A model generated the notes under the pieces. That model saw only the letters and a list, made by a program, of their open reading frames with translations, did no database searches and was not told where the DNA came from. A DNA stretch of 45,236 nucleotides, from the NCBI GenBank assembly GCA_024687845.1, contig JAILEL010000041.1, positions 1 to 45,236 of the forward strand, written 5' to 3'. This document shows positions 1 to 45,236 of this stretch, piece by piece. The DNA comes from Eubacterium sp. (GTDB taxonomy: Bacteria > Bacillota_A > Clostridia > Lachnospirales > Lachnospiraceae). A program made the translations under genes and the position numbers. Positions within the stretch are counted from its first letter, which is position 1; each line of letters begins with the position of its first letter.

Positions 1-120
1 ACGCAGCACTGAATCGTGTTTTTTGAGTTCCTGCTTCGCAGGTATTATGAGATATAATATAAAAAACAAACTGCAAGCAGTTGTTTTTCAATTATATCTC
101 ATAAACCGTGAATAGTAACT
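1..120 (+). repeat. Right half of a dispersed hairpin element (MITE-like), cut by the window edge
   Basis: The segment has the same block order as the copy at 43319-43440. The blocks are ACTGAATCGTG followed by a T-run and GAGT (8-28), the small hairpin CCTGC-TTC-GCAGG (30-42), a long A/T stem, a central CTGC-AA-GCAG (71-80), and the terminal sequence ACCGTGAATAGTAAC. The A/T stem is a perfect 14-bp inverted repeat, TTATGAGATATAAT at 45-58 with its complement at 91-104, plus AAAAACAA (62-69) pairing with TTGTTTTT (81-88). The stem sequence differs from the 43-kb copy but is just as complementary. The left half lies outside the window. The element ends about 13 bases before the -35 box of the GH13 gene promoter. 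Confidence 0.8.
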
Positions 121-133
121 GTGCCGTCCCATT

Positions 134-162
134 TTGACATCATAATCATAATTTACTATAAT
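134..162 (+). promoter_or_regulatory. Sigma-A promoter of the GH13 gene
   Basis: Perfect consensus -35 TTGACA (134-139), a 17-base spacer and -10 TATAAT (157-162). Transcription should start near 169. The -10 box overlaps an upstream in-frame ATG at 161, which therefore cannot be the translation start. Confidence 0.9.
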
Positions 163-220
163 GATGTGGTGTCGTAAGCACCTTATGACACCAATTTTCA
201 TTCCAAGGAGGGCAAAAAAA

Positions 221-1531
221 ATGTGGTACAATGAATCAGTTTTTTATCAGATCTATCCCTTGGGGTTCTGTGGAGCTCCTTTTGAAAATGACGGAATTCT
301 CACATCCCGTATTCTGAAGGTTATAGACTGGATTCCCCATATCAAAAAGCTTGGGGCAAATGCTATATATTTTTCACCGGTTTTTGAATCAGACACTCAT
401 GGCTACAATACCAGAGACTATGGTCTGATTGACAAAAGACTGGGTACGAACGAAGATTTTAAAAAGGTTGTCGATACACTTCATGCAGAAGGGATCAAGG
501 TTGTTCTTGACGGAGTTTTCAATCATGTAGGTCGAGGTTTCTGGGCTTTTGAAGACGTTCGTGAGAAGAAATGGGACAGCCCCTATAAGGATTGGTTTCA
601 CATTTCCTTTGATGGCAACTCAAACTACAATGATGGTTTCTGGTATGAGGGTTGGGAAGGCAACTTCGATCTTGTTAAACTGAATCTTTATAACCCTGCA
701 GTTGTGGATCATATCTTTGATAAGGTTAAATACTGGATTGACTATTTTGACATTGATGGTCTCCGACTTGATGTTGCTTATTGTCTTGATAAAGGCTTCA
801 TTCATAATCTTCGTGAATTCACGAATGGTCTTAAGAGTGAGTTCCTTCTTCTGGGTGAACTCCTGCATGGAGACTATGCGCAGTTCGTTGGTGAAGGTAT
901 GCTGGACAGCTGCACGAATTATGCCTGCTACAAAGGGCTTTTCTCAAGCTTTAACAGCATGAATATGTTTGAGATTATTCACTCACTCATGCAGCAGTTC
1001 GGTCCTGAAGAATGGTGCCGCTATAAGAACATGCATCTCCTATCCTTTGTAGATAATCATGATGTGACAAGAGTTGCAAGTATTCTTACTAACAAAAACC
1101 ATCTTCCACTCATTTATGCGCTTGAGTTTGGAATGCCTGGAATTCCATGTGTTTATTATGGAAGTGAGTGGGGAACCGAAGCAACCAAGCAGCAGGGTGA
1201 TCCTGCTCTGAGAGTAAGCTTCGACAAGCCTGAATGGACAGAGCTTACTGATTTTATTGCCAAACTGGCTGAAATCAAAAAAACAAGTGAGGCTCTCAAC
1301 TACGGAAGCTTCCGAAGCGTCGTCCTCACTAATCATCAATGTATATTCGAACGTAAATCAGCAAATGAAAGAATAATGGTTGCAATAAATGCTTCTGACC
1401 AGCCTTTCACAGCACATTTTGATGCAGGTTGTGGCCAGGCAGATGAGCTGATAAGTGGAACACTCCATGATTTCGGTGGTGGTTCCGAGCTGAAGCCTTA
1501 CTCTGCTGAAATCTGGCGTATGGAGAGATAA
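221..1531 (+). CDS. GH13 alpha-glucan hydrolase (neopullulanase/maltodextrin-glucosidase type)
   Basis: A 436-residue glycoside hydrolase of family 13, expected to cleave alpha-glucosidic bonds in maltodextrin or glycogen fragments. The (beta/alpha)8 barrel signatures are visible: DGVFNH (97-102), nucleophile Asp184 in DGLRLDVAY, acid/base Glu213 in LLGELLHG, and FVDNHD (276-281) carrying the third carboxylate. There is no signal peptide, so it acts in the cytoplasm, and there is only a short C-terminal beta domain. The start at 221 is chosen because AAGGAGG (205-211) lies just upstream and the promoter sits over the earlier in-frame ATG at 161. It runs convergently into the GH25 gene with only 10 bases between the stops and no visible terminator. 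The exact substrate (cyclodextrin, pullulan or short maltodextrin) cannot be read from sequence. GlgC/GlgD in the same window fit a glycogen-related role. Confidence 0.9.
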   Translation: MWYNESVFYQIYPLGFCGAPFENDGILTSRILKVIDWIPHIKKLGANAIYFSPVFESDTHGYNTRDYGLIDKRLGTNEDFKKVVDTLHAEGIKVVLDGVFNHVGRGFWAFEDVREKKWDSPYKDWFHISFDGNSNYNDGFWYEGWEGNFDLVKLNLYNPAVVDHIFDKVKYWIDYFDIDGLRLDVAYCLDKGFIHNLREFTNGLKSEFLLLGELLHGDYAQFVGEGMLDSCTNYACYKGLFSSFNSMNMFEIIHSLMQQFGPEEWCRYKNMHLLSFVDNHDVTRVASILTNKNHLPLIYALEFGMPGIPCVYYGSEWGTEATKQQGDPALRVSFDKPEWTELTDFIAKLAEIKKTSEALNYGSFRSVVLTNHQCIFERKSANERIMVAINASDQPFTAHFDAGCGQADELISGTLHDFGGGSELKPYSAEIWRMER

Positions 1532-1541
1532 ATCAAGATAA

Positions 1542-2525
1542 CTATCTCATCCAGACATTTAGATCTACTTGTGTTTCTATCCCATCCACATATCCATACG
1601 GAGAATACTGATATCCTTCAGTATGGTATGGGAAAACAGGTGGATCATAAGCAGCAAGCCAGAATTCCCATTTTCCTATTCTATCTATATCGAGATATTT
1701 AATAAACTGATCGCGGCTGGCATATATCATCGGGGTATATCCGGCCGCTTCTACTGTCTCGCAGAAGCCCACGACAGCATCTGTTCTGTCCTTGACAGAA
1801 ATGTTATTTGCTCTCGCATTTTCAGAATCAAATACATACTCAGTATCTATTATAACCGGCTGCTTAAGCTTAAAGCCCTTTATCTTATTTATTACAAACT
1901 GAGCCTCCTCAACTCCTTCTTCCCTGTTTATCGCTGATGAAAAGAAATAAACCGGAGTTTCAAGTCCTGCAGCCTTTGCACCCTTGATATTGGTCTCTGC
2001 CATATTATCTGCAACGATAGTTCCAGATTCACCATAGCCTCTGAAGCCAACTCTTACAATAGCGACCTTTACACCGGCGTTCTTGACTTTCTCCCAGTCT
2101 ATATCTCTCTGGAATTCAGAAACATCAACAGCGACCTTTCCACTGGCCTTGCCATCCTTGTAATAGTTGTAATATAGCTTTCCTTCGTCTACATAGAAAT
2201 CCTTTTCCCAGTTGTAATCATTTCTCGCAACATTTGCACTTATCTTATAATACTCACAATCCGGGTAATCACCTATTAGTACATAGGCCATATTCAGATA
2301 TCTAAGATAATTCTCATCAATTTTTTCTTTAATATCGTCCTCAGCATCAAAGCATATGTCATAGTAAACAGAATCAAGTATATTCACCTGTGCAGGCTTC
2401 TCCTTTTTGGAATTAAGAATAAATGCACCTGCAATCATTATTATAATGAGTGCTGCCACAACCATTCTAAGTATTCTGTTTTTTATCTCAAGTTCTCTGA
2501 TACGCCTGTTTGATTCACTGCTCAT
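1542..2525 (-). CDS. Membrane-anchored GH25 muramidase (lysozyme)
   Basis: A 327-residue protein with a short basic cytoplasmic N-terminus, one membrane segment (about 20-37), an extracytoplasmic linker domain (about 45-125) of unrecognised fold, and a C-terminal GH25 domain (about 130-327). GH25 hallmarks are VAVDVSEFQ with Asp134, IDW, VRVGFRGYG, the DTE acid pair (Asp227/Glu229), WLAAYD and the terminal DLNVW. The family hydrolyses the MurNAc-GlcNAc bond of peptidoglycan, so a wall-remodelling role outside the membrane is likely. The start at 2525 is chosen because a sigma-A promoter (2559-2587) lies inside the longer reading frame and AGGAAA precedes this ATG. No phage genes are nearby, so it is probably a housekeeping autolysin rather than an endolysin. 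Confidence 0.88.
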   Translation of the reverse strand: MSSESNRRIRELEIKNRILRMVVAALIIIMIAGAFILNSKKEKPAQVNILDSVYYDICFDAEDDIKEKIDENYLRYLNMAYVLIGDYPDCEYYKISANVARNDYNWEKDFYVDEGKLYYNYYKDGKASGKVAVDVSEFQRDIDWEKVKNAGVKVAIVRVGFRGYGESGTIVADNMAETNIKGAKAAGLETPVYFFSSAINREEGVEEAQFVINKIKGFKLKQPVIIDTEYVFDSENARANNISVKDRTDAVVGFCETVEAAGYTPMIYASRDQFIKYLDIDRIGKWEFWLAAYDPPVFPYHTEGYQYSPYGYVDGIETQVDLNVWMR

Positions 2526-2558
2526 TCTATTATTTCCTGTACAAAAATTTCGTATGTC

Positions 2559-2587
2559 ATTATATATGAATATAATATTTCTATCAA
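2559..2587 (-). promoter_or_regulatory. Sigma-A promoter of the GH25 gene
   Basis: On the minus strand TTGATA (2587-2582), 17 bases, TATAAT (2564-2559). It predicts a transcript start near 2552 and a leader of about 27 bases before the ATG at 2525. It rules out the upstream in-frame start at 2606. Confidence 0.8.
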
Positions 2588-2633
2588 CAATTGTTTTTGT
2601 CATCATATCTCTTAATTACATCAGAATGACAAA

Positions 2634-2671
2634 ATTCACGGTTAACTCAAAAAGCATTCTTAAGTCCACAT
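2634..2671 (+). repeat. Solo left end of the dispersed hairpin element
   Basis: TTCACGGTTAACTCAAAAA followed by GCATTCTTAAGTCCACATC matches the left end of the full element at 43212-43249 in 32 of 38 positions. The body of the element is missing. A 17-base sequence ACATCAGAATGACAAAA (2618-2634) is repeated with one change at 2668-2684 on the other side. Confidence 0.7.
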
Positions 2672-2692
2672 CTGAATGACAAAACGAAGAAA

Positions 2693-2730
2693 GCCTGCCA
2701 AACTCTTTTCCCCAAAAGAATCTGACAGGC
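2693..2730. other. Isolated stem-loop
   Basis: GCCTGCCA (2693-2700) pairs with TGACAGGC (2723-2730) with one G-T pair. Inside it, TCTTTT-CCCC-AAAAGA forms a perfect 6-bp stem with a 4-base loop. Neither strand has a clean U-run directly after it, though the plus strand reaches six Ts about ten bases on. It lies upstream of the GH25 promoter and could be a second terminator or a small RNA stem. Confidence 0.5.
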
Positions 2731-2956
2731 CTCCCTCATTTTTTCCGTTCATTTATGGGGAATCCCCAAACTATCCCCACAAGCAACTCGTCATTTTAAC
2801 TCGCCAATTAAGTAAAAGTGACAAACACCTTCTATATATTTCATATACCTCTCCGCGTTGGATATATATTATCACATTTTCACAATTTAGTATAGTGTTT
2901 TTGTGCATTTTTGATAATTTTGTTAAATCTATACAAACTTTTAGGAAAGCTTCAAC

Positions 2957-3010
2957 GAAAAAATCAGCTTCTCTGAGCACCATTTTTTAAAAGTGCACAA
3001 AAAAGCTGAT
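2957..3010 (-). terminator. Rho-independent terminator of the acyl-CoA synthetase gene
   Basis: On the minus strand ATCAGCTT (3010-3003) pairs with AAGCTGAT (2970-2963), followed directly by a run of Ts (2962-2957). It begins about 10 bases after the stop codon at 3021. Confidence 0.75.
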
Positions 3011-3020
3011 GTATGATTTT

Positions 3021-4664
3021 TTAGTTTCTGTTTTCCTTATCTACAAGATTTTTTGCACCATACATTTCACGAAGAAGTGGTTTCTCAATCTTGCCAGTTG
3101 CATTTCTTGGAACCTTGGCAAATATAATCTGTCTTGGTCTCTTATATCTTGGAAGCTCCAGGCAGAAGTTGTTCATTTCTTCTTCTGTTGCCTCTTCGCC
3201 TTCCTTCAACTGGATAATAGCTGTAGATATCTCACCGAGTCTCTTGTCTGGTGTTCCGATAACAGCTACGTCCTGAACCTTACGATTCTTCATAATAAAG
3301 CTTTCTATCTGAACAGGATATATGTTCTCGCCTCCGCTTATGATAACATCCTTTTTTCTGTCAACCAGCCAGATGAAGCCATCCTCATCGTATTTGGCCA
3401 TGTCTCCGGTATAGAGCCAGCCATCCTTAAGGCATTCATTAGTTGCTTCTTCATTTTTGTAGTAGCAGGTCATGACACCTGGTCCTTTAACGCAGAGCTC
3501 ACCTACACTTGCAGAATCAGTCTTATCTATAATCTCGTTATCTTCTGAAACTATCTTGCACTCCCAACCATAGCCCGGAACACCGATAGCTCCTACATGG
3601 TCGATATTTTCGATTCCAAGATGAACGCAGCCTGGTCCAATAGATTCAGACAGTCCATAGTTAGTATCATAGTCATGATTTGGAAATACTTCCTTCCATC
3701 TTGAGATAAGACTTGCAGGAACCGGCTGAGCTCCAATATGCATGAGTCTCCACTGATCAAGTTCATAGTCGTCCTTATTCAGTTTGCCATTCTCAAGGTC
3801 TATCAGAAGATCCTGTGCCCATGGAACAAGCAGCCATACAATGGTACATTTCTCACTGCTGACAACACTCAGTATGTCCTTCGGTTTAGTTCCCTTTAGA
3901 AGTACTGCCTTTCCCCCGGAAATGAGCGAACCAAACCAGTGCATCTTGGCACCTGTATGATAAAGTGGTGGTATACACAGGAATACATCATCCTTCGTCT
4001 GGCCATGGTGAGCCTGCTCAACTCTTGCACTATGCATAAGAGACTGATGCTTATGAAGGATAGCCTTCGGGAAGCCTGTTGTTCCTGATGAAAAATAAAT
4101 AGCACCATAGTCATCATCAGTTATCTCAATGTCAGGTGAAACAGAGCTGGAATTAGCTACCATTTCATTATAATCTTCAGCAAATGAAGGGCAGTTCTCT
4201 CCTACGTAGAAAAGAAGTCTGTTTCTTGAGATTTTTTCTGCAATCTCCTCAACTCTTCCGATGAATTCCGGACCAAAAACCAGAATATTAACATCTGCAA
4301 GATTCACGCAGTACTCAATCTCACTTGCATCATATCTGAAATTAAGTGGAACAGCCAAAGCTCCAGTCTTAAGTATTCCAAAATAGATAGGAAGCCACTC
4401 AAGGCAGTTCATAAGAAGTATACCAACCTTATCGTCCTTCTTGATTCCTCTGCTGATCAGAAGATTGGCAAAACGATTGGCCTTCTCATTGAATACACTC
4501 CATGTTATTTCTCTTCTATATGGTGCCTTTGGATTAGGCTCCATAAGTTCATATTCTCTCCAGGTAACCCTTCTTCTCTCTGTTATTGCCGGATTTACCT
4601 CTACTAAAGCTACATCGTTGGAAAATTCGCGAGCGTTACGTTCCAGAAGCTGTGTAATAGGCAT
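3021..4664 (-). CDS. AMP-forming acyl-CoA synthetase (fatty-acid or aryl CoA ligase family)
   Basis: A 547-residue member of the ANL adenylating enzymes, which activate a carboxylic acid with ATP and transfer it to CoA. Visible motifs are the phosphate-binding loop SSGTTGFPK (192-200), YGLSES (336-341), GWLYTGD (415-421), the hinge region WLVDRKKD (432-439), ISGGENIYP (442-450) and the catalytic lysine in NATGKIEK (Lys525). Length is normal and there are no membrane segments. GGAGG lies 10 bases before the ATG. It is a single gene with its own promoter and terminator, divergent from azlC. Medium- or long-chain fatty acids are the likely substrates by family, but the acyl pocket cannot be assigned by eye. 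Confidence 0.9.
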   Translation of the reverse strand: MPITQLLERNAREFSNDVALVEVNPAITERRRVTWREYELMEPNPKAPYRREITWSVFNEKANRFANLLISRGIKKDDKVGILLMNCLEWLPIYFGILKTGALAVPLNFRYDASEIEYCVNLADVNILVFGPEFIGRVEEIAEKISRNRLLFYVGENCPSFAEDYNEMVANSSSVSPDIEITDDDYGAIYFSSGTTGFPKAILHKHQSLMHSARVEQAHHGQTKDDVFLCIPPLYHTGAKMHWFGSLISGGKAVLLKGTKPKDILSVVSSEKCTIVWLLVPWAQDLLIDLENGKLNKDDYELDQWRLMHIGAQPVPASLISRWKEVFPNHDYDTNYGLSESIGPGCVHLGIENIDHVGAIGVPGYGWECKIVSEDNEIIDKTDSASVGELCVKGPGVMTCYYKNEEATNECLKDGWLYTGDMAKYDEDGFIWLVDRKKDVIISGGENIYPVQIESFIMKNRKVQDVAVIGTPDKRLGEISTAIIQLKEGEEATEEEMNNFCLELPRYKRPRQIIFAKVPRNATGKIEKPLLREMYGAKNLVDKENRN

Positions 4665-4725
4665 AACTCATACTCCTCCATTAATTTTTTAGAATCATTA
4701 TAGTTCTCTTGCCATGAATAACGTT

Positions 4726-4754
4726 ATAATACCCCAAAAACTCTTGTGCGTCAA
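4726..4754 (-). promoter_or_regulatory. Sigma-A promoter of the acyl-CoA synthetase gene
   Basis: On the minus strand TTGACG (4754-4749), 17 bases, TATTAT (4731-4726). The perfect palindrome ATAACGTTAT (4718-4727) overlaps the end of the -10 box and the start site and could be an operator. Three TGCGT copies lie around and upstream of the -35 box. Confidence 0.75.
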
Positions 4755-4822
4755 TGCGTTATTGCTTTAGTGCGTTAAACTAAAATCACATAAAAGTAGT
4801 AGGTTTTAAACAAAAAAACACT

Positions 4823-4851
4823 TTGACCATCGTGTTATAAAATGCTATTAT
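4823..4851 (+). promoter_or_regulatory. Sigma-A promoter of azlC, giving an almost leaderless transcript
   Basis: TTGACC (4823-4828), 17 bases, TATTAT (4846-4851). The expected start (4856-4859) is only 1-4 bases before the azlC ATG at 4860. No ribosome binding site precedes that ATG. The box and its flank (TATTATAACG) nearly repeat those of the divergent acyl-CoA synthetase promoter. Confidence 0.65.
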
Positions 4852-4859
4852 AACGGATT

Positions 4860-5582
4860 ATGAAGACTGATTTTAAAAATGGACTGCTGGCTGGAATCCC
4901 TATCGCATTAGGTTATCTGTCAGTATCCTTTACATTTGGAATAATAGCAATTACATATGGTTTTACCGTCTGGGAAGCAACTCTTATTTCCATGACCAAT
5001 CTAACCTCCGCTGGACAGTTTTCGGGCATTAATACCATGCTTTTTCCGGGACTTTGGCTGGATATGCTGATATCTCAGCTTACTATCAATGTCCGTTACT
5101 CATTTATGTCCATTGCTTTATCGCAAAGATTGAATAAACGTTTCAGCGGAATATGGAGATGGATATTGGGATTCTTTATCACAGATGAAATATTCGCTGT
5201 AGCTGTTTCTCAGGAAAAGGTAAGCAAAAGCTTTTTTGCCGGACTGTCTACACTTCCTTATATTGGCTGGGCTTTAGGCACCTTCCTTGGTGCTGTTCTG
5301 GGAAATATTCTCCCTGAAAATGTGCTTGCAGCTCTTGGTCTCGCACTTTATGGAATGTTTATAGCTATAGTTGTACCTGTTATGAAGGAAGAAAAAGCTG
5401 TAATCATCGCTGTAATCATTGCAGCAGCGCTTTCTACTGCATTTTCTTATGCTCCTATGCTTAAAAATATTTCATCAGGGCTTTCAATCAGCTTCTGTGC
5501 AGTCGTAAGTGCAGCAATAGTTGCCATAATAAGACCTATCAGAGATGAGTCAGAAGAAAAGGAGGCAGCAAATGAATCATAA
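4860..5582 (+). CDS. azlC: AzlC family branched-chain amino acid exporter, large subunit
   Basis: A 240-residue polytopic membrane protein. The N-terminal FKNGLLAGIPIALGY leading into a glycine-rich membrane segment, and the SAGQFSG and FFITDEIFAV regions, are typical of AzlC. AzlC works with the small protein AzlD to export branched-chain or related amino acids. The next gene is azlD and overlaps by 11 bases. The start at 4860 is the only Met before the conserved N-terminus, yet it lacks a Shine-Dalgarno sequence and lies within a few bases of the predicted transcription start. Substrate is by family only. Confidence 0.9.
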   Translation: MKTDFKNGLLAGIPIALGYLSVSFTFGIIAITYGFTVWEATLISMTNLTSAGQFSGINTMLFPGLWLDMLISQLTINVRYSFMSIALSQRLNKRFSGIWRWILGFFITDEIFAVAVSQEKVSKSFFAGLSTLPYIGWALGTFLGAVLGNILPENVLAALGLALYGMFIAIVVPVMKEEKAVIIAVIIAAALSTAFSYAPMLKNISSGLSISFCAVVSAAIVAIIRPIRDESEEKEAANES

Positions 5583-5883
5583 GACCTTCTTTATCTATCT
5601 TGCAATTATGGCTATTTCTACATATCTGATAAGAACTATTCCATTTGTTCTAATAAAAAATCAGATAGAAAACAGATTCATCAGATCCTTCCTGCATTAC
5701 ATTCCTTATGCAGTGCTTACAGCAATGACAATACCTGCGATATTTAATGCAACCTCAAGCATTATATCAGCAGTAGCCGGATTCGTAGTGGCTGTAATTC
5801 TGGCTTATAAAGGAAAAAGCCTTACTGTTGTCGCAATGGTTTCGTGTCTTGTTGTATTTCTGACGGAGCTGATCATCATATAA
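5572..5883 (+). CDS. azlD: AzlD family branched-chain amino acid exporter, small subunit
   Basis: A 103-residue protein with three to four hydrophobic segments and the AzlD pattern STYLIRTIPFVL near the start and FLHYIPYAVLTAMTIPAIF in the middle. It is the partner of AzlC. The start at 5572 is chosen because AAGGAGG lies six bases upstream; the earlier in-frame ATG at 5545 has no site. The ATG is inside the end of azlC, which suggests translational coupling. Confidence 0.9.
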   Translation: MNHKTFFIYLAIMAISTYLIRTIPFVLIKNQIENRFIRSFLHYIPYAVLTAMTIPAIFNATSSIISAVAGFVVAVILAYKGKSLTVVAMVSCLVVFLTELIII

Positions 5884-5904
5884 ATTATTATTTGGAGACA
5901 TAAA

Positions 5905-6714
5905 ATGAATAAACTTCTGATACTCCTCTTTCTTTTTTCATCAGGAAGTATAACTGGATGGGTTATCGAGCTTTTTTTCAGAAGATACCTTGATCCAGTG
6001 GAGCGTAAAAAGAAAAAATGGGTTAATCCGGGATTTCTTGTCGGCCCATATCTTCCAATATATGGTGCCGGTCTGATTGTTCTCTATCTTCTAGGGCACA
6101 TCAGGATTCCTTCACTCGGAGTAACGCATCCTATTCTGGAAAAGCTTATAATATTTGTAATAATGGCAGCATGTATGACTCTTCTGGAATTTATCACCGG
6201 AATGATTTTTATTAATCATCTGCATCTGCAGTTATGGGATTATTCCTCCTACTGGGGAAATATCAAAGGAGTAATCTGTCCGCTGTTTTCACTGATCTGG
6301 TACGCACTTGCAGCATTTTACTATCTTATACTGCACCCGCAAGTGCTTGACGCTTTATACTGGTTATCAAAAAACCTTGCATTTTCATTTTTCATAGGAT
6401 TTTTCTATGGGATTTTCGCATTGGACATCGTATATTCAGCCCAGCTTCTGGTTAAAATCAAAGCACTGGCAGATGAATATCAGATTATCGTCAAATACAA
6501 CGCTTACAAGAGCAAGCTTATAGATATAAGAGAAGAAGCCAAGGAGAGAAGCTATTTCTTTTTCTCATCCAGACTTAGTTCTATCTCACCTCACGAAGTA
6601 TTTGAAAAATATAGAGACAACTTCTCAGTTAAGAATATAGTTATGACACCAATCAATCAGGTAAAAAAAGTGACCGACAAAGTTCAGAGCGTGTCAGATA
6701 ACCGAAACAAATAG
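5905..6714 (+). CDS. PF06541-type integral membrane protein (putative ABC-transporter type IV family)
   Basis: A 269-residue protein with about five membrane segments and a charged C-terminal cytoplasmic tail (about 190-269). The N-terminal GWVIELFFRR, the VNPGFLVGPYLPIYG stretch and LWDYSSYWGNIKGVICP are the usual landmarks of the PF06541 family, whose function is unproven. It follows azlD by 21 bases with a GGAG site, so it is probably co-transcribed with azlCD. Its stop is 26 bases from the convergent GH3 gene. Confidence 0.8.
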   Translation: MNKLLILLFLFSSGSITGWVIELFFRRYLDPVERKKKKWVNPGFLVGPYLPIYGAGLIVLYLLGHIRIPSLGVTHPILEKLIIFVIMAACMTLLEFITGMIFINHLHLQLWDYSSYWGNIKGVICPLFSLIWYALAAFYYLILHPQVLDALYWLSKNLAFSFFIGFFYGIFALDIVYSAQLLVKIKALADEYQIIVKYNAYKSKLIDIREEAKERSYFFFSSRLSSISPHEVFEKYRDNFSVKNIVMTPINQVKKVTDKVQSVSDNRNK

Positions 6715-6740
6715 AAATAACCCACATAGCTATTTAAGAA

Positions 6741-9083
6741 TCACTCTACTATTTTTCTAAGTGCTTCAAGAATCTCTTCTACCTTCTCATTATCAAAGCT
6801 TCCGAAGGTTCTCATAGATCTGAGTGGCATATATTGTATCATGGCTTTTGTCATTTCATCCATTTCAGCTTCTGATTCCGGTCTTGAGAACTGTGTTGCA
6901 GCTCCTGCCTTAAAGAAGTTAGCAACAAACTCTCTTGTTTTTTCATATTCAAAAAGCTCGCCAATCTGAATATCTTTGTCTATTACTGGTGGAATCTGGA
7001 AGCTGCCTGTCAGACTTATCTCCTGCTCAAGTTCAATGTCTCTTGAGGATTTTCCTATCTCGATAATATATTTTCCATTAGCTGCATACCAGTCACCTAC
7101 CTGTGTGCTGTACCATGCGAAGCTTCTCTTATCCAGTTTGAAGCTGACTGTTTTGGTTTCCCCTGGTTCCAGTTCTACCTTTTCGAAGCCCTTCAGCTCA
7201 TGAACTGGTCTGTTTGTAGCTCCGGTAAGGTCGCTGATGTAGAGCTGAACTACTTCCTTGCCCTTCACATCACCAATATTAGTAACATCAACAGAAACAA
7301 CTGTTTCTGAATCTATATCAACAACAATATCATCTTTTGAAGCATCTTTCGTATCGACTCTCAGATTACTGTACTCAAAATCTGTATATGAAAGTCCATA
7401 TCCAAATGGGAACAGCACGTCCATTTGTTTGGTGTCGTAGTATCTGTATCCTACAAATACCCCCTCTGCATAGTTTACCTTATGATTTGCAACAGGGAAG
7501 TTCAGGAAGCTTGGATTGTCTTCCATTTTAACTGGAAATGTTTCAGCCAGCTTTCCTGATGGATTGACCTTTCCATAGAGCACATTCATAACAGCTTCTC
7601 CAACGCCTTCGCCACCAAGATATGCTTCAACTATCGCCGAAACATCCTCTACCCATGGCATTTCCACAGGTGAACCATTATGAAGTACTACGATAACAGG
7701 TTTCTCCAGTTCAAGAAGCCTGTAGATCAGTTCATTCTGACAATCAGGGAGTCTCATATGTTTTCTGTCATAGCCTTCAGACTCAAATACGTCAGGAAGT
7801 CCTGCAAATACTACTATCTTATCTGCCTCCTCAGCGATATCCATCGCCTCTTTGAAGCTGTCTTCATCCGTCAGATCTGCATCATATGGAAATCCCTTGG
7901 CATACGAAATGTTATCTGAATAGTTCTTCATCACTGAAACAGCTGATACAATATTATGAGCATTGATATGACTGCTTCCGCCTCCCTGGAATCTTGGTGT
8001 CTCAGCAAAGCCACCAATCAGCGCAATCTTCTCATCTTTATCAAGTGGAAGAACCGGGTTCTCAGTAATATTGTCGCCAATAATCTCACCATCATCTGTT
8101 ATCTCAGTAACACCATCAAGTATAATATCATTAGCAAGAAGTACGATACATTCTTCTTCAGCACGGACAGCCTTCTCATGATCTATATCTCTGTCAAAAA
8201 CCTCATCCTGCCTATGCTCTACATATTTTTCAACCCATTTGAGAATATTTTCTACAGCCTTATCAAGTGCCTCCTGAGACAGTTCTCCATTTTTTACTGC
8301 ATTTACAATAGACGCATCATTTACATGTCTGCTACCCGGCATTTCAAGATCAAGACCTGCAGCTATACCCTTTACCCGGTCTGAAACTGCTCCCCAGTCA
8401 GACATAACAACTCCATCATAGCCCCATTCATCACGAAGAATATCTGTAAGAAGCTTCTTGTTTTCAGTTGCATACTCACCATTTATTCTGTTATAAGAAG
8501 CCATCAGAGTCCATGGAGAGGCTTCCTTTACAGCCTTCTCAAAACCAGCCAGATATATTTCTCTGAAGGTTCTCTCGTCCATCTCAGCGGACGCATACAT
8601 TCTCTCAGTTTCCTGGGAATTTGCTGCAAAATGCTTTAGTGAGGTTCCAACATTCTGTGACTGAACTCCTTTGATGTAAGAAGCTGACATTTCTCCAGTC
8701 AGATAAGGATCTTCTGAAACATATTCAAAATTCCTTCCACAAAGCGGAGATCTTTTTATATTGATTGCCGGGCCAAGGATCGTTGAAACATCAACAGCCT
8801 GGCACTCCTTGCCAAGAGTTACTCCCATATTGTACATAAGCTCTTTGTCAAAGGAAGCGGCAGTTGCACATGCTGTTGGAAAACATACAGCATCTATTGA
8901 ATCATTGATATCTGTATTTTCATCTACATTCTCCTGCTTTCTAAGGCCGTGAGGACCATCGCTCATGAAAATCGACGGAATACCAACTCTTTCAATAGCC
9001 TCGGTTGTCCACGTATCATGCCCCGAAACAAGCAAAGCCTTTTCTTCAAGTGTCATCTCACCAATTATTTTTTGAATATCCAT
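6741..9083 (-). CDS. GH3 beta-glucosidase
   Basis: A 780-residue family 3 glycoside hydrolase that releases sugars from beta-linked glucosides or xylosides. The catalytic nucleophile is Asp229 in VVMSDWGA; the substrate-binding KHFAAN (150-155), GRNFEYVSEDP (116-126), a second alpha/beta domain and a fibronectin-III-like domain (about 560-690) follow in the usual order. There is an extra C-terminal helical segment (about 695-780), as is common in clostridial members. No signal peptide is present, so it acts on imported oligosaccharides. GGGAGG precedes the ATG. An acidic insert (about 320-350) sits in the second domain. Whether it prefers glucosides, xylosides or others is not decided by the sequence. 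Confidence 0.92.
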   Translation of the reverse strand: MDIQKIIGEMTLEEKALLVSGHDTWTTEAIERVGIPSIFMSDGPHGLRKQENVDENTDINDSIDAVCFPTACATAASFDKELMYNMGVTLGKECQAVDVSTILGPAINIKRSPLCGRNFEYVSEDPYLTGEMSASYIKGVQSQNVGTSLKHFAANSQETERMYASAEMDERTFREIYLAGFEKAVKEASPWTLMASYNRINGEYATENKKLLTDILRDEWGYDGVVMSDWGAVSDRVKGIAAGLDLEMPGSRHVNDASIVNAVKNGELSQEALDKAVENILKWVEKYVEHRQDEVFDRDIDHEKAVRAEEECIVLLANDIILDGVTEITDDGEIIGDNITENPVLPLDKDEKIALIGGFAETPRFQGGGSSHINAHNIVSAVSVMKNYSDNISYAKGFPYDADLTDEDSFKEAMDIAEEADKIVVFAGLPDVFESEGYDRKHMRLPDCQNELIYRLLELEKPVIVVLHNGSPVEMPWVEDVSAIVEAYLGGEGVGEAVMNVLYGKVNPSGKLAETFPVKMEDNPSFLNFPVANHKVNYAEGVFVGYRYYDTKQMDVLFPFGYGLSYTDFEYSNLRVDTKDASKDDIVVDIDSETVVSVDVTNIGDVKGKEVVQLYISDLTGATNRPVHELKGFEKVELEPGETKTVSFKLDKRSFAWYSTQVGDWYAANGKYIIEIGKSSRDIELEQEISLTGSFQIPPVIDKDIQIGELFEYEKTREFVANFFKAGAATQFSRPESEAEMDEMTKAMIQYMPLRSMRTFGSFDNEKVEEILEALRKIVE

Positions 9084-9117
9084 ATATAACCTCCCATATT
9101 TTTGTTACCCTCAAGTT

Positions 9118-9136
9118 TTACTATTTACAGTTAACT
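9118..9136 (+). repeat. Diverged solo end of the dispersed hairpin element
   Basis: TTACTATTTACAGTTAACT followed by AAACA matches the element terminus TTACTATTCACGGTTGACT with three changes. It lies in the gap upstream of the GH3 gene, 35 bases before its ATG. Confidence 0.5.
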
Positions 9137-9164
9137 AAACATTATCCCTGGTTTTTCAATTAAG

Positions 9165-9211
9165 AAAAGCTCTGTATCTCTGCTTAACCATTCACAGAGT
9201 CACAGAGCTTT
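9165..9211 (-). terminator. Terminator of the GGDEF-EAL gene
   Basis: On the minus strand AAGCTCTGT (9210-9202) pairs with ACAGAGCTT (9175-9167, allowing one mismatch at the top), with an inner CTCTG/CAGAG pair, followed by TTTTCTTAATT. It starts about 26 bases after the stop codon. Confidence 0.7.
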
Positions 9212-9236
9212 GATTAACTATTTCAATAGCAATACT

Positions 9237-10934
9237 TTAAACAGAATACTTTCTGTCTCCCTTCAGAATCTTCTCGAATTCCTCTTTAGGCATAGGTTTA
9301 TTGAAGAGATACCCCTGTGCCATATTACATTTAACTGTTCTCAGGAAATTAGCTTCCTCTACAGTTTCAACACCTTCAGCAATTATATCCATATCAAGTT
9401 CATTTATAAGATTTACTATGTTCTTGATAACCAGCATATCATTGTCACTAGCTTCTTTGTTGCCTGTGTCAATAGACTTGATAAAAGACTGATCCAGTTT
9501 AATAACATCGACCTTCATGTTCTTCAGAAGACTGAGTGATGAATAACCTGTTCCAAAATCATCAATAGAAACATAAACTCCATTTGTTTCCATCGAATCA
9601 ATGAAGAATCTGAATCTATCCTCTGACTCATAGCACGCAGACTCAGTAAGCTCTATCTCAATGTACTTTGGATCAATATTATATCTATTTATTATTGAAA
9701 TAATCCTTGTTGCAAAATCATCATTCTTAAGATGATATTTTGAAAAATTAACGGATATCTTAACAGGCTCGATTCCTGCATCCATCCATTCACGGATATT
9801 CCTGCAGACGGAGTCCATAACATAGAAATCCAGCTCACATATTCTTCCATCCTGCTCGAGAGCCGGTATGAATTCCATAGGTGGAATAACTCTTCCGTCC
9901 CTTATCCATCGTACCAGTGCTTCTGCGCCACATAGCTGATTATCCTTAAAGCTGACCTTCGGCTGGTAATAAACTACAAACTGATTATTTGCAAGAGCAA
10001 AATCAAACATATAGATAGTCTTCTTTAGAGATATCTCTCTTTCGAGCATGTCCGAACTGAACCAGATAACGTCATCAGCCCCCTCTTTTCTCGCAATATT
10101 CAGGGCCGTACCTGTGTTGTTCATAACATCGCCCATATGAGCACCGTCTTCAATATCATAAAGTCCGATTCTGAAATAGATATTCACCTTCTTAATCTCA
10201 CCATCGACCTTAATGTCAAATACCATCGGAGTGATCATACTGAGAAATGCCTCAATCTTGTTCTTCCTAACAAGAAAAACAAAGTTATCTCCACCGAGTC
10301 TGGCAATGATTTCATCCTTATCCATGAAATCATATATTTTGGAAACCATTTCTCTTAATATGTAGTCGCCCTGACTAAAGCCTATGTCTTTATTTATCAG
10401 CTTCAGTCCCTTGACATTCATGAAGCCGCCAACATATCCGCTGAGATTACCCATGGCATCGCATCTGTTTCCCATCATCATGAAGCCATTGATGTTTGAT
10501 GCACCGGTCAGACTGTCTGTTATATATACTCTTCTCATCATGTTATAAAGACGAGCTCTTCCACAGATCATATAAAGACTATTACTTAAAAATCGAATGT
10601 CATCTTTCTGTTCTAAAGAGAATTTCTGGCCTTTAAGCGAATACACTTTAATAGTGATATGGCCATTTTCGCCAGTTACATAGTTGGTAACACATTCATC
10701 TTTACCAACTCCGTCATCCCCTTCGTAAAGAACCGTGGAAAAATGCATCCCCTCCCGGTCATACATCGAAGCTGGAAATTCATTAATGAATTCAAGTCTG
10801 CCAATCTCCAGCTCCTTAGCAATAGGAGGAATATTATTTCTAATCTCATCCATTACAGCAAAGGTAGATTCAAATTCCCTGTTAAGAGCATTTATTAATT
10901 TTTTGTAACCTTTGGATACGAACCTCTCTCCCAT
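9237..10934 (-). CDS. Cyclic-di-GMP phosphodiesterase with degenerate GGDEF and intact EAL domain
   Basis: A 565-residue cytoplasmic protein. The N-terminal 130 residues resemble a GAF-like sensor, followed by a GGDEF domain (about 140-300) and an EAL domain (about 305-560). The cyclase signature reads GGDNF (214-218) instead of GGDEF, so cyclase activity is doubtful. The EAL domain keeps the catalytic set: AEAL, the Asn of SVNFS, ELTES, DDFGTGYSS, the Lys of VIKLDQSF, AEGVET and AQGYLF. It should therefore hydrolyse c-di-GMP, with the decayed GGDEF perhaps binding GTP as a control site. The start at 10934 is an ATG preceded by AAAGGGTG; an upstream TTG in frame is less likely. It is a single gene with its own terminator. 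Confidence 0.88.
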   Translation of the reverse strand: MGERFVSKGYKKLINALNREFESTFAVMDEIRNNIPPIAKELEIGRLEFINEFPASMYDREGMHFSTVLYEGDDGVGKDECVTNYVTGENGHITIKVYSLKGQKFSLEQKDDIRFLSNSLYMICGRARLYNMMRRVYITDSLTGASNINGFMMMGNRCDAMGNLSGYVGGFMNVKGLKLINKDIGFSQGDYILREMVSKIYDFMDKDEIIARLGGDNFVFLVRKNKIEAFLSMITPMVFDIKVDGEIKKVNIYFRIGLYDIEDGAHMGDVMNNTGTALNIARKEGADDVIWFSSDMLEREISLKKTIYMFDFALANNQFVVYYQPKVSFKDNQLCGAEALVRWIRDGRVIPPMEFIPALEQDGRICELDFYVMDSVCRNIREWMDAGIEPVKISVNFSKYHLKNDDFATRIISIINRYNIDPKYIEIELTESACYESEDRFRFFIDSMETNGVYVSIDDFGTGYSSLSLLKNMKVDVIKLDQSFIKSIDTGNKEASDNDMLVIKNIVNLINELDMDIIAEGVETVEEANFLRTVKCNMAQGYLFNKPMPKEEFEKILKGDRKYSV

Positions 10935-11072
10935 TTTAGCACACCCTTTCAACCAGCCATTCAGCCTTCTCCATCATCCGCCACATAGAAAATACGTTCT
11001 CAAAAAACTAATTACCCTATTTTATCACAAAACCAGCCTTTTTCATACTAAAAATCTTTCTTAAATTCAGAG

Positions 11073-12263
11073 TTAATCTTCAGATTTTTCTTCTTCAGCA
11101 TCCTTGGAATATAATACCTTTAGCAATAATGGTGTAAGGATTGAGCTTACGATAATAAGGAGAATCACAGAAGTAAAATATTTACTATCCAGAAGCCCAG
11201 CCTCGAGACCTTTATTCGATACAATAAGAGCCACCTCTCCTCTTGTCATCATTCCGACACCAATCTTAAGGCTGTCCTTTGCCTTGAAGCCACAGGCCTT
11301 AGATATCAGGCCGCATCCAATTATCTTAGTTATAAGACCAACCAGAACAAAGCATAATGAGAACAAAAGGATTGTTGTATCAAGACTCTTGATATCTGTC
11401 TGAAGACCTATGCATACGAAGAATACAGGTCCAAATATCATATATGAGTTAACATCCATTTTCCTGTCGATATAGGCTGAATCATCTAATGAACTAAGGA
11501 TTACACCGGCAACATATGCACCAGTGATATCAGCTATTCCGAAATATTTATCTGCTACATAAGATAGCGCAAGAGCAAGAGCAAGTCCAATAATCGGAAT
11601 TCTCTGAGTATGAGGATATCTCTTATCCAACCATTTAAATATCTTATAAATAATAATACCAACTACAAAAGACAGTATGAAAAATGCAATCGTTCTGAGA
11701 ATTACATCTGTAATCTTGCTGCTTGGATCACGGAAGCTGAGCACCACAGTCAGTACCAGAATACCTATAACATCATCGATAATGGCAGCGCTTAGAATAG
11801 TCGTTCCCGTTTCATCAGATATTTTACCAAGCTCCTTAAGTGCCTGAACAGTAATACTTACTGAAGTTGCTGTCAGTATCGTACCAACAAAAAGAGCCTT
11901 CAGAAATTCATCTGTTCCAGGACCTGCAAATCCATAAAAACACATATAAAGAATCGTACCACCAATAAGTGGAACAAATACACCTGCGCACGCTATCAGT
12001 GTAGCCTTTACTCCAGTCTTCTTCAGCTGTCCGATATTAGTCTCAAGTCCGGCACTGAACATCAAAAGAACAACACCTATTTCGGCCATAGCAGACAGAA
12101 AATCTGATGCCTGAACCCATTTTAATAAACTGGGGCCAAGAATCAGTCCCGCAATAATCTCTCCTACAACTTGCGGAGCCTTCAGACGCCTTGCCACAAG
12201 GCCGAAAAACTTGGCAACTAAAATAATAATAGCAATATCCCGTAAGACCACGAGCTTTTCCAT
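11073..12263 (-). CDS. CPA2 family cation/proton antiporter
   Basis: A 396-residue membrane protein with about 12 membrane segments. The N-terminal KAPQVVGEIIAGLILGP (28-44), MFSAGLET (68-75) and the ion-binding aspartate pair IIDD (161-164) identify a monovalent cation:proton antiporter of the CPA2 family. There is no RCK/TrkA-N regulatory domain after the membrane part; it ends in a short acidic tail. The paired Asp suggests electrogenic Na+/H+ exchange rather than K+ efflux, but this is inference. It is the last gene of a tight operon, 16 bases after the CAP-domain gene, with a GAAGGTG site before the ATG. Confidence 0.9.
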   Translation of the reverse strand: MEKLVVLRDIAIIILVAKFFGLVARRLKAPQVVGEIIAGLILGPSLLKWVQASDFLSAMAEIGVVLLMFSAGLETNIGQLKKTGVKATLIACAGVFVPLIGGTILYMCFYGFAGPGTDEFLKALFVGTILTATSVSITVQALKELGKISDETGTTILSAAIIDDVIGILVLTVVLSFRDPSSKITDVILRTIAFFILSFVVGIIIYKIFKWLDKRYPHTQRIPIIGLALALALSYVADKYFGIADITGAYVAGVILSSLDDSAYIDRKMDVNSYMIFGPVFFVCIGLQTDIKSLDTTILLFSLCFVLVGLITKIIGCGLISKACGFKAKDSLKIGVGMMTRGEVALIVSNKGLEAGLLDSKYFTSVILLIIVSSILTPLLLKVLYSKDAEEEKSED

Positions 12264-12279
12264 TGTTTACACCTTCTTT

Positions 12280-14409
12280 TTATTTAGTAATCTTTGATTT
12301 TTTAGGCGCATTTGCCTTTTTAATCAATTTTGTATATTTAGCAAGCTTTGATTTTGGTACCTTAATTGTTGCTGTCTTATAAATATTTTTAAAGGAATTA
12401 GCACCAATCTTCTTTATCTTTGTAGTACTAATCTTTATAGTCTTTAATTTAGTGCAGCCGTAAAATGCTTTTGTTCCAATTGTTGTAACATTGGTTCCAA
12501 TCACAACTTTGGTAATATTTTTACATCCCTTAAAGCACTCTTTTCCAACGCTTGTTACTTTATAGTATTTTCCTGCAATCTTTATTTTAGCAGGTATTGT
12601 TGCTGTTTTACATTTTTTATTGTATGGAGCAATATATTCAACCTCTCCACTCTTAATCACGCCATTTTTCTTTACTATCTTAGTTACTCGATATTTGCCA
12701 CTTGTCTTTTTATCAGCAACCAGCATATTTTTCTTTATAGTCTTCACAGTATCTGTAATCTGATACTGAGTTCCGTTCTGATCTGTAATCTTTTTTCCAT
12801 CCTCGGAAATCGTACTGCCATCAGACGTCTTATTATTCTTAATTGAAAAGCTAATAGTTCTTACATCGCAGTAGTTTCCGATTCCCCAAACTGTTATTTT
12901 AGCCTTTCCAACATTTATATTATTTTCGTAGTTAACTCCAAAGTCCTTATTCTCGGTAAGAGTTTTTCCATTTAGCTTTACAGTTACCTTCGGCTCTATA
13001 TCATAACCGGTATAATAATAACTGTCTTCTGGAATTTGTATACTTGCTTTATCTATTGAAATTGCCTCCACCTCAATCTTTGAGTCAGCAGTGAAGGTTA
13101 CATTTTTACCAGGTTTCGAGGTCAGCTTTATTACAGTACTACCCACTTTTAATCCCGTTGCTTTCCAATCATCTGATAATTTGACAATGTCGGGATTTTC
13201 AACAGTTGCAATAGTTGGAAGATAAAACTCTTCTTCCGGATAAATATATGAAACAAGCTTCAGCGTAAGATCAAGCTGTTTTGTCTCATTTATCGAAATA
13301 TTGTAGTTTCCATGACTCAGTTCATAATTTGAGCAACTATCCTTAGATACTGTAATAGAATATCTCTGTGCCTTATCTGAATAACTTACCGGTGTCAGAT
13401 TATTAGATTCAAATGAACTCTTATATCCAAATTCCTGAACCCAGTATTTATTTCCAAATGCTTCAAAGCATGCAATACCGATAGCATTGAATGAACTACT
13501 CAGCATATTTCTTCTATGTCCCTGTCCGGAATAATTTTTATCATCTTCCTTCCATATAAGAAAACCATCTTCCATTGATAATCTGGTTCCACACATTATA
13601 TTTTCACCATAGGCTGAATATCCATCTGGAAAAGCGGTAAGATACTTATATCCTGTTGGTCTGTAATGGTCAAAATAAAATGCAATCTCTTTTGCTCTAA
13701 GTATTGCAACCTTTTCCAATTCATAATCATAAGTAAGATCATTCAGATTGCTGCATACAGTTTTTGTAGAATTGTCTGCATTCCAGTACCAGGCTTCACT
13801 ACCCTTACGGAAGGAATTGACCTTGGCAAGCATACTTCTTGCTTCTTCTGCATTAACAGAGCCTAAAACCTGAATATCGAAATCTTTATTTTCCTTTTCA
13901 TATCCAAGAGTCTTACATACCCAGGAATATATCTCATCTTTCGTCTGATAGCCGGTGGTAGAGCCAATAACCTTTCCATTCTCATCGATATAAATAACGA
14001 ATGGTAATGTTCCTCCATTAATCCCCGAAAGTTTTTTAGCCAGTGAAAAATTATTACCATAGCAGAATTTAATCTTAGATGAATAGTTCTTTGAAAAATC
14101 AGTAACTGTACTTATGTCATTTCCATCTACGTCGCCATAATAAAACGCAATATTTTTATCATCTATAAAATCACTTTCAGTTATATTCTTCAGAGTTCCC
14201 TGTGTATTCATACAGGTCGGACGACCAAATACGAAAATATTCAACTTTGTAGAAGATGGTGATTCAGGAGTCACTATCGTACCATCTATGGCAGTCATAG
14301 TGCTAACATCGCCTTCTGCAAAAGTATTGATTGCATTTCCCATGATTATAAATATAATCAGAATAAATGCAACTAGAAAATATTTTTTTCGAGAAATCAA
14401 TTCACTCAT
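12280..14409 (-). CDS. Secreted thioredoxin-like / CAP-domain / LRR_5 protein
   Basis: A 709-residue exported protein. A signal peptide or anchor (about 8-31) precedes a thioredoxin-like domain (about 52-170), recognisable by FVFGRPTC, the cis-proline loop GGTLPFVIYID and GYQTKDEIYSWV. Only Cys66 remains where CxxC would be. A CAP (SCP/PR-1) domain follows (about 188-330) with HYRP, GEN and GHRRNML. Then come bacterial Ig-like segments (about 340-530) and a basic C-terminal region with two or three BspA-type leucine-rich repeats (about 600-690: CFKGCKNITKVVIG, AFYGCTKLKTIKIS). It probably acts on the cell surface, with unknown target. GGGAGG precedes the ATG, four bases after the rlmD stop. 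Confidence 0.82.
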   Translation of the reverse strand: MSELISRKKYFLVAFILIIFIIMGNAINTFAEGDVSTMTAIDGTIVTPESPSSTKLNIFVFGRPTCMNTQGTLKNITESDFIDDKNIAFYYGDVDGNDISTVTDFSKNYSSKIKFCYGNNFSLAKKLSGINGGTLPFVIYIDENGKVIGSTTGYQTKDEIYSWVCKTLGYEKENKDFDIQVLGSVNAEEARSMLAKVNSFRKGSEAWYWNADNSTKTVCSNLNDLTYDYELEKVAILRAKEIAFYFDHYRPTGYKYLTAFPDGYSAYGENIMCGTRLSMEDGFLIWKEDDKNYSGQGHRRNMLSSSFNAIGIACFEAFGNKYWVQEFGYKSSFESNNLTPVSYSDKAQRYSITVSKDSCSNYELSHGNYNISINETKQLDLTLKLVSYIYPEEEFYLPTIATVENPDIVKLSDDWKATGLKVGSTVIKLTSKPGKNVTFTADSKIEVEAISIDKASIQIPEDSYYYTGYDIEPKVTVKLNGKTLTENKDFGVNYENNINVGKAKITVWGIGNYCDVRTISFSIKNNKTSDGSTISEDGKKITDQNGTQYQITDTVKTIKKNMLVADKKTSGKYRVTKIVKKNGVIKSGEVEYIAPYNKKCKTATIPAKIKIAGKYYKVTSVGKECFKGCKNITKVVIGTNVTTIGTKAFYGCTKLKTIKISTTKIKKIGANSFKNIYKTATIKVPKSKLAKYTKLIKKANAPKKSKITK

Positions 14410-14413
14410 TTTA

Positions 14414-15931
14414 CTACCTCCCTGTTATTTTACTCAGCTGAACAACTGTTTCTACATGAAAACTTCGACAAAATTGATCATAAATAGATATTTTGTCAAG
14501 CTTATATCCATCGGTCAAGAGGATTTTAAGATCTCTTGCCAGTGTTGCCGGATTGCAGGATACATACACAAGTCTTTTAGGCGACATTTTAATCAGTGTT
14601 TCGAGTAGTTTGCCATCGCAGCCTTTTCTTGGCGGATCCACTACTACAACGTCCGCTATATACTTATCTTTACTCTCATACAGTTCTGGTACTACCGTCT
14701 CCGCCTGTCCGGTAAAGAATTCAGTATTATCAATATTATTAAATGCAACGTTCTGTCTTGCATTTTCTATAGCCTGAGGAACGATTTCAACTCCGTAAAC
14801 CTTCTTCGCCTTCTGGGCGAGGAAAAGCGAAATAGTACCTATTCCAGAGTACATATCCCATACTGTTTCTTCGCCTGTAAGTCCAGCATACTCCAAGGCT
14901 TTAGAATATAGCTTTTCTGTCTGTACAGGATTTACCTGATAGAAGGACTGAGCCGAGATTTTAAATCCTATATCTCCTATATAATCAGTAATATAATCCT
15001 GTCCAAATAAGGTAAATGTATCATCACCAAGAATTTTATTGGTGTTTTCACAGTTGATATTTATTACCACTGATCCAAGGCTGTAATCTATATCATTAAT
15101 TAAGTTACTTTTTTCTTCCTGATGTACACCTGCCCGAGATGTCTTATAGGCATTTATCGCCTCCTTCATAGCCTCCACGAATTCCTGTGAATGGGGAAGC
15201 TTCTTCCCATTAAGAACCAGGCAGACCATAACTTCCCCGGTTCTGAACCCGACACGTGTAATAAGATGACGAAGCAGTCCTTTTCCTGATTTCTCATCAT
15301 AAACACTTATTATATATTTATCTGCCCATTCTTTAAATGCTTTTATTATGTATTGATTGATCTCATGACCATTCATGCAGTCATTTATTGGAATTATCGA
15401 ATGTGTTCTTCCTGCATAGAAGCCAACATTTACTTTTCCTTCCTTATCCAGTCCAACCGGAAACTGCATTTTATTTCTATATCTCTTAACCTGAAGCGAA
15501 TCACCGGATAATCCCCTATATTTCATATCTGAATTATCGGACGCTTCAGATACGCCAGAAGTATCTGTCATTCCATAGACACCTTCTAAATAGTCTTCCG
15601 GATTCTCTATTCCACCAAGTCTGCCAAGGCAGCTAAGGACTCTGTTTTTCTTAAGTTCAAGCTCTGCATAGTAGCTGAGATGCTGCAAGGTACATCCACC
15701 GCACTGTCTTGCAACCGGACAGGCAGGCTCTACCCTGTCCTTAGATGGACTGATCAGAGTTTCTATTCGTCCATAGGCATAGGTTTTTTTGACTTTGATT
15801 ATCTTGATCCTTGCCTCGTCCCCCACAGCACTGTCCTTCACAAAAACAGCCATTCCATCAATATGTCCAATTCCTGCGCCATCCTCAGTCATATCGGAAA
15901 TTTTTATATCATATATCTCATTTTTTTCCAT
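14414..15931 (-). CDS. rlmD: 23S rRNA (uracil-5-)-methyltransferase, RlmD/RlmCD family
   Basis: A 505-residue SAM-dependent enzyme that methylates a uridine of 23S rRNA. An N-terminal TRAM domain (about 3-60) is followed by the iron-sulfur cysteines Cys71, Cys77 and Cys80 (CPVARQCGGC) with a fourth Cys in IPINDCMNG. The Rossmann part carries WDMYSGIGTISLF, and the catalytic segments are DPPRKGCD and VSCNPATLARDL. An acidic insert of about 30 residues near 105-140 (YGMTDTSGVSEASDNSD) is longer than in typical homologues. It heads the operon with the CAP protein and antiporter. The ribosome site before the ATG is weak (GTGAGT). Firmicute enzymes can act on one or two sites, so RlmD versus RlmCD is open. 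Confidence 0.9.
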   Translation of the reverse strand: MEKNEIYDIKISDMTEDGAGIGHIDGMAVFVKDSAVGDEARIKIIKVKKTYAYGRIETLISPSKDRVEPACPVARQCGGCTLQHLSYYAELELKKNRVLSCLGRLGGIENPEDYLEGVYGMTDTSGVSEASDNSDMKYRGLSGDSLQVKRYRNKMQFPVGLDKEGKVNVGFYAGRTHSIIPINDCMNGHEINQYIIKAFKEWADKYIISVYDEKSGKGLLRHLITRVGFRTGEVMVCLVLNGKKLPHSQEFVEAMKEAINAYKTSRAGVHQEEKSNLINDIDYSLGSVVININCENTNKILGDDTFTLFGQDYITDYIGDIGFKISAQSFYQVNPVQTEKLYSKALEYAGLTGEETVWDMYSGIGTISLFLAQKAKKVYGVEIVPQAIENARQNVAFNNIDNTEFFTGQAETVVPELYESKDKYIADVVVVDPPRKGCDGKLLETLIKMSPKRLVYVSCNPATLARDLKILLTDGYKLDKISIYDQFCRSFHVETVVQLSKITGR

Positions 15932-16015
15932 AATAAATACTCACTTTTAGTCAATCATTATTTTCAATCGATATATTAAGCAACGTTATTATAACCTCTA
16001 CTATGCAGCTCCACA

Positions 16016-16059
16016 AGGAATAAGGCAATGATTCCTTCCGGAATCATTGCCTTATTCCT
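16016..16059. other. Perfect 20-bp inverted repeat between rlmD and the CarD gene
   Basis: The arms 16016-16035 and 16040-16059 are perfectly complementary over 20 bp with a four-base TTCC loop. It begins 18 bases after the CarD gene stop on the minus strand. No U-run follows on either strand, so it is not a textbook rho-independent terminator, but it may still stop or protect the transcript end. Confidence 0.75.
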
Positions 16060-16077
16060 CATAGATAACTGATCAAA

Positions 16078-16581
16078 TCATTTTTCTTCAAAACGATTCT
16101 TTACGTACTCTTTTACTTCATCCTTGCCCATATCAAGTGAAATAGCAAGTTCTCCATACAGACTATCTTCAGCTATATGACAGTATTTGGAATCAGAAGC
16201 AGTTACTTTCTTTCCTTCTGCAATCCTTTCTTCCATTCGCTCATAGATAGTTTTCATCAGTTCTACTAGAATAGTAGGATCACAGGAAAGAACCGCCTGC
16301 TTATATTCAAGCTCTCTCTTCTTTTCTTCAATAATCTGCAATTTTTCAATAGTTCTGATACTGTCAATAAAGTCTTCAGCCTGGGATTTCGACATAACCT
16401 TGCGCATAACAACACGTTCATTATCAATAGGTGTAAATATCTCGCTGTCTCTGATGTAGCAAGGTATCATCGTATAATATAGTTTGTCTTTAGACGCTCC
16501 GGAAACCTTCATCGGTCCGATATCAGTTATCTTGCATACGCCGTTACTTCCGTAGATAATATAATCGCCTACGTTAAACAT
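16078..16581 (-). CDS. CarD family transcription regulator
   Basis: A 167-residue protein. The N-terminal 60 residues (MFNVGDYIIYGSNGVCKI, then a Tyr-rich strand) form the CarD/TRCF RNA-polymerase-interacting domain, and the rest is helical as in the CarD C-terminal DNA-binding domain. CarD proteins bind the RNA polymerase beta subunit and tune open-complex stability at promoters. The start at 16581 follows GAGGGGTG by eight bases; an earlier TTG in frame overlaps that site. It stands alone between a promoter (16641-16669) and the 20-bp inverted repeat. Mfd in this window carries the same type of RNA-polymerase-binding domain. Confidence 0.85.
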   Translation of the reverse strand: MFNVGDYIIYGSNGVCKITDIGPMKVSGASKDKLYYTMIPCYIRDSEIFTPIDNERVVMRKVMSKSQAEDFIDSIRTIEKLQIIEEKKRELEYKQAVLSCDPTILVELMKTIYERMEERIAEGKKVTASDSKYCHIAEDSLYGELAISLDMGKDEVKEYVKNRFEEK

Positions 16582-16640
16582 CCCAAACACCCCTCTGTTC
16601 AATTAACGAAAATGTCTGACAAAAACTATCGTACTTACTT

Positions 16641-16669
16641 ATCTTAACACAGGTTTTATTGTAGTGTAA
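16641..16669 (-). promoter_or_regulatory. Likely sigma-A promoter of the CarD gene
   Basis: On the minus strand TTACAC (16669-16664), 17 bases, TAAGAT (16646-16641). Predicted start is near 16634, about 53 bases before the ATG. Confidence 0.5.
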
Positions 16670-16732
16670 GATGAAAAAAAATTTTCGTCATAATTATCAT
16701 AAATCGACCGAGTCTGTTGGTCATATTTACCC

Positions 16733-18406
16733 CTAATGGACTATATTTCCACCGTTTCTTCCCCAGATTTCTTCAAACGAATCAAGAGTCATCGGCTTTG
16801 CAAAATAAAATCCCTGAAATGTATGACAACCAAGATTAAGAAGCTTCTCGAGCTGTTCTCTTGTCTCAACACCTTCTGTAATAACATTCATGTTCAGCTT
16901 GTCGGACATTTCTATTACGCTGCCAAGAATATTCTCACTCTTCTTATCATTATCGGTTTCTCGAAGGAATTCTTTATCTATCTTAAGAGTATCCGCATTT
17001 ATATCCTTAAGGAGGCTGAGTGAGGAATATCCTTTTCCAAAATCATCTATTTCAATCTCAAATCCATCATTATGAAGCTTATCAACAAGTGCCAGCTGTC
17101 TGATAGTATCCTTCATCATAAAAGTTTCTGTAATTTCAAGTTTTAACTTACTCTTGTCAATATTATATTTCTTTATAAGTGCATCAAATACATCATACAC
17201 ATCTACATAGAAGAAGTCCTTCGGAGACACATTTACAGATATATAAAGTTCAGACTTATCTGTTTCCTTCCATTCAGCCAGCTGTTTTGCTGCTGCTTCC
17301 CAGACATAAACATCAAGCTTTGCAATCTGCTCGGATTTTTCAAGAATTTCTATAAAGTCTGATGGTGGGACAACTTCTCCAGTTGGTCTTACCCAACGGG
17401 ACAAAGCCTCCGCTCCTATTATTCTTCCCTCTTCAGAAACCTGCGGTTGCAGGTACATCTTGAATTCGCCTTCTCTTATTGCACGCTCACATTCATCTAT
17501 AATATACTGTTCCTTCAGCATTTTCTCCATTATAGACTCATTGAAGATTGCCAGATGCACTCCTGTTTCACCTTTTATCGTTGAAAGGGCAATCGTTGCC
17601 CTGTCACACATCGTTGAAACAGAAACTGCTTTATCTGACACAAAATAAACTCCAGCCTGGAGATGCAGATGGAATCTTACTCCTCTGATCAGATCCGGAA
17701 GCTCTTTTGATAAAGATATAGCGAACTTGTCATCAAAGCTTGATTTGTGGATAAGGAGTGCAAACTGATCTGCTCTTAGACGGCCACAGATTTCTCCATT
17801 CTGAAGCTTTGAACTAAGAAGTCTGCCCACATTCATCAAAACTTCATTTCCCTTATCCATACCAAGAATATCATTTACAAGCTTGAACTTGATAATATCA
17901 TATACAAGTACAACCCATTCCTCGTCCTTATTATCATCTATAAGACGTCTTGATGTTTCATAGAAGCCCTCCCAGTTATATAAACCGGTAAGAGAATCAA
18001 TCATATTTCTATTCGACTGATAAGCAGCTTTTATTTTAGCCTCAGAATCCGGACTTTCAAGTGCATTTATAGTAATGCATTCCATTACATATTTGTTGGC
18101 GGTTCCATGAGAATCGATATATTCAACAGGAACAGAAAGCACATGATACAAACTGTCCTTATGAACCTCATATTTCTCAGTACGGCTGGCCGACTGTTCC
18201 GCCCTATAGCTGCTACAGTTGGAGCATCTAAAATTCGAATCCCAGACATGATAACATTCTTCACCTGGAATAACTTTTTCTTCCTCATCATTCAAATGAA
18301 CTATGCGACATTCGTTTGGATCCACAAGTCGTACCATATCATAAATAGTAAGCATCTGGTCTATTAAGTTTTTAAGTTCTCTATGTGAATATCTGGAAAT
18401 GCTCAT
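16733..18406 (-). CDS. Cyclic-di-GMP phosphodiesterase with PAS-like N-terminus, degenerate GGDEF and intact EAL
   Basis: A 557-residue cytoplasmic protein. The N-terminal PAS-like domain (about 10-115) contains a cysteine cluster, Cys51, Cys61 and Cys64 (CYHVW then CSNC), that may bind metal or sense redox. A GGDEF domain (about 130-295) has RADQF (211-215) in place of GGDEF and should be inactive as a cyclase. The EAL domain (about 300-550) retains AEALSRW, SVNVS, EITET, DDFGKGYSS, the Lys of LKIDKEF, EGVET and FQGFYF. The start at 18406 follows AGAAGGTG; the ATG at 18424 overlaps that site. It lies downstream of the NQYGG-repeat protein gene and probably shares its transcript. Confidence 0.87.
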   Translation of the reverse strand: MSISRYSHRELKNLIDQMLTIYDMVRLVDPNECRIVHLNDEEEKVIPGEECYHVWDSNFRCSNCSSYRAEQSASRTEKYEVHKDSLYHVLSVPVEYIDSHGTANKYVMECITINALESPDSEAKIKAAYQSNRNMIDSLTGLYNWEGFYETSRRLIDDNKDEEWVVLVYDIIKFKLVNDILGMDKGNEVLMNVGRLLSSKLQNGEICGRLRADQFALLIHKSSFDDKFAISLSKELPDLIRGVRFHLHLQAGVYFVSDKAVSVSTMCDRATIALSTIKGETGVHLAIFNESIMEKMLKEQYIIDECERAIREGEFKMYLQPQVSEEGRIIGAEALSRWVRPTGEVVPPSDFIEILEKSEQIAKLDVYVWEAAAKQLAEWKETDKSELYISVNVSPKDFFYVDVYDVFDALIKKYNIDKSKLKLEITETFMMKDTIRQLALVDKLHNDGFEIEIDDFGKGYSSLSLLKDINADTLKIDKEFLRETDNDKKSENILGSVIEMSDKLNMNVITEGVETREQLEKLLNLGCHTFQGFYFAKPMTLDSFEEIWGRNGGNIVH

Positions 18407-18442
18407 GATACACCTTCTTAACATTTACTATATATTATATTA

Positions 18443-19357
18443 TTACTTTGCCTTAATGTAGTTGGTAAGTATCAGCTTTGCCTTACCTTCAGATGTTGAA
18501 ACAGCCGTATAAACTCCAAGATAATGATCTTCCATTTTGTAAAACTGTACTGCGCTTACCTTTGCACTCTGTCCACCCTGTGTTACAGTTCCAGTCATGA
18601 TACATCCATCACAGGTTTTACCTGCTATGGTCATTTTATCCTGAGTAATACTGGTAATGTTGTAGCCCTGCTTAGCAAGCTCAGTCTTATACTGTTCCTT
18701 ATATGATTCTACAAAATCCTGCATACTGGTATTGCTGGAGTTTACATTCCATGGTGTTCTCAAAACTCCAAATCCAATAAATTCTAAAGATTTATTATTT
18801 ACAGCGGTGAATTCTGTTACAGGAGTTCCACTTTTTAATGTCTGAAGCTCTGCTTCTGCTCCTCCAGTATAAGAAGTTTTAGTCCAGCCCTTGCCAGAAC
18901 TAAGATCTACTTCAAATCCAAAATAATCATTTGTGAAAACATCCCCAGAAAAAGTTCCCGGAGTATAAGCTTTACCACCAAATACCTTTTTAGCCTGACT
19001 CACTCCTATAATTGCTACAAGAATAAGAATAGGAAGTATTATTACGAGTGGATTAATCGAACTTTTCATCTTTGGAGTTGAGTAATCATTTCCATATGCA
19101 GGCCCTCCATTATATGAAGAACCTCCACCATATGGTGAATTACCATTAGGAGCCTGATTTCCAAATGACTGACCTGGTGTTGGAGACGGGGTTCCATAAG
19201 AGGACTGGCCGCCTCTGTAAGGAGACTGGTTCTGGGGCGCACCACCATACTGATTCTGAGGTACACCACCATACTGATTCTGAGCCGGACCACCATACTG
19301 GTTCTGAGCCTGATCTCCACCATTCTGCATCTGATTATTATCTTTTTTTAATTCCAT
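18443..19357 (-). CDS. Membrane protein with Q/N/G/Y-rich repeat tail, function unknown
   Basis: A 304-residue protein of unrecognised family. Residues 1-95 are low-complexity and prion-like, with three eight-residue repeats NQYGG(P/V/A)(A/P)Q at 19-42. A single membrane segment (about 101-121) follows, then a roughly 180-residue extracytoplasmic domain with a predicted beta-rich fold, a region that looks like a PsbP or lipoprotein-like ligand domain (FTNDYFGFEVDL, then a C-terminal YKMEDHYLGVYTAVST). The repeat tail would be cytoplasmic. AAAGGAAA precedes the ATG. The phosphodiesterase gene starts 36 bases downstream, so the pair may form an operon. Two other proteins in the window have similar Q/N-rich linkers. 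Confidence 0.75.
   Translation of the reverse strand: MELKKDNNQMQNGGDQAQNQYGGPAQNQYGGVPQNQYGGAPQNQSPYRGGQSSYGTPSPTPGQSFGNQAPNGNSPYGGGSSYNGGPAYGNDYSTPKMKSSINPLVIILPILILVAIIGVSQAKKVFGGKAYTPGTFSGDVFTNDYFGFEVDLSSGKGWTKTSYTGGAEAELQTLKSGTPVTEFTAVNNKSLEFIGFGVLRTPWNVNSSNTSMQDFVESYKEQYKTELAKQGYNITSITQDKMTIAGKTCDGCIMTGTVTQGGQSAKVSAVQFYKMEDHYLGVYTAVSTSEGKAKLILTNYIKAK
19232..19303 (-). repeat. 24-bp tandem repeat coding for NQYGG units
   Basis: Three imperfect copies of a 24-base unit inside the preceding gene encode residues 19-42. The repeat is in frame and coding. Confidence 0.8.
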
Positions 19358-19420
19358 AATTTTTCCTTTATTTCATATAAATACTTTTAGAACTATCTTA
19401 TTTCACTCTATAAAGTTTTA

Positions 19421-21013
19421 TTATTTCTTTATAAGAAGTGACTGTCCCTTCATTTCCTCTGGCTGCTCAAGTCCCATTATTTCAAGTACTGTAGGTATTA
19501 TATCACACAATTTTCCACCATCTTTAAGTGTGTATGCCTCATCGTAGTTATAAAGAATGAATGGTACTGGATTAGTTGTATGAGCTGTATGTGGCTCTCC
19601 TGTTTCATAGTTTACCATCTGCTCACAGTTACCATGATCAGCACAGATGAAAAGAACTCCATCCATTTCCTTAACAGCTTCTACAGCATCTCCTACACAT
19701 TTATCTACAGTCTCAACTGCCTTAACTGCAGCATCGAGAACTCCTGTGTGGCCTACCATATCAGGGTTAGCGAAGTTGATAATGATTACATCATATTCAC
19801 CTGAACGAATAGCAGCATTTAACTTTTCACTAACCTCAGGTGCACTCATTTCAGGCTGAAGATCATAAGTTGCAACAGCTGGTGAATTAACAAGAATTCT
19901 GTCCTCGCCTTCATTTGGCTCTTCTATACCGCCATTGAAGAAGAAGGTTACGTGAGCGTATTTCTCTGTCTCAGCAAGTCTAAGCTGTTTCTTGCCAAGC
20001 TTAGCAAGATACTCACCAAATGTATTTGTGATTTCCTGCTTCTTAAATGCTACAAACTTGTTTGGAATAGTTTCATCATAATCCTTGAAGCAGACATAGG
20101 TAAGCTCCATGAAACCATTTGCTCTCTTAAGGTATTTGATGCATTTTGTATCTTCTGCATCACCTGGCTGAGCCTGGATATCATCATCAGTGAAGCAGAA
20201 TGCTTTAGTAATCTCACGAGCTCTGTCAGGTCTGAAGTTGAAGAATATTACAGAGTCTCCTGACTTAACAAGTGATAAAGGCTTACCAGCCTCATCTGTG
20301 ATAACAGTAGGAAGAACGAACTCATCTGTAACACCATTATCATAGGAATCCTGCATAGCCTGAACAGGATCAGTAGCTTTTATTCCTTCTCCAGTTACAA
20401 GACTGTCATATGCTTTCTGGATTCTGTCCCAGTTATTATCTCTATCCATTGCATAGTAACGACCTGAAAGTGATGCAACCTTTCCAACTCCGATTTCAAC
20501 AGTCTTATCTACAAGCTCCTGAAGATAGTCCTTACCTGATGCTGGAGGTGTATCTCTTCCATCGAAGAAAGGATGAATATATACATTTTCAAGTCCCTCT
20601 CTCTTACACATTTCAAGGATTGCATAAAGATGTGTATTGTGGCTGTGAACACCACCATCTGAAAGAAGTCCCCAGAGGTGAAGGTCACTTCCCTTTTCTT
20701 TACAATTGTTGATAGCATGAAGCAGTTCTTCATTTTTGAAGAAATCTCCATCCTCGATGAACTTAGTAATAAGTGTCAGATCCTGATAAATGATTCTTCC
20801 TGATCCGATATTCATATGTCCTACTTCAGAGTTACCCATCTGTCCGTCAGGAAGACCAACAGCCATACCTGATGCAAGGCCTCTCTTATAAGGGCACTCA
20901 GCCTTTAACTTATCCATAACAGGAGTATTAGCTATAGCAATAGCATTTCCCTCCTTAATATCTGACTCACCATAACCATCAAGAACCATAACTACTACAG
21001 GCTTCTTACTCAT
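19421..21013 (-). CDS. gpmI: 2,3-bisphosphoglycerate-independent phosphoglycerate mutase
   Basis: A 530-residue manganese-dependent mutase that interconverts 3- and 2-phosphoglycerate in glycolysis. The N-terminal VMVLDGYGES holds metal ligand Asp12, MGNSEVGH carries the phosphorylated Ser62, FFDGRDTPP and RYYAMDRD line the mutase domain, and DMVGHTG and CADHGNCEQM near the C-terminus complete the metal site. Length is slightly above the usual 510. AAGGAG precedes the ATG. It has its own promoter upstream and is followed after 63 bases by the NQYGG protein gene. Confidence 0.96.
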   Translation of the reverse strand: MSKKPVVVMVLDGYGESDIKEGNAIAIANTPVMDKLKAECPYKRGLASGMAVGLPDGQMGNSEVGHMNIGSGRIIYQDLTLITKFIEDGDFFKNEELLHAINNCKEKGSDLHLWGLLSDGGVHSHNTHLYAILEMCKREGLENVYIHPFFDGRDTPPASGKDYLQELVDKTVEIGVGKVASLSGRYYAMDRDNNWDRIQKAYDSLVTGEGIKATDPVQAMQDSYDNGVTDEFVLPTVITDEAGKPLSLVKSGDSVIFFNFRPDRAREITKAFCFTDDDIQAQPGDAEDTKCIKYLKRANGFMELTYVCFKDYDETIPNKFVAFKKQEITNTFGEYLAKLGKKQLRLAETEKYAHVTFFFNGGIEEPNEGEDRILVNSPAVATYDLQPEMSAPEVSEKLNAAIRSGEYDVIIINFANPDMVGHTGVLDAAVKAVETVDKCVGDAVEAVKEMDGVLFICADHGNCEQMVNYETGEPHTAHTTNPVPFILYNYDEAYTLKDGGKLCDIIPTVLEIMGLEQPEEMKGQSLLIKK

Positions 21014-21099
21014 TTTTTATCTCCTTCTTTTTATATTGTATTATTACTTTGTGTATAAATTATTAATTTATTGCTTCGCTACATTCTGTAACAACATAA

Positions 21100-21129
21100 A
21101 TTATAACAAATATGTAGCATATAAGTTAA
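21100..21129 (-). promoter_or_regulatory. Likely promoter of gpmI with an overlapping inverted repeat
   Basis: On the minus strand TTAACT (21129-21124), 18 bases, TATAAT (21105-21100). Predicted start is near 21093. A short inverted repeat, TAAGTT-5-AACTTA (21122-21138), covers the -35 box and could be an operator. Confidence 0.5.
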
Positions 21130-21173
21130 CCAAACTTAACCTCTTCACAGATAGACATTCAAGTAAAAATATA

Positions 21174-22268
21174 CTAGAACTTGATGCCATAATAAACATT
21201 AAAATCAACTGATTTCTCATAGCTGAAATTAGGATCTTCAGTCTGAAGCCACTCAGAATACTTTGTTCCCATGTAGCTTCTTCTCTTTCCGACTATGAGC
21301 TCAGTCTTTCTCTGATCTGTTGCATCTCTATCAGTAAGAGCTTTCATATAGAAAATATGATAACCATATTCTGACTCTGTTACCAGACTGTAAGAACCAT
21401 CCTCAAGGTCATAGAGCTTATCTGCTATTTCATTACCGTATATTCCCTTTATCTCAGATGGTGTCATTGTATAGTAAGCGGAATTTGTGAGGCCATAATA
21501 TTCTGCAAGGCCTTCAATATTGGTACTATTCGGGCTTGTAGATGAGGTTCCATCATTCACACCACTCTCAATAGGATTGATGAGCGTATTGTATGCCTGA
21601 AGAGCTCTTTCAAACTGGGCCTGCTTCTCATCCTCTGAGAACTTAGTTACGTCACCACTTGAAGCAACTGCATAGCATTCAAAATACAGATCATAAAATG
21701 TAGTCATTCTCGCATCTTCATCTGATACTTCGATTCCTGCCTTGTCTATAATTGTATTATAAACCTTTTTAGCGAGTGCATTTTCCTGCATGACCTTTTG
21801 AATCAGATCATATTCAAGCTGCATATCCTGAATCTGCTGATCTGTCAGATTCTCATAAAAATCGTCTGCCTCCTTGGAAACAGCTTTTGCCTCGTCTTCA
21901 TTAAGTGCACATTTAAAATCAGTCGCCTTGGACGCCAGTAGCTTGACATGCACAATGTCTTCAATAATGTCTCTTCTTGTAACATCCTCCATATTTGCAC
22001 TCTTGTCTCTTGCAACTGAAATGTCTACTCCCCAGATGCCAGAGCCATAGACTGACTCATAGTCCTCTTTAACGGTATTGGCATAGAGATAAACTTCACC
22101 CAGAGTTATATTTTCCCCAGCAAATGTGAATACAGTATCTTTAGCCCGAACCTCTGGCTCATCTGAGAATCCGCAGGCATTAAGCGTGGTAATAAAGCAA
22201 AGGATGAGTACTGCCGCTGTCCATTTTTTTAGAGTTTTTGTTATTCTGTTATGATTGACATTTTTCAT
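21174..22268 (-). CDS. PrsA/SurA-like foldase lipoprotein
   Basis: A 364-residue exported lipoprotein: basic N-terminus, hydrophobic segment, and lipobox TTLNAC with Cys32. A SurA-type N-terminal helical region (about 45-190) is followed by a parvulin-like peptidyl-prolyl isomerase region near the C-terminus (EDGSYSLVTESEYGYHIFYMKAL). It should help extracytoplasmic proteins fold at the membrane surface. It follows mfd by 88 bases; mfd next to a PrsA-like gene is the usual order in Clostridia. The isomerase domain is shorter and less conserved than in B. subtilis PrsA, so chaperone rather than isomerase activity is possible. Confidence 0.82.
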   Translation of the reverse strand: MKNVNHNRITKTLKKWTAAVLILCFITTLNACGFSDEPEVRAKDTVFTFAGENITLGEVYLYANTVKEDYESVYGSGIWGVDISVARDKSANMEDVTRRDIIEDIVHVKLLASKATDFKCALNEDEAKAVSKEADDFYENLTDQQIQDMQLEYDLIQKVMQENALAKKVYNTIIDKAGIEVSDEDARMTTFYDLYFECYAVASSGDVTKFSEDEKQAQFERALQAYNTLINPIESGVNDGTSSTSPNSTNIEGLAEYYGLTNSAYYTMTPSEIKGIYGNEIADKLYDLEDGSYSLVTESEYGYHIFYMKALTDRDATDQRKTELIVGKRRSYMGTKYSEWLQTEDPNFSYEKSVDFNVYYGIKF

Positions 22269-22356
22269 CTATTTATATTCCACCTTATCTTACGCCTGAA
22301 TAATGATAAACAAGAGTTAAATCTCTTGAAAACTAACTAAAAAACTAACTGTAAAT

Positions 22357-25300
22357 CTAGGATTTCTTTGTTTCCGGATGAACTATCAGGCTGCTGTCTA
22401 TGTCTTCTATCACTTTTTCTATACTGCTGAGCATATTTTCCTGAATAATGCTTGATGTCTTAACAGCAAATCCGGATTCTTTGGCATTTACCAGTCTCAT
22501 ATTGCCCTTGTATTTTTTAACAAAGCCATTGATTGACTCTACCCTTACAGGCGCTTTGTCCCTTATTATATACTGAACCCATCCATCTGTATAGCGGATA
22601 TGTGTTATTTCAGCTTTATGGGCCTTCGCCCTTATAAGAGCAACCTGAATAAGCCTTTCGACAACCTTTGGAAGATTTCCGAATCTGTCCTTTGCCTCAG
22701 CCACAACAGCATCTCTGTCTTCCTCATTTTCGATACGGGATATATGTTTATATAGTTCGAGTTTTAAAAACTCATTTCTCACATATTCATCTGGAATATA
22801 TGCATCTACCGGTATTTCAACAGAAGTGTCAAAATCCTCTTCTGAGGTTTCTCCCTTCTTTTCTCTTATAGCCTTATTCAGCATTTTAACATACAGGTCG
22901 TAGCCAATCTCTTCCATATGACCAGACTGGCTGCTTCCAAGAATATTACCGGCGCCTCTTATCTCAAGGTCCTTCATGGAAATCTTATAGCCCGAACCCA
23001 GCTCGGTAAATTCTCTTATAGCTGATAGACGTTTCTCTGCAACCTCTCTGATGACTTTATCTCTTCTATACATCATAAATGCGTATGCGGAACGGTCACT
23101 TCGTCCAACTCTTCCCCGGAGCTGATACAACTGTGCCAGTCCAAAATTATCTGCATTATGAATAATAATTGTATTAACATTTGGAATATCCAGACCTGTT
23201 TCAATTATTGTTGTTGATACAAGGACATCTATCTCATTTTTAATAAAGGCATGCATAATATCCTCGAGCTCTCGCTCCTTCATCTTTCCATGAGCGAATT
23301 CAACCACAGCATCTGGAATTAATTCTCTTATCTCAAGACAGATTCTTTCTATATCATCCACTCTGTTATAAACATAGTAAACCTGTCCTTTTCTCGCCAG
23401 CTCTCTGGATATTGCTTCTTTCACAATCTCTCTGTCATATTCCATGACGTAGGTCTGAATCGGTCTTCTATCTACCGGTGGCTCCTCAAGGATACTCATA
23501 TCCCTGATTCCTATAAGACTCATATGAAGAGTTCTTGGAATCGGAGTAGCAGTGAGTGTCAGAACATCTACAGTGTTCTTCATCTCCTTAATTGCTTCCT
23601 TATGTTTTACACCGAATCTCTGTTCCTCATCTATTATAAGAAGTCCAAGAGATTTAAAGGACACATCCTTCGAAAGAATCCTATGAGTTCCAATAACTAT
23701 ATCTACTGAACCATTTTTGAGCCCTGCAAGAGTTTCCTTAACCTGTTTTGTTGTGCAGAATCTTGAAAGCACTCTTACATTTATAGGATAGCCTTCCATT
23801 CTGGACTCAAAGTTTTCAAAATGCTGCTGCGCAAGAATTGTAGTAGGCACTAAATATGCCACCTGCTTACCGTCCTGCACTGCCTTAAATGCAGCTCTTA
23901 TAGCTACCTCAGTTTTACCAAAGCCTACATCACCGCAGATAAGTCTGTCCATTATCTTGGAGCTTTCCATATCTTTCTTGGTATCTTCTATGGCATGAAT
24001 CTGGTCCTGAGTTTCCTCATAAGGGAACATTTCCTCGAATTCTCTCTGCCACAGTGTATCTTCAGAAAATTGATATCCCTTCTTACTCTGTCTTACAGCA
24101 TAGAGCTGAATCAGTTCACTCGCTATATTATCAACACTCTTTGATACTCTTGCCCGGGTTTTATTCCACTGTTCTCCACCTAATTTATTAAGTCGTGGTG
24201 GTCGGGAGTCTTTACTTGAATATTTTCCGATAAGACTCAGCTGATCAACCGGAATAAAGAGTCTGCCGCCGCCAGCATAATCAATATTGATATAGTCTCT
24301 TACCCTGCCGTCGGATGTGCTAACCTTTTCTATTCCTTTATAGACACCTATTCCGTGTCTTTCATGAACTACATAGTCACCTACATTTATCTCACTAAGA
24401 TCTGAAAATCTTTCACCTTCGAATTTTTTAGGGAGTCTTCTTCTCTTAGTTTTCTCTCCGCCGAAGATTTCGCTTTCGCTAATAACAACCAGACTTGAAC
24501 CAGGAACCCTGAATCCTTCTTCAAGGTTACCATCCGTTATCATTACTTCACGTGGCTTTAGTATTCTGGTTTTACTCGTCGTAAAGAATGCCGGTATCTC
24601 TTTCTCCATAAGAGCTGTAGCAAGTCTTTTGCCTCTGGTCTGAGAAGGAGAAACAATGACTATCTTATAATCATCCTTGCGCCATTTTTGAATATCCAGT
24701 ATAAGTCTGTCCGTGTCGCCTCTATAGGTTCCTATGCCCTTAGTTTCAAGGAAAATGTTTTCTTTCTCGCCCCACTCTGTCTGCTTCTTATAAAGCTCTG
24801 AAAGAAGGATTAGCTTTCTCTGCCCCAGCGCTTCCACAGTCTGAGTATCAGTATATAAAACATCCGCCTGACCAGGAAGGATATATCCGCATTCAAGTCT
24901 TGACTGCATAGAGAGTCTGAATTCCTTAGAATATCCACTGGCTCTTTCTCTCACCCTTTCTGGCTCATCAATAAAGATGGGTACATTTTCAGGAAGATAA
25001 TCAAGAAATGAAACGCAGGTACTGAAGAAATAAGTAACAAAGCTGTCAAGACCAGAAGTAGAATTGTACTCCATCACCTCTTCCTTAATATGTCTGATAT
25101 AGGAAGTAAGTCTTGCATAGCTTTCTGTCTGAAATGCTTTCTTAAATGCACCGGCGACTTTTTCACATTCTGCATCTATCAGATCCATACCTCTCTTGAT
25201 ACGGGCCTGACTCAGAACGTATTCACTTGCCGGAAGCACTTCAAAGCTTTCGATTTCCTCAATCGATCTCTGAGTTCCTTCATCAAAGTACCTGATTGAA

Positions 25301-25881
25301 TCTATTTCGTCTCCAAAGAGCTCAACACGACAAGGACACTCTTCCGTAAGAGGGTATATATCAAGAATACCTCCTCTTATGGAAAACTGTCCTCTGAATT
25401 CAACAACACCGCAGTTTTCATAACCAAGCATGACCAGCTTCGAGCTGATATCATTAAGATCTATCTCCTGCCCCACTGAAAGGGTAAAGCTATGACGTTT
25501 AAAATACTGCATGTCAGGAAGCTTATCCATGACTGCATCTACCGTGGTTATGATGACTGTTTTTTCCTGTTTATATATTCTTTTTAAGATTTCCAGTCGT
25601 TTTGCTGATGTAAGATTACCATGAATATCAGCATAATAGAAAAGAGCATCCTTCGCAGGATACAGATACACGTCCTTATCATAGAATCTGTAGTCCTGGT
25701 ACAGCTTGTCAGCCCTCGCAGTATCATAGGTTATTACCAGAACAAACGGATTGCCGTCCCTCATGCTTTCTATAACAAGAGGCCTTGCGCTTCTGGAAAG
25801 TCCCCATAAACTGCATGGATATTCTTTTTTTATCTTACTCAGCTCTTCGCCGGACTTAAGTGGACTAATCAGCGTTTCCAT
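22357..25881 (-). CDS. mfd: Transcription-repair coupling factor
   Basis: A 1174-residue ATP-dependent translocase that removes RNA polymerase stalled at DNA damage and recruits UvrA. Domains in order: UvrB-like N-terminus (about 1-340), CarD-like polymerase-interacting domain (VGDYVVHERHGIGVYKG, about 500-570), the superfamily 2 motor with Walker A GDVGFGKTE, the DEEQRFG motif II, TATPIPRTL, and the RecG-like QLRGRVGRS motif, and a C-terminal TRCF domain with IRGAGNILGSSQSGH upstream of it. Length is normal. GAGGAAT precedes the ATG. It lies between pth and the PrsA-like gene, as in other Firmicutes. Confidence 0.97.
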   Translation of the reverse strand: METLISPLKSGEELSKIKKEYPCSLWGLSRSARPLVIESMRDGNPFVLVITYDTARADKLYQDYRFYDKDVYLYPAKDALFYYADIHGNLTSAKRLEILKRIYKQEKTVIITTVDAVMDKLPDMQYFKRHSFTLSVGQEIDLNDISSKLVMLGYENCGVVEFRGQFSIRGGILDIYPLTEECPCRVELFGDEIDSIRYFDEGTQRSIEEIESFEVLPASEYVLSQARIKRGMDLIDAECEKVAGAFKKAFQTESYARLTSYIRHIKEEVMEYNSTSGLDSFVTYFFSTCVSFLDYLPENVPIFIDEPERVRERASGYSKEFRLSMQSRLECGYILPGQADVLYTDTQTVEALGQRKLILLSELYKKQTEWGEKENIFLETKGIGTYRGDTDRLILDIQKWRKDDYKIVIVSPSQTRGKRLATALMEKEIPAFFTTSKTRILKPREVMITDGNLEEGFRVPGSSLVVISESEIFGGEKTKRRRLPKKFEGERFSDLSEINVGDYVVHERHGIGVYKGIEKVSTSDGRVRDYINIDYAGGGRLFIPVDQLSLIGKYSSKDSRPPRLNKLGGEQWNKTRARVSKSVDNIASELIQLYAVRQSKKGYQFSEDTLWQREFEEMFPYEETQDQIHAIEDTKKDMESSKIMDRLICGDVGFGKTEVAIRAAFKAVQDGKQVAYLVPTTILAQQHFENFESRMEGYPINVRVLSRFCTTKQVKETLAGLKNGSVDIVIGTHRILSKDVSFKSLGLLIIDEEQRFGVKHKEAIKEMKNTVDVLTLTATPIPRTLHMSLIGIRDMSILEEPPVDRRPIQTYVMEYDREIVKEAISRELARKGQVYYVYNRVDDIERICLEIRELIPDAVVEFAHGKMKERELEDIMHAFIKNEIDVLVSTTIIETGLDIPNVNTIIIHNADNFGLAQLYQLRGRVGRSDRSAYAFMMYRRDKVIREVAEKRLSAIREFTELGSGYKISMKDLEIRGAGNILGSSQSGHMEEIGYDLYVKMLNKAIREKKGETSEEDFDTSVEIPVDAYIPDEYVRNEFLKLELYKHISRIENEEDRDAVVAEAKDRFGNLPKVVERLIQVALIRAKAHKAEITHIRYTDGWVQYIIRDKAPVRVESINGFVKKYKGNMRLVNAKESGFAVKTSSIIQENMLSSIEKVIEDIDSSLIVHPETKKS

Positions 25882-25976
25882 TTTTAATAATTCCTCAACT
25901 TAAGTCAGACCTAAATTATTCTTTTGTACTATTTATACTCTATACTGTTCATACTCTAGCAAAGCAGCATATCCAG

Positions 25977-26534
25977 TTAGTTATACTTATTCATCGCAGA
26001 ATCAATACCATTTTTTATTATTTCTTCTAAGGCAAGTGTTGCCTTATCAACAGATTCTCTCATAATAGGAAGTTCTTCACTTGGAAATCTTCCAAGTACA
26101 TAATCTATAACCTCCATTGGAGCTGGTGGTTTGCCGATACCAACCTTTATTCTTTCGAATTCATCTGTGCCAATATATTCAATGATATTCTTTATTCCAT
26201 TATGGCCGCCTGCACTTCCACGGCCTCTGAGCCTGATCTTTCCAACCTCCAGATCCATATCATCATAGATTACAATCAGGTCCTTCACATCGCACCTATA
26301 GAAATGAAGCAGTGCTGACACTGCTTCACCGCTTAGATTCATAAATGTCTGTGGTTCGGCCAGAACGACCCTTTCACCAGATATAAGCCCAAGCCCGACT
26401 ACTGCCTTGCACTGTTTTTTATTGAGTGGAATATCGAACTTATCAGAAATTGATGTAATTACAGAAAAGCCGGTATTATGTCTGGAGCCGGCATACTTAA
26501 TACCCGGATTACCCAGTCCAACAACGATTTTCAT
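25977..26534 (-). CDS. pth: Peptidyl-tRNA hydrolase
   Basis: A 185-residue enzyme that cleaves the ester bond of peptidyl-tRNA released from stalled ribosomes. Family motifs are VVGLGNPG (4-11), RHNTGF with catalytic His19, FMNLSG, IYDDMDL and GSAGGHNGIKNI. Length is typical. AGAGGAG precedes the ATG. It lies 76 bases after the glmU-like gene and 95 bases before mfd. Confidence 0.96.
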   Translation of the reverse strand: MKIVVGLGNPGIKYAGSRHNTGFSVITSISDKFDIPLNKKQCKAVVGLGLISGERVVLAEPQTFMNLSGEAVSALLHFYRCDVKDLIVIYDDMDLEVGKIRLRGRGSAGGHNGIKNIIEYIGTDEFERIKVGIGKPPAPMEVIDYVLGRFPSEELPIMRESVDKATLALEEIIKNGIDSAMNKYN

Positions 26535-26610
26535 CTTTTTACTCCTCTATCCCTATGTCTTTATCCAAACTCATAAGCCTATCAACATTTAAGCTTGAAT
26601 CCTTCTCGTA

Positions 26611-27360
26611 TTATTCTGCCTTCATCATTGCCTTTCGAGCAATCATAATAGCCTCAGCTATAACAAGCTGATCTTTAGTATTAACACCAAGAATTTCATT
26701 TATATCAGCTACAGGCATAGCATTTACCTTAAGTCCGCAATTTTTTATAATTGCAACGGTATCTGTAAGATAATACTCTCCCTGTGAATTATTATTTGAC
26801 AAAAGTCCCAGACTTGCTGAAAGAGCTTCCGCATTAAATACATACATTCCGGAATTGATTTCATTTACCTTAAGCTCTTCAGGAGTACAATCCTTATGCT
26901 CAGTAATTCTGAGGAAATTACCTGAAGCATCTCTTATGATTCGTCCATATCCTGTAGGGTCATCAATTATTGCAGAAAGGACAGTTACACCATTTGATTC
27001 CTTTTTATGCTTCTCATAAAGCTCACGAATGGTGTTACCGGTTATAAGCGGTGTATCTCCACACAGAACAACAACATCGCCCTCAGTACCAATCTTATCC
27101 TTTGCACACATAATAGCATGTCCGGTTCCGAGCTGTTCACGCTGTTCAACGAATTCAACAACATCAACTATCTCGTGTTTAACCATCTGCCCCTCATATC
27201 CCACTATAACAATAATTTCACTTGCTCCGGCATCATTTGCTGCCTTGATTGTATGGTGAACCATAGTCTCGCCATCTACCTTATGTAGAACCTTTGGAAG
27301 ATCCGATTCCATTCTTGTACCTTTACCAGCAGCCAGAATTACAGCCTTGAACTTGTTCAT
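26611..27360 (-). CDS. glmU: Single-domain N-acetylglucosamine-1-phosphate uridylyltransferase (GlmU N-terminal half)
   Basis: A 249-residue nucleotidyltransferase matching only the N-terminal half of GlmU, which makes UDP-GlcNAc from GlcNAc-1-phosphate and UTP. Seen: LAAGKGTRM (10-18), PKVLHKV, the EQLGTGHA uracil-binding region, LCGDTPL, YGRI, NEINSGMYVF and LGVNTKDQL. Full-length GlmU has about 450 residues and continues into a left-handed beta-helix acetyltransferase domain. Here the frame ends at 26611 and no hexapeptide repeats are visible in the 76 bases before pth, so this is a short protein, not a simple frameshift. It has its own promoter (27434-27462) and an AAGGAG site. The acetyltransferase step must come from another gene. 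Confidence 0.88.
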   Translation of the reverse strand: MNKFKAVILAAGKGTRMESDLPKVLHKVDGETMVHHTIKAANDAGASEIIVIVGYEGQMVKHEIVDVVEFVEQREQLGTGHAIMCAKDKIGTEGDVVVLCGDTPLITGNTIRELYEKHKKESNGVTVLSAIIDDPTGYGRIIRDASGNFLRITEHKDCTPEELKVNEINSGMYVFNAEALSASLGLLSNNNSQGEYYLTDTVAIIKNCGLKVNAMPVADINEILGVNTKDQLVIAEAIMIARKAMMKAE

Positions 27361-27433
27361 TACTCAGCACTCCTTTTTAACATGTAAATTGGTTTCTCTT
27401 TAAATATCCAATTAATATGATTATCGAAACGCG

Positions 27434-27462
27434 ATTATATCAGAATATAAGGAACTTTACAA
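27434..27462 (-). promoter_or_regulatory. Sigma-A promoter of the short glmU gene
   Basis: On the minus strand TTGTAA (27462-27457), 17 bases, TATAAT (27439-27434). It lies just after the stop of the zinc-ribbon DUF898 gene and gives a leader of about 67 bases. Confidence 0.75.
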
Positions 27463-27475
27463 GTTTTTTAGTATC

Positions 27476-28696
27476 TTATGCATTATAGTTAACATTTCCG
27501 CTTGACTGAACAGATGTATTCTCCCATATCCATTTCTGGAATTTGCACATTCCCCATGGATAATAAAAGCCGAGTGTAACTCCTGAAAGAAGTGCTATAA
27601 GAAACAGATATCCCCAGGCTGCCCCGCCATTTCCGTGGAATTCAAGGCGGTCTCCATCTATTACTGTATGACTGTTATAGAACTTATAGAATCTTACAAC
27701 TTCCCATGGATATGCTATACCACAGGTAATATCAATGAGAATAGCTGCGACTATATAAGTTCCCAGAAATCCGCCTACATCTCCATCATAAAACGAGCCC
27801 GGTGATTGCTGCCCTATCGGAGTCATTGTGTCTGCATAGCACACTCGAGGATTCATCCATTTTATTAAAAAATGTGGTAAAAACAATCCGTAAATTCCAA
27901 ATGTTACTAATGTGAGCAGTGCCCACACCAGACTCTTAAGGAACAGTTCCATAGCGGTTCCTGTATAAGAAAGCTGTCTTCCTCTTATATATGTATGGCT
28001 GTACTGCCATCTAAGTAACTTGGTCATAGCCCATGGGCCTGCCAGACCTAATGAAAATACTATAGCCAGCGCCAGTCCAAGACTAAGCAGGAAGATCTGC
28101 CCTCCAGTACCGTCAAACGTACACTCCTTATCACCAGGATTCCACATTACTCCACTACTATTTGGGTTCTGTGCAGAATACTGATTATTTGACTGACCAT
28201 TTGTCTTAGCATTATTCTGCATCCCTGATCCATACTGAGTCTGATTCTGTCCGCCCATCTGATTTTTAGCATTAGTAAGGGACTGAACTATATCACTTAT
28301 CTGTTTTACAGGCTCTTTCTGATATTCAACACCACCTAATGTCTGATATTGATTATTGTTCAGAGTCTGATAATTATTCATTGGCTGAATAGAATAAGGC
28401 TGAGGCTGAACCTGGTACTGATACTGATCTTGCAGCTGATTCTGTGATGGATTCTGTGCCTGTTGCTGCATTTTATTCTGAGACTTACTCTGAGTACTTT
28501 TTACAAACTGCCCTTGCATCTGTATCTGATTACTATAATCATTTCTATAATCATTTTCATAGGATTTTTGTCCTACCGGAACCGGATACTGAAATCCATT
28601 ATCATAAGCATCACTCAGTTCACTATGGATATTTCCACAATAAGGACAAACCTGACTTATTGGATTAAATTCCTTACCACATCTGTTACAAAACAT
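27476..28696 (-). CDS. Zinc-ribbon, Q/N-rich linker, DUF898-like membrane protein
   Basis: A 406-residue protein. It begins with a zinc ribbon, CNRC then CPYC (3-21). A Q/N-rich low-complexity linker (about 40-190) follows, then a membrane domain with about five hydrophobic segments (about 200-395). The membrane domain repeats the pattern F-x-G-x-G...PW...K...W...T, as in the DUF898 (YjgN) family, whose function is unknown. The motif QYPVPV (36-41) and the join GDKECTFDGTGG recur in the next gene upstream, so the two are paralogues differing mainly at the N-terminus. The stop of that gene is 15 bases upstream and AGAGG precedes this ATG, so both should be on one transcript. Confidence 0.8.
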   Translation of the reverse strand: MFCNRCGKEFNPISQVCPYCGNIHSELSDAYDNGFQYPVPVGQKSYENDYRNDYSNQIQMQGQFVKSTQSKSQNKMQQQAQNPSQNQLQDQYQYQVQPQPYSIQPMNNYQTLNNNQYQTLGGVEYQKEPVKQISDIVQSLTNAKNQMGGQNQTQYGSGMQNNAKTNGQSNNQYSAQNPNSSGVMWNPGDKECTFDGTGGQIFLLSLGLALAIVFSLGLAGPWAMTKLLRWQYSHTYIRGRQLSYTGTAMELFLKSLVWALLTLVTFGIYGLFLPHFLIKWMNPRVCYADTMTPIGQQSPGSFYDGDVGGFLGTYIVAAILIDITCGIAYPWEVVRFYKFYNSHTVIDGDRLEFHGNGGAAWGYLFLIALLSGVTLGFYYPWGMCKFQKWIWENTSVQSSGNVNYNA

Positions 28697-28711
28697 CTTT
28701 CTACCTCTTTT

Positions 28712-30016
28712 TTATCTGTATCCTGTTTCAACTGATGTATTATCCCAAAACCACCTTTGAAGCTTGCATGCTCCCCAAGGGTAATACAGACCACAGGTTA
28801 ACACCGTTAGTAATCCTATAAGGAAGCACTGTCCCCAGAAAGAGCCACCTTCTCCGTGAAAATCAAATCTATCACCATTTATTATCATATGTCTCTTAAG
28901 GAATTTGTGAACTCTAACCAGTTCCCAAGGTGTAGCTATTCCGCATGTAATACTGATCAAAAGGCTTGCTACAAGATAATTTCCAAGATAATCTCCAAGA
29001 TCAGCATCATAAGCTGAATCCTGAACTATCTGTCCGTATCCTGGACTTGAATCTGCATAGCAGATATGTGATAAAGCCCATTTATTCAAGAAATAAACCT
29101 GAAAATATGAGAAAATACCACCAGTAACAAATGTAAGAAGCGCCCATAGACACCACCTGCCAAATATCTGCATTGCAGTTCCTGTAAATGTAAGCCTTCT
29201 GCCTCTAACTATTGTATGTTCATACTGCCATTTTGTCAGCTTACAATATGCCCAAGGAAAAGCTAGCCCTAATGTAACAACTGTAACAAGTCCCAAGAGC
29301 AAACTTAGACCAAATATCTCTCCACCAGTTCCATCAAAAGTACATTCCTTGCTACCAGGAGTATATCCAGGATTGTTCTTATAAACGCCAATTACATCAT
29401 CATAAATGCCACCACCTGAGTTAGCGTTATAACCATTATTTGAGTTATTGTACTGAGCCGGATATTGATTCTGAAATGAATTCCGTCCCTGACTCTGATA
29501 TTGATTCTGGAATGAATTCTGTCCCTGACTCTGATATTGATTTTGGAACGAATTCTGTCCCCGATTCTGATATTGATTCTGGAATGAATTCTGTCCCTGA
29601 TTCTGATATTGGTTTTGTGCCTGATATGGGTTCTGATAATTATTCTGGTTAATTCCATTAACAGGAACCGGATACTGATATCCACCGACCGGTTTCGGTG
29701 TCACCGCTGAAGCACTCTTGGACATATGAATAGTAACGTAATCATTTCTGTCATTACCAACTATATAAATATCATCTGAGCCAAGTGGTGCATACTGAAC
29801 CTTTTGTTTTTTGTAGATCAAACCATTAGTACTGTTATTATCTTTAACAAACCACGAACCATTCTGTCTATAGAAATATCCATGGCATCTTGACACATAT
29901 GGTTTTTGAATCTGAATATCACAATCCGTACTTCTTCCAAAGCTGATTGCCTCCTTATTGAATGAATCCAGGTCAACAACCATTGGTTGTCCGCCAAAAA
30001 TAATTTTAACAACCAT
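28712..30016 (-). CDS. FHA-domain, Q/N-rich repeat linker, DUF898-like membrane protein
   Basis: A 434-residue protein. The N-terminal FHA domain (about 1-98) keeps the phosphothreonine-binding set: GRST (27-30), SRCHG (42-46), and NSTNG (61-65). A linker (about 110-215) carries four 12-residue Q/N repeats (135-182). The membrane domain (about 225-430) has three related blocks: FDGTGGEIF...PW, FTGTAMQIF, and FHGEGGSFWG...YYPWG. FHA domains bind Thr-phosphorylated partners, so this may tether a kinase target to the membrane. AGGAG precedes the ATG. The terminator of spoVG lies just upstream, so a promoter of its own is expected but not clear by eye. Confidence 0.82.
   Translation of the reverse strand: MVVKIIFGGQPMVVDLDSFNKEAISFGRSTDCDIQIQKPYVSRCHGYFYRQNGSWFVKDNNSTNGLIYKKQKVQYAPLGSDDIYIVGNDRNDYVTIHMSKSASAVTPKPVGGYQYPVPVNGINQNNYQNPYQAQNQYQNQGQNSFQNQYQNRGQNSFQNQYQSQGQNSFQNQYQSQGRNSFQNQYPAQYNNSNNGYNANSGGGIYDDVIGVYKNNPGYTPGSKECTFDGTGGEIFGLSLLLGLVTVVTLGLAFPWAYCKLTKWQYEHTIVRGRRLTFTGTAMQIFGRWCLWALLTFVTGGIFSYFQVYFLNKWALSHICYADSSPGYGQIVQDSAYDADLGDYLGNYLVASLLISITCGIATPWELVRVHKFLKRHMIINGDRFDFHGEGGSFWGQCFLIGLLTVLTCGLYYPWGACKLQRWFWDNTSVETGYR
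29471..29614 (-). repeat. 36-bp tandem repeat coding for the Q/N linker
   Basis: Four in-frame copies of a 36-base unit encode residues 135-182, with consensus NQYQ(N/S)QGQNSFQ. Copies differ at only a few bases. It is coding DNA and not a CRISPR array. Confidence 0.9.
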
Positions 30017-30062
30017 AGTATACTGCTCCTAAATATTTTTTCTCCCGATTTTTTGAATAACA

Positions 30063-30102
30063 ATAAGTAAAGGCAGGTTAGTCCCAACCTGCCTGCACTT
30101 AT
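30063..30102 (-). terminator. Rho-independent terminator after spoVG
   Basis: On the minus strand AGGCAGGTT (30094-30086), loop GGGACT, AACCTGCCT (30079-30071), then a T-rich tail. The stem can extend by ATAAGT (30102-30097) with ACTTAT (30068-30063). Confidence 0.75.
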
Positions 30103-30120
30103 CTAAAGCAACATTATTAT

Positions 30121-30393
30121 TTACTCGACAACTTCTTCTTCTGGTGTCTCCTCATATCTCGCAAGTACAAGGTTCTGAATCTTTCTTCTTGTATCAGAAT
30201 TGATAGGATGTGCAATATCTCTATATTCACCATCTGAAGATTTGCGGCTTGGCATTGCGATGAAAAGTCCCTTCTCACCTTCAATAACCTTGATATCATG
30301 AATAACAAATTCATTATCAATTGTTATAGATACAACCGCCTTCATCTTACCTTCTTTTGCAACTCGTCTTACTCTAACATCTGTGATTTCCAT
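30121..30393 (-). CDS. spoVG: SpoVG family RNA-binding regulator
   Basis: A 90-residue protein beginning [11 protein letters not shown] and containing the family core ([34 protein letters not shown]). SpoVG proteins are small nucleic-acid-binding regulators of division, virulence and sporulation genes. The ATG at 30393 follows GGAGGG; an upstream in-frame TTG at 30408 overlaps that site and is rejected. The gene starts 30 bases after glgD, so it probably shares the glgCD transcript. Its acidic C-terminus ([10 protein letters not shown]) is typical. Confidence 0.95.
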
Positions 30394-30423
30394 ACTGTAG
30401 CCCTCCAATTTTATTGCTATATT

Positions 30424-31548
30424 TTAAAGTGTGTATCTGAAGCTCTTCTCAATTACGATTTTTGGATTTCCTGCTTCACCTGTGTGTACTGTATTAGCTT
30501 TGATTGTATCTCTGCTCTCAACGATACAGTTCTCAATATAGCAGTTATCTCCAATATGAACATCATTTAAAATGATAGAGTTCTTAATAACACAATTATT
30601 TCCTACATAAACCTTCTTAAACAGAACTGAGTTTTCAACTGAGCCATTTATTATACATCCACTTGCTATGAGTGAGTTGGATGTTACTGCATCTCCATTA
30701 AACTTAGCTGGCGGAAGGTCTTCAACCTTTGTATATACACCTGGATTAGTTCTGAAGAAATGATCTCTTACATCAGACTTAAGGAAGTCCATGTTAGTTC
30801 TGAAATAAGAATCTACAGATCCGATATTTCTCCAATATGAATCCAGATTATATGCATTGATTCTCTTAACATTCTTATATCTGATAAGAATATCCTTAAC
30901 AAAATCAGTTCTTCCTTCAGCAGCTGATGCTTCAAGAAGTTCGATAAGCTGACGGCGTCTTACTACATAAACTCCGATAGATGCTGTAGTTGTCTCGGCA
31001 ACGAGAGGCTTCTCTTCAAAATCAAGAACTCGTCCATTATCGCCAACCTTTACAACTCCGAATCTGGAAATGTCGTCTTCATCGGCTTTGATTTCTTTTG
31101 TTACAATAGTAATATCTGCATTTTTAGCGATATGATCTTCAAGAACCTTATTGTAATCCATCTTATAAACTCCGTCTCCGGAAGCAATTACTACGTAAGG
31201 CTCATGAGCATCCTTTAAAAATCCGATATTCTGATACAGTGCATCTGCTGTTCCTTTATACCAATAACTATTAGTTGCTGTGATTGTAGGAGTGAATATA
31301 TAAAGTCCACCCTGTTTTCTTCCGAAATCCCACCATTTGGAGGAATTAAGGTGTTCATTTAAGGATCTTGAATTGTACTGAGTATAAACTGCTACCTTCT
31401 GAATATGTGAATTAGACATATTTGAAAGTGAGAAGTCGATGGCTCTGTAGCATCCTGCCATAGGCATAGCTGCTGTTGCACGCTTAGCTGACAAGTCTCC
31501 CATCCTACTGCTGTTTCCACCTGCAAGAATTATTCCTATAGCTCTCAT
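30424..31548 (-). CDS. glgD: Glucose-1-phosphate adenylyltransferase, GlgD subunit
   Basis: A 374-residue partner of GlgC in ADP-glucose synthesis for glycogen. It has the nucleotidyltransferase fold with LAGGNSSRMG in place of the canonical GGxGxRL motif, as is usual for GlgD, and a C-terminal beta-helix with hexapeptide repeats (CVIKNSIIL, VHIGDNCYIENCIV). The ATG at 31548 lies one base after the glgC stop, with GGCAGGTG as site; the GTG at 31557 is less likely. GlgD usually modulates GlgC rather than catalysing alone. Confidence 0.94.
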   Translation of the reverse strand: MRAIGIILAGGNSSRMGDLSAKRATAAMPMAGCYRAIDFSLSNMSNSHIQKVAVYTQYNSRSLNEHLNSSKWWDFGRKQGGLYIFTPTITATNSYWYKGTADALYQNIGFLKDAHEPYVVIASGDGVYKMDYNKVLEDHIAKNADITIVTKEIKADEDDISRFGVVKVGDNGRVLDFEEKPLVAETTTASIGVYVVRRRQLIELLEASAAEGRTDFVKDILIRYKNVKRINAYNLDSYWRNIGSVDSYFRTNMDFLKSDVRDHFFRTNPGVYTKVEDLPPAKFNGDAVTSNSLIASGCIINGSVENSVLFKKVYVGNNCVIKNSIILNDVHIGDNCYIENCIVESRDTIKANTVHTGEAGNPKIVIEKSFRYTL

Positions 31549-31549
31549 A

Positions 31550-32821
31550 TTATTCACCTGCCTCTCTTATTATAGAACCGCCACTAGGAAGTATTCCATC
31601 CGGATAGTCTTCTACAGTGGTTTCTCCGAGAATAGCAGTGTTCTTTCCAACCTTAACATTTTCCGGAACAGTAGAATTCTCACCTATAGTTACGAGGTCA
31701 AATGCATAAACAGCCGGCTTGTAATCATTTTCTGCTGATTCACCAACTCCGAGCTCAACATTCTTACCAACTTTTACACCTTCAGCAAGGATTGCCTTGT
31801 CAATGATAGCTCCATCACCAATCTCAACATTGTTCATTATAATGGAATCCTTAACAACCGCTCCCTTACCAATCTTAACAGCAGAACCGATAACAGACTT
31901 TTCAACATTTCCGTATATTTCAGTACCTTCTCCAATGATACTCTTCTGAACGCTGCTGCCAGGTGCTATATACTGTGGTGGAAGATTATCGCTCTTTGTA
32001 TATATTCTCCAGAACTCCTCATAAAGATTGAATTCAGGAATAATATCTACCAGCTCCATGTTAGCTTCCCAGTATGAACCGAGAGTTCCAACATCCTTCC
32101 AATATCCCTTATAATCATAAGCTACAATCTTCTTGCCCTCTGAGTGACAAGCAGGAATGACATGCTTTCCAAAATCGCACGAAGGAACGTCCTTCATCTC
32201 AATAAGTTTTTCCTTCAGAAGCTTCCAGTTAAATATATAAATACCCATAGAAGCTTTGTTGCTGCGCGGATGCTCAGGCTTTTCTTCAAATTCCTGAATA
32301 ACATTGTTTTCATCAGTGATAACAACTCCGAATCTGCTAGCCTCCTCCATCGGAACCTGATAAGTTGCGATAGTTACATCTGCATGAGATGTCTTATGGA
32401 AATCAAGCATTACCTCATAGTCCATTTTATAAATGTGATCTCCTGAAAGGATGAGCACATAATCAGGATTATAATAATCCATAAACTCTAGATTCTGATA
32501 AATAGCATTTGCAGTTCCTGTATACCAGGACGCATTATCTGAACTTTCATATGGTGGAAGTACCGTAACGCCTCCAAAATTCCTATCTAAATCCCAAGGC
32601 ATACCAATACCAATATGCTGATTCAGTCTAAGCGGTCTGTACTGCGTAAGTACTCCAACGGTATCAATTCCCGAGTTAATACAGTTACTAAGTGGAAAAT
32701 CAATAATCTTATACTTTCCGCCAAAGGCAACTGCAGGTTTTGCAAGCTTCGATGTCAGAACGCCAAGACGGGAACCCTGGCCACCAGCAAGAAGCATTGC
32801 GATCATTTCCTTCTTAACCAT
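31550..32821 (-). CDS. glgC: Glucose-1-phosphate adenylyltransferase, catalytic subunit
   Basis: A 423-residue enzyme making ADP-glucose from glucose-1-phosphate and ATP, the first committed step of glycogen synthesis. Motifs: [11 protein letters not shown] near the N-terminus, [52 protein letters not shown] and YWKDVGTL; a left-handed beta-helix ends the chain. The ATG at 32821 has AAGGAG nine bases upstream; the ATG at 32842 would overlap that site. The TATAAT at about 32918 with a poor -35 may be the promoter. Confidence 0.95.
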
Positions 32822-33098
32822 ATTGTCACTCCTTTTTAGCATTAATCTTGTGTCTCTTTATTCATTACTAATCACAGTAACTTATTAATAATAAACAATT
32901 CAATGCTATTATATCACTTTTTTATATTATTTAAAACATCAAATTTATATATTTTCACCTTAATAGCTAATTTTTTATCGTAAGTTTTGTTTATTATCAC
33001 AATTTTAACTGTTAAGCAGAATCAAATGCGCTCTAATAATCACTAATATAATAATCTGTTTTTGTTTATTTTTGCCAATCCCGCCTAAAGCTCGCACG

Positions 33099-33117
33099 TT
33101 ACTATTCACGGTGAACT
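33099..33117 (+). repeat. Solo end of the dispersed hairpin element
   Basis: TTACTATTCACGGTGAACT followed by AAAAAA matches the element terminus TTACTATTCACGGTTGACT in 17 of 19 positions. Its A-run doubles as the U-tract of the SPFH terminator on the minus strand. Confidence 0.7.
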
Positions 33118-33150
33118 AAAAAAGGACATCCCTTTTTATCAGGATGTCCT
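33117..33150 (-). terminator. Rho-independent terminator of the NfeD-SPFH operon
   Basis: On the minus strand AGGACATCC (33150-33142), a 10-base loop, GGATGTCCT (33131-33123) and a T-run (33123-33118). It begins 10 bases after the SPFH stop. Confidence 0.9.
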
Positions 33151-33159
33151 CTGAGATAT

Positions 33160-34146
33160 TTAATCTATTTTATTCAGTCTGCCGGGTTCTTCTTTACCCG
33201 TCTTGATAGCTTCTGTTACTGCAGTTGCAAGGCTTGTTATACCTGCAAGCTCTGATGGAACAATAAGCTTATTAGCAGGACCATTAGCTGCTCTTTCAAA
33301 TGTTGAAAGTCCTTTTACAGCTATAGTAGCCTGTGTAGGAGATGCTTCATTCATCATCTTTACTGCATCTGCTTCTGCCTGCTGTATCTGACGAATAGCC
33401 TCTGCATTACCCTGAGCTCTCTGGATTGCAGCTTCACGTTGTGCCTGTGCTTCAAGAATTGCAGCCTGTTTTTTTGCCTCTGCTGCAAGGATTGTTGCCT
33501 CTTTATCAGCAGTTGCACGAAGAATCTTAGCTTCCTTCTCACCTTCTGAAACAGTGATTGCAGCCTGTTTTTCACCTTCTGCTCTGATTATCTGTTCACG
33601 TCTCTCACGCTCTGCCTTCATCTGTTTTTCCATTGATTCCTGAATAGCAGCTGGAGGCATGATATTCTTAAGCTCTACACGATTAACCTTGATTCCCCAA
33701 GGATCTGTAGCTTCATCAAGTGTAGCCCTCATCTTGGAGTTGATTGTCTCTCTTGAAGTAAGAGTCTGGTCAAGCTCAAGATCACCGATAATATTTCTAA
33801 GTGTTGTCGCTGTAAGATTTTCAATAGCAGCAAGCGGATTCTCTACGCCGTAGCAGTAAAGCTTCGGATCTGTTATCTGGAAGAAAAGAACAGTGTCTAT
33901 TCTCATTGTAACATTATCCTTAGTAATAACCGGCTGTGGTGGGAAGTCAGCAACCTGCTCCTTAAGTGAAACTCTACGGGCAACCTTATCAATAACGGGA
34001 ACCATCAGATGAAGTCCCACGCCCCAGGTCGCTGTATAAGTTCCAAGTCTCTCTATTACATATGCATTTGCCTGTCTTACAACTCTGAGTGAGCTGCAAA
34101 GAAGAACAATTGCAATAACAAGAATAACGCCTAATACAATCATCAT
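33160..34146 (-). CDS. SPFH/band-7 membrane scaffold protein (QmcA/stomatin type)
   Basis: A 328-residue protein with one N-terminal membrane segment (about 1-20), an SPFH domain (about 25-185: QANAYVIERLGTY, VADFPPQPVITKDNV, RNIIGDLELDQTLTSRE) and a long alanine/glutamate-rich coiled coil (about 185-270), ending in a short tail. Such proteins form membrane microdomain scaffolds and bind NfeD partners; the gene before it encodes one. The ATG at 34146 follows AAGGAGGG; the longer reading frame starts at a GTG overlapping that site. A strong terminator follows. Confidence 0.92.
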   Translation of the reverse strand: MMIVLGVILVIAIVLLCSSLRVVRQANAYVIERLGTYTATWGVGLHLMVPVIDKVARRVSLKEQVADFPPQPVITKDNVTMRIDTVLFFQITDPKLYCYGVENPLAAIENLTATTLRNIIGDLELDQTLTSRETINSKMRATLDEATDPWGIKVNRVELKNIMPPAAIQESMEKQMKAERERREQIIRAEGEKQAAITVSEGEKEAKILRATADKEATILAAEAKKQAAILEAQAQREAAIQRAQGNAEAIRQIQQAEADAVKMMNEASPTQATIAVKGLSTFERAANGPANKLIVPSELAGITSLATAVTEAIKTGKEEPGRLNKID

Positions 34147-34225
34147 ACTTAAAACCCTCCTTCTTAAAAACACTTTGGATATGTCATTCCAATATAGAAG
34201 TCTGCTCCTGAATTGGTTTTATTTC

Positions 34226-34678
34226 TTATTCTGACATACCTGAAAGCTCTCGTCTCACGAAAAGCTTCGTTCCCTCGATTTTTACTATCTTAACCAGTGT
34301 ACCCACGGGAATAACACTTCCATCTTCGGAAACAGCTCTCCACTCAACATCTCCTATTTTCAGCATTCCAGTACCTTCATTATTATCTACCGTTACCAGT
34401 ATTTTTTCAGTCCGGCCTATCATGCTGTCAATATTCGTTTTTTCATTTCCTATTGCCAGATGTTTTTTCGCAATAGGTCTCATTGCCAGCAGTAAAACAG
34501 TTGAAACAGCGATAAATGCTACAATCTGTAACCATAGTGGTCCACCCATATAACCAATCACTGCCGCAACTATACCGCCCCCTGTAAACCAGATGGATGA
34601 CAGCCCCATGGAGATGATTTCTACAATCAGCGCCACTGCTGCAACAATCACCCAAAATGTACCATAACCAAGGCTCAT
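34226..34678 (-). CDS. NfeD family membrane protein
   Basis: A 150-residue short NfeD: about three membrane segments (about 8-75), then an OB-fold domain (about 88-145: IGRTEKILVTVDN, GMLKIGDVEWRAVSEDG, VKIVKIEGTKLFVRR). NfeD proteins partner with SPFH/stomatin proteins, and the next gene is one, 79 bases on. The ATG at 34678 has AAGAAGG upstream; the GTG at 34687 overlaps that site. It lacks the serine-protease domain of long NfeD proteins. Confidence 0.92.
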   Translation of the reverse strand: MSLGYGTFWVIVAAVALIVEIISMGLSSIWFTGGGIVAAVIGYMGGPLWLQIVAFIAVSTVLLLAMRPIAKKHLAIGNEKTNIDSMIGRTEKILVTVDNNEGTGMLKIGDVEWRAVSEDGSVIPVGTLVKIVKIEGTKLFVRRELSGMSE

Positions 34679-34727
34679 ACATCTCACCTTCTTTCAAATA
34701 GACGTTTGCTTTACAAACACATTTATA

Positions 34728-35447
34728 TTATCTTTCAACAATTCCTGAAAGAGAAGTAATTCCAAGAGAACCTGTATCCACATTCTCATTTATCCAGATC
34801 TGACCGGTTCCAAGACATATTCCACCGCTGTTTGCAAACATATTTACACAGCTTTCATCTTCAATCGCAGCTCTGTCTTCTCCTGCAATAGCCTTTCCTT
34901 CCATATAACTAAGAAATTCATCTGCATTATTAACTGTAACATCCGGATACATTGTTATAGGATAGATGATCATTTCTGAAATTCCTACCCAGTTAGCCTG
35001 AAGATAGGTTTCCTTAACCAATGCAGCATAATCTTCTACAGTCTGCTTATCCAGGTTTGTAGCAACATAGTAAAAATCAGAATCATCCTCATTACCAGAC
35101 TCATCTGCCTCGGCAGCCTCTTTTGCTTCTGTCTCAGCTGCTGCTTCAGCTTCTGCCTCGGCTTCTGCCGCAGCTTCTGCAGTAGTATCAGCTTCTGTAT
35201 CTGCCTGTGTATCTGCTTGTGTGTCTGCCTGAGTATCTGCCTGTGTGTCTGCCTGTGTATCTGCAGACTCATCAACAGCCTTTTCAACATCTGTTTTCTT
35301 ATCAGAATCCTTAGAAGCACTATCTGATGTAGTTGTAGCACTATTCTTTGCCGATTCAGTTGATTCTGAAGCCTTGCCACATCCTGCAGCAGATAAAACC
35401 ATCATTGTAACTAATGCCGTAGTTATTATTTTCTTTCTCATAATCAA
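34728..35447 (-). CDS. Lipoprotein with ADTQ repeats, function unknown
   Basis: A 239-residue predicted lipoprotein: signal peptide with lipobox LSAAGC (Cys23). A Ser/Thr/Asp-rich spacer precedes tandem ADTQ repeats (62-89: five ADTQ, then ADTE and ADTT), an Ala/Glu-rich stretch (90-115), and a C-terminal globular domain (about 123-239) of unrecognised fold with conserved-looking Tyr/Trp positions. It should be tethered outside the membrane, with the repeats spanning the wall. The start is uncertain: a TTG at 35447 lies eight bases after AAGGAG, while the ATG at 35441 is 14 bases away. It is separated from the hydratase gene by a palindrome. Confidence 0.75.
   Translation of the reverse strand: MIMRKKIITTALVTMMVLSAAGCGKASESTESAKNSATTTSDSASKDSDKKTDVEKAVDESADTQADTQADTQADTQADTQADTEADTTAEAAAEAEAEAEAAAETEAKEAAEADESGNEDDSDFYYVATNLDKQTVEDYAALVKETYLQANWVGISEMIIYPITMYPDVTVNNADEFLSYMEGKAIAGEDRAAIEDESCVNMFANSGGICLGTGQIWINENVDTGSLGITSLSGIVER
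35181..35264 (-). repeat. 12-bp tandem repeat coding for ADTQ units
   Basis: Seven in-frame 12-base units encode five ADTQ, one ADTE and one ADTT. Third-position changes between copies indicate some age or selection rather than very recent slippage. Confidence 0.85.
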
Positions 35448-35504
35448 TAAAATGACTCCTTATATTTTTTGTTTGTAATAACCCAAACATTATTTTCGCC
35501 ATTA

Positions 35505-35538
35505 TTCATGGTTGAATAAATCCCAAAGCAACCATGAA
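35505..35538. other. Perfect 10-bp inverted repeat between hydratase and lipoprotein genes
   Basis: TTCATGGTTG (35505-35514) and CAACCATGAA (35529-35538) are perfect complements with a 14-base loop. It lies 30 bases after the hydratase stop and 58 bases before the lipoprotein start. There is no U-run, so it may be a weak terminator or a protein-binding site. Confidence 0.55.
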
Positions 35539-35567
35539 TGCTAGCAAATAAAATCATCATTTATTCA

Positions 35568-37877
35568 TCAGTGATCACGATAATAATTAATCAGACATCC
35601 ACTTGTAATGATGGTTCTTTCATCATCTGTCAGTTCCCCAAGCTTAAGTGATATTTCTTTCATTCCTTTATTAACGATATATCCCTTAATCACTTCTGCC
35701 TTTTCTTCTACTGCTTTCTTAATATCAGGAATGAATACATAGTCTCCATTTTCGAATCCGTATGGATTATCCTGTGTTACATCTACCGCATTTTCATCCA
35801 TTATAAATGGAAGCATTCCCCAGTTAATGAGGTTAGAACGATATCTCTTTGTAGCGTATTCTCGAGCAATGTTAGCCCATCCACCAAGAACCTTCTGACA
35901 TGAAGCAGCCTGTTCACGAGCTGAGCCATCACCTGGCTTTACTGCATAGATAGTACTTCCGAAGCCCGTATTCTTTCTATTAACTTCATTAAACTTCTCT
36001 TTGATAATAGGCATTACTTCCTTAAGCTCTGGATAGTTCTCACATGGATGTCCTCCAGCTTCTCTATCCACCTCAACCTGATGGAACTCTTTAGCTCTTC
36101 CAACATATTCAGGATCCTTACGTGAAAGAGTAAACTCAGCAAGTCCTATAGGATTGGATCTGTATGAAGAAGTTTCTCCTGATGGGATAAGTTCATCAGT
36201 TGTTGTAACAGGATCAGTAATAACTGAACATACCTTGAGAAGCAGATTATCTTCAAGAGCCGGCATAGCTGGCCATGGTTTGATATTTGGTCCCTGCTTA
36301 AGCTCTTCTTCAGGCTTTGCATTTCCCCAGCCATTATATACTCTGTTGTCATAGATTGACTTATCGAAGAAATACTTTGGTCCTGTATACTGAACATCAA
36401 TATCTGTTGCAGGTGTAAGGAAGCCTTTGTTGACAGCTGTAGCAGCGATTGAACGGGCATCCATAAGTGCAACTGAACTAATCTGACCATTCTGAATCTT
36501 TGAGCCTTCTCTGTTAGGGAAGTTACGTGTTGAATGTCTGATTGAAAGTGCATTGTTAGCAGGTGTATCTCCAGCACCGAAGCAAGGGCCGCAGAATGCT
36601 GTCTTGATGATAGCTCCTGTCTTCATAATATCTGCTGCACGTCCGTTATTAACAAGTTCCATCATAACTGGCATACTTGCAGGATATACATCGAGTGTAA
36701 ACTCATCATTTCCAATATAATGACCTTTAAGGATATCTGCAGCATCGCAAATGTTCTCGAATCCACCACCTGCACAACCAGCAATAATTCCCTGCTCAAC
36801 ATAGAGCTTTCCATCACGAATCTTGTCTGTAAGCTTGAACTCTACATCACCTGTAAGCTGTTTACGACCATTTTCCTCACATTCATGAAGAATGTCCTTA
36901 AGATTTGCATTAAGTTCTTCTATTGTATATGTATTTGATGGATGGAAAGGAAGTGCTATCATTGGACGAATCTTTGACAGATCAACATATACCACACCAT
37001 CATAGTAAGCAACATCAGCAGGTTTAAGTTCTTTATAAGCATCAGGTCTGTAATGTGTCTCGAACCATTCCTTAGTCTTATCATCTGTCTTCCAGATTGA
37101 TGAAAGACATGTAGTCTCAGTTGTCATTACATCAACACCGATACGGAAATCAGATGTAAGCTTATCAACACCAGGTCCTACGAATTCCATTACGCTGTTC
37201 TTAACATATCCATTCTTAAATGTAGCTCCGATAAGCGCGAGAGCAACGTCCTGAGGACCAACACCCTTTACCGGCTCTCCATCAAGATAAATAGCAATTA
37301 CTTTAGGAGACTTAACATCATAAGTTCTTCCAAGAAGCTGCTTGGCAAGTTCTCCACCGCCTTCACCGATTGCCATGGTACCAAGCGCACCATAACGTGT
37401 ATGACTATCTGAACCAAGGATCATGGCACCACACTCAGCCAGTTCTTCTCTTGCATACTGATGGATAACTGCCTGATGAGGAGGAACATAGATTCCGCCA
37501 TATTTTTTAGCAGCAGAAAGTCCAAACATATGATCATCTTCATTAATTGTTCCACCAACTGCACAAAGTGAGTTATGGCAGTTTGTAAGAACATAAGGAA
37601 TAGGGAATTCAGTAAGTCCTGAAGCTCTTGCAGTCTGAATGATACCAACAAATGTAATATCATGTGATGTCATTTTATCAAACTTTATCTTAAGATTTTC
37701 CTCATCGCCTGAAGTATTGTGACCACTCAGAATACCATGAGCGATAGTTCCTTTCTTTGCCTCTTCCTTAGATGTTGTGATTCCCTTAGCGGCAAGCTCC
37801 TCAGAAACTGAACCAGAATCTGCTACAAGCTCAGTGCCATTTAAAAGAAATGCACCGGTTTCGTATAGTTTTACCAT
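35568..37877 (-). CDS. Aconitase-superfamily hydratase, YbhJ-like
   Basis: A 769-residue iron-sulfur hydro-lyase. The three cluster cysteines are seen in [11 protein letters not shown] and CGPCFGAGD, and the phosphate/carboxylate loop GDGSARE is near residue 660. The N-terminal third differs from true aconitases: it has [18 protein letters not shown] and [13 protein letters not shown] where aconitase has its DATAQ and IHCDH segments. That matches the YbhJ-type hydratase branch known from Enterobacteria and anaerobic Firmicutes, whose substrate is not established. AGAGGAGA precedes the ATG. LemA lies upstream and the palindrome downstream, with no obvious TCA-cycle genes nearby. Confidence 0.85.
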
Positions 37878-38052
37878 TTTCTTTCTCCTCTCGCATTGTA
37901 GTTCCTATGTCTCTATTTACTGTCAGTTACTGCAATGGTCTTGCATCATTCTCCAGTCAGCTTTTAGGGTCAGATAACAGCAAATAGCAACCATGCTAAA
38001 TAGTCTATCATAATTTATTAAATTATTCCATAGTACATAAAAACAATTCCGC

Positions 38053-38601
38053 TTAAAAGTTCATCTGTACATCCTGTCTCTTCTGCGGTTCTGCCTCGAA
38101 ATAATTTTTTCTAGCGGCTCCCATCCCATTTGCTACGATACTGCTTGGAAATGTAACAATCAGATCATTATAAGCTGTTACATTTGCATTATAAAGTCTG
38201 CGTGCTGCCTGAAGGTGCTCCTCAACATCGATGATTCCCTTCTGAAGTTCAACAAAATTGTTGCTGGACTTCAGCTCTGGATAATTTTCTGCAAGAAGAT
38301 TGATTTCTGAGCTTACTTTATCCATGTTTCTGTTTGCATCATTTCTTTCCTGCATTGACATTCCCTTTCGAAGCTGTACAAGGCTTGTAAGAGTTTCGAC
38401 CTCATGTTTCTGATAACCTTTTACAGTGTCCAGCATCTTAGTAAGAACGTCATATCTTTTAGTAAGTGCAACATCGATTCCTGAAAGCGCCTCAGCTACT
38501 TTAAGGTCAGCCTTCTTAATATTATTGGATGCTGATATATACCATGCAAAAATTCCAGCCACAATTACTATGATAACTAATAAACAAATTATAACAATCA
38601 T
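38053..38601 (-). CDS. lemA: LemA family protein
   Basis: A 182-residue protein with one N-terminal membrane segment (about 1-21) and a helical domain with the LemA signature YNANVTAYNDLIVTFPSSIVA near the C-terminus. The family function is unclear; the fold is a helical bundle on the outer face of the membrane. AAGGAGG precedes the ATG. It follows the DUF3137 gene by 12 bases, the usual partner in many bacteria. Confidence 0.93.
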   Translation of the reverse strand: MIVIICLLVIIVIVAGIFAWYISASNNIKKADLKVAEALSGIDVALTKRYDVLTKMLDTVKGYQKHEVETLTSLVQLRKGMSMQERNDANRNMDKVSSEINLLAENYPELKSSNNFVELQKGIIDVEEHLQAARRLYNANVTAYNDLIVTFPSSIVANGMGAARKNYFEAEPQKRQDVQMNF

Positions 38602-38613
38602 TTCTATTCCTCC

Positions 38614-39501
38614 TTATACGCTGTATTGATCACGTGAATCAATATTTAACGCATCAATCATTTCTATAATTCTCTTAATATCATCAATATCCCCCTGAAT
38701 CTTTCGCATTTCCTCAGGATAGGATATCTTTTTCAACCAGTCTGTTTTGTCAAATGCATCGTTGGTCCGCTCATTGAAGCCTACAACAACTTTATCTCCC
38801 CAGATATGTACCGCTATGCTTTGATATTTTTTCTGAAGATCCGTAAGCATTTCCATAAACTGGGGTGTGATCAGATAAAATGCATCGTGTGGACTTGCAG
38901 CATATACATCAAAAGTATGATTAAAGCTTATACTTTCCATTTCTACCTTTTCAGACTCCATTGCGCCTTCTTTACTGCGTTCACCAAAGGTATTGGAATA
39001 TACTCTTGTGGAACTGACATTCTTACCTAGAAAATCAAAAACAATCATTCTCCCTCTGAAGTAAGTAATATTGCTTTTACCTCTACCGGCATTAGACTGA
39101 TGCCATACGTGTACATCCGACATTTCAAAATTTATACCCTTATAGCTTGCTCTTACATAATCTTCAGAATCAAAGCGGTTTCCCATACGGCATAGCTGGA
39201 ATTTACCAACCATATTGGCATCAAGTCCTGTCTTCGGAGCATAGTAGGTATTGTCAAAGTTCTGTCTCAGAGGTCCTTCTACAAATATCTGCTTGTAGAG
39301 TCTTTTATACTCTTTTCCAGTTCCTTTAGCATAGAACACACCGAAGATTCCAAGAATGAGGCCAATAGTCATTCCTGTATTAGATTGGAAAAACGCCATC
39401 GTTGTGAAGAAAACTATAATACCGATACCAACAAAGCATATTCCAAGTTCTGCCCTGGATCTTATAGCCTCAAGCCTCGTCATACCTTCATGAATTCCCA
39501 C
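38614..39501 (-). CDS. DUF3137 family membrane protein
   Basis: A 295-residue protein with two N-terminal membrane segments (about 20-58) and a soluble domain (about 75-270) with FEGPLRQ-like, YKGINFEMSDVHVWH, FRGRMIVFDF and YVYAASPHDAFYLITPQF-like patterns typical of DUF3137. Function is unknown; it is commonly encoded next to lemA, as here. The start is taken as the GTG at 39501, eight bases after AAAGGGGGC. The ATG at 39483 lacks a good site. A likely promoter lies at 39816-39844, which would place the multi-hairpin locus in the leader. Confidence 0.85.
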   Translation of the reverse strand: MGIHEGMTRLEAIRSRAELGICFVGIGIIVFFTTMAFFQSNTGMTIGLILGIFGVFYAKGTGKEYKRLYKQIFVEGPLRQNFDNTYYAPKTGLDANMVGKFQLCRMGNRFDSEDYVRASYKGINFEMSDVHVWHQSNAGRGKSNITYFRGRMIVFDFLGKNVSSTRVYSNTFGERSKEGAMESEKVEMESISFNHTFDVYAASPHDAFYLITPQFMEMLTDLQKKYQSIAVHIWGDKVVVGFNERTNDAFDKTDWLKKISYPEEMRKIQGDIDDIKRIIEMIDALNIDSRDQYSV

Positions 39502-39533
39502 CTGAATCGCCCCCTTTCTGTGTTAATATCAAA

Positions 39534-39704
39534 GAGTGTCGCTTGCGACACTCTCCGCGCGAGGCGCGTGTTGCCAAAGGCAACTATCTACCTATCGCGC
39601 CGAGACGCATCCTTAGCGGAGCGTTTTTATATAATAGGGAACGCAGTTTCCTATTATATAAAAAACGAGACTCCACCATAGTCTCCTATAGTCAAGCCTC
39701 GCGC
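39534..39704. other. Multi-hairpin structured locus
   Basis: Consecutive stems: GAGTGTCGC/GCGACACTC (39534-39553, loop TT); CGCGC/GCGCG (39556-39568); GTTGCC-AAA-GGCAAC (39570-39584), which can also be enclosed by GGCGCG (39563-39568) with CGCGCC (39596-39601); a 15-bp stem TTTTTATATAATAGG (39624-39638) with its complement at 39650-39664; GAGACT/AGTCTC (39667-39685). The segment GCGCGAGGC (39557-39565) is complementary to GCCTCGCGC (39696-39704), closing the whole set. It is GC-rich against an A/T-rich background. It may be a structured RNA, a leader of the DUF3137-lemA operon, or an interspersed repeat. Confidence 0.65.
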
Positions 39705-39815
39705 AATTACAAGTACTGATGTACAGATTTATTGAATTGAATCGTGATAACGTTATATCGATTTAATTACCAGCTATGTAACTGGCTGCTTTTTTCTTGT
39801 CTATATTTGAATGAA

Positions 39816-39844
39816 AAATTAGCATACTCCGATATTTTTGTCAA
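39816..39844 (-). promoter_or_regulatory. Possible sigma-A promoter for the DUF3137-lemA operon
   Basis: On the minus strand TTGACA (39844-39839), 17 bases, TAATTT (39821-39816). The start near 39809 would give a 308-base leader passing through the multi-hairpin locus. Confidence 0.5.
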
Positions 39845-39952
39845 ATAAAATCGGCTAAAAACGGTACGATTTTCAATCCTTAATGGATTTCTTCTTATTA
39901 ATATATATCTAATATATTTTTGGTAATTTTGCCATATACAAAAGTATGTTCT

Positions 39953-39975
39953 GAATCAGTTTCAAAATCTGATTC
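39953..39975 (-). terminator. Hairpin after glmS, possible terminator
   Basis: GAATCAG (39953-39959) pairs with CTGATTC (39969-39975), nine-base loop, 10 bases beyond the glmS stop. The U-run that follows on the minus strand is poor. Confidence 0.4.
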
Positions 39976-39984
39976 TTATAGTTC

Positions 39985-41853
39985 TTATTCTACGGTAACA
40001 CTCTTTGCAAGATTTCTTGGCTTATCAACATCAAGTCCCTTTGATACACTGATGTAATAACCAAGAAGCTGAAGTGGTATAACTGCAAGTATTCCTATAA
40101 AGTGTTCATCTGCCTCCGGAATTCTGAGAGTGAAATCAATCTTTTCCATAGCAGCCTCATCATCCTTGCTTGTAACACCCATCAGATATGCTCCTCTGGC
40201 CTTACATTCAACCATATTACTTATAGTCTTCTCAAGAAGCCTCTGCTGGGTGAGCACACCTATAATGAGTGTTCCTTCCTCAACCAGACTGATTGTTCCA
40301 TGCTTAAGCTCTCCTGCAGCATAAGCCTCACTATGAATATAGCTGATTTCCTTAAGCTTAAGGCTTCCTTCAAGGCTGATAGCATAATCCAGACCTCTTC
40401 CGATAAAGAACACATCCTTTGCATTAGCATATCTTGATGCCAGCCACTGAATACGTCCCTTCTTGGACAGTATTTCTGAAATCTTATCAGGAAGCGATCT
40501 AAGCTCTTTAATATATGCTATATATTCATCCTCTGTAATCTTGCCGCGAACAAATGCAAACTTTACTGAAATTGCATACATCATCATCAGCTGTGCTGTA
40601 TATGCTTTTGTTGTAGCAACGGCTATTTCCGGACCTGCTTTAGTATAAAGTACATCATCTGCTTCTCTTGCTATACTTGAGCCCTCTACATTTACTATGC
40701 CAAGAGTTCTGATTCCTTTTGCCTTCGCAATACGAAGAGCTTCCAGGCTGTCAGCAGTTTCTCCAGACTGTGATATTATAATAACAAGTGAATTAGGGCT
40801 GCAAAGAATCTTTCTGTAGCGGAATTCAGAGGCCAGCTCAACTCGTACAGGAATCTCAACCATATCTTCAATAATGTACTGTGCATTCATTCCAACATGC
40901 CATGCAGAACCACAGGCAACGATATTTATTGAATCAAAGCTCTTAATTGCCTCATCATCTATACCAGCTTTTGTAAAATCAATCTCGCCGTCCTTTACTA
41001 TACTGTCTAATGTATCTCTAAGGGCACTTGGCTGCTCATGAATCTCCTTCATCATGAAATGCTCATAACCATTCTTCGCGGCAGCCTGTGAATCCCATTT
41101 GATTTCAGAACATGGAATCTCAACCTCATCTCCATTAAGATCAAAGAAATGAGCCTCTCCCGGAAGGATTCTGGCAGCCTGATGATTTCCGATATAATAT
41201 ACATTTCTAGTGAACTTGAGTACTGCAGGTACATCTGAGGCTATAAATGACTCTCCATCCTCAACACCAATTATCATTGGGCTGTCTTTTCTTGCAGCAT
41301 AGATTTCACCTGGATAATCCTTAAACATTACAACAAGTGCATAGCTTCCACGCACTCTCAGCATCATACGGTTCAGAGCATCTATAGGTCCCTGATTATA
41401 TTTTTTATAATAATAATCAACTGTCTTTACAGCCACCTCTGTATCAGTATCACTGTAAAATTCATAGCCGTGCTTCTTCAGCTTTTCCTTAAGCTCTTCA
41501 TAATTCTCAATGATTCCGTTGTGAACACCGATGACATTTGAATCTGAATAATCTATATTTTCCGGATCAAATGTATCACTGACATGAGGATGTGCATTTT
41601 TCTCATTTGGTTCTCCATGAGTAGCCCATCTGGTATGTCCGATACCACAATAACCCGGAAGTGCTTTTCCATTGTTTGATTTCTCTATAAGATTTTTAAG
41701 TTTACCTGTTGCCTTCTCAACTCTGATAACTCCATCCTTATCAAGAACAGCCATTCCCGCAGAATCATAGCCACGGTACTCAAGCTTGCTAAGACCATCA
41801 AGCAGTACCTCAGCCGCCTGTTTTTTACCTAAAAATCCAACTATTCCACACAT
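39985..41853 (-). CDS. glmS: Glutamine-fructose-6-phosphate aminotransferase
   Basis: A 622-residue enzyme making glucosamine-6-phosphate from fructose-6-phosphate and glutamine, entering the amino-sugar and peptidoglycan pathway. The N-terminus MCGIVGF exposes the catalytic Cys2 of the class II glutaminase domain; YRGYDSAGMAV, HTRWATHG and two SIS sugar-isomerase domains follow, ending with KSVTVE as is typical. The start at 41853 follows AGGAGG and is needed to expose Cys2; the frame continues upstream to 41949 without a site. Its leader contains an 11-bp hairpin. GlmU in this window acts later in the same pathway. Confidence 0.97.
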   Translation of the reverse strand: MCGIVGFLGKKQAAEVLLDGLSKLEYRGYDSAGMAVLDKDGVIRVEKATGKLKNLIEKSNNGKALPGYCGIGHTRWATHGEPNEKNAHPHVSDTFDPENIDYSDSNVIGVHNGIIENYEELKEKLKKHGYEFYSDTDTEVAVKTVDYYYKKYNQGPIDALNRMMLRVRGSYALVVMFKDYPGEIYAARKDSPMIIGVEDGESFIASDVPAVLKFTRNVYYIGNHQAARILPGEAHFFDLNGDEVEIPCSEIKWDSQAAAKNGYEHFMMKEIHEQPSALRDTLDSIVKDGEIDFTKAGIDDEAIKSFDSINIVACGSAWHVGMNAQYIIEDMVEIPVRVELASEFRYRKILCSPNSLVIIISQSGETADSLEALRIAKAKGIRTLGIVNVEGSSIAREADDVLYTKAGPEIAVATTKAYTAQLMMMYAISVKFAFVRGKITEDEYIAYIKELRSLPDKISEILSKKGRIQWLASRYANAKDVFFIGRGLDYAISLEGSLKLKEISYIHSEAYAAGELKHGTISLVEEGTLIIGVLTQQRLLEKTISNMVECKARGAYLMGVTSKDDEAAMEKIDFTLRIPEADEHFIGILAVIPLQLLGYYISVSKGLDVDKPRNLAKSVTVE

Positions 41854-41922
41854 AATTCGACCTCCTAAAATTTTATATCCCCTAACATTTATATCTTCCC
41901 ATCGAATAAGTGACAAATAATG

Positions 41923-41957
41923 AAGGCACTTCGAGCCTGAACCCCCCAAAGCGCCTT
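41923..41957 (-). promoter_or_regulatory. Hairpin in the glmS leader
   Basis: On the minus strand AAGGCGCTTTG (41957-41947) pairs with CGAAGTGCCTT (41933-41923) over 11 bp including two G-T pairs; the 13-base loop begins with five Gs. No U-run follows. It lies between the predicted glmS promoter and its ribosome site. It does not match the glmS ribozyme core as I know it. Confidence 0.5.
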
Positions 41958-41995
41958 TGCTTCATAAGATAACATTAATTTTTTAAACAATTAAC

Positions 41996-42023
41996 AGTAT
42001 ATAAGTTTATTTTCAAAAGTCAA
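41996..42023 (-). promoter_or_regulatory. Likely sigma-A promoter of glmS
   Basis: On the minus strand TTGACT (42023-42018), 16 bases, TATACT (42001-41996). The start near 41989 gives a leader of about 136 bases. Confidence 0.5.
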
Positions 42024-42035
42024 CAAAAAATTGGG

Positions 42036-43187
42036 TTAATTAACTTTGTTGTCCACCTCTTTCAAATGCTCTTTTTGCCGCTTTTCAATCCAGAGTGCTC
42101 CAAAATAGCTGATGAGGAAAATGATAAATGCCAGAATCATTATCTGATACACAGGCAGCTCTTGAGTTCCCCTTATCTTATATAGGATTACATTTGTACT
42201 CATCACCACAAAAAACCAGTGAATAATATATATCCTCGTGATGTTACGGCTCACACTATTCAGAAACTGATTCAGCTTGTCCGGACAGTGTGATGAAATA
42301 AGATAATAGACTCCAAGCATTCCTATAGCACAAACAATATAGGAAACCACATCGAAGGTTTCAGCATGATAATATGCATTTTCTTCTTCAACGATGGTTG
42401 CCCCGCCAGCCATCTTCCCAAAGTGAAGGCGGGATTCTATTGCAAAATATACCCAGTACACTACTGCAAGTATCGGCATAACAGGAAGATAAAACTTCTT
42501 CTTGTCCCTAACTCTGATAAGAATATTGCCGAAAATGTATCCGGCTACCGGAACCAGAAACCAGTTTAATATCGGAAAATCAGAAAGTGTCAGTCCCTGA
42601 GGATCCTGAGTTCCGATTATATGTCCCATAATAATATTAAGAACAGGGATGCCAAAATCAACATGTCTGAAGCACCAGCCTGCGAGAGACATAACTATAG
42701 CAATGATTAATATAATATGGTCTTCTAATTTTAGCTTTTTCAAGAATCCAAACAGCAGCAAAGTAAGACCAGCAAATTGAAGGATATCATTTCCAAAAAT
42801 CTTATATAATATCGGAACTATAAACTTATCATATTCGCCAGTCAGCATGTAGCCTATCAGATACGGAATACCAAACCTGAGGATATTCAGAAGAAATCCG
42901 GCAATAAAAAGGATCAGACCTCGTCTCATGAATTCCTTCTCATCATTATGCTTTGAATAGACGAAACTGATTCCCATAGCAAACATAAATATCGGGGCTC
43001 CAAGCGGAGCTCCGATAATAACATTAAAGATAAATGGAATCGGTTGATTAATCGTTTCTGTGGAACAACATTCGATAACCGAGTGCACAAATGGAAGGCT
43101 CATGACTGGAATTGCCCTTGCAAGATCAACCTCCTGCTGCCTCCCCATATTTACTTTTTCACGCTTTAACCATTCCTTATATTTCAT
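42036..43187 (-). CDS. Integral membrane acyltransferase (DUF1624 / acyltransferase-3 type)
   Basis: A 383-residue protein with about ten membrane segments. The N-terminal RQQEVDLARAIPVMSLPFVH, with a His at the end of the first membrane segment, is typical of membrane acyltransferases that modify surface sugars (DUF1624 and acyltransferase-3 families). It ends in a basic cytoplasmic tail. AAGAAGGA precedes the ATG. It lies just downstream of the full hairpin element. The acceptor is unknown; a cell-wall or polysaccharide sugar is a guess based on family. Confidence 0.75.
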   Translation of the reverse strand: MKYKEWLKREKVNMGRQQEVDLARAIPVMSLPFVHSVIECCSTETINQPIPFIFNVIIGAPLGAPIFMFAMGISFVYSKHNDEKEFMRRGLILFIAGFLLNILRFGIPYLIGYMLTGEYDKFIVPILYKIFGNDILQFAGLTLLLFGFLKKLKLEDHIILIIAIVMSLAGWCFRHVDFGIPVLNIIMGHIIGTQDPQGLTLSDFPILNWFLVPVAGYIFGNILIRVRDKKKFYLPVMPILAVVYWVYFAIESRLHFGKMAGGATIVEEENAYYHAETFDVVSYIVCAIGMLGVYYLISSHCPDKLNQFLNSVSRNITRIYIIHWFFVVMSTNVILYKIRGTQELPVYQIMILAFIIFLISYFGALWIEKRQKEHLKEVDNKVN

Positions 43188-43211
43188 TTCAGTCCTTCTT
43201 ATTATATTTTT

Positions 43212-43440
43212 TTCACGATTGACTCAAAAACCACTCTTCAGTCCGCATCGCATAACGCTTATTCTTATGCAAGCATAAATAAGCTTATATGCGATACTCT
43301 ATCGCCTCCTGCGGAGGCACTGAATCGTGTTTTTTGAGTCACCTGCTTCGCAGGTACGATAATAATTATGAATAAATGTTCTTAGACTGCAAGCAGTCAC
43401 AAACAGTTATTCATAATTATTATCAACCGTGAATAGTAAC
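43212..43440 (+). repeat. Full-length dispersed hairpin element (MITE-like)
   Basis: A 229-base non-coding element. In order: left end TTCACGATTGACTCAAAAA (43212-43230); a long imperfect stem (ATCGCATA at 43247-43254 with TATGCGAT at 43288-43295 and inner GCTTAT/ATAAGC); GCCTCC-TGC-GGAGGC (43304-43318); ACTGAATCGTG then a T-run and GAGTC (43319-43340), roughly complementary to the left end at 43221-43242; ACCTGC-TTC-GCAGGT (43341-43355); an 18-bp perfect stem (43358-43375 with 43407-43424) around GACTGC-AA-GCAGTC (43385-43398); right end AACCGTGAATAGTAAC (43425-43440). The ends are inverted repeats. The left end lacks the outermost bases TTACTA. Confidence 0.85.
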
Positions 43441-44993
43441 ATCGTCATATCATCAAATTGTGGTTCAGAGCCGGCAAAGTCCTGAACTGCTTCTTTCACC
43501 TTTTCAACAAGCTCATCATTGGACAAATCCTTGTTAGCATTCAATACATCCAGGAGTCTGTCTAAGCCAAATCTGTCTCCATCCGGACCCTTTGATTCAT
43601 TTACTCCATCTGTATAAAGGAATATCTTGTCTCCTGGCTCAAGTGTAAAATCATATGCTTCATACTGAGCTCCAGGTATAAATCCTATCGGCGGTCCATG
43701 GACAGTTTTTTCGATTACGAAATCTTCGTCATGCTTCAATATAGCCGGATAATCATGTCCTGCATTGCAGGCATCTACATGCCCGGTCTCAAGGTCAATG
43801 ACTGCAAACCATACTGTTACAAACATTCCTTCATTATTCTTTTCAGAAATCATTTTATCTACATAGGAAATGATATCTATAGCAGAACCACCCATTCCCG
43901 CACGGGATTTTATAAGGGTTTTAGAGGTCGCCATAAATAATGCTGCTGCCGCTCCCTTATCAGATACATCAGCTATCAGAATCACCAGATGTGTATCATC
44001 CAGCATATAGAAATCATAGAAATCTCCACCAACCTCTTTCGCAGGCTGCATTGAAGCAGACAGATTATAGCCTTTAATCTTCTGAATGATTTCTTCCTTC
44101 TGAGGCAGCATATCGAGCTGAATCTTAGAAGCAAGCTGCAGGTCCGCACCTATTCTCTCTTTTTCAGCAGCTATAGCAAGATTTTCCTTGATATATTTTC
44201 TGACATCCACATTCATCTGAGCAAATGATTCGGATAATTCTTCAAGCTCATCGCCCGTATGAACTCCTCTCATGACAGCATCTTCATTATCAAGGTTCTC
44301 TATCATATGTCTTGCTTCATTGTTCAGAGTACTGATTGGCTTAATAAGAATTCCATCAAAATATAGATACAGGACTCTTCCAGCACAAACAGTTATTAAC
44401 AGCACACCCACAACAAAGGTAGTAATATTTAATAGAATTGCATAGATTGTTTGTGGAAAAGACAGATCTATATCTATTAATGCAACAGGTTCACCTTCAC
44501 TATCGAAAATAGGATAAAATCCTGCTAGTATTGTCTTTCCCTCGTATTTATACTTGGAAACCTTTTTGACAGGATTCTTCCGAAACGTTAAGTCTCTTGT
44601 CTCCTTGCCATTTTTCATATAGTTTTCAACCTTATTAAGCCAGTCATATGAAGATTCATCATCATCTGACATCCATACATAAACCAGATCATCCTCACGT
44701 GGCACAAATACACAGAAAGTAATAATATCCGTACCCATTCTTGTTGAATCAAGATATGCCAGCACTTCATCATAATATTGGTCTGTCTTACCAGTGGCGA
44801 TATAATTTTCAATCTTATCGCCATCTATAAATTCAGATGCACTCTTCAAATATCTATATATTGAATCTTTATATTCTTTCATTTTATAGCCATAGATACC
44901 ATAGCCAACCATAAATCCAGAATATATCACCACGAGTACTTGAAAAAGTAAAAAACCTTTTATTATTTTTTTTTGAAGTCCCCCTTTATTCAT
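43407..44993 (-). CDS. Membrane-bound SpoIIE/RsbU-type PP2C phosphatase with HAMP domain
   Basis: A 528-residue signalling protein: first membrane segment (about 12-33), extracytoplasmic sensor region (about 35-190), second membrane segment (about 193-215), HAMP linker (about 216-275), helical connector, and a PP2C-type SpoIIE domain (about 300-528). Metal and catalytic motifs are seen: VGGDFYDF, ADVSDKGAAAALFM, CNAGHDYP, YTDGVNES and FDDMTML. It should dephosphorylate a serine/threonine on a partner such as an anti-sigma antagonist; no such partner is encoded here. The ATG at 44993 follows AGGAG; a TTG at 45026 is less likely. The last ten codons and the stop lie inside the hairpin element, so the end LLFTVDNNYE is repeat-derived or shared with it. 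Confidence 0.9.
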   Translation of the reverse strand: MNKGGLQKKIIKGFLLFQVLVVIYSGFMVGYGIYGYKMKEYKDSIYRYLKSASEFIDGDKIENYIATGKTDQYYDEVLAYLDSTRMGTDIITFCVFVPREDDLVYVWMSDDDESSYDWLNKVENYMKNGKETRDLTFRKNPVKKVSKYKYEGKTILAGFYPIFDSEGEPVALIDIDLSFPQTIYAILLNITTFVVGVLLITVCAGRVLYLYFDGILIKPISTLNNEARHMIENLDNEDAVMRGVHTGDELEELSESFAQMNVDVRKYIKENLAIAAEKERIGADLQLASKIQLDMLPQKEEIIQKIKGYNLSASMQPAKEVGGDFYDFYMLDDTHLVILIADVSDKGAAAALFMATSKTLIKSRAGMGGSAIDIISYVDKMISEKNNEGMFVTVWFAVIDLETGHVDACNAGHDYPAILKHDEDFVIEKTVHGPPIGFIPGAQYEAYDFTLEPGDKIFLYTDGVNESKGPDGDRFGLDRLLDVLNANKDLSNDELVEKVKEAVQDFAGSEPQFDDMTMLLFTVDNNYE

Positions 44994-45101
44994 CAAAGCT
45001 CTCCTAAAATGCTCATCATAAGGCAACTATTTACATTCTAACACGTTAATTTGTATAGTGCTACACAATTTTTGTTACATTTCCCACTATTCGTTATTAT
45101 T

Positions 45102-45236
45102 CTAATACTTTAAAAAATATCCTGGAATAGCGTATAGTTCTCTAACATAAAATGTCGGGAACAGCCATCCGGCTGTCTTAGCTGAAACCGGTATAGAACT
45201 CAGCCCATATGTATATGCCTGTCTTCTTGCCCGGTA
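45102..45236 (-). CDS. 3' end of a gene cut by the window edge
   Basis: An open frame of 44 codons runs from the window edge to a TAG stop at 45102. It encodes a C-terminal end with GWLFPTFYVRELYAIPG as its most distinctive part. I do not recognise the family. The translation reads like real protein (aromatic and proline residues well spread, no stop in 44 codons of A/T-rich DNA), but it is too short to be sure. It lies 108 bases upstream of the phosphatase gene. Confidence 0.45.
   Translation of the reverse strand, partial: YRARRQAYTYGLSSIPVSAKTAGWLFPTFYVRELYAIPGYFLKY

Follow-up and report, generated by a model that had tools for sequence, protein, structure and literature searches.

The window, the whole 45,236-nucleotide stretch of Eubacterium sp. 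DNA analysed here (contig JAILEL010000041.1), carries two copies of a small transposable element with a genuine, selected and probably strand-specific fold. We consider it likely that both are copies of a non-autonomous, MITE-like transposon of about 180-240 bp with a conserved fold on one strand and one long hairpin, P7, that is apparently exchangeable. A DDE-type transposase would move the element in trans. The folded product of the minus strand, either RNA within a read-through transcript or single-stranded DNA, would be under selection, so that stem letters drift with compensation. In addition, recombination in the conserved sequences next to P7 would swap this hairpin as a whole from one copy to another. 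Compensated drift and block exchange would together produce fixed boxes with replaced yet paired stems.

The original prediction reported fixed blocks common to a copy at 1-120 and another near 43 kb, and these are indeed present. In copy 1 they are ACTGAATCGTG (8-18), CCTGCTTCGCAGG (30-42), CTGCAAGCAG (71-80) and CCGTGAATAGTAAC (106-119), with counterparts in copy 2 at 43319-43329, 43342-43354, 43387-43396 and 43427-43440. A mechanical repeat search recovered the stems of copy 1 (45-65/84-104, 21 nt, 90%) and copy 2 (43358-43380/43402-43424, 23 nt, 96%). Fold z-scores range from -5.2 to -6.9 for the two copies, each on both strands. The stretch noticed earlier is the right half (~50%) of an element of ~235 bp, whose other half occupies about 43206-43311 in copy 2 and was first seen complete in a relative, L002. 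Copy 1 has no left half because the window begins there. Read from L002, the unit consists of a terminal repeat, a P2 stem around a multi-branch core (P3, P4, P5), the P6 hairpin, the variable P7 and a second terminal repeat. R1, a covariance model trained on 12 relatives and no window sequence, finds copy 2 at 43205-43440 on the minus strand (100.4 bits, E 1.9e-21) and copy 1 at 1-119 on the same strand (85 bits, E 7e-18, match truncated at its 3' end); the copies are thus real beyond chance.

Table 1. Parts of the element in the window, with sense referring to the folded strand.
Feature	Position	Strand	Basis
Copy 1, right half of element only	1..119	-	R1 match and sequence
Copy 1 hairpin P6, CCTGC-TTC-GCAGG (sense CCUGC-GAA-GCAGG)	30..42	-	Sequence; helix 3 of A1
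Copy 1 variable hairpin P7, arms 45-58 / 91-104, tip 71-80	45..104	-	Sequence, repeat search, arm-pairing test
Copy 1 terminal inverted repeat, sense 5' end GTTACTATTCACGG	106..119	-	Sequence
Copy 2, complete element, folded strand minus	43206..43440	-	R1 match; row 1 of A1
Copy 2 left terminal inverted repeat, decayed (sense 3' end)	43206..43219	-	Sequence; P1 of A1
Copy 2 P2 stem, arms 43220-43234 / 43327-43341, around P3, P4, P5	43220..43341	-	Sequence; A1
Copy 2 hairpin P4, tip TGCAAGCA	43246..43296	-	Sequence; A1 consensus
Copy 2 hairpin P5 GCCTCCTGCGGAGGC	43304..43318	-	By eye; helix predicted in A2, absent from A1 consensus
Copy 2 hairpin P6	43342..43354	-	Sequence; A1 consensus
Copy 2 variable hairpin P7, arms 43358-43375 / 43407-43424, tip 43387-43396	43358..43424	-	Sequence, repeat search, arm-pairing test
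Copy 2 terminal inverted repeat (sense 5' end)	43427..43440	-	Sequence
Solo terminal repeat relic GTTACTATTCACGGTGAACT	33098..33117		Adjoins terminator-like hairpin (by eye) and end of SPFH/Band 7 gene (Pfam)

Solo terminal repeats in two other regions (L125, L126) likewise adjoin terminator-like hairpins, and four full copies (L044, L053, L058, L062) also come after such hairpins, in each case as judged by eye.

To describe the fold, 50 elements, bounded by script or at chosen anchors, were drawn from 100 fetched regions and the window. Alignments made from sequence only, one of 38 full-length copies including window copy 2 (A1) and one of 12 shorter copies (A2), were folded with RNAalifold. 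The covariation that the original prediction had proposed to look for is there: two-sided compensatory changes are found in 45 of the 52 pairs predicted for A1 and in 33 of 54 for A2. With the structure held fixed, 94.1% of A1 cells are paired, versus 77.7% in shuffles and 37-48% when partners are slid; the corresponding values for A2 are 92.5%, 79.4% and 32-46%. The covariation score is 0.450 versus 0.159 for A1 and 0.381 versus 0.142 for A2. All six A1 helices contain two-sided changes, among them the closing stem, which joins arms separated by about 200 nt. So do seven of the eight A2 helices, the exception being the invariant four-pair P6. The outer P7 helix is the poorest-paired helix of A1 (87.8%).

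An ordinary MITE, with palindromes that are an accident of its terminal repeats and a folded strand free of selection, is a very improbable reading of this pattern. Long stem-loops are described as common in bacterial MITEs in the relevant passages of PMC2229807, but the many two-sided changes in A1, a multi-branch architecture that recurs in genomes sampled from an entire bacterial family, and the strand asymmetry of wobble pairs described below all speak against accidental palindromes. These two-sided changes and strand-asymmetric wobble pairs support selection on structure, the part of the earlier interpretation that stands.

The structures counted above were predicted from the same alignments, which biases the counts in their favour, and an alignment-free test of the P7 arms is therefore important. 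Parsing kept 64 of 102 regions; in the other 38, many of which are fragments, P6, the tip or the right end could not be recognised. Across these 64 hairpins, arms pair with their own partner at a mean of -25.5 kcal/mol, versus -7.7 kcal/mol with the arms of other copies, and in 54 of 64 hairpins no arm from another copy pairs better than the own one. Arms thus fit within a copy and differ between copies, as had been proposed, with the exception of one mis-parsed hairpin (L130) that was left out of the P7 fold counts (n=63). The stronger claim that stems are always paired is borne out as strong pairing between own arms, not as perfect pairing: single mismatches (at least one) occur in 26 of 63 folds.

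The other half of the earlier interpretation was that copying regenerates the stems. Hairpin-primed repair or quasi-palindrome template switching would rewrite one arm from the other, with no selection needed. P7 is the kind of long local hairpin on which such a process could act (26 pairs on average), and double changes are frequent even among fairly close copies; L053 and L061, for example, differ by five pairs changed on both sides and one wobble change, with none broken. Against this, P1, with its widely separated arms, and P2 also covary, and at least one interior loop is kept in 62 of the 63 P7 folds alongside the single mismatches. Furthermore, in 10 of 64 hairpins the best-fitting partner comes from another copy, and wobble pairs are strand-asymmetric, which is unexpected from symmetric DNA copying. 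We therefore regard regeneration as quite unlikely, a poor fit and superfluous beside selection on structure.

Wobble pairs also bear on which strand folds. P7 contains 49 G.U pairs when read on the window minus strand versus 14 on the other strand. Over all pairs of A1 there are 74 G.T and 25 A.C, and over those of A2 19 and 13, a slight asymmetry; both comparisons count cells, not events. G.U exceeds A.C on the window minus strand, which is therefore likely the strand that folds. On this strand, an internal loop with GA facing GA recurs by eye in both core types (CAUGAG/CGAAUG and CACGAU/AAGAGUG); we take it to resemble tandem sheared G.A pairs. The folded-strand caps in A1 are GNA for P6 in 35 of 38 elements and GNA or GNNA for P5 in 32 of 38, and just 2 of the 18 GNNA caps in A1 are of GNRA type. 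GNRA caps are favoured by RNA, and very stable DNA hairpins typically have GNA and GNNA caps. The folded product could be RNA or single-stranded DNA, and the sequence data here fit both. We speculate, as a rather doubtful possibility, that folded single-stranded DNA and not RNA is what mobilisation recognises, that the hairpins are interchangeable cassettes and that the Clostridiales-1 'RNA', a candidate RNA from the same genus discussed below, is the same kind of thing.

Where the original prediction saw freely replaced stems, the data look partly like an exchange of whole hairpins between elements. At orthologous loci, P7 identity is 0.85-0.93 for three close pairs, and five pairs at greater distance give 0.52-0.68. 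One locus, presumably between trmE- and gidA-like genes, is occupied in three genomes (L057, L085, L129) by elements whose P7 stems are dissimilar, the other two having identities of 0.57 and 0.68 to that of L057. Among 31 elements of the same core type, P7 identity is decoupled from core identity (Mantel rho 0.017, permutation 0.40), as it is among all 38 A1 elements (rho -0.036); controls within the core gave rho values of 0.57 and 0.255. Coupling is weak in the 12 short elements of A2 (rho 0.34, permutation 0.06). The core of L051 is nearest to that of L043 (0.93), with a P7 identity to L043 of 0.44 by alignment columns and 0.57 when the two are aligned pairwise. In P7, L051 is close to L061 (0.84), to which its core identity is 0.80. 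By these similarities, L051 is likely a mosaic. Window copy 2 and L045 show the same trend, with identities of 0.95 for the core and 0.70 for P7. As P7 similarity is uncoupled from the rest of the element, hairpins seem to be exchanged whole, besides compensated drift, and we infer that recombination between elements exchanges P7. Alternatively, P7 may simply reach saturation sooner than the core does.

The original prediction did not see that the element is transposable, with inverted repeats at its termini and 8-bp duplications of the target. The terminal inverted repeats are GTTACTATTCACRG, the ends of the element are GTTAC...GTAAC, and 97.4% of P1 cells are paired in A1 and 95.5% in A2. 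Flanks of 61 elements match at exactly 8 bp (0.424 versus 0.295 expected, 0/5000 permutations), and the match persists in the 45 genus-level elements alone (0.397 versus 0.303, 0/5000) and in the 16 family-level elements alone (0.500 versus 0.287, 0/5000); lengths of 7 and 9 rank next and are far weaker. Not counted in this set are window copy 1 and L069, both of which lack the left end, and rows where the ends matched only loosely. A perfect 8-bp duplication is present in 2 of the 61 elements and 7 of 8 positions match in 3 of 61. Most elements have no visible duplication, so many copies look old. Outside the 61-element test, L056 has a perfect 8-bp duplication by eye. In a genome from the wider family (G060), three copies share 99-100% identity but lie in unrelated surroundings, and at the expected target duplication they match at 8 of 8, 7 of 8 and only 4 of 8 positions; a fourth copy is 76% identical. 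In another genome (G416), L051 and L055 are 96% identical over 237 bp and lie at different loci.

A transposase with matching ends was not found in 16 regions around end repeats (10 genomes), and facing end-repeat pairs 0.9-4 kb apart have no transposase inside, as judged by eye. The IS66, ISL3, IS256 and IS1595 families make 8-bp duplications. In 11 element-bearing genomes, mostly fragmented drafts, IS66 was detected in 2, ISL3 in 1 and IS1595 in 1, and IS256 exceeded the cut-off in 3 (4 at E<=0.001). Such absence is weak evidence because insertion sequences are often missing from draft assemblies. An insertion sequence present in four copies in G404 (L244, L247, L250, L252) was considered as the mobiliser and rejected: it makes clean 8-bp duplications but has different ends (GGTAGTGTCAA). 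It encodes a 506-aa frame that weakly resembles the Transposase_mut family.

The element belongs to certain gut bacteria, and its relatives are spread over the genus and the wider family. An exact 21-mer scan of genome contigs returned two records, 'uncultured Lachnospiraceae bacterium' and 'Eubacterium sp.', and an exact scan of viral contigs returned no matches. BLAST with the L002 element (E<=0.01) found matches in 28 of 61 genomes of that genus, with at least 15 in one genome and the weakest about 20 nt long. At E<=0.001, R1 has matches in 33 of 150 genomes sampled from the family, including G002, and the matches number well over a hundred. Copy counts per genome are lower bounds, with at most 13 candidate stretches scored with BLAST and 17 with R1. 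A strict two-block pattern, which proved too strict, occurred in 1 of 397 family genomes. Reduced forms also occur. Several R1 matches in G098 and G137 (L198-L201, L203-L206) consist of the ~55-nt core alone, dispersed or in tandem, and stand beside a hairpin of a different type. Three regions (L070, L103, L223) retain the terminal repeats and all or part of P7, by internal deletion, and the first two occupy sites orthologous to fuller copies. One further copy (L124) is split by what appears by eye to be the end of a group II intron.

The elements are intergenic, and their placement relative to genes called by a simple purpose-written script bears on a rival reading. On that reading, they would be cis-acting regulatory RNAs or small RNA genes held in place by a host function, with mobility incidental or over. 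The sense strand points the same way as the downstream gene in 14 of 18 window-type loci and in 20 of 25 loci of canonical Clostridiales-1, and elements occupy orthologous sites in several genome pairs. The window-type count used 20 of 30 loci (E<=1e-9), two of which have no downstream gene; among the ten loci outside it, eight have the same orientation, one the opposite and one no downstream gene. The canonical count drew on 26 of 30 loci. Where the upstream gene is co-directional, no more than 10 nt lie between its stop codon and the start of the element in 8 of 11 window-type loci and 12 of 17 canonical Clostridiales-1 loci. A host-held RNA nevertheless seems improbable given the 99-100% identical copies at unrelated sites, the 8-bp target duplications and the 4 of 18 elements oriented against the downstream gene. 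On our preferred reading of a folded transposon, the likely cellular effect, by analogy solely with ERIC, would be that of an mRNA-embedded processing or stability element. In the window, copy 2 overlaps the 3' end of a reading frame for a SpoIIE-domain (PP2C-type) phosphatase (43407-45026). The stop codon lies inside P7, so the element supplies the last codons of this frame.

The nearest known relative is Clostridiales-1 RNA (Rfam RF01699), a candidate RNA of Weinberg et al. 2010 that is tabulated there as a probable RNA and probably not cis-regulatory (PMC2864571). A literature search by name found no study of it later than the 2010 paper. The window has no match to RF01699 at the gathering score (48 bits), and copy 2 has none even at E<=5. 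No known RNA in Rfam matches the window at the gathering cut-off; miRNA-family matches in these searches were set aside as chance matches to long hairpins. RF01699 matches 5 of 14 relatives over the full model at E 3e-7 to 0.006, all below the cut-off of 48 (best 44.1 bits, E 3.1e-7, then 42.1 and 41.5), and none of the other 9. In the reverse direction, using 26 of 30 canonical loci, R1 recovers 13 of the 26 at E<=0.05, a number that rises to 19 at E<=10, the best at 25.4 bits (E 5e-4).

The two share a closing stem of inverted ends and, in sense order, a long variable GCUUGC-tipped hairpin followed by a helix with a CAUGAG...CGAAUG internal loop. They also occur in the same genus, in multiple copies, with similar orientation and at intergenic sites. 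Canonical Clostridiales-1 has a GGAUUGC...GCAAUCC helix, absent by eye from A1 and A2, and one inner hairpin, whereas window-type elements have P6, two inner hairpins and, by eye, ends unlike those of Clostridiales-1. The window element is thus probably a sister family of Clostridiales-1 RNA, one whose members score below the Rfam membership threshold. Clostridiales-1 occurs above the cut-off in 46 of 61 genomes of the same genus. In G452, six canonical copies are 97-99.5% identical over 205 nt with unrelated flanks and, from this identity, look recently mobile; only ambiguous A/T-rich repeats were seen by eye as a target duplication there. A short hairpin, ATGATGTGGTGTC..GACACC, lies at 160-193 in the window, just downstream of copy 1. 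Hairpins of the same kind directly adjoin many canonical Clostridiales-1 copies, for example the six in G452, and seem to belong to the Clostridiales-1 mobile unit.

Like ERIC, NEMIS/Correia and other structured MITEs as characterised in PMC2229807, the window element is short and mostly intergenic, with terminal inverted repeats and target duplication. The same source describes such elements as folding as RNA when co-transcribed, the orientation of ERIC as mattering and the mobiliser of most as not known, all points of likeness. The window element has an 8-bp duplication and GTTAC...GTAAC ends, whereas ERIC, NEMIS and the others have TA-type ends in that account (PMC2229807). Unlike them, it has a multi-branch fold that covaries throughout the family and a hairpin that is apparently exchangeable, and it lives in different bacteria. 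It is known in kind, as a structured MITE and as a candidate RNA, and by comparison with Rfam 15 it is a new family, with the apparently exchangeable hairpin as its unusual feature. For the candidate RNA class Clostridiales-1, this suggests a nature as part of a superfamily of folded mobile repeats. The R1 matches in the sampled family genomes form a natural series in which to ask what makes a mobile element retain so complex a fold, whether RNA or single-stranded DNA is the acting form, and how a transposon could exchange hairpins as modules.
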